From the NCBI RefSeq assembly GCF_009806555.1, contig NZ_VUOK01000034.1:62001-126000 (forward strand): DNA of 64,000 bases, in the 5' to 3' direction. Under the pieces are notes generated by a model. That model was not told the DNA's origin. It did not search any database and worked only from the letters and a program-made list of their open reading frames with translations. Made by a program: the position numbers and the translations under genes. The DNA comes from Methylobacterium sp. 2A (GTDB lineage Bacteria > Pseudomonadota > Alphaproteobacteria > Rhizobiales > Beijerinckiaceae). Shown here in pieces: positions 1-64,000 of the stretch; position 1 is the stretch's first letter, and each line of letters begins with the position of its first letter.

Positions 1-1
1 G

Positions 2-439
2 GGCGGCGAGGTGCTGAAGTATCTGGGCGACGGGCTGCTGGCGATCTTCCGCGAATCCGGCGACGATCTCGGTGGCGCCGCCAAGGGCGCGCTCACGGCG
101 GCCCAGCTCGCCCTGGAGGCCCTCGACGAGGCCAATGCCCTGCATCAGTTCCCGGTGCCGGTCGCGGCCGGCATCGCGCTCCATCACGGCGAGGCCGCCT
201 ACGGCAATGTCGGCTCGGGCGCCCGGCTCGATTTCACGGTGATCGGCCGCGACGTGAATCTCGCGAGCCGGCTAGCCCAGCTCAACCGCATCCTGGGCGA
301 GCCGCTGCTGATGTCGAAGCCGTTCGTCGATTTCCTCTGGGGGGACCCGATCCCCCTCGGCGAGCATCCGCTCGACGGTTTCCGGGAGCCGATGGCGGTG
401 TTCCGGCCGAAGTTCTTGCGGCCACGCAAACCCAGCTGA
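2..439 (+). CDS. Class III adenylate/guanylate cyclase, C-terminal part (5' end outside window)
   Basis: This is the last 145 or so residues of a class III nucleotidyl cyclase, which makes cAMP (or cGMP) from the nucleoside triphosphate. The frame is open from the first bases of the window, so the start lies upstream. YLGDGLLAIF near the left edge carries a metal-binding Asp. YGNVGSGARLDFTVIGRDVNLASRL supplies the Asp that usually selects adenine and the Asn/Arg pair that stabilises the transition state. The catalytic domain therefore looks intact and is followed by only a short tail. The gene converges on the minus-strand glycosyltransferase, with about 23 bases between the stops. The N-terminal sensor or membrane part cannot be seen. 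Confidence 0.88.
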   Translation, partial: GGEVLKYLGDGLLAIFRESGDDLGGAAKGALTAAQLALEALDEANALHQFPVPVAAGIALHHGEAAYGNVGSGARLDFTVIGRDVNLASRLAQLNRILGEPLLMSKPFVDFLWGDPIPLGEHPLDGFREPMAVFRPKFLRPRKPS

Positions 440-462
440 CTGTGTCGCCGGTGGGCAGGGCT

Positions 463-1635
463 CTACGCGCTCAATCGCTCCCATTCCGGCGCGAACGCCG
501 AACTGTAGGGGGCTTGCTGCAAGCCCCAGACCGGATCGATCATCTTCTCCGTCACCTCCCGGGCCAGGATGCCGGCGCGGGAAAAGACGTCTCTCGGGAC
601 ATTGCGGCGCCCCAGGATCTTCAGGCAGGCGTATCCGCACGCGCCATACTGGCCGATGTGGTAGGCGTTGACGGCGAACTCATCGAGCAATCCATATTCG
701 TAGACCCACGGATTCAACGATATGCCCTCGCTCGGGAGCTCAAGCTCCAGGCCCGCCTCGGCATAGCGATAGCCCTCCGCGAAGCGCTTCCGTTCCCTGC
801 AATAGCGGCTGGCCCCGTGGCGCGCTTCCGCCCGCGCCGGAAGGACGTGGATGGCCTGCTCGTAGAGAGGCAGCACCGTGTCGGCGGGCTCACCCACGCG
901 CTCCGCGTTGACGGCGGCCATGAGCAGATTGAAATAGACTTCCTCATCCCAGCCGCCCAGATCGGCCCGCTTCAGAAAGCAATCAAACGCCTTCCGGTAT
1001 TCGCCGGCCGCATCGTAGGTGATCCCGAGATACATCGTGTACCGCGCGATCATGAAGCGATCGGTCTCGACCGCCAGCGCTTGTTCGAGAACGGCGATGT
1101 CGCGTGCATTCGCCGTCTTGTCGCGATGGCGCGCGCCGTCCTCGCCCCGGCGCATCGCGAGAGGAAGGATCGGCGTCTCGTCGATGTCGGGGCAGGAGAG
1201 GAACTCGTGCAGGACGCCCCGATACCGCCAGTTCTTCCGGCTGCTGACGAGCTGGTTGCGCCAGTATCGCGTCTGCGCGTCGATGATCTCGAACCGGTAG
1301 CCGGGCTCGCGCAACTTCGGCATCGTGAAGCCGTCCGGAATGATCAGCTCGTCATCGGCGTCGATGATCAGCACGTAATCCGCGTGGCGCCGCGCGAGCT
1401 TCAGGGCCTCGTTCCGGTTCGTGGCGAAATCCACCCAGGGCCGCTCCTTGAGGGCGCCCGGCAGATCGGCCATCGCCGTGCGGATGATGTCCTGCGTCCC
1501 GTCCGTGGATCCGGTATCCACGATGATCCAGTGATCGATGATCGGGCGGACCGAATCCAGACACCGGCGGATAACGTGGGCCTCGTTCTTGACGATCATC
1601 GACAAACAGATCGAAGAGCCAGTTTTCTTCGCCAT
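463..1635 (-). CDS. GT2-family glycosyltransferase with helical (TPR-like) C-terminal half
   Basis: The 390-residue protein begins with a GT-A fold: SICLSMIVKNEA at about residues 7-18, DTGSTDGTQ at about 41-49 and the metal-binding IDADDE at about 90-95. These are the nucleotide-sugar and metal motifs of family 2 transferases that modify glycans or proteins. From about residue 170 it is alpha-helical, with repeat-like segments (ALAVETDRFMIARYTMYLGITYDAAGEYRKAF region) typical of TPR-tailed GT2 enzymes. There is no signal peptide or membrane segment, so it is probably cytosolic. The acceptor cannot be inferred. The ATG is preceded by a GGGCGG stretch. Upstream lies an unusually AT-rich region with two palindromes. 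Confidence 0.85.
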   Translation of the reverse strand: MAKKTGSSICLSMIVKNEAHVIRRCLDSVRPIIDHWIIVDTGSTDGTQDIIRTAMADLPGALKERPWVDFATNRNEALKLARRHADYVLIIDADDELIIPDGFTMPKLREPGYRFEIIDAQTRYWRNQLVSSRKNWRYRGVLHEFLSCPDIDETPILPLAMRRGEDGARHRDKTANARDIAVLEQALAVETDRFMIARYTMYLGITYDAAGEYRKAFDCFLKRADLGGWDEEVYFNLLMAAVNAERVGEPADTVLPLYEQAIHVLPARAEARHGASRYCRERKRFAEGYRYAEAGLELELPSEGISLNPWVYEYGLLDEFAVNAYHIGQYGACGYACLKILGRRNVPRDVFSRAGILAREVTEKMIDPVWGLQQAPYSSAFAPEWERLSA

Positions 1636-1748
1636 CGAACCGCCCTGAACGGCAAATTTGAATTTTCAGTCGCAACCACCACCGCGCATAGCACGACTCA
1701 TCGACCGCGAAAAGAGATCCGATAAGCTCATATGTCCTGATAATATAC

Positions 1749-1793
1749 TTGAACACTTAAGTTCAAATACCCGGCCAGGTCTGTCGATCGACA
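1749..1793. promoter_or_regulatory. Two palindromes in the AT-rich leader upstream of the glycosyltransferase
   Basis: TTGAAC-ACTTAA-GTTCAA lies at 1749-1766 and the perfect 12-base palindrome TGTCGATCGACA at 1782-1793. Both sit in the 266-base gap between the glycosyltransferase (start 1635, minus) and the protease gene (stop 1902, minus). The DNA here is far richer in A+T than its surroundings. They could be operators for the glycosyltransferase promoter, but no regulator is identifiable. Confidence 0.35.
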
Positions 1794-1901
1794 TATAACG
1801 TGAGAAACATCTTTTCTCTTCGATCCCGTCGCGGGCGCCTTCGGGCAATCTTCACGCCGACGCAGATCGGAAGATGCGGGGCGGACAGGCTTCGAAGCCG
1901 C

Positions 1902-2411
1902 TCAGCCCCGGAGCGTCATCGTGCGGCCGGACACGCTGAAATCGCGCAGGCGCCCGAGGAACGACATCCCCAGCAGGCTGGTCGAGAGGAGCCCCCGCGG
2001 GATCACCACGGCCTCCACGTCGCGCACCGTGATCGAGCCGATCTGCATGACCGCAATCCGGATCGGCGCGACCCGAACCCGCCCGTTGGCCGTGTTCCAG
2101 ACGCGCGTGAAGTCCGTCGGACCAACCCGGATCCCGATCCGTGCGGCGTCCTCCTCGGAGAAGGCGCAGGCGCTCGCACCGGTATCGACCATCATCGACA
2201 GCGAACGGCCATCCAGCAGCGCGCTGACGAAGAAGTGGCCGTTGCGGCCCGCCTGCAGCGCCACGCCCGCGGTCGCGCCGGCTGCGGCAACCGGCTCCGC
2301 CTGTGGCGCGATGAGCAGGGCGGCCGGGGCCGGTCGCTGGCCCTGACGCAACTTCTGGACGGCCGTCACCCCCACGAAACCCAGCGTGCAGACGAGCAGG
2401 ATGGTGCGCAC
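1902..2411 (-). CDS. Retropepsin-like aspartic protease, TIGR02281 / clan AA type, membrane-anchored
   Basis: The 169-residue protein has an N-terminal hydrophobic stretch (about residues 3-17) that would act as a signal anchor, a low-complexity Ala/Pro linker, and a single retropepsin-like domain from about residue 50. The domain contains HFFVSALLDGRSLSMMVDTGASACAFSE, with the catalytic D-T-G-A at about 75-78, and a later LLGMSFLG flap-like motif. Single-domain bacterial members work as dimers, probably in the periplasm. The substrate is unknown. The protein stands alone between the glycosyltransferase and the thiamine operon. Confidence 0.85.
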   Translation of the reverse strand: MRTILLVCTLGFVGVTAVQKLRQGQRPAPAALLIAPQAEPVAAAGATAGVALQAGRNGHFFVSALLDGRSLSMMVDTGASACAFSEEDAARIGIRVGPTDFTRVWNTANGRVRVAPIRIAVMQIGSITVRDVEAVVIPRGLLSTSLLGMSFLGRLRDFSVSGRTMTLRG

Positions 2412-2633
2412 GCGGATTCATGTCCGAGTTCGGGCTGCCGATGGGCCGATGACACCGCGGACCCATGAAGGGATCGTGCGCGGCCATCGACGGGCCGATC
2501 CTGAGCTCGCCCATTCCGCTCGGCTTGGTGTCCAGACCGTGACTGCGGCCCACCACTTTTCCCGCGAACGGCGCTGATGGACTCGCCGCGGGGTTGACCG
2601 GCGTCCCTCGGGCGACCAAATCTGTGTCCGTTC

Positions 2634-2740
2634 CAGGGAGATCCCCGGCAAGGGGCTGAGAAACCGCTGGCACGTCCGTCAGGACCTGCGGCGCGGAAAT
2701 CCTTCGAACCTGATCCGGCTCATACCGGCGTAGGGATTGG
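2634..2740 (+). promoter_or_regulatory. TPP riboswitch (THI element) upstream of thiO
   Basis: The conserved THI-box elements occur in order: GGGGCTGAGA at about 2652-2661, CTTCGAACCTGATCCGGCT at about 2702-2720, and CATACCGGCGTAGGGA at about 2721-2736. The first core (CTGAGA) contacts the pyrimidine end of TPP and the second contacts the diphosphate. The element lies about 85 bases before the thiO start on the same strand, as expected for feedback control of thiamine synthesis. The exact P1 boundaries are approximate. No gene lies in the remaining 2412-2633 stretch. Confidence 0.92.
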
Positions 2741-2794
2741 ACCTCGGCCGCCCGCAGGGCAGGCCACAGCTTCTCACCGAAGCCTCCGGCCCGA

Positions 2795-2820
2795 TCTCCA
2801 CGTTGGAACCCTGTGGAGAG
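2795..2820 (+). promoter_or_regulatory. Hairpin that can sequester the thiO ribosome binding site (riboswitch expression platform)
   Basis: TCTCCAC (2795-2801) pairs perfectly over 7 bases with GTGGAGA (2813-2819). The second arm overlaps the GGAGAG Shine-Dalgarno sequence at 2815-2820, four bases before the GTG at 2825. Placed just downstream of the TPP riboswitch, this looks like a translational OFF switch. No U-tract follows, which argues against a transcription terminator. The competing (ON) fold has not been worked out. Confidence 0.55.
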
Positions 2821-2824
2821 ACGC

Positions 2825-4042
2825 GTGTCCCTGGACCGCCCCCCGTCACCGATCGGACAACGCCGCGGCCCCGCGGTGACGATCGCGCAGGCCCCTTGTC
2901 CTGAACGCTCCGACATCGCGATCGTCGGCGGCGGGCTGATCGGCCTGTCGATCGCGTGGCGGCTTGCCCGCGCGGGCCGCTCCGTCACCGTGCTGGAGCG
3001 CGAGACGATCGGCGCGGGGGCGAGCCTCGCGGCCACCGGCATGCTGGCGCCGGCCGCCGAGCACGAGCCGGGCTCCGATCCGCTGCTGCCGCTCGCCCTC
3101 GACTCGCTCCGGCGCTGGCCGGCCTTCCGCGATGCGCTGGAGGCCGAGTCCGGCCGGTCGATCGATTACCGGGCGGACGGCACGCTGGTGCTGGCGATCG
3201 GCCGCGACGAGGTCGAGCGCCTGCGCTTCCGCTACGATCTCCAGCGCCGTTCCGGGCTCGACGCGGCCTGGCTGCCGGGCAGCGAGGTCCGGCGCCTGGA
3301 GCCGGGCCTGCGCCCCTCGGTCACCGCCGGAATCCAGTGCCCGCTGGATCATCAGGTCGATCCGTGCCGCGTGATGGCCGCCCTGGCAGAGGCCTGCCGA
3401 CGCGCCGGCGTCACCCTGATCGAGCACGCCCCGGTCAGTGCCCTCGACTGGTCGGGGGGCCGCGTCGCGGGCCTGCGCGTTGGCGAGCACGCCATCGCGG
3501 CCGGGACCGTGATCCTGGCCACCGGCGCCTGGAGCGGGGAGGGGGGCCTGCTCCCCGAGACGCTATCGCTGCCGGTGCGGCCCCTGAAGGGCCAATCGCT
3601 CGCCCTGCGCACCACCGCCCGGACCGGCACGCTTGCCCGGATGGTCTGGACCGAGCAGGTCCACATGGCGCCGAAGAGCGACGGCCAGCTCATCGTCGGC
3701 GCCACCGTGGAAGATTGCGGCTTCCGACCCGGCATCACCGCGGGCGGCCTCTACGCGCTGCTCGAAGGCGCGCGCCGGGTGCTGCCCGGGATCGAAGAGA
3801 TGGAGGTGGCCTCCGTGTGGAGCGGCTACCGGCCGACCTCGGACGACGACGCGCCGATCATCGACACGCTGGCCCCCGGGCTCGTCGCCGCCACGGGCCA
3901 TCACCGCAACGGCTATCTGCTCGCCCCCGCGACCGCCGACGCCGTGGCCGAACTGGTGACCGCGGGCGCCTTGCCGGAGGTGGCCCGCCCCTTCACCCGG
4001 GCGCGGTTCGCGCAGGTCCAGCCCCGGAGGGCCATGGCATGA
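2825..4042 (+). CDS. thiO: Glycine oxidase ThiO (FAD-dependent)
   Basis: ThiO oxidises glycine to the imine (dehydroglycine) needed for the thiazole ring of thiamine. The protein has an N-terminal Rossmann FAD motif ([21 protein letters not shown]), the DAO-type [15 protein letters not shown] segment and a C-terminal [11 protein letters not shown] motif contacting FAD, as in ThiO/DadA-type oxidases. I chose GTG 2825 because GGAGAG ends four bases before it. A GTG at 2876 (nearer the usual N-terminus, but with no clear ribosome site) and a GTG at 2813 are alternatives. With 2825 the protein has 405 residues, including about 30 leader residues before the Rossmann fold. Its stop overlaps the thiS start (ATGA). 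Confidence 0.9.
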
Positions 4043-4251
4043 AGCTCTTCATCAACGGCGAGCCGCGCGAGCGCGACGCCGAGACCGTGGACGCCCTGTT
4101 CCGCCAGGAGGCGGAGGAGGGGGGCATCGAGAGCCCGCAGGGCGTCGCCATCGCGCTGAACGGCCGGGTGCTGCGCCGCCGGGACTGGGGCGAGACCCCG
4201 GTCGCCGAGGGCGACCGCGTCGAGATCGTCCGCGCCATGCAGGGAGGTTGA
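4039..4251 (+). CDS. thiS: Sulfur carrier protein ThiS
   Basis: This 70-residue ubiquitin-fold protein ends in Gly-Gly (MQGG), the tail that is adenylated and converted to a thiocarboxylate to deliver sulfur to the thiazole ring. It starts [11 protein letters not shown], and [15 protein letters not shown] and [10 protein letters not shown] match the beta-grasp pattern of ThiS. It overlaps thiO by four bases and is two bases from thiG, so the operon is probably translationally coupled. The adenylating partner ThiF is not in this window. Confidence 0.93.
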
Positions 4252-4253
4252 GC

Positions 4254-5057
4254 ATGGATCACACCGTCACGCCGCTGCGCCCCGAGACGGGGGCCGACAG
4301 CTTCACGATCGCCGGGGTGAGCCTGTCCTCCCGGCTGTTCATCGGCACCGCCGGCTATCCCACGCAGGCGATCATGCGCGACGCCGTCGCGGCGAGCGGG
4401 GCCGAGGTGGTGACCGCCTCGATCCGCCGGGTCTCGCTCCAGGGCCACGGCTCCGACACGGTGACGCTGCTGAAGGGCAAGCGCTTCCTGCCGAACACCG
4501 CCGGCTGCGAGACCGCCCGCGACGCGATCATGACCGCCGAACTCGCCCGCGAGGCGCTGGAGACCAACTGGATCAAGGTGGAGGTGATCGGCGACCGCGA
4601 GACGCTGTACCCGGACGTGACCGAGCTGATCGAGGCCTGCCGCCACCTCGTGGACGACGGCTTCGTGGTCCTGCCCTATTGCAACGACGACCCGATCGTC
4701 TGTCAGCGCCTGGAAGACCTCGGCTGCGCCGCCGTGATGCCGATGGGGTCGCTGATCGGCTCCGGGATGGGCGTGGCGAATCCCGCCAATCTCGAACTGA
4801 TCTGCCGCCGGGCCACGGTGCCGGTGGTGGTCGATGCCGGGATCGGCACCGCCTCGGACGCGGTGATCGCCATGGAGCTCGGCGCCTCCGCCTGCCTGAT
4901 CAACACCGCGGTGGCCAAGGCCGATGATCCCATCCGCATGGCCCGCGCCATGGGCCGGGCGGTCGAGGCGGGACGCGACGCGTATCTGGCGGGGCGCATC
5001 CCGCGCCGCGGCCGGGCCGAGCCGTCGAGCCCGCAGCTCGGCCTCGTCGGCTCGTGA
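4254..5057 (+). CDS. thiG: Thiazole synthase ThiG
   Basis: ThiG builds the thiazole phosphate from deoxyxylulose 5-phosphate, dehydroglycine (from ThiO) and ThiS thiocarboxylate. The 267-residue protein shows [10 protein letters not shown], the Schiff-base lysine in [10 protein letters not shown] (about residue 108), [12 protein letters not shown] and [11 protein letters not shown], the phosphate-binding end of the (beta/alpha)8 barrel. The start is ATG 4254 just after the thiS stop; a TTG six bases upstream is less likely. Length is normal for the family. Confidence 0.96.
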
Positions 5058-5719
5058 GGGCGCTGCCGTCGCCGCTGCTGGCGGTGACGGACCGGCACGG
5101 CCACGCGCGGCCGCTGGCCGAGACCGTGCAGGCGATCCTGGACGGCGGCGGTCGCTGGATCTGGTTCCGCGATCGCGACCTGGAGCCGGAGGCGCGGCTT
5201 CGCCTGGGTGAGGCCGTGGCGGCGCGCGTGCGGGGCGCGGGCGGAATCCTGACGGTCGGCGGCGACGTGGCCCTGGCTCGGGCGCTCGGCGCCGACGGGG
5301 TGCATCTCGGCGGCGGATCGGGGCCGGAGGCGATCGCAGCGGCGCGGGACGCGCTGGGGGCGAAGGTACTGATCGGGGTGTCGGCCCATGCGCCGCAGGA
5401 GGTCGCGCAGGCCGCGGCGGCCGGCGCCGATTACGTGACGCTGAGCCCGATCTTTCCGACGGCGAGCAAGCCGGGCTACGGGCCGGCGCTCGGTCCCGAG
5501 GGCATCGTCGCCGCACGGACGGTCGGCCTTCCCCTGGTGGCGCTCGGCGGAGTCGGATCCGACACGGTCGCTGAATGCCGGGGGGCCGGGGCGGCGGCCG
5601 TCGCCATCATGGGCGGCTTAATGCGGGACGGCGACCCGGCTGGCGCCGCGCGGGCTCTGCTGAAGGCCTTTGAGGAAAAAATACCGTGCCATCTGCTGCG
5701 GCCTGTGCGTACGGCGTGA
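5054..5719 (+). CDS. ThiE/TenI superfamily protein (thiamine phosphate synthase or thiazole tautomerase)
   Basis: This 221-residue TIM-barrel protein starts at a GTG that overlaps the thiG stop, so it is the last gene of the thiamine operon. Superfamily motifs are clear: [51 protein letters not shown] and ALGGVG. However, ThiE enzymes normally have an LR-K type motif after the first strand, an N-D pair and HLGQ-D. Here these read WFRDRD, VGGD and HLGGGSG. The protein may therefore be a TenI-type thiazole tautomerase, which would fit its place beside thiG, or a divergent ThiE. The last 15 or so residues (after about 205) are an unusual tail. Confidence 0.85.
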
Positions 5720-5827
5720 AGCATTCCACCCCGCCGCTCCTCCCAAGAGTCCCACGGCGGCCGTAGCGTCGCTCCGCTGGCGTCGAACCACCTCGCCAAG
5801 ACGCGGAAAAAAGGCCTTCATCCCGAC

Positions 5828-7600
5828 ATGAGTCGGAAAGACGCTTCGCGGCGGCCCAATCGAACCGCCTTCGGCTGGCACTGGCTGGCGCGCGCCCTGG
5901 CCCTGCGCCGAGGCAAGGCGATCCGCCTGATACTTGCCATCGCGGCCGGCTACGGCGCCGGTCTGGTCTTCCCAATCGCCACACAGCGGATCGTCGATGC
6001 TGTTGTGGCCGGCCGGGTCGATCTGTACCTCTTCGGCCTCGGTGTTCTGGCCGTCCTATCGATCGGCCTGGAAGTGGCGCTATTCTCCCTGCGCCAGATT
6101 CTCATCATCGATCTGGCCGTATTTCTCGATAGAAGGATCTCACATCGGGTTTTCATCCATCTGATGCGCGTGCGGATCGACGAGACGGCCTTCCAATCCG
6201 GTCAGGTCTTGAACCACTTCCAGCAGATCACGAAGATCCGCGACTTCATCCTGTTCCAGTTGCCGAACACGGTCATCGATGCCGGAGGCGCACTCGTTTC
6301 CCTGGGCCTCGTACTGGCCTACGATCCGATCGTCGGCTTCGCTCTGCTCGCCGCGCTGCCGGCCCTCATCCTGGTATCGGGCAACCGAATGATGGGTATC
6401 CGCAGCACGGCGCGGGCCTTCTACGACGCCTTGAGCGTCCGCGACGGGACGCTCGCCGAGACCGTCACTGGGTTGGCGACGGTGAAGGCACTGGCCCTTG
6501 AGGGTCCGCGCTTCCGACGCTGGAGCAGCGTCACGGATGGTGCGCTGAAAGAACTCCACACGCTGATGAACCGGCAGCGCCGTTTCAGTGAGCGGACTCA
6601 GCCCTTCTCACGCGCCATGACGCTCCTCGTGATCGGTGTCGGCTGCTGGCGTATCTACGGCGGTCACCTGACCGTCGGAGAATTCTTCGCGATCCAAGTG
6701 GTCTCGGCCCGGATCACTGCACCGCTCATGAGCAGCGCCGATATCCTGCGCATGACACAGGAGGTGAGCGTCGCCCTGCGCCAGATCGGCGGGTTCCTCG
6801 ACCTACCGCGCGAGCGTGCGGCTCGGATCCCGCCGCTCCGCCATATCAGCCCAGGCGGCATCCGGTTTATCGATGTCTCGCTGACCTATCCGAACGCCGC
6901 GCGCCCGGCCCTTCAGAGTGTGAGCATCACGCTGCCCGAGCGTGGCATCGTGGCGATCGTCGGCCGCAACGGCTCCGGCAAGTCGACCCTGCTGCGCATC
7001 TTGCTCGGCCTGCAGCGCGGTTACACCGGCCGCGTCGAGGTCGGCGGGGCGGATCTTCGGGACTACGATCCGCGCTGGCTCCGCGGCCGGATCGGCACGG
7101 TCGATCAGGACACGGTGCTCTTCTCCGGAAACGTGCGCGACAATCTGGCGGCCGGGCATTCGGATCCCGACGCGCTCGATGCGGCCCTGCGATTCGCGGG
7201 CGTGCGCGACCTCGTCGACAGCCTGCCGGACGGGCTGGCGACCGACCTCGGCGAGGGGGGCCGAACCCTGTCGGGCGGCCAGCGCCAGCGCCTCTCCGTC
7301 GCCCGCGCGGTGGTCCGCGACCCTCCGATCGCGCTGCTCGATGAACCGACGGCCTTCCTCGACCCGGAGGCCGCGCTGGCGCTGGAGCGGAACCTGATCG
7401 CCTGGGGCCGGAACCGCCTGCTGATCCTGGTAACCCACCATCTCGCGGCGGCGCGCCAGGCCGATCGCATCCTGGTGCTGGACGCGGGCCGCCTCGTCGG
7501 CGCGGGCGCGCACGAGGAGTTGCTGAGGACGGTGCCGGTCTACGCCAAGCTCTGGGCGGATTACGATCGCAGCCGGAGCCAAGATGCGGTGACGGCCTGA
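5828..7600 (+). CDS. ABC transporter half-molecule (fused membrane and ATPase domains), exporter type
   Basis: The 590-residue protein has a type I exporter membrane domain (about residues 30-320, roughly six hydrophobic helices) followed by an ATPase domain. Walker A is GRNGSGKST at about 378-386, the signature LSGGQRQR at about 480, Walker B IALLDEP at about 502 and the switch His in LVTHH. It resembles the HlyB/LapB/peptidase-less type I secretion and bacteriocin exporter family but has no N-terminal C39 domain. It must work as a dimer. No adaptor (HlyD) or outer-membrane partner lies next to it, so the substrate is unknown. The first half looks less GC-biased than its neighbours. The 5720-5827 gap before it holds nothing recognisable. 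Confidence 0.88.
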   Translation: MSRKDASRRPNRTAFGWHWLARALALRRGKAIRLILAIAAGYGAGLVFPIATQRIVDAVVAGRVDLYLFGLGVLAVLSIGLEVALFSLRQILIIDLAVFLDRRISHRVFIHLMRVRIDETAFQSGQVLNHFQQITKIRDFILFQLPNTVIDAGGALVSLGLVLAYDPIVGFALLAALPALILVSGNRMMGIRSTARAFYDALSVRDGTLAETVTGLATVKALALEGPRFRRWSSVTDGALKELHTLMNRQRRFSERTQPFSRAMTLLVIGVGCWRIYGGHLTVGEFFAIQVVSARITAPLMSSADILRMTQEVSVALRQIGGFLDLPRERAARIPPLRHISPGGIRFIDVSLTYPNAARPALQSVSITLPERGIVAIVGRNGSGKSTLLRILLGLQRGYTGRVEVGGADLRDYDPRWLRGRIGTVDQDTVLFSGNVRDNLAAGHSDPDALDAALRFAGVRDLVDSLPDGLATDLGEGGRTLSGGQRQRLSVARAVVRDPPIALLDEPTAFLDPEAALALERNLIAWGRNRLLILVTHHLAAARQADRILVLDAGRLVGAGAHEELLRTVPVYAKLWADYDRSRSQDAVTA

Positions 7601-7603
7601 GCG

Positions 7604-8353
7604 CTACTTCTCCGAAGGCCCATAGGGCGGCCGCGGGATCGCCCGGTGTGCGGCCCGGAGCGCCGCCGACCAGCGCTCGCGCAGGTCGTGAAAATAGCCC
7701 TCGCCGGCCTCGATCCGGTGGTTCACCTCCGTGGTGAGGGCGTTCCGGCGGGCCACCGCGATGTCGATCGGCAGGCCGACCCCCAAGTTCGACCGCATGG
7801 TCGAATCCATCGAGACGAGGCTCACCTTCAGGGCGTCGTACAGGTCGGTCCGGTAGGTCACCGCCCGGTCGAGGATCGGCTTGCCGTATTTGTGCTCGCC
7901 GATCTGGAGGAACGGAGCATCCATGCTGCACTCGATGAAGTTGCCGGCCGAGTAGATCAGGTACAGCCGCATCTCACCGGTGCCGATCTGGCCGCCGAAC
8001 AGCAGCGAGATCGAGAAGCGGATGTTGGCCGCCTCGAACCCGTCCTTCTCGATCATCCGGACCCGGCGGATCGCCCGGCCGATGAGCTGCGCCGCCTGGA
8101 ACATGGTCGGCGCCTCGACCAGCCGCTGGGGCGGCTCGTCCCCCTCGCCGGGGACGCCCTCCTGCAGCAGGCTCAGCACCGATTGGGTGATCGACAGGTT
8201 GCCGGCCGAGGCCAGCATCATCACCCGCTCGCCCGGCACGTTGAAGTGGTGGAGCTTGCGATAGGTCGAGATGTCGTCGAGCCCCGCATTGGTGCGGGTA
8301 TCGGCGACCATCACCAGCCCCTCCTCGACAAGCACACCGACGCAGTAGGTCAT
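7604..8353 (-). CDS. Anbu, proteasome-like (Ntn hydrolase) peptidase homolog
   Basis: The 249-residue protein has the N-terminal nucleophile fold of proteasome beta subunits. It starts MTYCVGVLVEEGLVM; removal of Met would expose the catalytic Thr1. Asp in ADTRTNAG (residue 18) and Lys in STYRKLHHF (residue 33) sit where proteasome Asp17 and Lys33 do. SISLLFGGQIG and YSAGNFIE match the family called Anbu (ancestral beta subunit, COG3484). Known Anbu proteins assemble into open or helical rings, but clear peptidase activity has been hard to show. It is the last gene of a four-gene minus-strand cluster. Confidence 0.92.
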   Translation of the reverse strand: MTYCVGVLVEEGLVMVADTRTNAGLDDISTYRKLHHFNVPGERVMMLASAGNLSITQSVLSLLQEGVPGEGDEPPQRLVEAPTMFQAAQLIGRAIRRVRMIEKDGFEAANIRFSISLLFGGQIGTGEMRLYLIYSAGNFIECSMDAPFLQIGEHKYGKPILDRAVTYRTDLYDALKVSLVSMDSTMRSNLGVGLPIDIAVARRNALTTEVNHRIEAGEGYFHDLRERWSAALRAAHRAIPRPPYGPSEK

Positions 8354-8395
8354 CGTCTTCGGGCTCTCGTGCGGCCGGGGCCGGTGTCGCGGGAA

Positions 8396-9223
8396 TCAGG
8401 ACTGGATCGCGGCCCTGCCTTGCTCGACGCGAAGCTTCACGTCCAGTGTCTCGGTGCCGCCGCCGGTGCGGCTGCCGCGGATCGGCGCGGCGCCGAGATA
8501 GTCGAGACCCGTGGCGACGCGGATGTAGCTGTCGGACGGGCTCATGCCGAAGCACGGGTCGAACGCGACCCATCCGAGATCCGGCACCAAGGCCTCGGCC
8601 CAGCCGTGCGGCGCCTCGACCGCGGCCTCGCCGTCGTCCCGGGCGCGGTAGCCCGCCACGTAGCGCGCCGGGATGCCGATATGCCGCGCCGCCGCGATGA
8701 AGACGTGCGTCAGGTCCTGGCAGATGCCCCGCCCGGCCTCGAATGCCTTTCCGGCCGGGACGGCGTTCGCGGCCGGACCGGGCTCGAACGCCACCGCCTC
8801 GGGGACGGCACCCATCAGCCGATGGAGCAGGGCAAGCGGCGCGCCGTCGCCCTCCGTGGCGATGCGCTCGGCGAAGATGTGCAGGTCGGGGCTCGCCGCA
8901 CAGAGGTCCGTGTCGCGCAGGTAGAAGGGATCCGGCAGGCGCTCGACCGTGCCGCGCACGACGCCCTGGGTGTCCTCGGTATCGACCGCACCGGTGACGC
9001 GGATGATCAGGGCTTCGGCCGGCTCGTCCGGGGTGAACCAGTGGACGATGTTGCCGAACCCGTCCTCCCGCGCGGTCAGCCGCCCGTCGACCGTGGTGTC
9101 GATCCGCCAGTTCCGGACATACTGCCCGTCATGGTCCCGGGGCGTCATGCGCAGGACCTGCACGAGCCCGCGGGCGGGCTGCTCGTAGGTGTAGATGGTC
9201 TCGTGGACCACGCGGATGCGCAT
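8396..9223 (-). CDS. Transglutaminase-like cysteine protease (Anbu cluster)
   Basis: This 275-residue protein has the N-terminal beta domain common to bacterial transglutaminase-like proteins (MRIRVVHETIYTYEQPARG). The papain-like core follows, with the full triad: Cys168 in GRGICQDLTH, His206 in APHGWAEA and Asp222 in WVAFDPCFG. It could cleave or form amide bonds. There is no signal peptide, so it is cytosolic. It lies 42 bases upstream of anbu and 21 bases downstream of the alpha-E gene on the same strand. This pairing (COG1305 with COG2307, COG2308 and Anbu) recurs in many bacteria. Confidence 0.92.
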   Translation of the reverse strand: MRIRVVHETIYTYEQPARGLVQVLRMTPRDHDGQYVRNWRIDTTVDGRLTAREDGFGNIVHWFTPDEPAEALIIRVTGAVDTEDTQGVVRGTVERLPDPFYLRDTDLCAASPDLHIFAERIATEGDGAPLALLHRLMGAVPEAVAFEPGPAANAVPAGKAFEAGRGICQDLTHVFIAAARHIGIPARYVAGYRARDDGEAAVEAPHGWAEALVPDLGWVAFDPCFGMSPSDSYIRVATGLDYLGAAPIRGSRTGGGTETLDVKLRVEQGRAAIQS

Positions 9224-9244
9224 GCGCCGTCCTGTCCGTCTCGT

Positions 9245-10192
9245 TCAGCCGACCAGATACTGCTTGGCGATGGCCTCGCCCACCCTGTTGTTCTCGGCGA
9301 TGAACGCCTCGACGAACTCGTGCAGGCCGGAAGCGAAGACCCGGTCGATATCCTCGCCCTCGAGCTTGGCCAGCATGTTGCCCGCGAGCCGCTGGCTCGG
9401 CCCCCGGCGGCCATAGGCATCGGCGATCAGGTCGAGATACTCGACGATCACGCCGTAGCAATTGGCGAAGGAGCGCGGCATCTGCTTGTTGAGCATCAGG
9501 AGATCCGCCACCAGCAGGGGCTTCACGCTCTCCCGATACACCCAGTGATAGGCGTTGAAGGCCGAGACCTCGCGCAGGATCGTGGTCCATTGGAAGTAGT
9601 CGAGGCTGCCGCCGATCGTCTCGTCGTGGGGCAGCAGGATCTGGTACTTCACGTCGAGGATGCGGGCGGTGTTGTCGGCCCGCTCGATCGCGGTGCCGAG
9701 CCGCGTGAACCAGAACGCGTCGTTGCGCAGCATCGTCCGGAAGGCCGAGCCGTCGAAGGTCAGCGAGACGGTCTTCACCCAGTCGAGGAAGCGGCCGAAC
9801 TCGTCGCGGTTGAGCTCCTTGCCGGCATAGTTGCGCAGCTCCAGCCACGCGCCGTTGATCGCGTCCCACATCTCGGTGGTGAGCGCCGTGCGCACCGAGC
9901 GGGCATTCTCGCGGGCCGCCTCGATGCAGGAGCGGATCGAGGACGGGTTGTGCGGGCTGAAGGCCAGGAAATCGCAGACCGTGTCGGCGTTGACCGCGCT
10001 GTAATGGGTGCGGAACGCCTCCGGATCGCCCGCCGAGGCGAGGGCGGAGTCCCACTCGTTGCCCTCGCCGCCGCCGTAGCTCGTCGGCAGCGAGGCGAAG
10101 CGGTGCGCCGCGTCGAGGATGCGGGCGACGAAATCGGCCCGCTCGACGTAGCGCGAGAGCCAGAAGAGGTTGTCGGCGGTCCTGGAAAGCAT
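9245..10192 (-). CDS. Alpha-E domain protein (COG2307)
   Basis: The 315-residue, almost entirely helical protein starts MLSRTADNLFWLSRYVERAD, the hallmark of the alpha-E family (domain of unknown function linked to ATP-grasp ligases). Conserved Glu/Arg-rich helices follow (ENARSVRTALTTEMWDAING, TAIERADNTARILDVKY). Catalytic activity is not established. Iyer and colleagues proposed that alpha-E and ATP-grasp proteins act together in a peptide ligation/removal system. It sits between the ATP-grasp gene (65 bases upstream) and the transglutaminase gene. Confidence 0.92.
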   Translation of the reverse strand: MLSRTADNLFWLSRYVERADFVARILDAAHRFASLPTSYGGGEGNEWDSALASAGDPEAFRTHYSAVNADTVCDFLAFSPHNPSSIRSCIEAARENARSVRTALTTEMWDAINGAWLELRNYAGKELNRDEFGRFLDWVKTVSLTFDGSAFRTMLRNDAFWFTRLGTAIERADNTARILDVKYQILLPHDETIGGSLDYFQWTTILREVSAFNAYHWVYRESVKPLLVADLLMLNKQMPRSFANCYGVIVEYLDLIADAYGRRGPSQRLAGNMLAKLEGEDIDRVFASGLHEFVEAFIAENNRVGEAIAKQYLVG

Positions 10193-10257
10193 CGGTCTTC
10201 AGCCAAGTCGTGCGGACCACGATGTCCGCGCCTCGGAACGTCCGGATGGCGTGGGGC

Positions 10258-11697
10258 TCAGGCGTCGAGCACCCAGGTGTCCTTCGTACCACCGCCCTGG
10301 CTGGAATTGACCACCAGGGAGCCCTCCTTCAGCGCCACCCGGGTCAGCCCGCCCGGCACGATGCGGATCTGGTCGGCGCCGCACAGCACGAAGGGCCGCA
10401 GATCCACGTGCCGGGGCGCGACCCCGGAGGCCACGAAGGTCGGGCAGGTGGAGAGCGAGAGGGTCGGCTGGGCGATGAAGCCGTCCGGGGCGTGCTTGAG
10501 CTTCCTGGCGAAATCATCGAGCTCGCGCTTGCTGGCATGCGGCCCGACCAGCATGCCGTAGCCGCCCGAGCCGTTGACCTCCTTCACGACCAGTTCGGAG
10601 AGGTTGTCCATCACGTACGCGAAGGCGTCCTTCTCGCGGCAGCGATAGGTCGGCACGTTGTGCAGGATCGGCTCCTCGCCGGTGAAGAATTTCACGATCT
10701 CCGGCATGTAGCTGTAGACCGCCTTGTCGTCCGAGATGCCGGTGCCGACCGCGTTGGCCAGGGTCACGGAGCCGCGCTCGTAGGCGTTCATCAGGCCGGG
10801 CACGCCGAGCACGGAATCCGGCCGGAAGACCAGCGGATCCAGGAAGTCGTCGTCGAGGCGGCGGTAGATCACGTCGACCTTCCGCGGACCCTCGGTGGTG
10901 CGCATGTAGACCACGTCGTCCCGGGTGAAGAGGTCGGAGGCCTCCACCAGCTCGACGCCGAGCTTGTCGGCCAGGAACGAGTGCTCGTAGAAGGCCGAGT
11001 TGTAGCGCCCGGGCGTCAGCAGCACGACCGTGGGGTCGCGGGTCGCCGAGCCCGGTGCGAGGCTGCGGAGCGTGGCGAGCAGCGCGTCGGGATAATTCTC
11101 CACCGGAGCGACCCGGTGCTTGGAGAACAGGTCCGGGAACAGGCGCAGCATCACCTCCCGGTTCTCAAGCATGTAGGAGACGCCCGACGGAATGCGGGCA
11201 TTGTCCTCCAAGACAAAGAAATCGTTCTCGCCGGTGCGCACGATATCGATGCCGGCGATGTGGACGTAGAGGTCGTGCGGCACCCGGAACGAGCGCATCT
11301 CCATACGGTAATGGGCGTTCCGATAGACGAGGTCGGCCGGGATGATGCCGGCCTTGATGCATTCCTGGGCGCCGTAGACGTCCTTCAGGAACAGGTTGAT
11401 GGCGGTGACCCGCTGCTTCAGCCCGCGCTCGAGGAACGACCATTCCGGCTTGGTGATCACCCGCGGGATGATGTCGAACGGGATCAGGCGCTCGGTCGAT
11501 TCGTTGTCGCCGTAGACCGCGAAGGTGATGCCGATCCGGCGGAACAGCAATTCGGCCTGGCTGCGGCGGGTGTTGAAATGCTCCGGCGGCGTCGCGTCCA
11601 GCCACGCCTTGAGCTGGCCATAGGCGTCGCGGACGGCGGCCGGATCGGCGGCGCCAATGCCGTGCCCGTTCATCTCGTCGAAGGCCGTCACCGCCAT
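10258..11697 (-). CDS. Circularly permuted ATP-grasp ligase (COG2308)
   Basis: The 479-residue protein belongs to the circularly permuted type 2 ATP-grasp family, predicted to form amide (peptide-like) bonds using ATP through an acyl phosphate. Family landmarks are FDIIPRVITKPEW, FFVLEDNARIPSGVSYMLENRE, VDVIYRRLDDDFLDPL, VGTGISDDKAVYSYMPEIV and VVKEVNGSGGYGMLVGP (Gly-rich nucleotide loop). The end reads NSSQGGGTKDTWVLDA, also typical. It is the first gene of the Anbu cluster. Its start is 97 bases downstream of the radC stop, so a separate promoter is possible. The substrate is unknown in all members. Confidence 0.93.
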   Translation of the reverse strand: MAVTAFDEMNGHGIGAADPAAVRDAYGQLKAWLDATPPEHFNTRRSQAELLFRRIGITFAVYGDNESTERLIPFDIIPRVITKPEWSFLERGLKQRVTAINLFLKDVYGAQECIKAGIIPADLVYRNAHYRMEMRSFRVPHDLYVHIAGIDIVRTGENDFFVLEDNARIPSGVSYMLENREVMLRLFPDLFSKHRVAPVENYPDALLATLRSLAPGSATRDPTVVLLTPGRYNSAFYEHSFLADKLGVELVEASDLFTRDDVVYMRTTEGPRKVDVIYRRLDDDFLDPLVFRPDSVLGVPGLMNAYERGSVTLANAVGTGISDDKAVYSYMPEIVKFFTGEEPILHNVPTYRCREKDAFAYVMDNLSELVVKEVNGSGGYGMLVGPHASKRELDDFARKLKHAPDGFIAQPTLSLSTCPTFVASGVAPRHVDLRPFVLCGADQIRIVPGGLTRVALKEGSLVVNSSQGGGTKDTWVLDA

Positions 11698-11793
11698 CTC
11701 GCTCCTCCCGTACGCTCCCGCTTCTGAGGCAAGAGGCGCGCCATTCCGCCATGGCTATAGCCGCGGGCGATAACGCTCAAGGCGGCCGAAGGA

Positions 11794-12537
11794 TCAGATC
11801 AGCTTCAGACCTTTCAGGCTGGCATGTCCGTTTCGTCCCAGGATGACATGATCGTGTACGACGATCTTGAGCGGGGTCAGGACCGTCACGATCTCGCGGG
11901 TCATCGCCACGTCGGCGGAGGAGGGTGTCGGGTCGCCGGACGGGTGGTTGTGGGCCAGGATGATGGCGGTCGCCGAGAGCTCCAGCGCGCGCCGGGCGAC
12001 CTCCCGGGGATAGACCGGCGTGTGATCGACCGTGCCGCGCCCCTGCACCTCGTCGGCGATGAGGTGGTTGCGCTTGTCGAGGAACAGGATCCGGAATTCC
12101 TCCCGCGGCGCGAAGGCCATGGTGGCGCGCAGGTATTCGTGCAGCGCTCCCCACGAGGTGAGCAGTTCGCGCTCGCGGATCGCCCCGCGGGCGAGGCGCC
12201 GCCCGGCCGCCTCGATGACCTTGAGGTCCGAGGCCACGCCGGCGCTCACGCCCGGCACTTCCATCAGCCGCGCCGGCTCCGCACTCAAGACCTCCGCGAA
12301 GCTGCCGAACCGGGCGACCAGCGCTTTCGCCAGCGGCTTCACATCCCGCCGGGGAATCGCGCGGAACAGGACCAGTTCCAGCAGCTCGTAATCCGGCAGG
12401 GCGTCACCCGCCGCCGCGAACTTTTCCCGAAGGCGGTCGCGGTGGCCGTGATAGTGCGGCGTTTCCTTGGCGAGCGCGGCCGTCTCGGCGCTGTCGGCGA
12501 AAAGCCCCGCCTCGGCGTCGTCCGGCGGCGGCGCCAT
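11794..12537 (-). CDS. radC: RadC family JAB/MPN-domain protein
   Basis: The 247-residue protein has a helix-hairpin-helix N-terminal region ([15 protein letters not shown] near residue 95) and a C-terminal JAB domain with the complete zinc motif [14 protein letters not shown] (His196, His198, Asp209). RadC was named as a DNA-repair protein, but its role in recombination is doubtful and many members sit with mobile elements. Here it is a chromosomal gene six bases downstream of map, so the two are co-transcribed. Whether its putative zinc isopeptidase-like site relates to the Anbu cluster downstream is unknown. Confidence 0.93.
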
Positions 12538-12543
12538 GGGCGT

Positions 12544-13371
12544 TCAGGCGGCTGGGTTGACGGGCTGGTGCAGCCCCTTCGGCGAGATCGTGAAGATCTC
12601 CACGCCCGTCTCGGTCACCGCCACCGTGTGCTCGAACTGCGCCGAGAGCGACCGGTCGCGGGTCACCGCCGTCCAGCCGTCGCCCAGCACCTTCACGGCC
12701 GGACGGCCGAGATTGATCATCGGCTCCACGGTGAAGAACTGGCCCGGCTTGAACGGCACGTCGTAGCTCGCCTCGACGTAGTGCAGGATCGTCGGCGCGT
12801 CGTGATAGGTGCGGCCGAGGCCATGGCCGCAGAAATCCCGCACCACCGAGCAGCGCTCACCCTCCGCGTAGGCCTGGATCGCCCGGCCGATATCGTTGGT
12901 GGAACCGCCGGGCTTCACCGCCGCGATGCCGCGCATCAGCGCCTCGTAGGTGATCTCGCACAGGCGCTGCGCCTTGCGGGGCACCTCGCCGACATAGGCC
13001 ATCCGGCTCGTATCCCCGTGCCAGCCGTCGAGGATCAGGCAGATATCGAGGTTGACGATGTCGCCCTCGCGCAGCGGCTTGTCGTTGGGGATGCCGTGGC
13101 AGACCACGTGATTGATCGAGGTGCAGATCGACTTCGGATAGCCGCGATAGAGCAGCGAGGCCGGATAGGCGCCGTGGTCCATGGCGAATTCGTAGGCGAG
13201 CTTGTCCAGCGCCTCGGTGGTGACGCCGGGCTGCGTCGCCTCCATGAGCAGATCGAGGGCCTCGGCCGTGAGGCGCCCCGCGCGGCGCATGCCTTCAAAA
13301 TCCTCCGGGCCGTGGATCGGGGGCTCGGGGGCGCGGCGCGTCCCCTGCGCGGTGGCCTGTTCCTGCTGCAT
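12544..13371 (-). CDS. map: Methionine aminopeptidase, type I
   Basis: Map removes the initiator Met from nascent proteins. The 275-residue protein has the five metal ligands of the pita-bread fold: Asp109 (VNLDICL), Asp120 (GWHGDTSRM), His183 (CGHGLGRTYH), Glu in FFTVEPMIN and Glu in QFEHTVAVT. It has an N-terminal extension of about 20 residues compared with the E. coli enzyme, as is common in alphaproteobacteria. A Map-processed Met-Thr start is just what Anbu, encoded downstream, would need to expose its catalytic Thr. It forms a pair with radC. Confidence 0.96.
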   Translation of the reverse strand: MQQEQATAQGTRRAPEPPIHGPEDFEGMRRAGRLTAEALDLLMEATQPGVTTEALDKLAYEFAMDHGAYPASLLYRGYPKSICTSINHVVCHGIPNDKPLREGDIVNLDICLILDGWHGDTSRMAYVGEVPRKAQRLCEITYEALMRGIAAVKPGGSTNDIGRAIQAYAEGERCSVVRDFCGHGLGRTYHDAPTILHYVEASYDVPFKPGQFFTVEPMINLGRPAVKVLGDGWTAVTRDRSLSAQFEHTVAVTETGVEIFTISPKGLHQPVNPAA

Positions 13372-13572
13372 GGGCGTGACTTTTCGCGGGCGTCATCAAT
13401 CGGGTGTGCGACGTATGTACGGTGCGCGGCGCGGCAGGCCAAGCGGCGTCCCACGGACGGTTGGGCGAGGCTTGCGCCGGCCGCGGGGCTGGCGGCATAA
13501 GCGGCCGCGAGGCGCCCGGGGGCGCGCGGGCAGATTCGCCGCGCGGTCGGTTGCGGGTCAGGCGAGGGCCGG

Positions 13573-13830
13573 ATGGCAGGCAAGGCGGTACCCCACTTCC
13601 ACAACGAGCCGGGCGTCCCGGTGGTCGCCGTGGGGGTGAAGGAGTTCATGTGCATCGGCGCATTGCCGCCGTTCGACCATCCGCATGTCTTCCTCGACAT
13701 GGGCGCGGATACCGAGATCATCTGCCAGTACTGCTCGACGCTCTACCGCTACCGCGCCGGGCTGAAGCCGGATCAGGCCGATCCCCAGGCCTGCGTCTGG
13801 CAGGACGACGCCAAGCTCGCCGCGGAGTAG
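13573..13830 (+). CDS. Zinc-finger protein of the CHCC / NDUFS6-like family
   Basis: The 85-residue protein has the zf-CHCC pattern: Cys in KEFMCIGALPPFDHPHVFLDMG, His residues following it, and C-x-x-C in IICQYCSTLYRY. The family is related to the mitochondrial complex I subunit NDUFS6 and is widespread in alphaproteobacteria; a role in complex I or iron-sulfur assembly is inferred only from that kinship. The ATG has purines upstream (GAGGGCCGG). It is separated by 11 bases from the FAD monooxygenase gene, so they may share a transcript. Confidence 0.88.
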   Translation: MAGKAVPHFHNEPGVPVVAVGVKEFMCIGALPPFDHPHVFLDMGADTEIICQYCSTLYRYRAGLKPDQADPQACVWQDDAKLAAE

Positions 13831-13841
13831 GCGCGCCGGCC

Positions 13842-15035
13842 GTGTCGTCCGAGAATCGAGCCCTGCGGATCGGAATCGTCGGGGCCGGGATCGGCGGCCT
13901 GACGGCGGCCCTGGCGCTGTCCGATGCCGGCCATGCCGTCACGGTGATCGAGCGCCGCACCGGCTTCAGCGAGGTCGGGGCCGGGATCCAGATCTCGCCC
14001 AACGCGTCCCGCGTGCTGGCCGCCCTCGGCCTCTCGACGGCCCTGCGCCGGGCCGCGAGCGAGCCGCCGGGCGTCGCGGTGCGTGCCCTGGACAGTGGCC
14101 GCAGCCTCGGCGGCGTCGCCCTCGGCGCCGAAGCGCGGGCGCGGTTCGGCGCCCCCTACTACGTGATTCATCGGGCCGACCTGCAGACCCTCCTGCTCGA
14201 TGCCCTGCGCGGGCGGCCCGCGATCCGCCTGATGATGGGCCGCACCGCCACGGGCTTTACCGAGACGGACGATGAGATCCGGGTCGCCGCCGAGAGCGCC
14301 GGGGGCATGCAGGACCTGGCCTTCGATCTGCTGATCGGGGCCGACGGGCTGCGCTCGCGCTTGCGCGGCCGGTTCGATTCGGCGCCGCTCCGGCCGAGCC
14401 ATGCGGCGGCGTGGCGGGCGCTGGTTCCGATCGATGCCGCGCCGGAGCCCCTGCGCGGCCCCGCGACGGGCCTGTGGCTCGGCCGGAACCGACACGTGGT
14501 GCATTATCCGGTGCGGGACGGCCAGTTCCTCAACGTCGTTGCGGTCGTGCCCGAGGCGGTGGGTGACGAGGACTGGGGCCGTCTCGGCGAGCCCGCCGTG
14601 CTGCGGAAGTTTTTTCGCACCTGCGCCGAACCGCTGCGCGAGCTTCTGGGCGTGCCCGATTCCTGGCTGGTCTGGTCGCTGGCCGACCGGGCAGCGGCAC
14701 GGCCGCTCGCCCGCGGGCGAATCGCCCTGCTCGGGGACGCGGCACATCCGGTCCTGCCCTACCTCGCGCAGGGGGCCGCGCTCGCCATCGAGGATGCCGC
14801 GGTGCTGACGCACGTCCTCGCGGCCCATCCAGGCGTACCGGCGGCGCTCGCCGCCTACGCGGCGGAGCGGTCGGCCCGCGTGCGGCGCGTGCAGAAGGCC
14901 GCCCGCGCCAACGGCCGCACCTACCACGCGCGGGGCCTCATGGCGCTCGCCCGCAACGCGGTGATGACCCGGCTCGGGCCGGACGGCATGCGCGACCGCT
15001 ATGCCTGGCTCTACGGCTGGACGCCCCCGGCTTGA
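13842..15035 (+). CDS. FAD-dependent aromatic-ring monooxygenase (salicylate/3-hydroxybenzoate hydroxylase type)
   Basis: The 397-residue flavoprotein has the three FAD motifs of class A hydroxylases: GxGxxG in IGIVGAGIGGLTAALALSD, the DG motif LIGADGLRSRLR and the GD motif ALLGDAAHPVLPYLAQGAALAIEDA. QISPNASRVLAALGL is typical of salicylate/6-hydroxynicotinate-type enzymes. The enzyme probably hydroxylates an aromatic acid using NAD(P)H and O2, but no degradation genes lie around it. I chose GTG 13842, 27 bases before the Rossmann strand. It ends 88 bases before the tRNA gene. Confidence 0.87.
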   Translation: MSSENRALRIGIVGAGIGGLTAALALSDAGHAVTVIERRTGFSEVGAGIQISPNASRVLAALGLSTALRRAASEPPGVAVRALDSGRSLGGVALGAEARARFGAPYYVIHRADLQTLLLDALRGRPAIRLMMGRTATGFTETDDEIRVAAESAGGMQDLAFDLLIGADGLRSRLRGRFDSAPLRPSHAAAWRALVPIDAAPEPLRGPATGLWLGRNRHVVHYPVRDGQFLNVVAVVPEAVGDEDWGRLGEPAVLRKFFRTCAEPLRELLGVPDSWLVWSLADRAAARPLARGRIALLGDAAHPVLPYLAQGAALAIEDAAVLTHVLAAHPGVPAALAAYAAERSARVRRVQKAARANGRTYHARGLMALARNAVMTRLGPDGMRDRYAWLYGWTPPA

Positions 15036-15123
15036 TCGCGGGGGCGTGCGCCGCTACCGAGGGCCACGGAGCCGCGCCCTCCATTTCGCCGAACCGGTAC
15101 CCACTTCGGCGGAGGGCGCTCAT

Positions 15124-15210
<87 letters not shown>

Positions 15211-15319
15211 GAGCTGCGCAGCGGTCCTCATATGGACCATTCGCGGTGGTTCGCGCTCGATCTCGATCGGCAAGCCGAAGCATGTTGCGCGGATGCCGAA
15301 GCTGCGCTCATAAAGAAGC

Positions 15320-15646
15320 ATGGCGAGCGACGCACCAACGCCCGAGAACAATCTGATCCTGCGTCAGATGAACGGCATGCGCCGGGACATGGTCGCCGTG
15401 TCGGAGACGAACGCGCGCGTGGTCGAGCTGCTTGGGCGCATGAATATGCGGCTCGACGAGATGTCCGAGCGCTTCGACGGAGCCTTCTCCCGCATTGATC
15501 GCCGCATTCAAGACCTGCACGGCGACGTGATCTTGATGGAAAATCGTGTCCTCGATGCGATCACGGAGGTTCGAAACCTCAGAATTCGTATCGACGAAGA
15601 CCGCCCCGAAGCCGCCTTCGCGGGACCGGCTGACTCACGATCGTAG
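15320..15646 (+). CDS. Small coiled-coil protein of unknown function
   Basis: The 108-residue protein is almost entirely predicted coiled coil, with heptad-spaced hydrophobics in ILRQMNGMRRDM, VVELLGRMNMRLDEMSERFD and FSRIDRRIQDLHGDVILMENRVLDAI. There is no signal peptide or membrane segment. It is one of a loose family of short coiled-coil proteins; a second appears at 27994-28197 inside the atp operon, with similar charge spacing but little exact identity. It starts 110 bases after tRNA-Leu. The function is unknown. Confidence 0.7.
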   Translation: MASDAPTPENNLILRQMNGMRRDMVAVSETNARVVELLGRMNMRLDEMSERFDGAFSRIDRRIQDLHGDVILMENRVLDAITEVRNLRIRIDEDRPEAAFAGPADSRS

Positions 15647-15819
15647 AGCCCCGCCCTGACGAGGCGGCGGCCTTCCGTGTGGATGCGCTGAATCGAACCC
15701 ACGCGTTCGTTCGAAAACCTCTTCGCGACGCCGCGACATCGCCGATCCCTCGCATTTGAGCGATCACCGCAACACAACCGCAGCCTGAGTCCGGCACAAT
15801 CATCGGCCGGAGGTACCGC

Positions 15820-16068
15820 ATGATCGACGCCCTTCAGACCGCCTTTACAGGCATGGCCCGCGCCACCGACCGCCTCGACACGGCCGCCCAGACCGTCGCA
15901 TCCGCCGGCGCCCCCGTCTCCGGCACCACACTGGAGCCCGCCGCGCAGGTGGACCTGTCCGGCGCCGCCGTCGAATTGCTCGGCGCCAAATCCGCCTTCG
16001 CGCTGAACGCCGCCGTGGCGCGGACCGCCGACCGGATGACCGGCCAGCTCCTCGACATCAACGCCTGA
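15820..16068 (+). CDS. Miniature protein with flagellar rod/hook-like termini
   Basis: The 82-residue protein begins IDALQTAFTGMARATDRLDTAAQTVASAG, resembling the N-terminal helix of axial flagellar proteins (rod, hook; usually ALxxAxSGLxAxxxRLDxxAxNIAN). It ends VDLSGAAVELLGAKSAFALNAAVARTADRMTGQLLDI, resembling their C-terminal helix (DLxxEMVxLIxAxRAYxANxxVIxTADEML). The large middle domain of FlgC/FlgE-type proteins is missing. It could form a small axial coiled coil, or be an unrelated reuse of the fold. No other flagellar gene is nearby. A GGAGGTA stretch precedes the ATG. Confidence 0.75.
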   Translation: MIDALQTAFTGMARATDRLDTAAQTVASAGAPVSGTTLEPAAQVDLSGAAVELLGAKSAFALNAAVARTADRMTGQLLDINA

Positions 16069-16756
16069 GCGCCGGCAGCGCCAAGGCGGCCAGGATCGCG
16101 GCCGCCACGAACAGCAGCGCAACCCCCACGGCGCGGTAGGCGATGACGCCCACCAGCCCGCCCGCGAGGAACGATCCGACCGTCAGCAGGTGGAGGTGCA
16201 GCCGCACCGGATCGTGGCGCTTCAGCGGGACCTGATCGGGCGCGCCGCGGTCGAGCCAGCGCGCCAGCTCGATGCCGATATCGGTGACCATCCCGGTGAC
16301 ATGCGTGGTGCGCACCCGGGCCTCGGAGATCTTGGTCACCGCCGCGTTCTGCAGGCCCATCGTGAAGCTCAGGCCCAGAACCAGGGCGTGGCCCCGGATC
16401 GGCTCAGCGAGCGGTAGCGCCACGAGCCCGAGGATGACGAGGCAGAACGCCTCCGCGCAGACGCTGTAGGCGTGGGAGCCCTGAACCGAACTGCGGCGGC
16501 GGTACCGGATCAGCAGCGTCGAGGTGGCGGAGCCGAGGACGAACAGCAGGACGAGCAGCAGCGCCTCGCCGGCCAGCGCGAAGTCGCCGGTGCCGGTCCG
16601 GTCTGAGATCGCCGAGACGTTGCCGGTCATGTTCGAGGCGTAGAGGCCGACCGCGTAGAACCCCGCTGTGTTCAGCGCGCCGGCCACCGCGGCCAGGGAC
16701 AGGCCGAGCTTCCGGTCGGCTTCGGGGGTACGGGTTACGCCTTCGTGGACCAGCAT
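16058..16756 (-). CDS. DUF1275 (YoaK-type) integral membrane protein
   Basis: The 232-residue protein has six or so hydrophobic segments and DUF1275 landmarks: AGALNTAGFYAVGLYASNMTGNVSAI near residue 28, then LGLSFTMGLQNAAVTKI and RTTHVTGMVTDIGIELARWL around the middle. Members are inner-membrane proteins of unknown transport or sensing function. Its stop overlaps the stop of the convergent flagellar-like mini-gene by about 11 bases. Upstream, 80-130 bases away, are three spaced direct repeats. Confidence 0.88.
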   Translation of the reverse strand: MLVHEGVTRTPEADRKLGLSLAAVAGALNTAGFYAVGLYASNMTGNVSAISDRTGTGDFALAGEALLLVLLFVLGSATSTLLIRYRRRSSVQGSHAYSVCAEAFCLVILGLVALPLAEPIRGHALVLGLSFTMGLQNAAVTKISEARVRTTHVTGMVTDIGIELARWLDRGAPDQVPLKRHDPVRLHLHLLTVGSFLAGGLVGVIAYRAVGVALLFVAAAILAALALPALRR

Positions 16757-16836
16757 CGAATCGTCTTACTGCGCGGGTGCTGAACCGACGGTTCACGCCC
16801 TGCGCGTCCGGCCCTGGCTTCGCATCGGCCGAGAAC

Positions 16837-16887
16837 GCTTGCGAGGGCCAGGTGTGCTTGCGAGGGCAAACGAGCGCTTGCGAGAGC
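16837..16887. repeat. Three 12-base direct repeats spaced two helical turns apart
   Basis: GCTTGCGAGGGC occurs at 16837-16848 and 16856-16867, and GCTTGCGAGAGC at 16876-16887. The start-to-start spacings are 19 and 20 bases, so the copies lie on the same face of the helix. They sit upstream of the DUF1275 gene (start 16756, minus) in a gap with no gene (16757-17014). They may be operator iterons, but no regulator is known. Confidence 0.5.
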
Positions 16888-17014
16888 GCTTTAGAGCGGT
16901 TTCCGACCGCGCTGCAATCGGGAACCGCGCCAAGACTTTGTCGGTATGCGCGGCCTGTCGCGGGACCGGAGAGGCGACCGCCCTCAGGCGCCGCCCACCG
17001 GGCCCGCGCTCGAC

Positions 17015-17404
17015 TCACCAGCCGTAATAGGCGCGGCGGTAGCCGTAGCCGCGGTCTCCACCGTCCCAGTCATGATGCCAGTGACGGTCGTAGCCGACCG
17101 GCACCCGCTCGTAGGTGACGGTCCGGCGGGTGGCGTAGACCGGCACGTCCTCCTCGTAGACGCGGTAGGCCGGCGCCGGTCGCACCACCACGGGGGCCGG
17201 CGCGTAACCGTAGCCGCCATAGCCGTAATCATACCCGTAGGCGGGCGCCGCATGGGCCTGGGTCGCGGCGCCGATCAGGGCGCCGGCCGCGAGGCCGCCG
17301 ATGATGCCGGCCGCGATGGCGCCGCCGCGCGCCTCCGCGGCCGAAGAGGCCAGAGTGCCCGCGCCGATCAGCGCGGCGGCCGAAAGCAAAGCGAAGCGTT
17401 TCAT
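17015..17404 (-). CDS. Secreted Gly/Tyr-rich protein of unknown function
   Basis: The 129-residue protein has a clear signal peptide (MKRFALLSAAALIGAGTLASS, then SAAEARG as the likely cleavage region), a short glycine-zipper-like hydrophobic segment (GAIAAGIIGGLAAGALIGAA), and a Tyr/Gly-rich tail (YGYDYGYGGYGYAP) with Arg/His near the end. Such proteins are common in the alphaproteobacterial envelope and often carry no named domain. It stands alone, with its own promoter presumably in 17405-17500. Confidence 0.75.
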   Translation of the reverse strand: MKRFALLSAAALIGAGTLASSAAEARGGAIAAGIIGGLAAGALIGAATQAHAAPAYGYDYGYGGYGYAPAPVVVRPAPAYRVYEEDVPVYATRRTVTYERVPVGYDRHWHHDWDGGDRGYGYRRAYYGW

Positions 17405-17509
17405 GACCTGCCTCCGAATGAAGCGGGCGGTTCGAACCGTCCCGGATCATGAAACAGATCATGTCACCGCCGCGCTGCATCAAGCCTGAACTGCGTTTGC
17501 AGCAACCGT

Positions 17510-17743
17510 TCAGCTTGCAGGACTATGCCCGGACTCGGGCGCCCCGCGGATGTAGCCCCGGGAGATCAGGCGACTGCGCTCGCGGGTCCGCCGCTCGGCC
17601 TCCATCAGATCAGACAGCGCGTCGGCGATCGCGCAGCGGAGCGCGATCCCGGCATCGCCGCCCGCGAACCCGAGATAGGCGCTGCTGATCGCCTCGACGG
17701 GACAGGCGTGATCGTCGCGCACGGCATCGGCTGCAATCCGCAT
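17510..17743 (-). CDS. Small hypothetical protein
   Basis: The 77-residue protein MRIAADAVRDDHACPVEAIS... is preceded by a strong GAGGAGGAG ribosome site six bases before the ATG at 17743, which decides the start over the longer upstream frame. The C-terminal half is helical and Arg/Glu-rich (ALSDLMEAERRTRERSRLISRG). I recognise no domain. A CtrA-like site lies about 50 bases upstream. Confidence 0.6.
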   Translation of the reverse strand: MRIAADAVRDDHACPVEAISSAYLGFAGGDAGIALRCAIADALSDLMEAERRTRERSRLISRGYIRGAPESGHSPAS

Positions 17744-17792
17744 CGTGTTCTCCTCCTCGCGCTGGGAACGGAAAGAGAACAAGCCATAAAGG

Positions 17793-17807
17793 TTAACGCT
17801 TCGTCAA
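17793..17807. promoter_or_regulatory. CtrA-like site (TTAA-N7-TCAA)
   Basis: TTAA at 17793-17796, seven bases, then TCAA at 17804-17807 matches the CtrA consensus TTAA-N7-TTAA with one mismatch. It lies 50 bases upstream of the 77-residue ORF (start 17743, minus). CtrA is the cell-cycle master regulator of alphaproteobacteria. The site was found by eye; binding is unproven. Confidence 0.35.
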
Positions 17808-17844
17808 CGCGCCCGCAGCGGCTCCATTCGGAGCCGCCATAGCC

Positions 17845-17885
17845 TGTGGACAACGGGGTTTTGCCTCCCCGAGCGCTGTGGATAA
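17845..17885. promoter_or_regulatory. Two DnaA-box matches
   Basis: TGTGGACAA (17845-17853, the complement of TTGTCCACA) and TGTGGATAA (17877-17885, the complement of the perfect box TTATCCACA) lie 32 bases apart in the same orientation. They fall between the small ORF and the end of the next gene. Two boxes alone do not make an origin. Confidence 0.4.
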
Positions 17886-17891
17886 GCCGGC

Positions 17892-18515
17892 TTACTCCGG
17901 CAGACGGGGCAGGGGTTGGCCATCCTTGGGAATCGGATAGCGGGCCGCGTTCAACTCCATGGCCAGCAGCGTGTAGTAGCCCGAGATCGCCGCGAGATCG
18001 ACGAGCGCCGGCTTGCCGAACCGGGCCTCGGCGCGGGCGAAGGTCGCGTCCGAGACGCGCTTCGTGTCCTGCAACTCGGCGGTGAAGTCGTACACGATGG
18101 TCTCGTCATCGCTCATCCGGGCGGGGCGGCGTCCGTCGCGGATCGCCGCGATGATGTCGGCCGCGATCCCCGCCTTCTCGGCGATCGGGGCGTGGACATA
18201 CCATTCGTAATCCTGGGTCCAGCGCCTTGCGGTCATCAGGATCACCAGCTCCGACAGGGTGGTGCCGATCTTCGGCTTGAAGCGCAGGTAGTCGCCCATC
18301 GAGCGCGCGAGCGTCATGACCTCCGGCGAGTACATCAGCGGCTCGAACGGCCCGAAGGGGGGCTTGCCCCGGGCCTGCGCGAAGGATTCGGCCGCCTGCT
18401 TCTGCTCGGGCGAGTAGTCCTGCGGCGGGATCGTCGGCAGCCTGTCCTGCGCGCGGGCAGCGCCCAGCGCGAAGGGCAGGGCGGCCAGGGCCAGGACGGT
18501 CCGGCGAAAACGCAT
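17892..18515 (-). CDS. Exported carboxymuconolactone decarboxylase-family (AhpD-like) protein
   Basis: The 207-residue protein has a signal peptide (MRFRRTVLALAALPFALGAARAQ) and a CMD/AhpD-like helical domain with KIGTTLSELVILMTARRWTQDYEWYVH and EKAGIAADIIAAIRDG. The CxxC pair of peroxidase-type AhpD is absent, so it is probably not an AhpD peroxidase. The conserved Glu/His cluster fits carboxymuconolactone decarboxylase-like hydrolase/decarboxylase folds. The substrate is unknown. It stands alone, divergent from hrpB. Confidence 0.82.
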   Translation of the reverse strand: MRFRRTVLALAALPFALGAARAQDRLPTIPPQDYSPEQKQAAESFAQARGKPPFGPFEPLMYSPEVMTLARSMGDYLRFKPKIGTTLSELVILMTARRWTQDYEWYVHAPIAEKAGIAADIIAAIRDGRRPARMSDDETIVYDFTAELQDTKRVSDATFARAEARFGKPALVDLAAISGYYTLLAMELNAARYPIPKDGQPLPRLPE

Positions 18516-18671
18516 CGTTTCACTCCCGATTATTTTTAATACGCCCGAACTACGCGTTTGGCCGGCGCGCAGGCCAGTGTCCGCGGGTTCAATCGGTATC
18601 GAACGCGGCTCAGCGTCACCGGAAGGCTGGACTGTTGCGCGCGGCGCCGCTCCGCGCCATCAGCGGCACCG

Positions 18672-21125
18672 ATGCCCGATCCCCAGACCGCATTGCCGAT
18701 CGAGGCGGCGCTCCCCGCCCTGCGCGAAGCCCTTGCCGGACGGAACGCCGCCGTGCTGGTGGCCCCGCCGGGGGCCGGCAAGACCACGCGCGTGCCGCTC
18801 GATCTCTTGGACGCGCCGTGGCTCGACAGTCGAAAAATCATCCTGCTGGAGCCCCGCCGGCTCGCGGCCCGGGCCGCCGCCGCCCGGATGGCGCAGACGC
18901 TCGGCGAGCCGGTCGGCGGCACGGTCGGCCTGCGCGTGCGGCTCGGCTCGAAGATCACGGCCCGGACGCGGATCGAGGTGGTGACCGAGGGCGTGTTCAC
19001 GCGGATGATCCTCGACGATCCGGAACTCGCCGGCATCGGCGCGGTGCTGTTCGACGAGTTCCACGAGCGCTCCCTCGACGCCGATCTCGGCCTCGCCCTG
19101 GCGCTCGACGCGCAGGGCGGCCTGCGGGAGGATCTGCGCCTGCTCGTCATGTCGGCGACCCTCGACGGCGCCCGGGTGGCCCGGCTGATGGGCGACGCGC
19201 CGGTGGTCGCCTCGGAGGGCCGCGCCTTCCCGGTGGAGACCCGCCACGTCGAGCGTGACCCGAATCGCCGGATCGAGGAGGCCGTGGCCGAAGTGACGCT
19301 GCGCGCCCTCCGGGCGGATCCGGGCTCGGTGCTGGTGTTCCTGCCCGGACAGGCGGAGATCCGCCGGACTGCCGATCTGCTGGCCGAGCGCCTCGATCCC
19401 GGCGTGGTGCTCGCCCCTCTCTACGGCGCCCTCCCGCCTGCCGAGCAGGACCGGGCCGTCGCCCCGGCGCCGCCCGGGACCCGCAAGGTGGTGCTGGCCA
19501 CCAGCATCGCCGAGACCTCGCTGACCATCGAGGGCGTCCGGATCGTGGTCGATTCCGGACTCGCCCGGGTGCCGGTCTACGAGCCCGGCCTCGGCCTGAC
19601 GCGGTTTGTCACGGCGCGCGCCTCGCGGGCCTCCGTCGATCAGCGGCGGGGCCGCGCCGGCCGGACGGAGCCGGGCATCTGCTGGCGGCTCTGGTCCGAG
19701 GCCGCCACCAACGCGCTTGAACAATTCTCGCGGCCCGAGATCCTTTCGGCGGATCTGGCGGGCCTGCTCCTCGATTGCGCCGCCTGGGGCGTGGCCGATC
19801 CGAAAAAACTCGCCTTCCTGGACCCGCCGCCGGCCCCCGCTCTGGCGGAGGCCCGCACGCTGCTGGACGAACTCGGCGCCCTCGATCCGGACGGTCGGCT
19901 CACCGAGACGGGCGCCCGCCTGCGCGCCCTGCCGCTGCCGCCGCGGCTCGCCCGGATGGTGACGGTCGCGGCCAGCTCCGGCGAAGCCCGGGCCGCCGCC
20001 GACCTCGCGGCCGTGCTGGTCGAACGCGGGCTCGGCGGTGACGATGTCGATCTCGATACGCGCGTCGAGCGGTTCCGCCGCGACCGGGGCGGCCGGTCCG
20101 CGGACATGCGCCGGCTCGCCGAGGGTTGGGCGCGGATCGCGGGCGGCGGCCCGGATGCCGGGCCGGTTCCGGCCGGCCGGCTCCTGGCGCTCGCCTATCC
20201 GGACCGCGTGGCGCGGGCGCGGGGCCGCGACGGCGAGTTCGTGATGGCGAGCGGGCGCGCCGGCCGCCTCGACCCGACGAGCGCGCTTGCCCGGGCAACC
20301 CATCTGGTCGTCGCCGACCTCGTCGGTTCTGCCGGCAACGCCCGCATCCTGGCCGCGGCGGCGATCGACGGCCCGACCATCGAGGCGCTGTTCGCCGACA
20401 GGATCGAATCGCGCACCGAGATCACCTTCGATCCGCAGGCCGCCGCCCTCCGAGCCCGGGCCGTCCGGCGGCTCGGAGCCGTCAATCTCGGTGCGCGGCC
20501 CCTGCCGGTCCCGAGCGACCTGGAGAGCGCAACGATCCTGGCCCAGGGCATCGCGGGCCTCGGGCTCGACCGGCTGCCCTGGACGCCCGCCCTGACGCAA
20601 TGGCGTGCCCGAGTGCGCTTCCTGCATGCGGCGGAGGGCGAGGCCTGGCCCGATCTCTCGGACGCTGCGCTGGCCGAGACGGTGGATGCGTGGCTCGCGC
20701 CATCCCTCGTCGGGCGCACGTCGCTCGCTTCGGTCACCGCCGACGACCTCGCGGGCGCTCTCCAGGGCCTGCTGCCCTGGGACCTGCGCGCCCGGCTCGA
20801 CGCGGAGGCGCCGACCCACGTGGAGGTGCCCACCGGCTCGCGCATCGCGGTGGATTACGCCGCCGACGAGCCGGCCCTCTCGGTGCGGGTGCAGGAGCTG
20901 TTCGGCCTTGACCGCCATCCCCGGGCCGGCGGCCGGCCGCTCGTCCTGCACCTGCTGTCGCCGGCCCAGCGGCCGATCCAGATCACCCGCGACCTTCCGG
21001 GCTTCTGGCGCGGATCCTGGGCGGCGGTGCGCGCCGAGATGCGCGGGCGCTATCCCCGCCATCCCTGGCCGGAGGACCCGGTCGCCGAGGCGCCGACGCG
21101 CCGGGCCAAGCCGCGGGGAACCTGA
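18672..21125 (+). CDS. hrpB: ATP-dependent helicase HrpB
   Basis: This 817-residue DEAH-box helicase has Walker A APPGAGKTTRVPL at about residues 31-43, the DEFH box in LFDEFHERSLDADL at about 130, motif III SATLDG, and the second RecA domain motifs VLVFLPGQAEI, TSIAETSLTIEGV and SRASVDQRRGRAGRTEPG. HrpB proteins are typically 810-840 residues with a conserved C-terminal domain, here ending FWRGSWAAVRAEMRGRYPRHPWPEDP. ATG 18672 gives the canonical N-terminus. The cellular role of HrpB in bacteria is poorly defined (RNA processing or stress). It ends 45 bases before the thioesterase gene. Confidence 0.95.
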   Translation: MPDPQTALPIEAALPALREALAGRNAAVLVAPPGAGKTTRVPLDLLDAPWLDSRKIILLEPRRLAARAAAARMAQTLGEPVGGTVGLRVRLGSKITARTRIEVVTEGVFTRMILDDPELAGIGAVLFDEFHERSLDADLGLALALDAQGGLREDLRLLVMSATLDGARVARLMGDAPVVASEGRAFPVETRHVERDPNRRIEEAVAEVTLRALRADPGSVLVFLPGQAEIRRTADLLAERLDPGVVLAPLYGALPPAEQDRAVAPAPPGTRKVVLATSIAETSLTIEGVRIVVDSGLARVPVYEPGLGLTRFVTARASRASVDQRRGRAGRTEPGICWRLWSEAATNALEQFSRPEILSADLAGLLLDCAAWGVADPKKLAFLDPPPAPALAEARTLLDELGALDPDGRLTETGARLRALPLPPRLARMVTVAASSGEARAAADLAAVLVERGLGGDDVDLDTRVERFRRDRGGRSADMRRLAEGWARIAGGGPDAGPVPAGRLLALAYPDRVARARGRDGEFVMASGRAGRLDPTSALARATHLVVADLVGSAGNARILAAAAIDGPTIEALFADRIESRTEITFDPQAAALRARAVRRLGAVNLGARPLPVPSDLESATILAQGIAGLGLDRLPWTPALTQWRARVRFLHAAEGEAWPDLSDAALAETVDAWLAPSLVGRTSLASVTADDLAGALQGLLPWDLRARLDAEAPTHVEVPTGSRIAVDYAADEPALSVRVQELFGLDRHPRAGGRPLVLHLLSPAQRPIQITRDLPGFWRGSWAAVRAEMRGRYPRHPWPEDPVAEAPTRRAKPRGT

Positions 21126-21170
21126 CAGCAGATTCTGGTTTGCAACGCCGCGAGAGCCACGGACGGTACA

Positions 21171-21596
21171 ATGACCCCGGACACCGACTCCTTCGACCCG
21201 AACGACGCCGGCTGGGAGCCCGTCATCGACGAGGGCTTCATCGCCCATGTCGGCCCGCTGCACCGCCGCGCCTCCGACGGCGCCTACGCGTTCCGGGCCG
21301 AGCAGAAGCACGCCAACCTGATCGGCGTGGTCCATGGCGGCATGCTGATGAGCTTCGCCGACCGCGCACTCGGCGAGACGGCCATGCGGGCAGCCGACGG
21401 CGCCAATTGCGTGACGATCCAGCTCGAGATGAAGTTCATCGATGTCGGCCGGCTCGGGGACTGGATCGGCATCCGCCCACAGGTGGTCAAGCGGACCGGA
21501 TCGCTCGTGTTCATGCGCGGCGACCTGCGGGCGGGAGGCCGGCTGGTGGCCTCGGCGGACGGGGTGTGGAAGATCCTCCGGCGCCGGCCCGGTTGA
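21171..21596 (+). CDS. PaaI-type hotdog thioesterase
   Basis: The 141-residue hotdog-fold protein has the family helix motif LIGVVHGGMLMSFADRALGETAM and the following beta strands (VTIQLEMKFIDVGRLGDWIGI). PaaI-type enzymes hydrolyse acyl- or aryl-CoA thioesters and work as dimers or tetramers. The start lies 45 bases downstream of hrpB. No pathway context is visible. Confidence 0.9.
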   Translation: MTPDTDSFDPNDAGWEPVIDEGFIAHVGPLHRRASDGAYAFRAEQKHANLIGVVHGGMLMSFADRALGETAMRAADGANCVTIQLEMKFIDVGRLGDWIGIRPQVVKRTGSLVFMRGDLRAGGRLVASADGVWKILRRRPG

Positions 21597-21673
21597 CGCG
21601 AACAGGATATTCATCCCAGGATCGGAACGGATTCGCGCGGTGTTCTCGTGCGGACGCGACCTGGGGGGATCGC

Positions 21674-22897
21674 ATGCGTCAGATGGAAACAGACCAACCC
21701 GAATATGCGGCGTCACGCGGGTTTGCTCCACCTTCACGCCGTTCGGTCCTTGCCGGGGTCGGCGCCATCCTTGGCTCGGCCGGTCTGGCCGCCGCGGATC
21801 CCGTGCCACCCAGCACGATCACAAACCCGCCGCGCGACTTCCGCCCCGGCGCCGCCCCCACCACCTACTTCACCGATCCCGACGTGCTCGCGGTCGATCC
21901 CGCCTTCGAGGCCTACATCGTGCCCAATAGCGCGATCCGCCGCCTCTGGACCGGGGCGCTCTGGGCCGAGGGCCCGGCCTGGAGCGCGGTCGGCCGGTTC
22001 CTGATCTGGAGCGACATCCCCAACAACCGTCAGCTGCGCTGGCTGGAGGAGGACGGGCACGTCTCCACCTTCCGGGCGCCCAGCAACAATGCGAACGGCA
22101 ACAGCTTCGACTGGCAGGGGCGCCAACTCTCCTGCGAGCATGCCGGCCGACGCGTCGTCCGCTACGAGCTCGACGGCTCCGCGACGGTGCTGGCCGACCG
22201 CTTCGAGGGCAAGCCGCTCAACTCGCCGAACGACGTGGTCCAGCACGTCGACGGCTCGTACTGGTTCACCGATCCGCCCTATGGCGGCCAGCTCTACGAG
22301 GGCCTGCCGGACGAGGCGGGCGGCCCCTCGAACCCGAAGGGCCATCTCAACCCGCGCCTCGGGCAGCCGGCCGGAATCGTGACGGCGCGGCGGGAGCTGC
22401 CGAATGCGGTCTACCGAATCGACCCCTCGGGCCGGATCGACCGGATCCTCACGGACGAGCAGGTGCCGGACCCGAACGGCCTGTGCTTCTCGCCCGACCA
22501 CCGCATCCTCTACGTGTGCTCGACCGGCAAGGGTCCGGGCGATTCCGGCCCGGGCGGCAAGGGCGAGATCTACGCGTTCGATGTCGCCGAGGGCGGCAAG
22601 CTCTCGAACCGGCGCCTGTTCGCGGATTGCGTGGTGGACGGCATCAAGTGCGGGCCGGATGGGTTGCGGGCCGATGTCGACGGCAATGTCTGGGCGTCGA
22701 GCAATGCGGGCCGGGCGGTCGGCTACAACGGCGTCACGGTCTGGAGCCCCGCGGGCAAGCTGATCGGTCGGATCCGCCTGCCGGAAGTCTGCGGCAACAT
22801 CACCTTCGGCGGCCCGAAGCGGAACCGCCTGTTCATGGCGGCCAGCCAGTCGCTCTACGCGGTGACGGTGAACACGCAAGGGGCCGGGCCAGCATGA
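21674..22897 (+). CDS. Exported SMP-30/gluconolactonase/LRE-family hydrolase
   Basis: The 407-residue protein has a twin-arginine-like signal (SRRSVLAGVGAILGSAGLAAA, about residues 21-41). A six-bladed beta-propeller of the SMP-30/gluconolactonase/LRE type follows: LWAEGPAWSA with the metal-binding Glu, KPLNSPNDVVQHVDGSYWFTDPPYG with the Asn, and PDPNGLCFSPDHRILYV with the Asp. Such enzymes open lactones such as gluconolactone. Tat export would fit a metal-loaded periplasmic enzyme. ATG 21674 follows a GGGGGG purine tract. No sugar dehydrogenase is adjacent. Confidence 0.88.
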   Translation: MRQMETDQPEYAASRGFAPPSRRSVLAGVGAILGSAGLAAADPVPPSTITNPPRDFRPGAAPTTYFTDPDVLAVDPAFEAYIVPNSAIRRLWTGALWAEGPAWSAVGRFLIWSDIPNNRQLRWLEEDGHVSTFRAPSNNANGNSFDWQGRQLSCEHAGRRVVRYELDGSATVLADRFEGKPLNSPNDVVQHVDGSYWFTDPPYGGQLYEGLPDEAGGPSNPKGHLNPRLGQPAGIVTARRELPNAVYRIDPSGRIDRILTDEQVPDPNGLCFSPDHRILYVCSTGKGPGDSGPGGKGEIYAFDVAEGGKLSNRRLFADCVVDGIKCGPDGLRADVDGNVWASSNAGRAVGYNGVTVWSPAGKLIGRIRLPEVCGNITFGGPKRNRLFMAASQSLYAVTVNTQGAGPA

Positions 22898-22985
22898 GGC
22901 TCTGACGGCCGCATCCACACTCACGTCGGGTTGGTCGGGTACCCGCCATGGCTGTCGGGCCGCGGGGACGCTATCTGTAGCGGGC

Positions 22986-23567
22986 ATGAGCGAGGATTCC
23001 GCCGACCCGACCCTGAACCGCCTCAGCGCCGCCCTCGGGGATCTGCCGACCCGGGGGCCGCCGCCGGTGGAGCGCTGGAACCCGCCCTATTGCGGCGCGA
23101 TCGACATGCGCATCGCTGCGGACGGGACGTGGTATCACAATGGCACGCCGATCCGCCGGCCGAAGCTCGTCCGGCTGTTCTCCAGCATCCTGCGGCGCGA
23201 GCCGGACGGGCGCATCGTGCTGGTCACGCCGGTGGAATGCGTCGGCATCACCGTCGAGGACGCGCCCTTCGTGGCGGTCGAGATGGCGGTGGACGGGTCC
23301 GGACAGGACAGGCGCATCAGCTTCCGGACCAATGTCGACGATCTCGTCCCGGTCGATGCGGAACATACCCTGCGCTTCGAGGAAGCGGCGGACGGCGCGT
23401 TGAAGCCCTATCTCCATGTCCGCGGTGGCCTCTGGGCGCTCGTTTCCCGGGCGCTCACCTACGACCTCGTGGATCTGGCCGAGGAGGAAACCCTCGACGG
23501 AGAAACCTGGCTCGGTCTCTGGGCCGGCGGCCTGTTCCACCCGATCGCGCCGGCCGCCGCCGCGTGA
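22986..23567 (+). CDS. DUF1285 protein
   Basis: The 193-residue protein carries the DUF1285 core: WNPPYCGAIDMRIAADGTWYHNGTPI, RPKLVRLFSSILRREPDGRIVLVTPVE and VDDLVPVDAEHTLRF. The family has a PH-like fold and unknown function. In many alphaproteobacteria it is encoded directly before the CoA-pyrophosphatase and cca genes, as here, so it probably shares their transcript. Its stop overlaps the next start (GTGA). Confidence 0.9.
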   Translation: MSEDSADPTLNRLSAALGDLPTRGPPPVERWNPPYCGAIDMRIAADGTWYHNGTPIRRPKLVRLFSSILRREPDGRIVLVTPVECVGITVEDAPFVAVEMAVDGSGQDRRISFRTNVDDLVPVDAEHTLRFEEAADGALKPYLHVRGGLWALVSRALTYDLVDLAEEETLDGETWLGLWAGGLFHPIAPAAAA

Positions 23568-24235
23568 GCGACGCCATCGCCGATTTCCTCGCCCGCGCCT
23601 CAGCGGGCCTGTCGCCGAACCCGCCCGGGCCGGACGATCCGACCTCGAACCCACGCGGCGACCACAGCCTCGATCCGGACGGTTCGGCGGTGATCCCGCC
23701 GCCGCCGCACAGGCGGGCCGCCGTGCTTGTGCCGGTGGTGTTCCGGCCGGAAGGGCCGACCCTGATCCTGACGCAGCGGGCCGCAAACCTGCGCGACCAT
23801 TCCGGTCAGGTCGCGCTGCCGGGGGGCAAGATCGACCCGTCCGACCCGGATCCCGCCGCCGCGGCCCTGCGCGAGGCCGACGAGGAGATCGGCCTGGACC
23901 CGGCTTCGGTGCGTCTCGTCGGCTATCTCGATCCTTACCTGTCGGGGACCGGCTTCCTGGTCACGCCGGTGATCGGCCTCGTGGCGCCGCAGGCGACGTT
24001 CCGTCCGAATCCCGCCGAGGTGGCCGACCTGTTCGAGGTGCCGCTGCCGGTGCTGATGGACCAGGAGCGCTACCGCCTGCGCTCGCGGGTTTGGCAGGGG
24101 CGGACCCGCTACTTCTACGCCCTGACCTTCGGCGAGCGGCTGATCTGGGGCGTCACGGCCGGGATCCTGAACAATCTCCGCGAGCGGCTCTATCCGGATA
24201 CCGATCCGGACCGGGTCCGCCGCTCGGCCGGGTAG
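23564..24235 (+). CDS. Nudix hydrolase, CoA pyrophosphatase type
   Basis: The 223-residue protein has the UPF0035 signature LILTQRAANLRDHSGQVALPGG and a Nudix box reading GGKIDPSDPDPAAAALREADEEIGL at about residues 85-109. Its READEEIG core is intact, and Asp replaces the usual first Glu, as in other members. It probably cleaves CoA to 3',5'-ADP and phosphopantetheine, limiting oxidised CoA. The GTG start overlaps the DUF1285 stop. It is followed 12 bases later by a small membrane protein gene. Confidence 0.9.
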   Translation: MSDAIADFLARASAGLSPNPPGPDDPTSNPRGDHSLDPDGSAVIPPPPHRRAAVLVPVVFRPEGPTLILTQRAANLRDHSGQVALPGGKIDPSDPDPAAAALREADEEIGLDPASVRLVGYLDPYLSGTGFLVTPVIGLVAPQATFRPNPAEVADLFEVPLPVLMDQERYRLRSRVWQGRTRYFYALTFGERLIWGVTAGILNNLRERLYPDTDPDRVRRSAG

Positions 24236-24247
24236 GTGCGAATCGCC

Positions 24248-24505
24248 ATGCTGCGTCGCGTCCTCGAAGAGTTCGGCCTCTTCCTCATCCCCTTCGCGCT
24301 GTTCCTCGTCTACCTCGTGCTGGCGGGACGCAATCCGCTGCGCCGAATCCATTGGGACGCCCATCTCTTCCGCCTCGTGCTCGCCGGATTGACCCTCGTG
24401 ATCGCGACCCTCGTCTACGAAGGCCTGTTTTCCGAGCGCCGCGCCGGCGGCTACGTGCCGACCCATATGGAGAACGGCCGCCTCGTCCCGGGCGGCTTCC
24501 GGTGA
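24248..24505 (+). CDS. Small two-helix membrane protein (DUF6111-like)
   Basis: The 85-residue protein has two hydrophobic segments (EEFGLFLIPFALFLVYLVLA and FRLVLAGLTLVIATLVYEGL), then a conserved-looking tail GGYVPTHMENGRLVPGGF. It matches the small inner-membrane protein commonly found between the Nudix and cca genes in Hyphomicrobiales. ATG 24248 is preferred, with TAGGTG as ribosome site; a GTG at 24236 is possible. Its stop overlaps the cca start. Confidence 0.82.
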   Translation: MLRRVLEEFGLFLIPFALFLVYLVLAGRNPLRRIHWDAHLFRLVLAGLTLVIATLVYEGLFSERRAGGYVPTHMENGRLVPGGFR

Positions 24506-25746
24506 GGCGGGATCTCGATCCGGGCGGCCTGACGGCGCTGCTCGACCGTCCGGGCGTGCGCCAGGCGTTCGCGGCCCTGGACGAGCCGGGCGCCGAAACC
24601 CGCCTGATCGGCGGCTGCGTCCGCGATGCCCTGCTCGGCATCGCCGCCGCCGATATCGACCTCGCCACGACGCTGGTGCCGGAGGCCGTCCTGGCGCGCG
24701 CCCGCACGGCGGGGCTCAAGGCGGTGCCGACCGGAATCGAACACGGCACGATCACCCTGATCACCGGGGACGGGCCGATCGAGGTCACCACGCTGCGCGA
24801 GGATGTCGAGACCGACGGACGCCACGCCGTCGTCCGGTTCGGCAGCGATTTCGCCAGGGATGCGGAGCGCCGCGACTTCACGGTCAATGCCCTGTCGCTC
24901 GATCGCGCCGGCCACCTGCACGACACCGTCAGCGGTCTGGCGGATCTGGAGCACGGGCGGGTGCGCTTCATCGGCGATCCCGCGACCCGGATCCGGGAGG
25001 ATGCGCTCCGAATCCTGCGCTTCTTCCGCTTCCACGCGCGCTTCGGGAGCGGCGCGCCTGACCCGGAGGCGCTCGCCGCCTGCGTAGCCGCGCGGGACAG
25101 CCTCGGCCGGCTCTCGCGGGAGCGCATTCGCGACGAGTTCTTGAAGCTTCTGGCGGCGACCGGCGGCCCGGCGATGATCTCGATCGTGAGCGCGACGGGC
25201 CTGCTCCAGCGGATCACCGGCGGCGTCGGGGAACTCGGACGGCTTGAACGCGCCGCCCAGGCGGACCTGCCGCCCGTGATGCGGCTCGCGGCGCTGGCGG
25301 TCGGCGCGCGGCACGATGCAGATCGCCTGCGCGACCGGCTCCGGCTGTCGAACCAGGAGCACGGCCGCCTCACCGCCTATGCCGACGCGCTGGCGGCCCT
25401 GCACGGCCGGGCGACGGTCGATGCGTCCGCAGCCCGGTCTCTCGCGGCCGAGCACGGCCTGCCATCGCTGACGGAAGCGCTGGCGATCCTGGCGGGCGAG
25501 CCACGGCCCAACGTCACGGACAGGGCGCGTCAGGAATTGCTGGCCTTGGGCGGCGAGGGCGGCGCCCCATCTTTCCCGCTCGCGGGGGCCGATCTGGTCG
25601 CCGCAGGGATCCCGCCGGGCCCGGCCATCGGACGCGCTCTGGCGGCGGCGCGCCGCCTGTGGCTGGAGCGCGGCTGTCCGACCGGGGCGGAGAAGCGCGC
25701 GGCCCTGTTGAAACACGCGCTGGACCACGCCTACACAGCTGAGTAA
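24502..25746 (+). CDS. cca: CCA tRNA nucleotidyltransferase / poly(A) polymerase family
   Basis: The 414-residue class II nucleotidyltransferase has GGCVRDALLG and the catalytic D-x-D in AADIDLATT at about residue 50, then RRDFTVNALSLD and the RNA-binding motif REDALRILRFFRFHARFG. It adds or repairs the CCA end of tRNAs. It could instead be a poly(A) polymerase, since the families are hard to separate by eye. The GTG start overlaps the preceding stop. It is the last gene of the DUF1285-nudix-DUF6111-cca operon and is followed by the dispersed repeat. Confidence 0.9.
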   Translation: MRRDLDPGGLTALLDRPGVRQAFAALDEPGAETRLIGGCVRDALLGIAAADIDLATTLVPEAVLARARTAGLKAVPTGIEHGTITLITGDGPIEVTTLREDVETDGRHAVVRFGSDFARDAERRDFTVNALSLDRAGHLHDTVSGLADLEHGRVRFIGDPATRIREDALRILRFFRFHARFGSGAPDPEALAACVAARDSLGRLSRERIRDEFLKLLAATGGPAMISIVSATGLLQRITGGVGELGRLERAAQADLPPVMRLAALAVGARHDADRLRDRLRLSNQEHGRLTAYADALAALHGRATVDASAARSLAAEHGLPSLTEALAILAGEPRPNVTDRARQELLALGGEGGAPSFPLAGADLVAAGIPPGPAIGRALAAARRLWLERGCPTGAEKRAALLKHALDHAYTAE

Positions 25747-25760
25747 CCAGTAAAGTCTGG

Positions 25761-25864
25761 GTTTCCAAAGGGCCACGCCCTTTGGCGGGTTCTCAGGGCA
25801 GCGCCCTGAGCTGTTGTCCAGGGCTCTGCCCTGGACCCGCGAAAGGTTTCGACCGTTCGAAACC
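25761..25864. repeat. 104-base dispersed repeat with nested palindromes (copy A)
   Basis: This copy contains four palindromic units: CCAAAGGG/CCCTTTGG around 25765-25785, CTCAGGGC/GCCCTGAG at about 25792-25810, CCAGGGC/GCCCTGG at 25818-25834, and a GAAAGGTTTCGACCGTTCGAAACC unit at the end. The inverted copy at 37426-37529 matches with about 12 mismatches by eye. It lies between the convergent ends of cca and atpC, where its hairpins could end or stabilise both transcripts. Confidence 0.85.
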
Positions 25865-25918
25865 ATGCCTTGATCAATTGAAGCGGCGCCGGCGCTCGTT
25901 CGTGCGCGTCAAACGCTC

Positions 25919-26320
25919 TCAGAGCTTCAGCAGCGCCTTGGTCTCTTGCAGCTGAACGATCTGACCGTTCAGCTCCTCGCGCTTCTGAAGATCCTCGGTG
26001 GCGTCGCGCTGCATCTCGACCGCCTCGATATCCCGGTCGAGGGATTCGTGCGTCAGCTCCTCGATCGGAGCGGCGCGCTCGGCCAGCACGGTCACGGCGG
26101 TCGGGCCGATATCCGCGAAGCCGCCGCGGACATAGATCCGCTTGCCGCTGCCCTGGCTCTCGGTGACGACGATCACGCCGACCCGGAGCGAGGTCAGCAC
26201 GGGCGCGTGGCCCGGCATCACGGTCATCTCGCCCTCGGTGCCGGGCAGCTGAACGGCGGTCACCTCGCCGGAATACAGCGTCCGCTCGGGGCCGACGAAA
26301 TCGAAGTGGAAGGTGGCCAT
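25919..26320 (-). CDS. atpC: ATP synthase epsilon subunit
   Basis: This 133-residue F1 epsilon subunit couples the rotor to the catalytic ring. It starts MATFHFDFVGPERTLYSGEV and has GEMTVMPGHAPVLTSLR and the C-terminal two-helix domain. A much longer frame continues upstream to 26449 but only reads through the inverted repeat, so ATG 26320 is the real start. It is the last gene of the F1 operon. Confidence 0.95.
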   Translation of the reverse strand: MATFHFDFVGPERTLYSGEVTAVQLPGTEGEMTVMPGHAPVLTSLRVGVIVVTESQGSGKRIYVRGGFADIGPTAVTVLAERAAPIEELTHESLDRDIEAVEMQRDATEDLQKREELNGQIVQLQETKALLKL

Positions 26321-26349
26321 CTCAGGACGATCCGGGATCCGCAACAGGC

Positions 26350-26467
26350 TCTCCTCCCCCTTGCGGGGAGGAGATGGAGGTGGGGGTGGTGCAGGATCGA
26401 GCGCAGCGGTTCCTTCTGCGCCACCCCCACCCCCGGCCCCTCCCCGCAAGGGGGAGGGGAGGGAGGG
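26350..26467. repeat. Long imperfect inverted repeat between atpD and atpC
   Basis: The left arm (CTCCCCCTTGCGGGGAGGAG then GGAGGTGGGGGTGG, about 26351-26395) and the right arm (CCACCCCCACCCCCGGCCCC then TCCCCGCAAGGGGGAGGGG, about 26421-26460) are near complements. They would form a long hairpin with a loop of about 16-20 bases. Related copies are at 29144-29317 and, more distantly, 49160-49436. Confidence 0.8.
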
Positions 26468-26474
26468 CGCAGTC

Positions 26475-28197
<1,723 letters not shown>

Positions 28198-28223
28198 CGT
28201 CCGACGCCTCCAGCGCCCCCTTA

Positions 28224-29114
28224 TCACAGAGCCTCGGCGCCCGAGATGATCTCGATGAGTTCCTTGGTGATCATGGCCTGACGCGTCCGGTTGTAGATCA
28301 GCGTCTGCTTCTTGATCATCTCGCCCGCGTTGCGGGTCGCCGAGTCCATGGCGCTCATGCGCGCGCCCTGCTCGGAGGCGGCGTTCTCCAAGAGCGCCCG
28401 GTAGATCTGCACCGTCAGGTTCTTCGGCAGCAGCGTCTCCAGGATCGCCTCCTCGGAGGGCTCGAATTCCAGGGCGGCGTTGCCGGCGGTCGCCTTCGCG
28501 GTCGTGTCGGCCGCGGGCAGCTCGGCCGGGATGAGGCGCTGCGCGGTCGGGATCTGCGAGATGACCGAGCGGAACTCGGAATAGAACAGGGTCGCGACGT
28601 CGAACTCACCGGCCTCGAAGCGGGTGAGGATCTTGTCGGCGATCTCGGCGGCGAAGGGATAATCCACCGGCCGGTTCCCGCGGATATCCATGCTCTCGAC
28701 GATCTGGTCGCGATACTGCCGGCGCAGCATGTCGAGACCCTTCTTGCCGACCGTCATGATCTTGACGGTCTTGCCCTCGGCGGTCAGCTTCTGCGCGTAT
28801 TCGCGCACGGCAAGGCGGACGATCGAGGAATTGAAGGCACCGGCAAGGCCGCGGTCGCCGGTGCAGACCACCAGCAGGTGCGTCTGCTCGGAGCCCGTTC
28901 CCGACAGCAGCTTAGGCGCGCCGACGCCGCCCACGAGGTTGCCGGCGAGATTGCCCAGCACCGCCGACATCTTCTCGGCATAGGGGCGGCCCGCCTCGGC
29001 GGCCATCTGCGCCCGGCGCAGCTTGGCGGCGGCGACCATCTGCATGGCCTTGGTGATCTTCTGCGTCGCCTTCACCGAGGTGATGCGGTTGCGCAGATCC
29101 TTCAAACTCGCCAT
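28224..29114 (-). CDS. atpG: ATP synthase gamma subunit
   Basis: This 296-residue rotor subunit has the N-terminal helix [35 protein letters not shown], the Rossmann-like middle ([19 protein letters not shown]) and the C-terminal helix [45 protein letters not shown]. It is encoded between atpA and the small coiled-coil gene, in the normal alphaproteobacterial F1 order. Confidence 0.97.
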
Positions 29115-29143
29115 CGGGTGAGGTCCAGGTCCATTTGAAAGGG

Positions 29144-29317
29144 CCTCTCCTCGCCCTTGCGGGGAGGAGCCGGAGGTGGGGGTGGCTCAGGATGGAGCGG
29201 TACGGTGCCTCCTGCACCACCCCCACCCCTAACCCCTCCCCACCTAGATCGAGCTCGCCCGATCTAGGCAAGCCCGGTCCTGATCCCGGGCAAGCCCGAG
29301 ATCAGCGGGGAGGGGAC
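29144..29317. repeat. Second long inverted repeat (atpA-atpG), interrupted by another hairpin element
   Basis: The left arm (CTCCTCGCCCTTGCGGGGAG then GGAGGTGGGGGTGG, from about 29146) faces a right arm (CCACCCCCACCCCTAACCCC then TCCCC...CGGGGAGGGG) that is split. Inside the right arm, about 29243-29305, lie two smaller hairpins: CCTAGATCG/CGATCTAGG and CTGATCCCGGGC/GCCCGAGATCAG. This looks like one repeat inserted into another. Confidence 0.75.
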
Positions 29318-29322
29318 TTGGA

Positions 29323-30909
<1,587 letters not shown>

Positions 30910-31482
30910 TTACGGCGCGGCCCGCATCGCGAGGCGGATACCGTTGAGCTTGGTCCGGAGGGAGGCGTCGACCATGCGCGAGCCCATCTTCACGACGAGG
31001 CCGCCGATCAGGCTCGGATCGACCACGAGGTCGACGTCGACCTCGGCCTTGGCGATATCGCGGAGCGACGCCTTGATCTCCTCGATCACGGCGTCGGAGG
31101 GCTTCTCGGCCACCCGCACCTCGGCGCGCACGATGCCCTTCGAGTCCTGCACCAGGGCGCGGAAGGCGGCGATCATGTCGGGCAGGGCGAACAGCCGGCG
31201 GTTCGAGGCCGCCAGCCGGATGAAGTTGCCGGCAAGGCCGCCGATCCCGGCCTTGTCGAGCACGGCGCCGATGGCGGCTTCCTGCTCCTCGGCGCTGAAG
31301 ACCGGGCTGCGGACGAGGCGGCGGAGATCCGCGCTCTCCTTCAACAGCGTATCGAATTGATTGAGGGATTCGGCGACCGCGTCGACCTGGCGCTCGTCGC
31401 GCGCGAGCTCGAACAGGGCGGAAGCGTACCGGCCCGCCACGCCTGCGACCAGGGGACCAGCCTCGGAACCGTTCTGCGCCAC
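30910..31482 (-). CDS. atpH: ATP synthase delta subunit
   Basis: This 190-residue delta subunit joins F1 to the stator. It has the N-terminal helical domain VAGRYASALFELARDERQVDAVAESLNQFDTLL and the C-terminal domain ending DPSLIGGLVVKMGSRMVDASLRTKLNGIRLAM. It is the first gene of the F1 operon; Fo genes are not in this window, as usual for alphaproteobacteria. The promoter should lie in 31483-31700, where I can pick out no convincing -35/-10 pair. Confidence 0.95.
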   Translation of the reverse strand: MAQNGSEAGPLVAGVAGRYASALFELARDERQVDAVAESLNQFDTLLKESADLRRLVRSPVFSAEEQEAAIGAVLDKAGIGGLAGNFIRLAASNRRLFALPDMIAAFRALVQDSKGIVRAEVRVAEKPSDAVIEEIKASLRDIAKAEVDVDLVVDPSLIGGLVVKMGSRMVDASLRTKLNGIRLAMRAAP

Positions 31483-31700
31483 CCGTCGCTCTCTTCTCTG
31501 GTTGCCCGCCCGTTCCGCGCGCTCCGGCGGGGAGCGCGGTGCGAGACCGTTCGGGACGTGGGATCGCGCCGACGGGGGACAGGGTCGAGAACCGTCCTAT
31601 CGGCGCGGCGACCGCCTAGCATGTCAGCATGGCCGCGCGCAACACGGACAGACGCGTCCGCTGCGCGATAGGACGGCAGAAATGTGACGCGGCGCGTCGT

Positions 31701-32408
31701 TCAGCAGGCCAGCCGGTCGCAGCGCCGCACGCTGGCGATCATCTTCGCCATGGCGCGGGCGCCGGGATGGCCGAGGATGCCGCTGTTGCCGAGTACGTAG
31801 GACGGGGTGGCGTAAAGCCCGAGATCGGCGGCCATCCGCATCTGGCTCTTGAGCGCTGCGCGGACCTCCTCGCTGTCGGCGATCTCCTCCAGCTCGGCCT
31901 GCGGGATCCCGAGGGCGGACGCGGCCGTCAGCGCGCCCGGCCCGTCGATGCGGCCGGGCTTGCCGAGCAGCGTCTGGTAAAAGCCCCAGGCGGCCTGCGC
32001 GCCGAGCCGGCGCTGGACCGCCAGCATCACCTTGGCGGCCTGGGCCGATTGCGGCGACAGGATCGGGTTGTGGACAAGGCCGATCCGCAGTTCTGAATCG
32101 CTGTCGTGCAGCGCCACCACGTCGGCGGCGGCCTTCCGGCAGAACGGGCAGTTGAAGTCGAAGAATTCGTAGAGCGTGGTCCCGGCATCCCGCGGCCCGG
32201 CATAGGTGACGCCGCGCAGGGCGGGGATCTGGCCGGTGATCTCACCGGGCAGGATCGAGTTGGCGACCGCCTTGCCGTCGTCGCCGTTGACCGCGACGCG
32301 CTGGCCGTAGGACTGCGCGGTCGCGCCGCCCAAACCTGAACCCAGCGCGGCGCCAGCGGCTGCGAGGAGAAGACGTCGGGAAACCAGCATGGGACTTGTC
32401 CGGGGCAT
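31701..32408 (-). CDS. Exported DsbA-family thioredoxin-fold oxidoreductase
   Basis: The 235-residue protein has a signal peptide with two Arg residues (MLVSRRLLLAAAGAALGSGLG) and a DsbA-like domain with the redox motif CPFC in FFDFNCPFCRKAAADV and the cis-Pro in YATPSYVLG. It should catalyse disulfide exchange in the periplasm. ATG 32408 has a GGGTGAAG ribosome site; an in-frame ATG at 32390 is possible. It is 85 bases downstream of a second DsbA-fold gene on the same strand. Confidence 0.88.
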   Translation of the reverse strand: MPRTSPMLVSRRLLLAAAGAALGSGLGGATAQSYGQRVAVNGDDGKAVANSILPGEITGQIPALRGVTYAGPRDAGTTLYEFFDFNCPFCRKAAADVVALHDSDSELRIGLVHNPILSPQSAQAAKVMLAVQRRLGAQAAWGFYQTLLGKPGRIDGPGALTAASALGIPQAELEEIADSEEVRAALKSQMRMAADLGLYATPSYVLGNSGILGHPGARAMAKMIASVRRCDRLAC

Positions 32409-32493
32409 CGCGGCTTCACCCGGTCCTTGCCGGGGGCCTGAGCGAAACCAGCGGCTCGCGTCGGATTCATGGCCGATCGGCGTGAACGCGGCC

Positions 32494-33120
32494 CTACCGC
32501 AGACCCTTGGGCCGATCGCCGGTCGCCCAGGCCAGGGCCTGGTCCAGGCGGTCGTTGCCCCAGAACAATTCGCCATCGTCGGCCAGGAAGGTCGGCGCCC
32601 CGTAGATGCCGCGGGAGCGCGCTTCCTCGACGCTGACCCGCAGCTTGGTCTTGTTGGCCTCCGCGGCGGCGGCACGCACCGTCTGCGTCCCGTCGAGTCC
32701 GAGCGAATCGAGGATCTCGGCGACGGCCGCGGGCTCCGCGATGGAGCGGCCCTCGGCGAAGCTCGCTTTGAACACCGCCTTGGAGAACGGCACCAGCCAG
32801 TCCTGGTCCTGGCCGAGAACGGCGACGCGGACGGCGCTGAGGCTGTTCTGCGGGAATTGCGCGGGCTTGGTCAGCGGCGGCAGCCCGAGGCGCGCGGCCT
32901 CGCGCTCGACGTCCCGCCACATGTTCTTGCCCTTGGCCGGGTAGAGGTTGAACGGCGACGTGGTCCAACCCTGGGACGCGAAGAGGGGCCCGACCAGGAA
33001 CGGCCGCCACCGCACCGCCACATCGGCCTCCGCGGCGGCCGCCTCGACGCGCATCGCCGCGAGGTACGAATAGGTCGAGGCGAATTCGTACCAGAACTCC
33101 AGAATCGGCTGGCGCGCCAT
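32494..33120 (-). CDS. 2-hydroxychromene-2-carboxylate isomerase family (DsbA fold)
   Basis: The 208-residue cytosolic protein has the kappa-GST/DsbA fold signature: LEFWYEFASTYSYLAAMRVE at the N-terminus, PFLVGPLF, FNLYPAKGKNMWRDVEREAARLGLP and the C-terminal GIYGAPTFLADDGELFWGNDRLDQAL. The family isomerises 2-hydroxychromene-2-carboxylate in naphthalene degradation and includes glutathione-dependent enzymes. No aromatic-degradation neighbours are present, so the substrate is uncertain. It is divergent from argG. Confidence 0.88.
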   Translation of the reverse strand: MARQPILEFWYEFASTYSYLAAMRVEAAAAEADVAVRWRPFLVGPLFASQGWTTSPFNLYPAKGKNMWRDVEREAARLGLPPLTKPAQFPQNSLSAVRVAVLGQDQDWLVPFSKAVFKASFAEGRSIAEPAAVAEILDSLGLDGTQTVRAAAAEANKTKLRVSVEEARSRGIYGAPTFLADDGELFWGNDRLDQALAWATGDRPKGLR

Positions 33121-33320
33121 AGACTTCGCTTCTCCGAATGCACTCTCGCGGCGGTGTTCACAGGCAACGCCCGCGCCGTTTCTTCCACGCCCGCAAGGCC
33201 GCCGTGAGGCGAAACGCGGCCGATCCTTCGGCAAAGGCTACGCGCCACGCGGCACGCCGGTTGCAGGCCAATCCCACCCGCGATAAGCGGCACAGGCCCC
33301 ATCCCAGTTCCGGAAGCCGC

Positions 33321-34559
33321 ATGTCCGTTCCCGCGAAAAGCCCCGTGAAGAAGGTCGTGCTGGCCTATTCCGGCGGGCTCGACACATCGATCATCCTGAA
33401 GTGGCTGCAGACCACCTATGGCTGCGAGGTCGTGACCTTCACGGCCGATCTCGGCCAGGGCGAGGAGTTGGAGCCGGCCCGGCGCAAGGCCGAACTGCTC
33501 GGCATCAAGCCCAAGAACATCTACATCGAGGATCTGCGCGAGGAATTCGTCCGCGACTACGTTTTCCCGATGTTCCGGGCCAACGCCGTCTATGAGGGCG
33601 TGTACCTGCTCGGCACCTCGATCGCCCGGCCGCTGATCGCCAAGAAGCAGATCGAGATCGCCGAGAAGGTCGGGGCCGACGCGGTGTGCCACGGCGCCAC
33701 CGGCAAGGGCAACGATCAGGTCCGGTTCGAACTCGGCTACTACGCCTTGAAGCCGGACGTCACAGTGATCGCCCCCTGGCGCGAATGGGACCTGCGCTCC
33801 CGCGAGCAGCTCATCGCCTTCGCCGAGCAGCACCAGATCCCGATCGCCAAGGACAAGCGGGGCGAGAGCCCGTTCTCGGTGGACGCCAACCTCCTGCATG
33901 CCTCCTCGGAGGGCAAGGTGCTGGAGGATCCGGCGGTCGAGGTGCCGGATTACGTCTACTCGCGCACCCTCTCCCCCGAGGAGGCGCCCGACCAGCCGAC
34001 GATCATCACGATCGGCTTCGAGTGCGGCGACGCGGTCTCGATCGACGGTGAAAAACTGTCCCCCGCGAGCCTTCTGGCCAAGCTCAACGAATTGGGCCGG
34101 GCCAACGGCATCGGCCGGCTCGATCTCGTGGAGAACCGCTTCGTCGGCATGAAGAGCCGCGGCATGTACGAGACGCCGGGCGGCACGATCCTGCTGCCGG
34201 CCCATCGCGCCATCGAGTCGATCACCCTCGACCGCGGCGCTGCGCACCTCAAAGACCAGCTGATGCCGCAATACGCGGAGCTGATCTACAATGGCTTCTG
34301 GTTCTCGCCGGAACGCGAGATGATCCAGGCTTTGATCGACAAGAGCCAGGAGAAGGTCACCGGCACGGTGCGGCTGAAGCTCTACAAGGGCGGCGTCCAC
34401 GTGATCGGCCGCGAGAGCCCGCACTCGCTCTACGACCAGGACCTCGTGACCTTCGAGGAGGGCGCGGTCGCCTACGATCACCGGGACGCGGCGGGCTTCA
34501 TCAAGCTCAACGCGCTCCGGCTGCGGACCCTGGCGCAGCGCAAGAAGCGCGAGGGCTGA
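33321..34559 (+). CDS. argG: Argininosuccinate synthase
   Basis: This 412-residue enzyme joins citrulline and aspartate with ATP in arginine synthesis. It has the N-type ATP pyrophosphatase P-loop [52 protein letters not shown] and [19 protein letters not shown]. It is preceded by about 200 bases of divergent intergenic DNA and converges on the unknown gene at 34564 with only 4 bases between. Confidence 0.97.
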
Positions 34560-34563
34560 CGCC

Positions 34564-35214
34564 TCAGGCCGGCTCCCAGAGCCCGGACGCTTCCGAGCGC
34601 CGGAAGTCGCCCGGCCCGAGATCGGCATACCGCAAAAAAATCTGAAGCGCCGGCTGCATCTCGCGGTGCAGCCGGATCCGGTGGGTCTCCCCGTCCTCGT
34701 CGTCGTTGGCGGCCGCCTCCGGCACCGCCGCGAGATGGCGGGCGATCGCGGCGGTGTAGGTCGCCCCGTCGCCATAGGGCTGCGCCGGGTCCACCCGCGG
34801 CACGTTCCCGGCGGGGTCCCAGCCGTAAGCGAGATGCGGGATCAGCGCGAGGTGCTCCGGGGTCACCGCGAAGGTGATGTGCTCCGGCGTCTCGCCGGTC
34901 TGGGCATCCCGGAAGACGTCGCCGACCGTGCCGTGGTCGAGCTTGGCCAGGCCGTTGTGATACTGGTAGCGGCCGGGTTTCAGCTGCGCGTTGTGGGCGA
35001 AGACCGCGAGCCCCTGCTCCAGGGACCGGTGCTCCTCCTCGGCGCCCTCGTCGTCGCCGGTGACGTTGGCGATGTCGCCGTCCCGGTCGAGGCTGCCATA
35101 GGGCGCCTCCGGATGGATGGTCGGCGCGCCCGGCTCGCCGCCGCCCCAGGCTACGACCATCCGGCGGATCAGCGCGATTCGCTCCAGGGTCAGGTCGTAG
35201 ACGGCGTCGCTCAT
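34564..35214 (-). CDS. Hypothetical protein, acidic, no recognised domain
   Basis: The 216-residue soluble protein starts MSDAVYDLTLERIALIRRMVVAW and is rich in acidic residues (GDDEGAEEEHRSLEQGL; AANDDEDGETHRI). The middle has a HITFAVTPEHLALIPHLAYGWDP segment. There is no signal peptide, membrane helix or motif I can name. Codon use fits the genome, so I take it as real. It ends 4 bases from argG's stop and lies 60 bases before mtgA on the opposite side. Confidence 0.7.
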   Translation of the reverse strand: MSDAVYDLTLERIALIRRMVVAWGGGEPGAPTIHPEAPYGSLDRDGDIANVTGDDEGAEEEHRSLEQGLAVFAHNAQLKPGRYQYHNGLAKLDHGTVGDVFRDAQTGETPEHITFAVTPEHLALIPHLAYGWDPAGNVPRVDPAQPYGDGATYTAAIARHLAAVPEAAANDDEDGETHRIRLHREMQPALQIFLRYADLGPGDFRRSEASGLWEPA

Positions 35215-35275
35215 GAGGTGTCGGCTCGGGTCTCGTGCTTCTGAGGCCCGTCTTACAGAGGCGTCGGCGAACCCG

Positions 35276-35995
35276 CTACCGGCGCAGGCACCCCGTCAGC
35301 CCCTCCACCTGACCCATCATCGCCAGGATCCGTGCGGCGCGGCGGCGCACGCCGGGGGAGGGGCGGCCGGCGCTGCGGGTGATCGGATTCGGCAGGACGG
35401 CGGCCAGAAGCGCCGCCTCATTGCGCGTCAGCCGGCTCGCATCCTTGCCGAACCAGTGCCGGCTCGCGGCCTGGGCGCCGTAGATCCCGTCGCCCCACTC
35501 GGCGACGTTCAGATAAATCTCCATCATGCGCCGCTTGCCCCAGAGCGTATCGAGGGCGAGCGCCAGCGGGATCTCGATCGCCTTGCGGATGTAGGAGCGG
35601 CCGGGCCACAGGAAGACGTTCTTCACCGTCTGCATCGCCAGGGTCGAGGCGCCGCGGCTCGGCGAATCCTCGTCCTCCACCACCTCGCGGATGGCCCCGA
35701 AATCGACGCCGTGATCGAGGCAGAAGCGCTGATCCTCGGAGGCGATCACCGCGAGCGGCAGGGCGGCCGCGATGCCGGAGAGCGGCACCGGATCGCGGCT
35801 CACCGGCTGAAGCGTCAACCACCGGCCCAGCATCAGGGTCGACGGCGGCATCACCGCGCTATAGACGAGCGCCAGACCCAGTACGAGGATGAAACCGAGG
35901 GCGGGGAGCAGCAACAGCATCCCCACGAGCCGCCGGACCGGACGAGGGCGCCGCGGGCGCGCGCGCGGGAGATCGCGTTCCGCCGCCTCCCCCAT
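35276..35995 (-). CDS. mtgA: Monofunctional peptidoglycan glycosyltransferase
   Basis: This 239-residue GT51 enzyme polymerises lipid II into glycan strands at the inner membrane. It has one N-terminal transmembrane helix (about residues 24-48), then the catalytic Glu in LAVIASEDQRFCLDHGVDF (about residue 87), GASTLAMQTVKNVFLWPGRS with the second conserved segment, and RMMEIYLNVAEWGDGIYGAQAASRHWFGKDA. ATG 35995 is chosen; an in-frame GTG at 36013 and a start at 36058 are alternatives. It is divergent from ispA. Confidence 0.93.
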   Translation of the reverse strand: MGEAAERDLPRARPRRPRPVRRLVGMLLLLPALGFILVLGLALVYSAVMPPSTLMLGRWLTLQPVSRDPVPLSGIAAALPLAVIASEDQRFCLDHGVDFGAIREVVEDEDSPSRGASTLAMQTVKNVFLWPGRSYIRKAIEIPLALALDTLWGKRRMMEIYLNVAEWGDGIYGAQAASRHWFGKDASRLTRNEAALLAAVLPNPITRSAGRPSPGVRRRAARILAMMGQVEGLTGCLRR

Positions 35996-36082
35996 GCGTC
36001 CGACCCCGCTCACCGTGATTTCGTTCCCGTACAACTGACACGCGATTGGTTTTCGCAAGGCCAGGACCGGACGTAGCGCTCG

Positions 36083-37054
36083 ATGACCACGACCTCCTCA
36101 ACGCAGGCACCGACCGGTTCGGTCAAGGCTGGCACGCCCGCCATCGAGTTTACCCACAGGTTGACCGAGGTCGCCGGGACGGTCGAGACCTTCCTGGTCG
36201 AGCGCCTCGGCCCGGAGGTCGGCCCCGGCGAGATCGCCCGGCCGGCGCGCCTGATGGAGGCGATGCGGCACGCGGTGCTGGGCGGTGGCAAGCGTCTGCG
36301 GCCGTTCCTCGCGATCGAAACCGCCCGGATGCTCGGCGGCTCGGAGGCGGCGGCGCTCGCGGCCGGCGCCGGGGTCGAGCTGGTGCATTGCTACAGCCTC
36401 GTCCACGACGACCTCCCCGCCATGGACGACGACGACATGCGCCGCGGCAAGCCGACGGTCCACAAGGCCTATGACGAGGCGACCGCCATCCTGGTCGGCG
36501 ACGCCCTGCAGACGCTGGCCTTCGAGATCGTGGCCGATCCGACCTGGCAGCCCGACGCGCGGATCCGGGCCGACCTCGTGCTCGGCCTCGCCCGAGCCTC
36601 GGGCCTCGGCGGCATGGTCGGCGGCCAGCTCCTCGACCTCACCGCCGAGGGCCGGTTCGGCGCGGCCACCATGGACGTGGACGACACCCTGCGGATGCAG
36701 GCGATGAAGACCGGGGCGATCCTGGCCTTCTCGGTGGAGGCCGGCGCGATCGTGGGCGGTGCCGATAAGGACCAGCGCGCTTCCCTGCTGCGATACGGCC
36801 TCGCCCTGGGTCAGGCCTTCCAGATCGCCGACGACATCCTCGACCGGGAGGCTTCCCCGGAGGCGATGGGCAAGGCCACCGGCAAGGACAAGGACGCCGG
36901 CAAGGCCACGCTCGTCGACCGCCTCGGCATCGACGGGGCGCGGGCGGAATGCGACCGCCTCGTAGGCGTCTGCGAGGATGCGGTCGGCGCCTGGGGGGAG
37001 AAAGCGCGGATCCTGCGGGATGCCGCCCGGTTCACGGTGGCGCGCAAGACGTAA
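36083..37054 (+). CDS. ispA: Polyprenyl diphosphate synthase (farnesyl/geranylgeranyl type)
   Basis: This 323-residue all-helical prenyltransferase has the first Asp-rich motif in HDDLPAMDDDDMRRGKPTVH (about residues 108-127) and the second in FQIADDILD. GGGKRLRPFLA and GGQLLDL are also conserved. The two residues before the first Asp-rich motif suggest a short-chain (C15) product, but C20 cannot be excluded. dxs, often next to ispA, is not here. Confidence 0.92.
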   Translation: MTTTSSTQAPTGSVKAGTPAIEFTHRLTEVAGTVETFLVERLGPEVGPGEIARPARLMEAMRHAVLGGGKRLRPFLAIETARMLGGSEAAALAAGAGVELVHCYSLVHDDLPAMDDDDMRRGKPTVHKAYDEATAILVGDALQTLAFEIVADPTWQPDARIRADLVLGLARASGLGGMVGGQLLDLTAEGRFGAATMDVDDTLRMQAMKTGAILAFSVEAGAIVGGADKDQRASLLRYGLALGQAFQIADDILDREASPEAMGKATGKDKDAGKATLVDRLGIDGARAECDRLVGVCEDAVGAWGEKARILRDAARFTVARKT

Positions 37055-37121
37055 GCGATCGCCCTCATTAGGCCCTGGCGGCCGATCACGATCGGACGCT
37101 CGACAGCTACCAGGGGCATCG

Positions 37122-37370
37122 ATGATGAAGCAGGGGGCGATGGCAGAAAGCCGGAGCGTGCGCCAACTGACCGATCGCTGGAAGCAGGATCGGGAGTACA
37201 AGGCCGCCTACGACGACCTCGACGGCGAGTTTACCCTGGCCAAGGAAATGATCCTGGCGCGGACCAGGGGTCATCTGTTTCAGATGCAGCTCGCGGAAAA
37301 GATGGGCATCAGCCAGCACAAGCCCGAAGTCCGGACTCACAGGCAGCGCAACAGCGATCGGCAGACTTAG
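37122..37370 (+). pseudogene. Truncated HigA/XRE-type antitoxin remnant
   Basis: The 82-residue ORF has SVRQLTDRWKQDREYKAAYDDLDGEFTLAKEMILARTRGH, matching the N-terminal extension of HigA-type antitoxins. It reaches QMQLAEKMGISQ, the start of the helix-turn-helix, then switches to unrelated sequence (HKPEVRTHRQRNSD). The recognition helix (usually SQ-AIARLE) is missing. No toxin gene precedes it. A degraded remnant is most likely. Confidence 0.55.
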
Positions 37371-37425
37371 CCCCCGGTTGACTGGAGCGTCAGGTCTTGC
37401 GCGCCGCGCAAACGGATCACGTCAT

Positions 37426-37529
37426 GGTTTCGAAAGGTCGAGACCTTTCGCGGGTCCAGGGCAGAGCCCTGGCGAATATCTCAGGGCTCTGCCCTGAGCA
37501 CCCGCCAAAGGGCTGAACCCTTTGGAAAC
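37426..37529. repeat. 104-base dispersed repeat with nested palindromes (copy B, inverted relative to copy A)
   Basis: The reverse complement of 37426-37529 aligns with 25761-25864 over its whole length with about 12 mismatches. Mismatches are mainly in the loops and the spacer between hairpins, while stem arms are conserved or co-varying (for example CCAAAGGG/CCCTTTGG and CTCAGGGC/GCCCTGAG). It lies between the antitoxin remnant and the end of the sugar transporter operon. Confidence 0.85.
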
Positions 37530-37576
37530 ACGGAATCACCGTGAGAGCGGCGCCGGCCGGGCCGGCGCCCGCCCGA

Positions 37577-38803
37577 TCAGGCCTTGTTCTTGTTGTAGAC
37601 GTCGAGGCAGACGGCGGCGAGCAGGACCACGCCCTTGATCACCTGCTGGTAATCGACGCCGATGCCCATGATCGACATGCCGTTGTTCATCACCCCGATG
37701 ATGAACGCGCCGATCACCACGCCCGAGACCTTGCCGATGCCGCCGGAGGCCGAGGCGCCGCCGATGAAGCAGGCCGCGATCACGTCGAGCTCGAAGCCCA
37801 CGCCGGCCTTCGGGGTCGCGGTGTTGAGCCGGGCGGCGAAGATCATGCCGGCGAGGCCCGCCAGCGCGCCCATATTGGCGAAGGTCAGGAAGGTGAGCCG
37901 CTCGGTCCGAATGCCGGAGAGCCGGGCCGCCTTGATGTTGCCGCCCAGCGCATAGATCCGCCGGCCGATCGTCGTCCGGGTCGTGACGAAGCTGTAGAGC
38001 ATCACCAGCACGAACATCACGAGCAGCACGTTCGGCAGGCCACGGTAATTGCTCATCTGGTACGCGAAGGCGAGGATCACGATGGCGGCCACGCCGTTGC
38101 GGAAGATGAACGACGCCCAGGATTCGACCTCGCCGCCGTTGCGGACCCGCGCGGCGCGGCGGCGCCAGTTCAGGCCGACGAAGGTCGAGGCCAGGCCGAG
38201 CGCGATCAGCAGCGCGGTCCAGGGGCCGGCGAAGTTAACGAGGAAGCCCTTGGCGAGGAGCTGGAACACCTCCGGGAACGGGCCGATCGAGGCGCCCTGG
38301 AGGAGGGCCAGCGTCATGCCGCGGAACACCAGCATGCCGGCCAGGGTGACGATGAAGCTCGGGATGCCGAGATAGGCCACGAAATAGCCCTGCAGCCCGC
38401 CGATGGCGGCGCCGACCGTGAGGCAGATCACCGTGGCGGTGAACGGATCGAAGCCGAACCGCACCATCAGCAGGGCCGCGAGCGCCCCCACGAAGCCGAC
38501 GACCGAGCCGATCGACAGGTCGATATGGCCCGCCACGATGATCAGCAGCATTCCCAGCGCCATCACCACGACGTAGCTGTTCTGCAGGATGAGGTTGGTG
38601 AGGTTCAGCGGCTGGAACAGCACGCCGCCGGTCGTATACTCGAAGAACAGGGTGATCACCGCCAGCGCGAAGACCAGCCCGTAGTCGCGCAGATGCGTCA
38701 TCGGCAGGAAGCCGCGCCGGGCGCGCGGCGCGGGAGCAGACATGGAACTCGACAGTCCTTCGGTCGCGGGGATCATGGGCTTGCTCGCTGGGCTATCACT
38801 CAT
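37577..38803 (-). CDS. gguB: Multiple-sugar ABC transporter permease (GguB/MmsB/XylH type)
   Basis: The 408-residue inner-membrane protein has about ten hydrophobic segments and the BPD_transp_2 landmarks [56 protein letters not shown] and [19 protein letters not shown]. The 4-base ATGA overlap with the ATPase gene and the order ChvE-ATPase-permease identify it as the permease for ChvE-type sugars. It is the last gene of the operon. Confidence 0.92.
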
Positions 38804-40335
38804 CCGTTCAGGTCCTTGGAGCGCATGATCGCGCGCATGATCGCTTCCTGGCTCGCCTCTTCGCGCTGGAACTCGCCGACGAAGCGCCCCTCGTTCATCA
38901 CGTAGATCCGGTCGCAGAGGCCGAGCAGCTCGGGCATCTCGGACGAGATCACCAGCACGCCCCGGCCTTCATCCGCCAACTCGTTGATGATGCTGTAGAT
39001 CTCGTACTTGGCACCGACATCGATGCCGCGCGTCGGCTCATCCAGGATCAGCACCTTGGGCTCCGTGAACAGCCACTTGCTCAGCACGACCTTCTGCTGG
39101 TTGCCGCCCGAGAGGTTCACGGTCTGCTGCGCCACACCGAAGGAGCGGATCCGCATCTTGCTCCGGTAGCCGCTCGCGACCCGGTGCTCGGCGTCCTCGT
39201 CGATCACCGCGGCCTTGGAGACGCCCGGAAGGTTGGCCAGCGTCGTGTTCTTGGCGATGTCCTCGCCCAGGACGAGGCCGAGTTGCTTGCGGTCCTCGGT
39301 GACGTAGGCGATGCCGGCGGCGATCGCCTTGTCGATGGTCGAGACGTCGACCTCCGCGCCGTCGATCCGGACGGTGCCGCGGATGCCCTGCCCGTAGGAG
39401 CGCCCGAAGATGCTCATGGCGAGCTCGGTCCGGCCCGAACCCATCAGGCCAGCGATCCCGACGATCTCGCCCCGGCGCACGGTCAGGTTGACCCCGCGCA
39501 CCACCGTCCGGTCGGGATGAATCGGGTGGTGGACGGTCCAGTCGCGCACGTCCATCAGCAGGTCGCCGATCTTCGGCTCGCGCGTGGGATAGCGATTCGC
39601 CAGCGTGCGCCCGACCATGCCGCGGATGATCCGGTCCTCGTCCACCGCCTCGCGCCGGCAATCCATCGTCTCGACGGTGGTGCCGTCGCGTAGCACCGTG
39701 ATCCGGTCGGCGACCTTCGAGATCTCGTTCAGCTTGTGCGAGATCAGGATCGACGCGATACCCTGGTCCTTGAAGCGCAGGAGCAGCCGCAGCAGCGCCT
39801 CGCTGTCGGTCTCGCTCAAGGACGCGGTCGGCTCGTCGAGGATGAGCAGCTTGACCTTCTTGGACAGCGCCTTGGCGATCTCCACGAGCTGCTGCTTGCC
39901 GACGCCCAGATGCGTCACCAGCGTGTCGGGGCTTTCATTGAGCCCTACGGTGGCGAGCAATTCGCGCGACCGGGCGTAGACCCGGTCCTGATCGATGATC
40001 CCGAACCGGGCCGGCTCGTTGCCCAGGAAGATATTCTCGGCGATCGACAGGAACGGCACCAGCGCCAGTTCCTGGTGGATGATCACGATGCCGAGGCGCT
40101 CGCTGTCCGAGATGTCCCGGAAATGGCCGGGGCGCCCCTCGTAGACGATCTCGCCCTCGTAGGAGCCGTGCGGATAGACGCCGCTCAACACCTTCATGAG
40201 CGTCGACTTGCCGGCGCCGTTCTCGCCGACCAGGGCGTGGATCTCGGCGGGCGCGACGGCCAGATTGACGTCGTTGAGGGCTTTGACGCCGGGGAACGAC
40301 TTGGAAATCCCCCGCATTTCGAGGACGGGCTGCAT
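38800..40335 (-). CDS. gguA: Multiple-sugar ABC transporter ATPase (GguA/MmsA/XylG type)
   Basis: The 511-residue protein has two ATPase domains. The first has Walker [18 protein letters not shown] at about residues 37-52, Q-loop [21 protein letters not shown] and Walker [14 protein letters not shown]. The second is degenerate at Walker A ([16 protein letters not shown]) and has the signature [16 protein letters not shown] and [13 protein letters not shown]. This two-domain layout is normal for carbohydrate (CUT2) importers. ATG 40335 gives the usual [20 protein letters not shown] start. Confidence 0.94.
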
Positions 40336-40427
40336 GCGACCCCTTCCGGACCAATCTTCATAGCGGGACCCGCGCCGACGGAAGGCCGGCGCGGGATCGA
40401 AGGGGCCGGCAACCGGCCCCGCTGCCC

Positions 40428-41498
40428 TCACTTCAGCTGGTCGGGGGTGTAGTAGCCCGAATCGACCAGGACCGGCTTCCAGTTGTCCTTGGTGACGATG
40501 ACTGGCGTCAGCAGGTAGGACGGGACGACCTTCTTGCCGTTGTTGTAGGTCTTGGTGTCGTTGACTTCGGGCTGCTTGCCGGATTCGATGGCGTCGATCA
40601 TCGCCACCGTGACCTTCGCGAGCTCGCGGGTGTCCTTGAAGATCGTCGCGGTCTGCTCGCCCGCGATGATCGACTTGACCGATTGCAGCTCGGCGTCCTG
40701 GCCGCTGACCACGGGCAGCTTCTGATTGCCGGAGCCGTAGCCGACGCTCTTCACCGACGAGATGATGGCCGTGGAGATGCCGTCATAGGGCGAGAGCACC
40801 GCATCGAGGCGCGCGTTGCCGTAATAGGCCGAGAGCAGGTTATCCATCCGCGCCTGGGCGGTGGCCGGGTCCCAGCGCAGGGTGGAGACCTTGTCCATGC
40901 CGAACTGGCCCGACCGCACCACGAGCTTCTTCGCGTCGATATACGGCTTCAGCACCGACATCGCGCCGTCGTAGAAAAAGTATGCGTTATTGTCGTCGGG
41001 CGAACCGCCGAACAGCTCGATGTTGAACGGACCCTTGCCGTCCTTGAGGCCCAGCGCGTCGACGATCGAGGTCGCCTGCTGCACGCCGACCTTGAAGTTG
41101 TCGAACGTGGCGTAATAGTCGACGTTCGGCGTGCCCTTGATCAGGCGGTCGTAGGCGATGACCTTGACGCCGCGCTCGGCCGCCTTCGACAGCACGTCGC
41201 CGAGGGTGGTCCCGTCGATCGAGGCGACCACCAGGAGCTTCACGCCCTTGGTGAGCATGTTCTCGATCTGGGCGAGCTGGGTCGGGATATCGTCGTCGGC
41301 GTATTGCAGGTCCGGCTTGTAGCCCTTGGCCTGAAGCAATCTCACGATGTTGTTGCCGTCGTCGATCCAGCGCTGCGACGACTTCGTGGGCATTGCCACC
41401 CCGATCGGATCACCGCTCGCGGCCTGCGCCGACGACAGGGCGCCGCCCAGGAGCGCGGCGCCGAAAATCAGCTTGCGTACAATATGCTTGGCGAACAT
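40428..41498 (-). CDS. chvE: Periplasmic sugar-binding protein ChvE
   Basis: The 356-residue binding protein has a signal peptide cleaved after AQA (about residue 26) and a type I periplasmic fold: [60 protein letters not shown] and [22 protein letters not shown]. ChvE binds glucose, galactose, arabinose and xylose. In Agrobacterium it also senses plant sugars for virulence; here it more likely just feeds the transporter. It is first in the operon, 92 bases before gguA. Confidence 0.93.
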
Positions 41499-41906
41499 GA
41501 CTCCCCCATTGTCTTATCGGGCGGCGGCATAAGGACTTTTGCGCCTGCCGCCACCGCGTTTCATCATCGTCGGCCGATCGTTCGAAACGTGCCCGATTTC
41601 CATCAAGCAGAATCTGGGCGCGCATCGGCAATATCTGGCTCAAATCTTTGAACCGGACAGAGATCGCCTTCTGATGTGCTGATTTGTTCGAACGCGCGCA
41701 GCGATCGGGTGCGGGATCACCGCGAAGTCGTCGCCGAGGCGGCGGAATTCCTCTCCCAGCGTGGGATCGGGTTCAACCCCGTCCGTTCTTCGTTGCGAAA
41801 TTTGTATGAGTTATAGAACGGGACGTCAATCGTGTGTTTCCGCCCGCGCCGCGCCGCTCCCGGACATGCACAGCAAAGAACGAAAGGTCGGCGCCGGTCG
41901 TCCGGG
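41499..41906. other. 407-base intergenic region upstream of chvE
   Basis: No gene is apparent. The region should hold the chvE operon promoter. It has two GTTCGAA-type boxes, GTTCGAAA at 41580-41587 and the palindrome GTTCGAAC at 41686-41693, which might be operators. The stretch 41795-41825 is AT-rich (TTGCGAAATTTGTATGAGTTATAG). Confidence 0.3.
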
Positions 41907-42659
41907 TCAGCCGCGGCCGACGAACGGCATCTTGGTGGCCATGATGGTCATGAACTGCACGTTGGCGTCGAGCGGCAGGCTCGCCATGGTGAGCACCGCC
42001 TGGCCGACATGGGCGGGGTCCATCACCGCCTCGGCCCGCAGCGAGCCGTCCGCCTGGGGCACCCCGGCCTTCATCTTGCCGCCCATGGGCGTGTCGGCGT
42101 TGCCGATATCGATCTGCCCGCAGGCGATGTCGTAGGCGCGGCCGTCGAGCGAGGTCGCCTTGGTCAGACCCGTCACCGCGTGCTTGGTCGCCGTGTAGGC
42201 GATCGAGTTCGGCCGGGGGGCGTGCGCCGAGATCGAGCCGTTGTTGATGATCCGGCCACCGCGGGGCTCCTGGTCGCGCATGATCCGGAAGGCGTGCTGC
42301 GTGCACAGGAACAGGGCGGTCAGGTTGGTGTCGACCACCTGTCGCCACGTCTCGAGCGGCAGATCCTCCAGGGGCACCGCCGGCGCGCCGATCCCGGCAT
42401 TGTTGAACAGGAGGTCGAGGCGGCCGTATTGCGCCTTGGCGCGGGCGAACAGATTGGCGATCGAACCGGGATCGGTGACGTCGGTGGGGACCACGAGCGA
42501 CCGGTCGGCGCCGATCTCGGCCGCCACCTCTTCGAGGGGACCCGGCCGCCGGCCCGACAGCACGACACGCCACCCGGCCCCGGCGAGCGCCAGGGCAGCG
42601 GCCCGTCCGACTCCCGTCCCGGCCCCGGTCACGATCGCGATCCGATTTGCCGCCGCCAT
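41907..42659 (-). CDS. Short-chain dehydrogenase/reductase
   Basis: This 250-residue classical SDR has the [19 protein letters not shown] cofactor loop, NNAGIGAPA, and the catalytic Ser and Tyr-x-x-x-Lys in [26 protein letters not shown]. An Arg in [13 protein letters not shown] favours NADP(H). The end reads [17 protein letters not shown]. It has no obvious operon partner. The substrate is unknown. Confidence 0.9.
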
Positions 42660-42865
42660 GCGCTCCTCCCGGCTTTCGTTCCCCGGCGTTTACCGGAAGC
42701 CCCATACGGCGCGAAGGGATCGGCGTTTCAGATGCGGCGCGCGGTCACGCGGGCAGCGCACTGGAAGGTCCGCGCTATGTTGGCGCAGGGCGTGGTCGAG
42801 GGAGGGCCTGAGACGATGCGGCGGCGGTGGACGACAGGGCCTGCTGGCGGCGGGACGGTGCGGAT

Positions 42866-44599
42866 TTGAGCGCGCCCGAGATCCCGTTCCTGGCCGGGCT
42901 CGATCCGGCGGCCGTCGAGGCAGTCCGCGCCCGCATGGAGCCGGTGGCGGTGCCGGCGGGAAAAATCCTGTTCGAGCAGGGCGCGACGGGGGACGCGCTC
43001 TACACCCTGGTGTCGGGCGTGGTCGGTGTCTCGGCCCGCGACCATACCGGCCGGCCTACCCGCATCGCGCGCCTGCGGCCGCCGGAGATTTTCGGGGAGA
43101 TGGCGCTCCTGTCGGACGCCCCCCGGGCGGCGACCGTGATCGCCCTGCGCGACGCGCACCTGCTGAAGCTCACCCGTGACGCCTTCGAGGCGGTGATCGC
43201 CGAGCATCCGCAGACGCTCCTCTACCTCGCCCGCATGCTCGCCGACCGCCTGCGCCACATCTATGACGGCTACTCGGTGCATCACGCCCCGCGGATCTTC
43301 ACGATCCTGTCGGTGACGGACGGCCCCGACCCGGCGCATCTCGCCCGCCGGCTCGCGGCCGCCTTCGACGCCCTGCTGCCCGGCGAGACCGGCTGCCTGA
43401 CGGACTGGCCGGACGGCGCCGACGAGGCGTGGTTCCAGGCCTTCGAGGCGCGGCACGCCCGCACGATCTTCGCGGCCCGGCAGATCGATTGTCCGTGGTG
43501 CCGCCAGAGCCAGCGCCGGGGCGACCACGTGCTGCTTCTGGCCGAGCCCGGCGCGCCGCCACGGCCCGGGGCGGCGGAGTATCTGGAGCGGATTCGCTCC
43601 GACTGGATCCGCATGGACCTCGTCGTCCGCCAGGATCCCGCGGCGCGGCGCCCGAAGCCGCTGCACCCGGCGGTCGCCGCGCTGCCGGCGAACCTCCGGA
43701 TCCAGCTCCGCGACGGCCGGGAGGCGGACCTGCACCGGCTCGCCCGGCTCGTCAGCGGCGCCGCGCGCGGCCTCGTGCTCGGCGGCGGCGGCGCCCGAGG
43801 GCTCGCCCATCTCGGCGTCCTGAAGGCCCTCGACGAGGTGTCGTGCGCCCCCGATTTCGTCGGCGGCACCAGCATGGGAGCGATCATCGCGGCGGGCCTC
43901 GCCATGGGCTGGAGCCTCCATGAGATCGAGGCGCAGACCGAGGCGTTCTTCGCCACCGACAACCCGCTCAACGACTACACGCTGCCGCTCCACGCCCTGA
44001 CCCGGGGCGCCAAGGTCGATGCCGGCCTCGCCGTGCGCTACGGCGGCGCGCGCATCGAGGATCTGTGGCTGCCGTTCTTCTGCGTCTCGTCGAACCTCAC
44101 CACCGGCAACACGATGGTCCATCGCTCGGGCGACCTGGCGCAGGCCCTGCGCGCCAGCATCGCGATTCCCGGATTGCTGCCGCCGGTGCTGTGCGACGAA
44201 GGCGTGCTGGTCGATGGCGGCATGATGAACAACTTGCCCGCCGACGTCGCCGCCGACCTGGAACGCGGCCCCGTGCTGGCGGTCGATGTCGGCAGCGACC
44301 GGGCCTTCCAGGACATGCCCACGCGCGGCTGGACCGGCCGCCTCGTGCGCAAGCTGATCGGCTCGCCGCTTGCGATGCCGGGGCTGGCGCCGCTGCTGCT
44401 GCGCGCCGCCACGGTCTCGAGCGACGCGCAGAGCCTGATGGCGGCGGCCCACGCCACAGCCGTGCTCAAGCCCCAGCTCTCGGGCATCGACCTGCGGGCG
44501 TGGTCGCGGTTCCGCGAATCGGCCGAACTCGGATATCGCGAGACCCGCGCCAGCCTGGAGGCGGGTGCCCTCGCACGCTGGCTGGACCCGGTGCGCTGA
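42866..44599 (+). CDS. Cyclic-nucleotide-binding patatin-like phospholipase (NTE family)
   Basis: The protein has an N-terminal cNMP-binding domain (ILFEQGATGDALYTLVSGVVGV, IFGEMALLSDAPRAATVIAL; about residues 20-150 if started at TTG 42866). The patatin domain has the oxyanion loop LVLGGGGARGLAHLG at about 305, the nucleophile GTSMG at about 333 and the Asp in VDGGMMNNLP at about 449. Such proteins hydrolyse lysophospholipids and link cAMP/cGMP to lipid turnover. GTG 42827 would add 13 residues. The class III cyclase at the left edge could in principle supply the ligand. Confidence 0.88.
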   Translation: MSAPEIPFLAGLDPAAVEAVRARMEPVAVPAGKILFEQGATGDALYTLVSGVVGVSARDHTGRPTRIARLRPPEIFGEMALLSDAPRAATVIALRDAHLLKLTRDAFEAVIAEHPQTLLYLARMLADRLRHIYDGYSVHHAPRIFTILSVTDGPDPAHLARRLAAAFDALLPGETGCLTDWPDGADEAWFQAFEARHARTIFAARQIDCPWCRQSQRRGDHVLLLAEPGAPPRPGAAEYLERIRSDWIRMDLVVRQDPAARRPKPLHPAVAALPANLRIQLRDGREADLHRLARLVSGAARGLVLGGGGARGLAHLGVLKALDEVSCAPDFVGGTSMGAIIAAGLAMGWSLHEIEAQTEAFFATDNPLNDYTLPLHALTRGAKVDAGLAVRYGGARIEDLWLPFFCVSSNLTTGNTMVHRSGDLAQALRASIAIPGLLPPVLCDEGVLVDGGMMNNLPADVAADLERGPVLAVDVGSDRAFQDMPTRGWTGRLVRKLIGSPLAMPGLAPLLLRAATVSSDAQSLMAAAHATAVLKPQLSGIDLRAWSRFRESAELGYRETRASLEAGALARWLDPVR

Positions 44600-44715
44600 G
44601 ATGTCCGCGTGCGGCGGCACACAACGCCTGCGTGTGCCCCTGTAACCCCGGCCTCCCGACGCCGATTTCTCCGGCAGTGTCGCCTTCGGAGTTCATCGCC
44701 GTGACCCATCCCGCC

Positions 44716-44877
44716 ATGATTCAATCCACCCGGACCCCATCCGCCGCCGATCCGGCCCGGGGCCTGCTGGAAGGTGCGGCGTTCGTCCTGCTCTGTCTGT
44801 GGACCCGGACCGCACCGGACCGCCTGCGCGATCAGCTCTCGCCAGAAGCCGGCGCCTGCACCACCTTGGGCTTCTGA
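44716..44877 (+). CDS. Possible small hypothetical protein
   Basis: A 53-residue ORF (MIQSTRTPSAADPARGLLEG...) follows the patatin gene, with high GC at third positions and a hydrophobic stretch EGAAFVLLCLWTRTAPDRLR. A GTG at 44701 is an alternative start. The ribosome site is poor. It may be a real small gene upstream of the hydrolase, or spurious. Confidence 0.35.
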   Translation: MIQSTRTPSAADPARGLLEGAAFVLLCLWTRTAPDRLRDQLSPEAGACTTLGF

Positions 44878-44910
44878 CGGCAAGAGGTGCCGCGCCCGGG
44901 TGGAGCAGCG

Positions 44911-45774
44911 ATGCAAATGGACGTTGCGGGCGTGACCTTTCGGCGGATCGCGCTGCCGGATCTCGGCCTCCATGTGGCCGAGGCCGGCCCTGATTCCGGC
45001 GTGCCGACCATCCTGCTGCACGGCTTCCCCGAGTTCTGGTACGGCTGGCGCCACCAGATCGGCCCGCTCGCCGCTTCGGGCCTGCGGGTCGTCGCGCCGG
45101 ATCAGCGCGGCTACGGCCTCAGCGACAAGCCTGACGGCCTCGACGCCTATCACCTCGACCGTCTGGCCGGCGACGTGATCGCGCTCGCCGATTCCTGCGG
45201 CTTCCCCACGGTGCGGCTCGTGGGCCACGATTGGGGCGGCCTCGTCGCATGGTGGGCGGCAAGCCTCTATCCGGAGCGGATCGAGCGGCTCGCGATCCTG
45301 AACGCGCCGCATCCCGGCATCGTCGGTGATTACATGCGGCACCATCCGGGCCAATGGCTGCGCAGCACCTATGTCGGGCTGTTCCAGATCCCCGGCCTGC
45401 CGGAACGCCTGCTCACCGCGGATCGCTGCCGGGTCCTGCGGCGGGCGCTCACCACCACCAGCCGGCCCGGCGCCTTCGCGGCCGCCGATCTCGACCGCTA
45501 CGTCGCGGCCTGGCTTCAGCCCGGCGCGATGACCGGCATGCTGAACTGGTACCGGGCCCTGGTGCGGCTCCCACGGGCAAATCCGCCGCGGGTCCGGATG
45601 CCCACCCTGATCCTCTGGGGCCGGCAGGATACCGCCCTGCAGGCCGGCCTGGCCGAGGCGAGCCTTACCCTCTGCGATGACGGCCGGATCCGCTGGTACG
45701 ATCACGCCAGCCACTGGCTCGCGCATGAGGAACCGGACGCAGTGAATGCGGATCTCATCGACTTCCTCGCCTGA
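44911..45774 (+). CDS. Alpha/beta hydrolase, epoxide-hydrolase/dehalogenase type
   Basis: The 287-residue protein has the oxyanion motif HGFPEFWYGWRHQI, the nucleophile elbow GHDWGG with Asp at about residue 107, and the His in WYDHASHWLAHEEP near the end. An Asp nucleophile (rather than Ser) points to the epoxide hydrolase, haloalkane dehalogenase or fluoroacetate dehalogenase branch; HGFPEFWYGWR is typical of the first and last. ATG 44911 follows GGAGCAGCG. The substrate is not deducible. Confidence 0.88.
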   Translation: MQMDVAGVTFRRIALPDLGLHVAEAGPDSGVPTILLHGFPEFWYGWRHQIGPLAASGLRVVAPDQRGYGLSDKPDGLDAYHLDRLAGDVIALADSCGFPTVRLVGHDWGGLVAWWAASLYPERIERLAILNAPHPGIVGDYMRHHPGQWLRSTYVGLFQIPGLPERLLTADRCRVLRRALTTTSRPGAFAAADLDRYVAAWLQPGAMTGMLNWYRALVRLPRANPPRVRMPTLILWGRQDTALQAGLAEASLTLCDDGRIRWYDHASHWLAHEEPDAVNADLIDFLA

Positions 45775-45996
45775 ATCCGCCGCCGTGATCCGCGCCGCGA
45801 AATTGCATTGACGAGCTGACTTCGCTTTACAGTTATCATAAGTCGACGCGGAACCCGTTCGCAGCACGCGCCGCGTAGCTCCTCAATCCACGCTCGGGCC
45901 GGGATTTACGACCCAGCATTCTGCACTGAACCGGAACCTTCCGATCCGGACCTGTTTAGGAGAGGGCTCCTGGGAGCGGATCGGAGATACGGAACA

Positions 45997-46287
45997 ATGT
46001 CTTTTCGCACATTGCTGACCGCGGGCTTGCTCGCCGGCGGACTCGTGGCCGGCGCTTCGGCCGCGCAGGCAGCCCCCGCAATGCCGCAGACCGGGCTTGC
46101 CGGCGGCCTGGTCGAGACCGTCGCGATGCATCACCACCACCGGATGCATCGCCACCATTCCACCCGGCACGAGCGCCGGATGCGCCGCCTCAACACGATG
46201 CGCCATGGCAACCCGAACGCGCGCAACCCGTCGCGGCCCGGCTACCAGCAGCAGCTCGGCAACACCACGGGCGGCCCCCGGTCCTGA
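45997..46287 (+). CDS. Secreted His-rich small protein
   Basis: The 96-residue protein has a signal peptide (MSFRTLLTAGLLAGGLVAGAS, cleavage near AQA at about 27). A mature region follows with a histidine cluster VAMHHHHRMHRHHSTRHERR and an Asn/Arg-rich tail. The His clusters could bind metal, but no named domain is seen. The ribosome region GGAG is about 13 bases upstream of ATG 45997. It is not linked to its neighbours. Confidence 0.65.
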   Translation: MSFRTLLTAGLLAGGLVAGASAAQAAPAMPQTGLAGGLVETVAMHHHHRMHRHHSTRHERRMRRLNTMRHGNPNARNPSRPGYQQQLGNTTGGPRS

Positions 46288-46407
46288 GCACCGGCCCCAA
46301 GGGCGCGTCGGCTCAACGGCCCGCCCCATCCACCGCCGTCGCGGCTTCTCCCCAGCCGCGGCGGCACGCGATCCTGATTCGCGGAGCGCGCTCTGCTAAG
46401 AGGCGCC

Positions 46408-49122
46408 ATGGCCCGAACCGCCGTCCGCCCCGCCGACCCGCCGTCCAGCCCAGGCCTCGATCCGGCCGGCGCCACGCCCATGATGGCGCAGTACATCGAG
46501 ATCAAGGCGGCCAATCCCGACTGCCTGCTCTTCTACCGGATGGGCGACTTCTACGAGCTGTTCTTCGAGGATGCCGAGATCGCCTCCCGGGCGCTGGGCA
46601 TCGTCCTGACCAAGCGCGGCAAGCATGCGGGCAGCGAGATCCCGATGTGCGGCGTGCCGGTCGAGCGCTCCGACGACTACCTCAACCGCCTGATCGCCCT
46701 CGGCCATCGGGTCGCGGTGTGCGAGCAGACCGAGGATCCGGCCGAGGCCAAGAAGCGCGGCCCGAAATCGGTGGTGCGCCGGGAGGTCGTGCGCCTCGTC
46801 ACCCCCGGCACGATCACCGAGGACCGGCTCCTCGATCCGGCCCAGGCCAACCTTCTCCTGGCGATCGGCCGCCGCAAGACGGGGGAGGGGGCGGTCGCCT
46901 ACGGGCTCGCCGCGGTCGACATCTCGACCGGTCGCTTCTCACTCAGCGAAGTCGCGGGCGGCGACCTCGCCGGCGCCATCGCCCGCCACGATCCGCGCGA
47001 GATCGTCCTGTCCGAGGCGATCCACGCCGATCCCGCGCTGGCGCGGATCTGGCAGGAGAGCCGGGCCGCCATCGTCCCTTTGGCGCAGGCCGAGTTGGAG
47101 CCCGCCGCCGCCGAGCGGCGCATCCGCGAACAGTACGGCGTCTCGACCCTGGAGGGGTTCGGCCAGTTCACCCGGGCCGAGATCGCGGCGGCCGGGGCGG
47201 CGCTCCTCTACATCGCCCGCACCCAGCTCGCGGCCCGGCCGACCCTCGCGGTCCCGACCCGCGAGGATGCCGGCGCGACGCTCGCCATCGACGCGGCCAC
47301 CCGGGCGAACCTCGAACTCACCCGCACCCTGTCGGGGGAGCGCACGGGAAGCCTGCTCGCCACGATCGACCGCACCGTGACGGCGAACGGCGCGCGGCTG
47401 CTCGCCGAGCACCTCGCGGGCCCGCTGACCAACCTCGACGCCATCGCCCGCCGGCACGCCGCCGTGGCGCATCTCGCGGAGAATGGTCCGCTCCGCACCG
47501 GCCTGCGCGATGCGCTCGCCCGGGCGCCCGACCTCGCCCGAGCCCTATCCCGCACCGGCCTCGGCCGCGCCGGGCCGCGGGACCTCGCCGCCATCCGGGA
47601 GGGTCTGGCGGTCGCAGCCGATCTCGGCGCGCGCCTGTCCGCCATCCCGGACCTGCCGGAGGATCTTGCGCGCCTCGCCGACCATCTGGCCGAGGCCGAC
47701 GCCGGGCTGATCGCGACTTTAGCGGCGGCGCTCGCCGACGAGCTTCCCTTGAGCCGGCGCGATGGCGGCTTCGTGCGCGCGGGATATCATCCGGAGATCG
47801 ACGAGGCCCGCACGCTCGGTCAGGATTCCCGCAAGGTCATCGCCGCCCTCCAGACGCGCTACGCCGAGCAGACCGGCTGCCGGACCCTGCGCATCAAGCA
47901 CAACAACCTGCTGGGCTATTTCATCGAGGTTCCGCAATCCGTCGGCGAGGCCTGCCTCAAGGGGCTGCAGAGCGAGTTCGTCCACCGCCAGACCATGGTG
48001 GACGCCATGCGCTTCACCAGCGTCGAGTTGGGAGGGCTCGAATCCAAGATCTCGGGGGCGGCCGACCGAGCGCTGGCCCTCGAAGCGGCCGTGTTCGACG
48101 ACCTCGCCGCGCGCGTGCTCGCGCAGGCCGACAGCATCGCCGAAGTCGCGGAGGCGCTGGCCGACCTCGACGTGGCGGCGAGCCACGCGGAACTCGCGGT
48201 CGAGCTCGACTGGCGCCGGCCGATCGTCGACGATTCGCTCAGCTTCGTCGTGGTGGGCGGGCGCCATCCGGTGGTCGAGGCGGCACTTCGCCGGGCGGGC
48301 GAGCCGTTCATCGCCAACGATTGCGACCTATCGGGCGATACGCGGGGCCGGATCCGGCTGATCACCGGCCCCAACATGGGCGGCAAGTCGACCTTCCTGC
48401 GCCAGAACGCGCTGATCGCGGTGCTCGCCCAGATGGGCGCCTTCGTACCGGCGGCAGAGGCGCGGATCGGCCGGGTCGACCGGCTTTTTTCCCGCGTCGG
48501 CGCCGCCGACGACCTCGCCCGGGGACAGTCGACCTTCATGGTCGAGATGGTCGAGACCGCCGCGATCCTCAATCAGGCGACCCGCCGCTCGCTGGTGATC
48601 CTCGACGAGATCGGCCGCGGCACCGCGACCTTCGACGGGTTGTCGATCGCCTGGGCCTGCCTGGAGCACCTGCACGAGGTGAATGCCTGCCGGGCTTTGT
48701 TCGCCACCCATTTCCACGAGCTGACCGCTTTGGGCGACCGGCTCGCCCGGCTGGAGAACGCGACCCTCAAGGTCGCCGAGCACCGGGACGGCGTCGTGTT
48801 CCTGCACGAAGTGGTGCCCGGTGTGGCCGAGCGCAGCTACGGGTTGCAGGTGGCGCGGCTCGCCGGGCTGCCCGGCAGCGTCGTGACCCGGGCCGGGGCG
48901 ATCCTCAAGAGCCTGGAGAAGGCCGAGCGCGGTCGGCCCGCCCGCGCCCGGATCGACGACCTGCCGCTCTTCGCCGCCCTCGCGCCCCCCCCGCCGCCGG
49001 AGCCGCCCCCCGAGGATCCCCTCGGCGCGCTGCTCGACGCCATCGATCCGGACGCGCTGACGCCCCGGGAGGCGCTGGACGCGCTCTATCGGTTGAAGCG
49101 CGAGCGGGCGGGGAGGGCGTGA
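46408..49122 (+). CDS. mutS: DNA mismatch repair protein MutS
   Basis: This 904-residue MutS has the mismatch-recognition Phe-x-Glu in [14 protein letters not shown] at about residues 45-57, the connector and lever domains, and the ATPase with Walker [27 protein letters not shown] at about 651, [14 protein letters not shown], and Walker [22 protein letters not shown]. The C-terminal tail ends with a helix [17 protein letters not shown] as in tetramerising MutS. mutL is not in the window. Confidence 0.97.
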
Positions 49123-49159
49123 GGGTCGATGACCGAGGAAGGCTCGGGCTGCGCCGGGC

Positions 49160-49436
49160 CTCTCCCTCCCCCGTTACGCGCGCAGATTCACACATCTTGG
49201 TCGGAAAACAGACGCGATCGGCACCGCCGCTCTCCCTCCCCCCTTTGCGGGAGAGGGGAACCCGGCTTCAGGACGAGGCGAGGCCTTCACGCCGCGTAGA
49301 GCTTGATTCTGCACCGTCGATCCCCTCTCCCGACCCCCTTCGGGGGCCACCCTCCCCCGCAGAGGGGGGAGGGGAGAGCCGCCTTCGCCCCTCAAAGGGA
49401 GATGTGTAAACCCGCAGTCCGCAGAGGGGGGGAGGG
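49160..49436. repeat. Nested inverted repeat downstream of mutS (MITE-like)
   Basis: The 343-base gap between mutS and the response regulator gene is mostly this element. Inner arms are CTCTCCCTCCCCCCTTTGCG (about 49231-49250) against a CAGAGGGGGGAGGGGAGAG arm at about 49360-49378. A second inner pair is GAGAGGGGA against TCCCCTCTC. Outside are near-identical short arms TTCACACATCT (49187-49197) and AGATGTGTAAA (49400-49410), with 10 of 11 bases complementary. The related arms in the atp operon share the CTCCCCC/GCGGG core. It encodes nothing. Confidence 0.65.
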
Positions 49437-49465
49437 CGTGTCGCAGAGACGGCCTGTCAAAAAAC

Positions 49466-49903
49466 TCACCCCGGCGCCGGCAAGAACCCGTCCGGGCAGG
49501 CTTCCCCGCTGCGGCCGGCGCGGCGGTCGGCCACGTAGTCGAGGGTGCTGGCCACCACCCGCTCCGAATAGGGTTTGGCGATCACCCCGATGGCGCCCGC
49601 GAAATCCGTCGGGATGCGCTTGGCGTTGGCGGTCATGAACACCACGGTGGTGCGCCGGTCCTCCGAAAGCGCCCTTGCGACCTCAATGCCGGTCGGCCCG
49701 TCCACCAGGTGAACATCCACAAGGGCGACATCGGGCGCCATGGAGCGGCCGAGCGCGATCGCCTCGGCTGAGGTGCCCGCGATGCCGACCGTGACATGGC
49801 CCAGATCGTCCAGCAGGCACTCGAGCTCCAGGGCGATCAGCGCCTCGTCCTCGACCACGAGGATGCGCAGCGCGGAATCCGCGGCGGCGTTCCCGGTCCC
49901 CAT
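49466..49903 (-). CDS. Single-domain response regulator
   Basis: This 145-residue receiver domain has the acidic pair in ILVVEDEALIALELE, the phospho-acceptor Asp63 in VALVDVHLVDGPTG, the Thr in VVFMTANAK and Lys110 in VIAKPYSERVVASTLDYV. It has no output domain, so it acts by protein contacts. It is downstream of the LOV histidine kinase on the same strand, 66 bases after it, and should be its partner. Confidence 0.93.
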   Translation of the reverse strand: MGTGNAAADSALRILVVEDEALIALELECLLDDLGHVTVGIAGTSAEAIALGRSMAPDVALVDVHLVDGPTGIEVARALSEDRRTTVVFMTANAKRIPTDFAGAIGVIAKPYSERVVASTLDYVADRRAGRSGEACPDGFLPAPG

Positions 49904-49969
49904 GCCTTCTCCGTTCTTCGGCGTCTCTGACGCGCCTGATCAGGAGCGTGAAGTGTCCGTGCAGAATTC

Positions 49970-51061
49970 TCAAGCCGCGGGCTGTAGCGGGATGTCGATC
50001 TCCACGGACGTGCCCGGCCCGCCATCCCTCCAGGCGATGGTGCCGCGCATCTGCCGCACGACCATCTCCACGAGGTTGCGCCCGAAGCCCGCCGGATTCG
50101 GCGGCGCTGCGCCGAGGCCGATCCCATCGTCCTGAATCGTGAGATGCATCCCGCATTCGGTGCGTCGGGCCGCGATCGAGACGCGGCCCTCCCGCGCGTC
50201 CGGGAAGGCGTGGCGCAGGGCGTTGGCGGTGAGTTCGTGGATCAGCAGGGCGAGCGGCGCGGCCATCGCGGCCGCCACCGCGATCGGCTCCACGTCGGCC
50301 TCGATCCGATGCCGTTCCGGGTCCAGCCCGGCATTCATGTCGGCCAGGAACTCGGCCGCGAAGTCGCCGAGGTTGAAATGCGCGCAGTCGCCCTCCGAAT
50401 AGAGCAGGCGGTGGGCGGTCGAGAGGGCCCCGATCCGTTCCGCCATGCCCTGAAGCGCGTCGCGCGCCTCGCCCTCCGGGGTGCGGCGGGCCTTCAGCAG
50501 CATCAGCGAGGAGATCACCTGCAGGTTGTTCTTCACCCGGTGATCGACCTCGTGCAGCAGCGCGGTCTTCTGTTCCAGCGCCGCGCTCAGGGCGTGCGTG
50601 CGGGCATCGACGAGGCGCTCCAGCTCGTCGTTGGTGCCGCGCATCGTGACTTCGCGCTGGTGTGTGTGGGTCATGTCCGCCTGGGCGGCGTAGTAGAATG
50701 CCACACCCTGCGCGTCGCTCACCGGCGTGATCGTCATCGCGTTCCAGAAGGGCGTGCCGTCCTTCCGGTAATTCAGCAGCTCGACGGAGAGCGGTTCGGC
50801 CGCCTGGATGGCCGCGCGGATCCGCGCGACCGTGGCGCGGTCCGTGGCCGGCCCCTGCAACATGCGGCAATTGCGCCCGACGATCTCCGCGGCCTCGTAG
50901 CCGGTGGCCTGAAGGAAGGCTTCATTGGCCCAGGCGACCGGATTGTCGGGCGCGCGGGCATCCGTGATCACCATCGGCGACGGGCTGCGCGCAAAGGCAT
51001 CGACCAGCGTCGCGGGGGGGAGAGCGGGATCCGATCGGGCACTCACCGCATCATTCCACAT
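49970..51061 (-). CDS. LOV-domain histidine kinase (HWE/HisKA_2 type), predicted blue-light sensor
   Basis: The 363-residue soluble kinase begins with a PAS/LOV domain (about residues 20-130). The photoactive Cys65 lies in VGRNCRMLQGPATD; Asn residues in LLNYRKDGTPFWNAM (about 97, 107) and Gln127 in AFYYAAQADMTH match the flavin pocket of LOV domains. It continues with the HisKA_2 dimerisation domain, with His174 in LHEVDHRVKNNLQVISSLM, and an ATPase domain (ELTANALRHAFPD, IQDDGIGLG). Family members in alphaproteobacteria respond to blue light and feed response regulators. It forms a two-gene operon with the regulator. Confidence 0.92.
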   Translation of the reverse strand: MWNDAVSARSDPALPPATLVDAFARSPSPMVITDARAPDNPVAWANEAFLQATGYEAAEIVGRNCRMLQGPATDRATVARIRAAIQAAEPLSVELLNYRKDGTPFWNAMTITPVSDAQGVAFYYAAQADMTHTHQREVTMRGTNDELERLVDARTHALSAALEQKTALLHEVDHRVKNNLQVISSLMLLKARRTPEGEARDALQGMAERIGALSTAHRLLYSEGDCAHFNLGDFAAEFLADMNAGLDPERHRIEADVEPIAVAAAMAAPLALLIHELTANALRHAFPDAREGRVSIAARRTECGMHLTIQDDGIGLGAAPPNPAGFGRNLVEMVVRQMRGTIAWRDGGPGTSVEIDIPLQPAA

Positions 51062-51244
51062 TCTGCAACGCGACGCGTCTGCTCAACTCCTTCACATCCC
51101 GATCCACCGGGCGTGGATATTCCGTTAAGCAAGCTTCGATCAAGATCGAGCGGAACCGCATCACAATCCAGCGAGCACCAGCGCGGCGCACCTTTGCCAC
51201 GATTTCGCGGGATCAAGGCCAGGAAGGCTCAGGAGTTCCATGCC

Positions 51245-52645
51245 ATGGGCAACCAGCCACAGGCTTTGCGCCGTTTCCGGCTCCGCGACATCGTGGAGGA
51301 CCGGCGTATCGTCCTGATGCTCGCGCTCGGATTCTCGTCGGGCCTGCCCCTGCTTCTGGTGCTCGGGACCTTCACGCTGCGGCTCGCCTTCTCGGATATC
51401 GACGTGCGCGCCATCGGGCTGTTCAGCTACGTTGCGCTGCCCTATTCGCTGAAGTTCCTCTGGGCGCCGGCCATCGACCGGCTCAACGTGCCGGTCCTGG
51501 GCGCGCGGCTGGGCCGCCGCCGCGCCTGGATGGTGACGACGCAGGCCGCCGTCGCCCTGTGCCTGACGCTGATGGCCTTCTCCGATCCGAAGACCCACCT
51601 CGCGCTCCTCGGCCTCGGGGCCTTCCTCGTCGCGTTCTGCGCGGCGAGCCAGGACGTGGTCATCGATGGCTGGCGCATCGACGCCGCCGGCAGCGACTTC
51701 CAGGGCATCCTGGCGGCGACTTCGAACCTCGGCTACCGGCTCGGCCTGATCACCGCGGGCGCCGGCGCGCTGTTCATCGCCGCCTCCGGCGGCTGGATGC
51801 TGGCCTACCTGATCATGGCCGCGCTCATGCTGGTCGGCATGGTGGCCGCACTGCTGGCGCCGGCCTTCGACACAGCTCGGGTGGCCGTGGCCGAAACGGC
51901 GGGTCATTCCCGGCTCTGGTCGATGCGCCGCGCCGTGCTGGAGCCGCTGACCGAGCTGCACGGCCGCTTCGGGGCGGCCCTCTGGGGCATCCTGCTGCTC
52001 GTGGCGCTCTACCGGCTGCCCGACTTCCTGTCCGGCGTGATGGCGAGCCCGCTCTACCGGACGCTCGGCTTCGACCTGAAGGAGATCGCCACCGTCACCA
52101 AGCTCTACGGCATCTGGGTCGGCATCGCCGGAGGCTTCGCGGGGGGATGGGCACTGGCGCGGCTCGGGCTGTTCCCGACGCTGCTGCTCGGCGCCTTCCT
52201 GGCCGCCGCCTCGCACCTCGCCTTCGCGTGGCTCTCGGCCGGCGCCCCCGAGATCTGGCGCCTGACGGTCGCCATCTCGATCGAGAATTTCTGCGGCTCC
52301 TTCGCCGGCATCGTGCTCATCGCCTACATGTCGAGCCTCACCAGCCCGGCCTATGCGGCGACGCAATACGCCCTGTTCTCCTCGCTCTACGCATTGCCGG
52401 GCAAGCTGATCGCGGGCGCCTCCGGCTTCATCGTGCAGGCGATCGGCTATCCCGCCTTCTTCGTGCTGACATCGCTCATCGGCATCCCGGTGCTGGCGCT
52501 GTGCCTCGCCGTGGGCCGTCGGGGCGACGGAACGAACGCGGAGGCGGCGCCAGCGATTGCGCTCGTCCAGGGCCCGAACCCGGCGGGGAACCGCGTGGCG
52601 GGCGCAGAACTTCCTTCCACGGCGCGCGCCCCGGGGGCCGCGTGA
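51245..52645 (+). CDS. ampG: AmpG-like muropeptide MFS permease
   Basis: The 466-residue MFS protein has about 12 membrane segments. AmpG-type motifs include LALGFSSGLPLLLVLGTFTLRL, YSLKFLWAPAIDRL, LGRRRAWM and FCAASQDVVIDGWRID. It should import anhydro-muropeptides for wall recycling. ATG 51245 has an AGGAG ribosome site just upstream. The last 40 or so residues are polar. The next gene begins 25 bases later, suggesting an operon. Confidence 0.9.
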   Translation: MGNQPQALRRFRLRDIVEDRRIVLMLALGFSSGLPLLLVLGTFTLRLAFSDIDVRAIGLFSYVALPYSLKFLWAPAIDRLNVPVLGARLGRRRAWMVTTQAAVALCLTLMAFSDPKTHLALLGLGAFLVAFCAASQDVVIDGWRIDAAGSDFQGILAATSNLGYRLGLITAGAGALFIAASGGWMLAYLIMAALMLVGMVAALLAPAFDTARVAVAETAGHSRLWSMRRAVLEPLTELHGRFGAALWGILLLVALYRLPDFLSGVMASPLYRTLGFDLKEIATVTKLYGIWVGIAGGFAGGWALARLGLFPTLLLGAFLAAASHLAFAWLSAGAPEIWRLTVAISIENFCGSFAGIVLIAYMSSLTSPAYAATQYALFSSLYALPGKLIAGASGFIVQAIGYPAFFVLTSLIGIPVLALCLAVGRRGDGTNAEAAPAIALVQGPNPAGNRVAGAELPSTARAPGAA

Positions 52646-52670
52646 CCGGAACCGATCCGGGGATCCTTGG

Positions 52671-53612
52671 ATGACCACGACCGACATCACCCGCGCCGAC
52701 TCGACGCTGCCGACGGTGACCCAGGAGGCGATGCTCAGCGACGCGGATCTCGCCGCGCTGCGCCGGGCCGTGCAGACGCTGGAGCGGCCGAGTCTCGCCG
52801 CCCGCCTGTCCGCGGCCGCGGGGGCGCCGCTCGACATCATCGGGCGCTCGCTGCCGGCGCCCGTGACCGAGGTGGTGAGCCGCAGCACCGAGGCCGCCAT
52901 GCGCGGCGCCCTCCGGGTCGCCCTGGCGACGCTGCCCCGCACGGAACTCGCGCCGGCGACGGCGGGCGAGGCCCTCGGCACGGCGACCGCCAAGGCGGAG
53001 AGCCGCCTCACGCGGCTTCTCGGCTCGGGCGACGCCAAGCACAAGGCCTTCGCGGCGCTCTCCGGCGCCCTCGGCGGCGCGTTCGGCCTCTCGACCCTGG
53101 CGGTCGAGCTTCCGGTCTCGACCACGCTGATGCTGCGCTCGATCGCCGAGATCGCCCGCGAGGAGGGCGAGGATCTGGAGACGCCCGAGGGCGCGCTCGC
53201 CTGCGTTCAGGTCTTCGCCCTCGGCGGCCGGGCGGCAGCCGCCACGGAAGCCGGAGCGGCGCTCACAGAGAGCGGTTACTTCGCGGTCCGCGCGGCCCTG
53301 GCCAAGACCCTGGCGGAAGCGGCGCGCTACGCCGGCAGTAAGACCCTCCTCGATCAATCGGCCCCCGCGCTGATCCGCTTCACCGCGCAGATCGCCGCCC
53401 GGTTCGGCCTGGTCGTGTCGCAGAAGGTCGCCGCGCAGGCGGTGCCGATCCTCGGGGCGTTCGGAGGCGCGGCCGTCAACACCGCCTTCATGAACCATTT
53501 CCAGGCGACGGCGCGGGCCCATTTCACGGTCCGGCGGCTGGAACGGGCCTACGGGGCGGTCGCCGTGCGGGCCGCCTACGAGGTCGAGAAGGCGGCCCTC
53601 GGCATCAGTTGA
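52671..53612 (+). CDS. EcsC-family protein
   Basis: The 313-residue protein matches the EcsC family: the central block KHKAFAALSGALGGAFGLSTLAVELPVSTTLMLRSIAEIAREEGEDL is typical, and FGLVVSQKVAAQAVPILGAFGGAAVNTAFMNHFQ closes it. EcsC proteins are of unknown function, often membrane-associated. It lies 25 bases after ampG. Its stop is 64 bases before the MgtC-like gene. Confidence 0.87.
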   Translation: MTTTDITRADSTLPTVTQEAMLSDADLAALRRAVQTLERPSLAARLSAAAGAPLDIIGRSLPAPVTEVVSRSTEAAMRGALRVALATLPRTELAPATAGEALGTATAKAESRLTRLLGSGDAKHKAFAALSGALGGAFGLSTLAVELPVSTTLMLRSIAEIAREEGEDLETPEGALACVQVFALGGRAAAATEAGAALTESGYFAVRAALAKTLAEAARYAGSKTLLDQSAPALIRFTAQIAARFGLVVSQKVAAQAVPILGAFGGAAVNTAFMNHFQATARAHFTVRRLERAYGAVAVRAAYEVEKAALGIS

Positions 53613-53676
53613 TAAGCCGGCTCATGTTCGGTCAGGATCGCCCGCTTGCGCGTCGCGCGGATGAGCGGAGTTGGTC

Positions 53677-54354
53677 GTGATCGGCAACGGCGAGATGGTG
53701 GCGCGGCTGGCGCTGGCGGCCCTGTTCGGCAGCGTGATCGGCCTGGAACGCGAGCGGCTGCTCTGGGCGGCGGGCCTGCGGACCCACATGCTGGTCTGCG
53801 TCGGCTCGTGCCTGATCATGCTGGTCTCGACCTTCGGCTTCGGCGACGTGCTGGGCACCGATCACGTCGTGCTCGACCCGTCCCGAATCGCCGCGCAGGT
53901 GGTGTCGGGGATCGGCTTCCTCGGCGCGGGCACGATCCTGCTGCGCGGCGAGGTGGTGAAGGGCCTCACCACGGCGGCGAGCCTCTGGGGCGTGGCGGCA
54001 ATCGGGCTCGCGGTGGGCAGCGGGCTCTACGTGCCGGCCCTGGCGACGACCGCGCTCGTGGTCGGCATCCTGGCGGGCGTGAAGCCCTTCGAGGAACGCT
54101 GGCGCGACCGGATGCGGGCGCAGACGCTTCGGTTGACCGTGCGCCGGGGTGCGTTGTCCCTCGACCGGTTGCACGACGTGACCGGCGAGCGTGCCTCTCG
54201 GGTCCGGAGCTTCGTTCTCCGCCCGGGTGCCGATCCGGAGGTGGAGGAAGTCGCCATCACCTTCGTGCGCCTGTCGCGGACCAGCGTCGCCGACATCGCG
54301 GCGAAGCTGCGGGCATTGCCCGACATCCTCGAGGTCGAGGAGGGAGAGGCCTGA
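53677..54354 (+). CDS. MgtC/SapB family membrane protein
   Basis: The 225-residue protein has four or five N-terminal membrane helices with the MgtC core (LALAALFGSVIGLERERL, GLRTHMLVCVGSCLIMLVS, QVVSGIGFLGAGTILLRGEVVKGLTTAASLWGVAAIG). A C-terminal ACT-like domain follows (VEEVAITFVRLSRTSVADIAAKLRALPDI). MgtC proteins affect membrane ATP synthase and magnesium homeostasis. GTG 53677 has GGAG seven bases upstream; a TTG at 53671 is the longer alternative. Confidence 0.9.
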   Translation: MIGNGEMVARLALAALFGSVIGLERERLLWAAGLRTHMLVCVGSCLIMLVSTFGFGDVLGTDHVVLDPSRIAAQVVSGIGFLGAGTILLRGEVVKGLTTAASLWGVAAIGLAVGSGLYVPALATTALVVGILAGVKPFEERWRDRMRAQTLRLTVRRGALSLDRLHDVTGERASRVRSFVLRPGADPEVEEVAITFVRLSRTSVADIAAKLRALPDILEVEEGEA

Positions 54355-54583
54355 CGAGGCCGGCACTGCCGCGCCCGTTTCGGCCGTGCCGAGGATTGAT
54401 CACGCCGATACCGAGATCGTCTCGGGTCCCGCCAGTTCAGTTCCTCCCGGGCGATGGATGTTTTCGCAGCAATGTCGATGTCAGCTCAATATTTGTCGCA
54501 CTCAACTAATACTAGTTTGATCAAAACTGCGTAATTTCAGAGCATCGTGCCCAACATGTAACAAATTTGCATCTTTTTAGTCG

Positions 54584-54647
54584 TTGACATGGCCGATTTA
54601 AGCCAATCATATTTGTATCTCGGCGAAAGATTATTGCCTTACGGCAA
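54584..54647 (+). promoter_or_regulatory. Candidate promoter and inverted repeat before the chemoreceptor-like gene
   Basis: TTGACA at 54584-54589 is followed, 17 bases later, by TCATAT at 54607-54612. An inverted repeat TTGCC-TTAC-GGCAA lies at 54634-54647, 20 bases before ATG 54667. The surrounding 54455-54660 stretch is strikingly AT-rich. No gene lies in 54355-54666. Confidence 0.5.
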
Positions 54648-54666
54648 ATATTGAGACCTGCTTAAC

Positions 54667-55719
54667 ATGTCAAGTTTGACCCTATCGGATATCGTGGGCA
54701 GCTCCGCCGAGACGCTCAAGAGGAATGCCGCCGGCAATCTAAGTTTCATCAGATCGATCGCGCAGCGCATGAAGCTTCTGGCGCTCAACGCGCTGATCGA
54801 GGCGGCGCATGCCGGTGAGAAGGGCGCCGGCTTCTCGATCGTCGCGCAGGAGGTCCGGACGGTATCGGCGGAGGTCGATCGCGTGGCCTCCGCGCTGGGC
54901 CTCAACCTGAGTTCCGAGATCGACCAGCTGACCGACGCGGTCGGGCGCCTCGCCGAGGAGACCCGGGCGGCCCGGTGCGTCGACCTCGCCCTGAACGCGG
55001 TCGAGCTGATCGACCGAAATCTCTACGAGCGCACCTGCGACGTCCGCTGGTGGGCAACCGATGCCGCCGTCGTATCCTGTGGCGCGGACCCGAGCGCGGC
55101 GGCCGTCGCCTACGCCACGGAGCGCCTGGGCGTGATCCTGTCCGCCTACACGGTCTACCTGGACCTGTGGCTGTGCGACCTCGACGGCCGCGTCCTCGCC
55201 AACGGCCGGCCGGAGACCTACCCGGGCGTGGTCGGCTCGCAGATCGGAGACGAGCCCTGGTTTCGGCAGGCGCGCGCTCTGCCGAACGGCGACGCCTTCT
55301 CGGTCGCCGACATCCGCAACGAGCCGCATCTCGGCGGTGCGCAGGTGGCGACCTACTGTGCGAGCGTGCGCGCCGAGGGCCGCGCCGACGGCCCCGCGCT
55401 CGGCGTGCTGGCCATCCACTTCGACTGGCAGCCTCAGGCCCGGGCGATCGTGCAGGGCATCCGCCTCGGCCCGGGCGAGCGCGAACGGACGCGGGTCATG
55501 CTCCTCGACGCCAGGGACCGGGTGATCGCCTGCTCGAACGGGGGCGGCGACCTGACCGAGGTGTTCCGGCTGCGCACCGAGGGCCGGCCGCATGGCCACT
55601 ACCGGGACGGCGCCGGCCATCTCGTCGCCTTCCACGAGACGCCGGGCTACGAAACCTATCGCGGGCTGGGCTGGCGCGGGGTGATCGCGCAGCGGATCGG
55701 CGAGGGCTGGACGCGATGA
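54667..55719 (+). CDS. Soluble chemoreceptor-like protein with C-terminal Cache-type sensor
   Basis: The 350-residue protein has no transmembrane helix. Residues about 30-75 carry a methyl-accepting chemotaxis signalling tip (IAQRMKLLALNALIEAAHAGEKGAGFSIVAQEVR). Most of the long receptor hairpin is missing. From about residue 110 it is a Cache/PAS-like sensor (DRNLYERTCDVRWWATDAAV, AYTVYLDLWLCDLDGRVLANGRPETYPG, DEPWFRQARALPNGDAFSVAD). Placing the sensor after the tip reverses the usual order. It may report a cytosolic ligand to CheA/CheW, but that is inference. Confidence 0.8.
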   Translation: MSSLTLSDIVGSSAETLKRNAAGNLSFIRSIAQRMKLLALNALIEAAHAGEKGAGFSIVAQEVRTVSAEVDRVASALGLNLSSEIDQLTDAVGRLAEETRAARCVDLALNAVELIDRNLYERTCDVRWWATDAAVVSCGADPSAAAVAYATERLGVILSAYTVYLDLWLCDLDGRVLANGRPETYPGVVGSQIGDEPWFRQARALPNGDAFSVADIRNEPHLGGAQVATYCASVRAEGRADGPALGVLAIHFDWQPQARAIVQGIRLGPGERERTRVMLLDARDRVIACSNGGGDLTEVFRLRTEGRPHGHYRDGAGHLVAFHETPGYETYRGLGWRGVIAQRIGEGWTR

Positions 55720-55769
55720 CCGATCGGGTTATCGCCCCGTGACCGGCAGTCGCCGTCCGGGATGATGCC

Positions 55770-57302
55770 TCAGGCGCCCCCGACCCCTTCACCGTCCAGG
55801 AACAGGCGATAGGCCGGGTTCTCGGTCTCGTCGGTGGCCGGGTAGCCCAGCGCCTCGATGACCGCGTCGAACCGCGCCCGCTCGCCCGGCGGGACCGCGA
55901 TGCCGGCGAGCACGCGGCCGTAATCGGCGCCGTGGTTGCGGTAGTGGAACAGCGTGATGTCGAAGTCCGGCCCCAGCGCGTCGAGGAACTTCATCAGCGC
56001 GCCGGGTCGTTCCGGGAACTGGAAGCGGAACAGCCGCTCGTGCGCGACGCCCACGGCCCGGCCGCCGACCATATAGCGGACATGGACCTTGGCCATCTCG
56101 TTGTCGCTCATGTCGAGCACGCGGTAGCCGGCCTCGCGCAGGGATCCGATCAGCGCCTGCTTCTCGCGCCTGCCGCCGGTCAGGTTGATGCCGACGAAGA
56201 TCTGCGCCTCGTTGCCCGGGGCGTGGCGGTAATTGAACTCCGTGATGGCGCGCGGCCCCAGGGCGTTGATGAAGGCCCGGTAGGCGCCCGGCCGCTCGGG
56301 GATCGTCACGCCGATCAGGACTTCGCGCTGCTCGCCGATTTCGGCCCGCTCGGCGATGTGGCGCAGGCGGTCGAAGTTGAGGTTGGCCCCCGACGAGATC
56401 GCGATCAGCGTGCCGTCGCCGCCCTCGCGCTCGGCGTAGAGCTTGGCACCGGCCAGACTCAGCGCGCCGGAGGGCTCCGACACGGCCCGCGTGTCGTCGA
56501 AGATATCCTTGACCGCCGCGCACATGGCGTCGGTATCGACCGTGATGACCCCGTCGAGGTGCTCGCGGCAGAGCCGGAAGGTCTCCTCGCCGGCCTGCCG
56601 CACCGCGACGCCGTCGGCGAAGAGGCCGACCGTGGGCAGGCTGACGCGGGTATCGGCCGCGAGCGCCGCGGCCATGCAGGCTGCGTCCTCCGGCTCGACG
56701 CCGATCACCTTCGTGCCGGGCCGCAGGTACTTCACGAAGGTGGCGATGCCGGCAGCGAGCCCCCCGCCTCCGACCGGCACGAAGATCGCCTCGATCGGGC
56801 CGGTATGCTGCTCCAGGATCTCCTTGCCGATCGTACCCTGGCCGGCGATCACGTCCGGATCGTCGAACGGGTGCAGGAAGGTCAGGCCCTGCTCGGCTTC
56901 GAGGGTCTTCGCCTGCGCCAGCGCCTCGTCGAAGGCGTCGCCGTGCAGCACGACCTCGGCCCCGCGGGCCCGGCAGGCATCGACCTTGATCGACGGGGTG
57001 GTGCGCGGCATCACGATCACCGCCCGCGCCCCGAGCTTCGCGGCGGCGAGGGCGACGCCCTGGGCATGATTGCCCGCCGAGGCGCAGACCACACCGCGGG
57101 CGATCTGGTCCGGACTCAGGCCCGACATCTTGTTGTAGGCGCCGCGCAGCTTGAACGAGAAGACCGGCTGGAGATCCTCGCGCTTGAGCAGCACCGGCCG
57201 GCCGAGCCGCTCTGTCAGGCGCGGCATCGGATCGAGCGGGCTCTCGATCGCCACGTCGTAGACGCGGGCGGTGAGGATCTTGCGGATGTAGTCGGTGGCC
57301 AT
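55770..57302 (-). CDS. ilvA: Threonine ammonia-lyase, biosynthetic
   Basis: This 510-residue PLP enzyme turns threonine into 2-oxobutanoate for isoleucine synthesis. The PLP lysine is in PVFSFKLRGAYNKM (about residue 51), SAGNHAQGVALAAAKLG binds PLP, and GGGGLAAG is the phosphate loop. From about 330 it has two ACT-like regulatory domains (EQREVLIGVTIPERPGAYRAF; RLFRFQFPERPGALMKFLDAL), the sites of isoleucine/valine control. ATG 57302 gives the standard N-terminus. Confidence 0.96.
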   Translation of the reverse strand: MATDYIRKILTARVYDVAIESPLDPMPRLTERLGRPVLLKREDLQPVFSFKLRGAYNKMSGLSPDQIARGVVCASAGNHAQGVALAAAKLGARAVIVMPRTTPSIKVDACRARGAEVVLHGDAFDEALAQAKTLEAEQGLTFLHPFDDPDVIAGQGTIGKEILEQHTGPIEAIFVPVGGGGLAAGIATFVKYLRPGTKVIGVEPEDAACMAAALAADTRVSLPTVGLFADGVAVRQAGEETFRLCREHLDGVITVDTDAMCAAVKDIFDDTRAVSEPSGALSLAGAKLYAEREGGDGTLIAISSGANLNFDRLRHIAERAEIGEQREVLIGVTIPERPGAYRAFINALGPRAITEFNYRHAPGNEAQIFVGINLTGGRREKQALIGSLREAGYRVLDMSDNEMAKVHVRYMVGGRAVGVAHERLFRFQFPERPGALMKFLDALGPDFDITLFHYRNHGADYGRVLAGIAVPPGERARFDAVIEALGYPATDETENPAYRLFLDGEGVGGA

Positions 57303-57447
57303 GGCGCCGAGATAGCCCTTCGTGGGTCGAGATGCGAGCACTCCGGCACATGGATCACGCGGTGCACCCTCCCGGATCGAGCCACGCGCGAGCCCTGTTC
57401 CTCAACGCCGCGCAAAGCTAAGATTCTCATCCGATCCGGGTCGCCCG

Positions 57448-58062
57448 ATGCGCGCTAAGCCCAGCCTGATCGCCCTGCTCGCGCTGACCGTTGCCGCCTT
57501 CGGGGCGGAAAGACAGATCCGCGACATCGTCCCGATCCCGCTCCAGGATGGGATTAACCGTGTCCCGAATGCGACGGCGGACGGCCGCACGGCGACCATC
57601 GTCCGAGCTTGGCGGGAGAACGGTAACGCGCACAGCTATCACGTCCATCTCGTGCTTCTGCCGCAACCCGGTGAGACAGAGGCTGGCCTTGTCGCCATCG
57701 AGGACAGAGCCTGCGGCCTCACCGACAGCTTAGCCGACACGCCCTTCGACAGTGAGCGGGTGCAGCGCAGCATCCGGTTGGCCCGCGCCCGAATCGAGGG
57801 CGCACCAGCCGTCATCCTGATTGAGGCGATCCTTCAGGCGGGATCAGCCCTAAGCGTGAGCGAGCCGAAGCCGGCCGAGATCCGGATCTACGGGCTGGAA
57901 AGTCCCGGGATCGACGCGGGTACCACGCGGGACGTCTTCAGGATCATCCACCGAGATGCTCCTGCCGGCCGGTTCTGCAACGCAGACAAGGCGCTCGAAC
58001 AACTCCTCGGTCTGCCACTGCCCGCCGATTATCTGGGGAGCACGCGCTCCGACGGCTGTTGA
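57448..58062 (+). CDS. Secreted hypothetical protein
   Basis: The 204-residue protein has an N-terminal hydrophobic export signal (MRAKPSLIALLALTVAAFGA), then a beta-rich domain (TATIVRAWRENGNAHSYHVHLVLLP) and two Cys far apart (DRACGLTD; AGRFCNADK; a final Cys ends the protein). I recognise no family. It is not in an operon with the convergent ParDE genes, 51 bases away. Codon use looks slightly less GC-rich than neighbours. Confidence 0.65.
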   Translation: MRAKPSLIALLALTVAAFGAERQIRDIVPIPLQDGINRVPNATADGRTATIVRAWRENGNAHSYHVHLVLLPQPGETEAGLVAIEDRACGLTDSLADTPFDSERVQRSIRLARARIEGAPAVILIEAILQAGSALSVSEPKPAEIRIYGLESPGIDAGTTRDVFRIIHRDAPAGRFCNADKALEQLLGLPLPADYLGSTRSDGC

Positions 58063-58113
58063 AGGCCCAGGATGGCGTCACAGGGAAGGCGACATGCCGG
58101 GCCGCAAGCCTGT

Positions 58114-58404
58114 TCAGGCCAGGTGGCGCGTCCAATCCTGTCGGCCGTGCAGAACGCGAACGATCAGGATGCCGTCCTCATGCTCGATGTAGGCGACGAT
58201 GTGCGCGCGATAGGGATACAGCCGCACCGGCCGGACGAATTCATCGCGCAGACGGGCTATCTGCGGCCTTTCTTCGAAAAGTGAGAACAGGGCCCTCAGT
58301 CCAGCGAGATAGCGTTCGGCATGCTCGCTTCCGAACTTGGCGACACCGGCCATGTAGATCTCGACGAGATCCAGATCGGCCCGCCGCGTCGTCCGGATCG
58401 TCAC
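58114..58404 (-). CDS. parE: ParE/RelE-type toxin
   Basis: The 96-residue protein has the ParE pattern: IRTTRRADLDLVEIYMAG, RYLAGLRALFSLFEERPQIARLRDEF, RLYPYRAHIVAYIEHEDGILIVRVLHGRQDWTRHL. ParE toxins inhibit gyrase. The start overlaps the parD stop by four bases. The pair is compact and complete. Confidence 0.92.
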   Translation of the reverse strand: MTIRTTRRADLDLVEIYMAGVAKFGSEHAERYLAGLRALFSLFEERPQIARLRDEFVRPVRLYPYRAHIVAYIEHEDGILIVRVLHGRQDWTRHLA

Positions 58405-58652
58405 GGGCGCTGTGCGGCCCGCATGCGCGCCCGGGCCTCGGCGAGAACGTCATCCAATGACGACGTGCTGATGCCGCTGTCGAACCCCTCGGTGATCAGC
58501 GGCTGCAGCTGCGCGAGACCGTCGCTCCGCTCCTGATCCCGGCGGATTAGGTCGCGGACGTAATCGCCGACACTGCCGTAGCGGCCACTCGCGGCCTGGG
58601 CTTCGACCCAGTCCTTCATGGCTTCGGACAACGATACGTTCATGCTCGTCAT
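58401..58652 (-). CDS. parD: ParD-type antitoxin
   Basis: The 83-residue protein starts MTSMNVSLSEAMKDWVEAQAASGRYGSVGDYVRDLIRRDQE, the ribbon-helix-helix domain of ParD, followed by a C-terminal segment (ISTSSLDDVLAEARARMRAA) that would wrap the toxin. A second ATG at codon 4 is possible. It is first in the operon and probably autoregulates. Confidence 0.92.
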   Translation of the reverse strand: MTSMNVSLSEAMKDWVEAQAASGRYGSVGDYVRDLIRRDQERSDGLAQLQPLITEGFDSGISTSSLDDVLAEARARMRAAQRP

Positions 58653-58746
58653 GTCGAACGGCCTTCCGCTTCAGGGAAGATGGCAAAGATTCTCGAACGT
58701 TGCCAGTGAGAGGCCCTCGCCGAGGCAGCATCAGATCCCGCTTGGG

Positions 58747-59094
58747 TCAGCCCACCCGCTCCACCAGCGCGGCCACCCACACCAGCAGCGCCGCCACCTG
58801 CGCCATGAAGGTTCCCGCCGAGGCGAGATCCTTGACCCGGCCGATCATCGGGTGATGGCTCGGATGGACGTGGTCGCAGAGCTTCTCGACGGCCGTGTTC
58901 AGGAACTCGGCGGCCAGCATCAGCAGCAGGCTCACCATCAGGGCGACGCGCACCCACAGGGTCGCGCCGAGGAGCAGCGCGACCGGCACGCCCACCGCCA
59001 GCAGAACCAGCTCCTGCCGGACCGCCCGCTCGGTGCGCGCCCCGTGGCGCAGGCCGCGCCAGGAATTGAGGAAGGCGAGGACCAGGGCGTTCAT
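58747..59094 (-). CDS. dgkA: Diacylglycerol kinase, DgkA-type
   Basis: The 115-residue membrane enzyme has three hydrophobic helices and the DgkA core AFLNSWRGLRHGARTERAVRQEL, EFLNTAVEKLCDHVHPSHHPMIGRVKDLASAGTFM with the Glu/Asn/Lys/Asp active-site residues. It phosphorylates diacylglycerol (or undecaprenol). Its ATG overlaps the AbrB-type gene stop (ATGA), so the two are coupled. Confidence 0.92.
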   Translation of the reverse strand: MNALVLAFLNSWRGLRHGARTERAVRQELVLLAVGVPVALLLGATLWVRVALMVSLLLMLAAEFLNTAVEKLCDHVHPSHHPMIGRVKDLASAGTFMAQVAALLVWVAALVERVG

Positions 59095-60149
59095 CAGGCC
59101 GCCCCCTCGGGCACGGACCGGCTGATCCACTTCGCCAGCAGCGGGCCGGTGAGCAGCACCACGAACAGGCGCAGGGTCTGCACCGCCAGCACGAAGGAGA
59201 CGTCGGCCTTCGAGCCGACCGCGATGATGGCGACCGAATCGAGCCCGCCAGGGCTCGTGGCGAGCACCGCGGTGAGCAGATCGATCGGCAGCAGCAGGGT
59301 CAGCCCCCAGCCCCAGGCGGCGCACAGCGCGATCACCGAAGAGGTCGCCACCAGGATCCCCGGGAGCGCCGTGACGGTCAGGCGCAGGGTCTCGCGGGTG
59401 AAGCGCAGGCCGACATAGATGCCGATGCAAGCATAGGCGAGTTCGAGGATCGGTACCGGCAGGGCCATCCGGACGAGGCCGGTGGCGTGGAGGAGGCTCC
59501 CCAGCACCATCGGGCCGATCTGGGCGCCCGCCGGCACCCGCAGCGCGAGGGCCGCGCCGGCACCGATCACCGCCACCGCGAGAGTCGCCAGGAGCGAGAG
59601 CGGCTCGATCGCCTCGGCGACGCCGGACGCACCGGCGGCAGCCGGATTCTCCATCAGGAACCGGGCCGCGAGCGACGCCGAGAACACGACCGCGGCGACC
59701 CGCACGTACTGCATGAAGGCCACGAGCCGCGGGTCCGCGCCGAAATCCTCGGCCATCGCCACCATGGCGGAGGCGCCGCCCGGCGAGGAACCCCAGGCGG
59801 CGGTGGTCCCGGGCAGCACCCGCAGGCGGGTGAGCACCCACCCGACGACGCCGCTGACCGCCACGGTCACCAGGACGACGGCGACGATGAGCGGGCCGTC
59901 CTCCAGCAGGGTCTGGGCGATCTGCCCGGTGACGGCGTGGGCCACGAGGCAGCCGATCATCGCCTGGGCGGCGTTGAAAGCCGGTCGCGGCACGTGGAGC
60001 CGCGATCCGCCGACGCCGAACGCGATCGCCCCGATCATCGGCCCGAGCAGCAGCGCCGCCGGGAAATGCGCACGCATCAGGCCGTACGAGATGGCGACGG
60101 AGACGGCGGCAAGGGCGGCCCAGAGGCCGAGGGTGCGCAAGGACGGCAA
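59094..60149 (-). CDS. AbrB-family integral membrane protein (AbrB duplication type)
   Basis: The 351-residue protein has about ten membrane segments and an internal repeat: GLWAALAAVSVAISYGLMRAHFPAALLLGPMIGAIAF near the start and VLGSLLHATGLVRMALPVPILELAYACIGIYVGLRF later. GTTAAWGSSPGGASAMVAMAEDFGADPRLVAFMQYVR is characteristic. Genome annotations call it 'AbrB family transcriptional regulator' or 'ammonia monooxygenase', both misleading: it is a membrane protein of unknown function. The start is a TTG at 60149; no ATG lies upstream in frame. Confidence 0.85.
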   Translation of the reverse strand: MPSLRTLGLWAALAAVSVAISYGLMRAHFPAALLLGPMIGAIAFGVGGSRLHVPRPAFNAAQAMIGCLVAHAVTGQIAQTLLEDGPLIVAVVLVTVAVSGVVGWVLTRLRVLPGTTAAWGSSPGGASAMVAMAEDFGADPRLVAFMQYVRVAAVVFSASLAARFLMENPAAAGASGVAEAIEPLSLLATLAVAVIGAGAALALRVPAGAQIGPMVLGSLLHATGLVRMALPVPILELAYACIGIYVGLRFTRETLRLTVTALPGILVATSSVIALCAAWGWGLTLLLPIDLLTAVLATSPGGLDSVAIIAVGSKADVSFVLAVQTLRLFVVLLTGPLLAKWISRSVPEGAA

Positions 60150-60278
60150 GGCGATCGCGGGAGGAGGCGCCCGCGTGGGAGATCGGGCTTCGGCCGCGCG
60201 CTACACTGGAATATTGGCCCTGTCACGGCAAAGATTCGGCGCCACGGCGGAGATTCGGCACGACGGCCCCACCGGATA

Positions 60279-61223
60279 TCAGGGTTCGGAGGATTGGGTC
60301 GTGCCGTCGCGACAGGCGGCGGTGCCGGGCGGCGCATGCGCCCGGAAGAAGGCAGCCAAGCGCGACAGGCCGGGGGCACGGGGATCGCTGGACCGCCAAG
60401 CCAGCGCGATAGTGCGGCCCGGGGCGTCGACATCGAAGGCCCGGGTCACGGTCAGGCCGCTCGGATCAGGCCCGGCCGGGACCGCGAGGGCGGGCAGCAG
60501 CGTGTAGCCGGCGCCGGCCGCCACCATCGAGCGGAGGGTCTCCAGGCTCGTGGCATGACGGCCGGCCGAGGAGCCGGCTCCACAGGCCGCGATCGCCTGA
60601 TCACGCAGGCAATTGCCCTCGTCGAGGAGCAGGAGGTCCGGCCCGGCGATCTCGGTGGCCGAAAGGGCGCCGCCGCGGGCGAGGGCGTGTTCGGCCGGGC
60701 AGGCGAGCCAAAAGGGTTCGATGAACAGGGGCGCCACGGTCAGCCCGTGCTGGGGCACCGGTAGCGAGACCAGGGCGGCGTCGATCCGCCCGTCCCGCAG
60801 GCCTTCGACGATGTCGGCGGTCCGCGATTCCTGCAGCGAGAGCGTCAGCAGGGGATATTCCTCGCGCAGCGGCCGCAGCACCAGCGGGAAGAAGTAAGGG
60901 CCCAGGGTCTGGATCGCCGCGAGGATCAGGCGTCCGGTCAGCGGTGAGCCGCGCCCCTCGCTGGCGAGCGTCAGCAGGCGCTGCGCCTCCGCCAGGACCA
61001 CCCGGGCCTGCCGCACGATCACCTGACCGGCCTCGGTGAGCAGGATGCGGCGATTCGAGCGCTCGAACAAGACGAGGCCCAGCGCGGTTTCCAGTTTGCG
61101 GACCTGCACGCTGAGCGTCGGCTGGCTGATGTTGCACCGCTCCGCGGCCCGCCCGAAGTGACCTTCGTCGGCGACCGCAACGACATATTCCAGATCGCGG
61201 AGCGAGAGACCCGAGAGATTCAT
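60279..61223 (-). CDS. oxyR: Hydrogen peroxide-sensing LysR regulator OxyR
   Basis: This 314-residue LysR protein has a winged helix at the N-terminus ([40 protein letters not shown]). Two cysteines, Cys205 and Cys214 in [15 protein letters not shown], are spaced nine residues apart, matching E. coli Cys199/Cys208, the peroxide switch. ATG 61223 is chosen over a TTG six bases upstream. It is divergent from katA, with a palindrome over its start. Confidence 0.94.
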
Positions 61224-61236
61224 AGACAAGGTCTAT
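61222..61236. promoter_or_regulatory. OxyR-type palindrome between oxyR and katA
   Basis: ATAGAC-AAG-GTCTAT at 61222-61236 is a perfect inverted repeat and fits the OxyR half-consensus ATAG-N7-CTAT (T-N11-A of LysR sites). It overlaps the first bases of oxyR, as expected for autorepression, and lies 120 bases from the katA start. A second half-site at the expected spacing is poor. Confidence 0.6.
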
Positions 61237-61356
61237 CACAAAGTTTGCGACGATGCATTTGCCTCGGGGTCACGCTGGGGTCATAACCTTTCACGAGAAC
61301 GGTTCCAGGTTGCCCTGGTGACAGCCGAGAGCCTTCTGCACGGAGAAACGGAACCC

Positions 61357-62946
61357 ATGAGCGATCAACGTCCAATCTTGACCACCCGCCAGGGCCATCC
61401 GGTCCGCGACAACCAGAACACCCGCACGGTCGGCGAGCGCGGCCCCGCGACGCTCGAGAACTACCAGTTCATCGAGAAGATCACGCACTTTGACCGCGAG
61501 CGGATCCCGGAGCGCGTCGTCCACGCCCGCGGCGCCGGCGCCCACGGTTGGTTCGAGGCTTACGGCAAGATCGGCGACGAGCCCGCCTCCAAGTACACCC
61601 GCGCCCGGGTGCTGAACGAGACCGGCGTGAGGACGCCGATGTTCGTGCGCTTCTCCACCGTCGCCGGCGCCAAGGAGAGCCCGGAGACCGAGCGCGACCC
61701 GCGCGGCTTCGCGGTGAAGTTCAAGACCGTCGACGGCAACTGGGACCTCGTGGGCAACAACCTCAAGGTCTTCTTCATCCGCGACGCGATCAAGTTCCCC
61801 GACATGATCCACGCGTTCAAGCCGGACCCGGTGACGAACCGCCAGGAGGCGTGGCGCTTCTTCGACTTCGTGGCCCAGCACCCCGAGTCGATCCACATGG
61901 TGACCTGGCTGAAGTCCCCGTGGGGCATCCCGGCCAATTACCGCGAGATGGAAGGCTCGGGCGTCAACACCTACAAGCTGGTCAACGACCAGGGCGAGGC
62001 GGTGCTCTGCAAGTTCCACTGGATCCCGAAGCAGGGCGTGCGGAACCTGACCTCGAGCCAAGCGTCCGAGATCCAGGGGAAGGATGTCGGCCACGCGACC
62101 CGCGACCTCTACGACAACATCAAGGCCGGCAACTTCCCCGAGTGGGAATTCGCCGTGCAGATCATGCCGGACGGTCCGAACGATCACCTGTCCTTCGACC
62201 CGCTGGACGACACGAAGCTGTGGCCCGTGGACCAGTTCCCGCTGCGGCCCTGCGGCCGGATGGTTCTCGATCGCGTGCCGGACAACTTCTTCGCTGAGGT
62301 CGAGCAGTCGGCTTTCGGCACCGGCGTGCTGGTCGACGGCATCGACTTCTCGGACGACAAGATGCTGCAGGGCCGGACGCTGTCCTACTCGGACACGCAG
62401 CGCTACCGGGTTGGTCCCAATTACCTGCAGCTGCCGATCAACGCGCCGCAGCCCGGCGTGAAGGTGTACTCGAACCAGCGGGACGGACAGATGACCTACA
62501 TGGTCGACGGCACCGGCCCGAACAAGCACATCAACTACGAGCCGAGCACCCTGGCCGAGGGTCTGCGCGAGGCGCCCAAGCCCGCCAAGGAATACCATCA
62601 GCGGGTGGAGGGCCGCCTGGGCCGCTACCAGACTTCGCGGACCGAGGACGACTACACCCAGGCCGGCGAGCGCTATCGCTCGTTCCAGGACTGGGAGCGC
62701 GAGGATCTGATCGCCAACCTCGTGGCCGACATGAAGCAGTGCCCGGAGCCGATCCAGCTGCGGATGGTCTGGCACTTCTGGCACGCCGACGAGGATTACG
62801 GCCGCCGCGTCGCCGAGGGCGCCGGGATCGATCTGGAGAAGGCCAAGGCCCTGCCGCCGCTGCCGGGCCGCGCCGCCCCGGGCAAGCGCCTGCAGACCGA
62901 GACCTACTCGGACGGCTCGCAGGCCCAGCGGGTCGCTGCGGAATAA
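61357..62946 (+). CDS. katA: Heme catalase, small-subunit type
   Basis: This 529-residue catalase breaks down hydrogen peroxide. It has the distal His56 in [18 protein letters not shown], the Asn in [29 protein letters not shown], and the proximal Tyr region [28 protein letters not shown]-site residues are in [17 protein letters not shown]. It is slightly longer than the common 480-residue small-subunit catalases because of a C-terminal tail. ATG 61357 has GGAG about 11 bases upstream. The divergent oxyR and the OxyR box predict peroxide induction. Confidence 0.96.
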
Positions 62947-62973
62947 GTCTCTCCCGTTAGCCGACCGACCAGA

Positions 62974-63009
62974 GGTCCCGCGAGCTCCCGCTCGCGGGAC
63001 CTTTTCTTT
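62974..63009 (+). terminator. Rho-independent terminator after katA
   Basis: GGTCCCGCGAGC (62974-62985), a TCCC loop and GCTCGCGGGACC (62990-63001) form a perfect 12-base stem, followed by TTTTCTTT. It lies 28 bases after the katA stop and is the clearest intrinsic terminator in the window. Confidence 0.95.
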
Positions 63010-63058
63010 GGAAAGGACGCTGCAGACGGGACGGCTGTTCTCTCGCCGCAACGCGCCT

Positions 63059-63580
63059 TCAAGGGCAGCGGCGCCGCACGTAGCCCTTGCCGATGAAGGT
63101 CTGCGTCCGCGGATCGTAGGTCCTGAACCGCCGCGCGCAGGCCGCGATGGCGGCGGAATCGTCCGTCACCACTTCCGTCTCGACCGGCACCTCGACCGGG
63201 GCCACGTAGATCGGCGGCGTGTAGATGGTGTCGTCGTAATACCAAGGGTCGCCGTAAGCCCCGAACACTCCGCCGAGACCCAGACCGAGCCCGAAACCGC
63301 CCAATCCATAGCCATAGCGATAGCCCCAATAGCCGCGGTGCCAGTGACGATGGGCGTAGAGAGGCCGGCCCACGAAACCGGGTCGGCCAAAGCCGCCACC
63401 GGGCTCAACGCCGGGCCGAACGGGCCCGAGCGGGCGGCCCCAGGCGCCGACCCGCGGCCCGATCGCACCAGCATGGAATCCGCCCCCGAACCCGCGCGCC
63501 TCCGCTCCGGTCGTGGTCAGAGCGAGGGCGAACAGTGCAGCGGACGCGAGTCGACGTCCGGGCCTAGCAATGCGTGCCAT
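63059..63580 (-). CDS. BA14K-like secreted protein
   Basis: The 173-residue protein starts MARIARPGRRLASAALFALAL, a signal peptide ending near EARG. It has a Gly/Tyr/Trp/His-rich middle (RHWHRGYWGYRYGYGLGGFGLGLGLGG) and ends AAIACARRFRTYDPRTQTFIGKGYVRRRCP, matching the BA14K family (C...RFRSYDP...TYLG....R.C). The two Cys probably form a disulfide. BA14K proteins are envelope lectin-like proteins of Brucella and relatives. ATG 63580 is preferred over the longer upstream frame. Confidence 0.82.
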   Translation of the reverse strand: MARIARPGRRLASAALFALALTTTGAEARGFGGGFHAGAIGPRVGAWGRPLGPVRPGVEPGGGFGRPGFVGRPLYAHRHWHRGYWGYRYGYGLGGFGLGLGLGGVFGAYGDPWYYDDTIYTPPIYVAPVEVPVETEVVTDDSAAIAACARRFRTYDPRTQTFIGKGYVRRRCP

Positions 63581-63948
63581 CTGGATCCCCAACGTGCAGG
63601 CCGATCCATCGGTCGGCCGATGTGAAGAGACTTCTCGCAAACGTGCGCGCTCTTCGTTCCCGATCAAGCATAGGCCGTCCGGGAATCTTTGTCAGTCCTG
63701 CGAGCGCATACCGCCCGGATTGGAACGAGGCATGATCCGATTCGATATGCCCTATGCAAAATCAAATCTCATTTCTGATTCAGTCATACTTGTTTTTCGG
63801 ATTTGAGCAGCTCGCTATCCAGAACCAACATGGATGACACCGACATCAGATCGCCGCGCGCGACTCTGCCGGACCATTGCGACGGTCAGCCGGGGCTCGC
63901 ATGATGCGAGCACAGACGAGGTTGAAGCCTGAACTTGGGGAGAACGGC
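63581..63948. other. 368-base intergenic region with AT-rich core
   Basis: No gene is apparent. 63735-63805 is AT-rich and holds two GATTC sites (63739-63743, 63777-63781), with a GACTC at 63862-63866; GANTC is the CcrM methylation site of alphaproteobacteria. It should contain the promoter of the BA14K gene and perhaps of the gene beginning at 63949. Confidence 0.35.
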
Positions 63949-64000
63949 ATGGCAGCGCTCCTCCGTCACGACGCGAAGCCCGATGCGGTGATCGGCGGAA
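63949..64000 (+). CDS. Start of a further gene, cut by the window edge
   Basis: ATG 63949 follows a GGGGAG ribosome site (63938-63942) and stays open to the end (MAALLRHDAKPDAVIGG). An in-frame ATG at 63901 is also possible. Only 17 residues are visible, so no product can be named. Confidence 0.45.
   Translation, partial: MAALLRHDAKPDAVIGG

Follow-up and report, generated by a model that had tools for sequence, protein, structure and literature searches.

A putative soluble chemoreceptor of Methylobacterium with a minimal, tip-first signalling hairpin and a predicted cytosolic dCache sensor

The soluble receptor TlpD of Helicobacter pylori carries its CZB sensor C-terminal to the signalling domain and retains a full-length hairpin, and YfmS of Bacillus subtilis is a short soluble receptor. 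The cytoplasmic receptor DosM of Vibrio cholerae is double-headed and is described as joining arrays by its tips (PMC7534058), while MtpA of Methylobacterium aquaticum 22A is a cytosolic MCP without a membrane helix, for which only an MCP domain and conservation in clade C members are reported (PMC10613068). Upadhyay et al. report Cache families as principally extracellular save two small ones, with 78% of the domains confidently so, and state that an extracellular Cache can signal only via its C-terminal helix (PMC4822843). The gene described here lies in a stretch of 64,000 nucleotides from Methylobacterium sp. 2A (the window), and from its sequence and structure models we infer that the product is a soluble chemoreceptor whose signalling hairpin is minimal and whose C-terminal arm bears a cytosolic dCache sensor. 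It resembles TlpD in being soluble and in having the signalling domain ahead of the sensor, but the sensor is a dCache rather than a CZB domain, and the hairpin arm measures about 50 residues instead of full length. With DosM it shares the cytoplasmic location and the proposed entry into arrays via the tip; however, DosM is reported to carry a signalling domain at each end of an extended rod (PMC7534058). Compared with Tsr and Tar of the E. coli core signalling unit (6s1k, 1qu7), the hairpin tip (approximately residues 340-441) and the core tip residues are alike, but the periplasmic domain, the transmembrane segments, HAMP and the methylation helices are missing, and the sensor sits on the C-terminal arm.

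The open reading frame (Table 1) had been read in the initial annotation as an MCP tip followed by a Cache-like sensor, an order that Pfam, the structure models and the layout of the family all bear out. Its start ATG is backed by near relatives (e.g. L051, L056, L055), in which Met lies equally 36 residues from the tip motif. MCPsignal (PF00015) matches residues 25-99 (E 1.4e-14, 54.7 bits against a Pfam cut-off of 34.6), covering just positions 39-112 of the 172-position profile. A dCache_1 (PF02743) match at residues 65-301 stays below the Pfam cut-off (E 4.6e-5, 23.5 bits against 45). The annotated lack of a membrane helix is likewise confirmed, as a hydropathy scan of this protein found no hydrophobic 19-residue stretch; by the same measure the Cache departs from the rule of lying between two transmembrane helices (PMC4822843). 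An MgtC-family gene lies upstream and a threonine dehydratase gene downstream on the opposite strand; a PADLOC search for a defence role returned no match at E <= 0.01.

Table 1. Coordinates of the features within the window
Feature	Position	Strand	Basis
AT-rich leader, 39% G+C	54455..54666	+	composition
TTGACA-17-TCATAT, promoter-like	54584..54612	+	motif scan; not conserved
TTGCC-TTAC-GGCAA 5-bp inverted repeat, probably chance	54634..54647	.	repeat scan, shuffles
Tip-first chemoreceptor ORF, predicted soluble, 350 aa	54667..55719	+	ORF list, Pfam
MCP hairpin tip, residues 1-101, ~E. coli receptor residues 340-441	54667..54969	+	Pfam, superposition, invariant residues
Hairpin apex near residue 51	54817-54819	+	as for the hairpin tip
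dCache sensor (predicted cytosolic), residues 95-346, first helix prolongs hairpin return arm	54949..55704	+	AlphaFold2, DctB superposition
Hallmark CDVRWWATD with conserved Cys, residues 124-132	55036..55062	+	alignments

A model of residues 1-132 (from 63 sequences; mean pLDDT 90.4, pTM 0.65) superposes on residues 340-441 of 6s1k_E from the E. coli core signalling unit (Z 11.1, 101 aligned, 2.4 Å) and on residues 342-472 of 1qu7 (131 aligned, 3.1 Å). Receptor chains reach Z 10.4-11.1 and, with rows within 1 Z unit counted as tied, are level with unrelated long-helix proteins such as an ESCRT-III filament chain (Z 10.2, 7.0 Å), Z alone not being decisive. The receptor match is accepted because the first eight superposition rows are all receptors (20-26% identity), the first 15 Foldseek rows are receptors as well (E <= 0.001 in one only), and the sequence search agrees, the best solved match of the family profile being the receptor fragment 4jpb_B (E 1.9e-14). 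DSSP assigns a helix that is unbroken through the hairpin turn in both models, which are monomers, and the hairpin is deduced from the fragment superposition: over 101 residues, receptor chains could not be matched by a straight helix. The tip also superposes on B. subtilis YfmS in the integrative YfmS-CheW model (9a72, 286 residues; 128 aligned, 2.8 Å); there the match covers residues 154-281, so that the tip occupies the C-terminal half with no dCache behind it, unlike in the window protein. Methylation helices are not encountered, as the protein starts at the equivalent of approximately residue 340 and passes into the dCache near 441, and the positions of these helices lie outside Tsr 340-441. 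In the model, the hairpin that contacts CheA and CheW thus looks whole, with the methylation/HAMP rod lost. How such a short rod would reach CheA had been regarded as unclear: the shortness stands, but the puzzle of reach largely disappears, because the approximately 100 retained residues match the receptor segment 340-441 of the E. coli core signalling unit, and the methylation/HAMP rod should be dispensable for reach in a soluble receptor.

The same genome holds 57 tip places, two of which fall in a single frame, so that there are 56 tip-bearing frames. The apex lies at residue 51 in the window protein as against residues 183-622 in the other 55 frames (the next being 183), which agrees with the annotation that most of the canonical hairpin is missing; frames were started at the first Met, so that the N-terminal lengths of the other 55 are upper bounds, and four frames (L003, L009, L015 and L169) reach the edge of their stretch. 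In 39 of the 55 other frames, apex and C-terminus are 138 residues apart. One of the tip-bearing loci (L010, 319-2262 on the minus strand, contig C34 of G000) encodes a soluble frame of 648 aa that carries two MCP signalling domains, similar to DosM; a CheA match at 131592 is approximately 7 kb away.

For the sensor, an AlphaFold2 model from 28 sequences (mean pLDDT 88.1, pTM 0.71) annotates a single helix at 6-120. The dCache fold, with two tandem Cache modules behind a long N-terminal helix, is seen by superposition: residues 95-346 match 3by9_B, the DctB sensor of V. cholerae (Z 21.1, 220 aligned, 2.4 Å; this structure search covered mainly the residues from 89 on), and many further dCache sensors superpose at Z 17-20. 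The DctB sensors of S. meliloti and V. cholerae (2zbb, 3e4o, 3by9) share the double Cache fold but are periplasmic, membrane-anchored and coupled to a histidine-kinase output; by sequence, no solved structure other than S. meliloti DctB is a credible relative of the sensor (E 2.7e-4). The sensor is also homologous to the dCache of Methylobacterium HWE histidine kinases (L131, L132), including the HxDW and GLGW motifs, but in these kinases it precedes the kinase output, has hydrophobic segments around it (judged by eye) and lacks CDVRWWATD. The latter belongs to the family hallmark DRNL[YF]ER[TS]CDVRWWATD and does not vary in any of three alignments, with 28, 63 and 6 sequences. The smallest of these includes two Betaproteobacteria, in which C124, W128, W129 and D132 are kept, but H251 and H323 are not; L046, which lies outside those alignments, reads CEVRWWATD. 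The position before the W/YF pair is Glu in the window protein and variable in its relatives, with Arg in a few, and amino-acid and dicarboxylate dCache sensors have their pocket Arg just before this pair. Here the Cache comes after the output domain, and in the model its N-terminal helix prolongs the hairpin, unlike in an extracellular Cache.

The computed layout, folds, conservation and co-occurrence with CheA lead us to propose, with somewhat better than even confidence, a cytosolic, homodimeric, tip-reduced chemoreceptor that feeds an internal signal to CheA arrays, the dimer, its insertion into arrays, the direction of signalling, the internal ligand and the lack of adaptation being our extrapolation. 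The dCache domain would sense an internal cue, and since the hairpin's return arm runs on into the first Cache helix, a sensor change would be passed to the tip through this N-terminal helix, the reverse of a membrane receptor, and would there shift the activity of CheA. Because the helices carrying the methylation sites are missing, no canonical adaptation would be expected, leaving an unadapted internal-state input to arrays that are shared with the full-length receptors of the cell. More tentatively, the family may be a widespread and undescribed class of tip-only chemoreceptors, with about seven heptads per arm, a Cache relocated to the cytosol and signalling through its N-terminal helix, and no methylation sites, in which C124 of CDVRWWATD might confer an internal, possibly redox or electrophile, input to mixed arrays without adaptation. 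To our knowledge, 24H is the shortest chemoreceptor class, and arms of about seven heptads would be shorter still. If the protein does control CheA, about 100 receptor residues would be enough for kinase control in nature, with neither HAMP nor methylation helices nor membrane required, and the share of the rod in signalling as against adaptation or reach would become separately testable. Signalling via the N-terminal helix would then be the counterpart of the statement that extracellular Caches use the C-terminal helix only (PMC4822843).

The family alignment comprises the window protein and 88 distinct relatives that are 53-77% identical to it, with the tip-first layout in common. Of 578 candidate stretches in the genome contig collection, 525 code for relatives of the sensor part, and the best 80 loci were kept. 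A homologous frame is found at each of the 110 loci L021-L130, a set with overlap between its named and unnamed collections, in which L021 is the window locus itself. Methylorubrum thiocyanatum (L052) and M. aminovorans (L056) are among the species with a relative. The tip pattern search missed seven of them: at L035, L039, L042 and L046 the tip is there with small substitutions, L058 matches MCPsignal at E 2.4e-14, and the remaining two are L062 and L066. Frames of approximately 1,090 aa at L120 and L123 had the appearance of fusions, but their extra N-terminal stretch looks like non-coding read-through, judged from composition. Within the genus, a match at E <= 1e-40 occurs in 78 of 111 genomes (only in pieces in G013 and G014), with only weak matches in 15 and none in 18; five weak matches were fetched, and the two put through Pfam are dCache-HWE histidine kinases. 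Beyond the genus, the class sample gives a match at E <= 1e-25 in 28/289 genomes (in G205 only as a C-terminal piece and in G353 over residues 18-187), and the phylum sample in 30 of 398 at E <= 1e-20, two of these outside the class. Nine plasmid records have a match, among them Burkholderia, Caballeronia and Paraburkholderia, and in the four that annotate it the product is always a methyl-accepting chemotaxis protein. No description of a tip-first MCP-dCache receptor was recognised among the matches listed from open-licence PMC papers. By description, the presence in 78 of 111 genus genomes differs from the clade C pattern given for MtpA (PMC10613068), which weakly disfavours the window family being MtpA.

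CheA (PF02895) is present in all 111 genus genomes, so that the genus is uninformative on a link. In the class sample it is found in 28/28 family-positive genomes as against 127/289 overall (Fisher p 1.6e-11, uncorrected for relatedness), a co-occurrence that is expected for any MCP. At L058, in M. oryzihabitans, the family gene adjoins, in divergent orientation, cheA together with cheW and a pair of receiver genes, one of which extends past the end of the locus; the cheA product of 893 aa runs from Hpt to CheW-like plus receiver. Four che queries from L058 (E <= 1e-8) found no further che-flanked locus among L021-L130, with flanks of 1.5 kb for L021-L050, and as L035 and L058 are the same place, the che-adjacent arrangement was seen once. 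On an M. currus plasmid (L193) the family gene lies amid three other MCP genes and a GGDEF gene; the region also holds a BLUF gene. For the Burkholderia and Caballeronia plasmids, an incomplete gene table lists no other chemotaxis gene within 6 kb, and two further regions carry no annotation. A conserved gene neighbourhood was rejected, as the MgtC and threonine dehydratase proteins of the window, compared with L021-L130 at E <= 1e-15, matched at L021 alone, and an all-versus-all comparison of ORFs, dominated by antisense frames and Bradyrhizobium synteny, brought out no neighbour clearly in common. The receptor could also feed a CheA/CheW pathway that does not steer flagella, e.g. through another CheA of its own genome, which has three H-kinase_dim matches on three contigs, and altered tip residues could set such a choice of pathway. 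We consider this unlikely, as many family-positive genomes (e.g. G003, G007, G245, G346) have a single CheA match, and a dedicated second pathway is therefore not required.

In the tip, numbered approximately as in Tsr (window residue +340, from the superposition on 6s1k_E), 14 positions are invariant in the 89 family sequences (378, 379, 381, 382, 384, 385, 390, 393, 395, 396, 399, 400, 402 and 403) and are matched by an identical residue in 50-53 of the 53 other tips compared from the genome; 381 and 385 were already set by the pattern with which those 53 were chosen. Both groups have the core LALNA-IE, AG, G-GF and VVA-EV in common. By contrast, Thr375 (52 of 53 other tips) is Met in 65/89 family members, Asn376 (50/53) is Lys in 67, Thr383 (46/53) is Leu in 77, and Arg or Lys394 (52/53) is Ala in 64; Arg388 (52/53) is His in 28/89, including the lineage of the window gene. 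These five positions, which we take to be implicated in trimer or CheW contact, suggest that partner choice or trimer packing may differ. With a whole contact tip and no rod, the protein might alternatively act as a decoy or brake, competing for CheW/CheA or capping array growth, with the dCache merely regulating this competition, and the changes at 375, 376, 388 and 394 could spoil the trimer of dimers or kinase control while binding is kept. However, the invariance of 381, 385 and the hairpin core (89/89) is what would be expected of working kinase control, and the sensor is strongly conserved, so that such a role seems rather improbable beside the proposed input to CheA.

That the window gene is a truncated or decaying full-length receptor, the outcome that the initial annotation had named as fatal to a reversed architecture, is hardly credible: the tip-first layout is genuine, being common to 88 distinct homologues, and all 30 positive genomes of the phylum sample have open frames of 319-460 aa, which refutes truncation for this gene even though broken-looking copies occur elsewhere in the family. 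Such copies were seen at L054/L031 (the same gene, with a broken frame of ~210 aa, left out of the family alignment), at G013:C1:1394542-1395275 (two pieces) and at G205:C3:200086-200688, and may reflect sequencing error.

Upstream of the gene, the AT-rich stretch of approximately 200 bases noted earlier is real, with 39% as against 69.3% G+C for the window, and both annotated motifs, the promoter-like pair and the inverted repeat, are present in it. A special role as a promoter island is not upheld: neither motif is conserved upstream of nine near relatives that were aligned, which have no sequence in common there, and the generic forms of the motifs show no clear excess over chance. The exact strings are rare in whole-window shuffles (mean 0.00 for the promoter-like pair, 0.02 for the inverted repeat) but were picked afterwards. 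In the leader, generic 5-bp inverted repeats number 3 versus 1.6 expected (reached in 25% of shuffles) and generic promoter-like pairs 2 versus 0.6 (12%). Over 3 kb, a scan found 1 promoter-like site versus 0.3 expected. The 200 bases upstream in 24 relatives have 39-61% G+C in 22 and 69% in two. The leader lies in the deeper of only two places in the window where 200 bases fall to <= 48% G+C, the other AT-rich island being at 1571-1830 and going down to 45% G+C.
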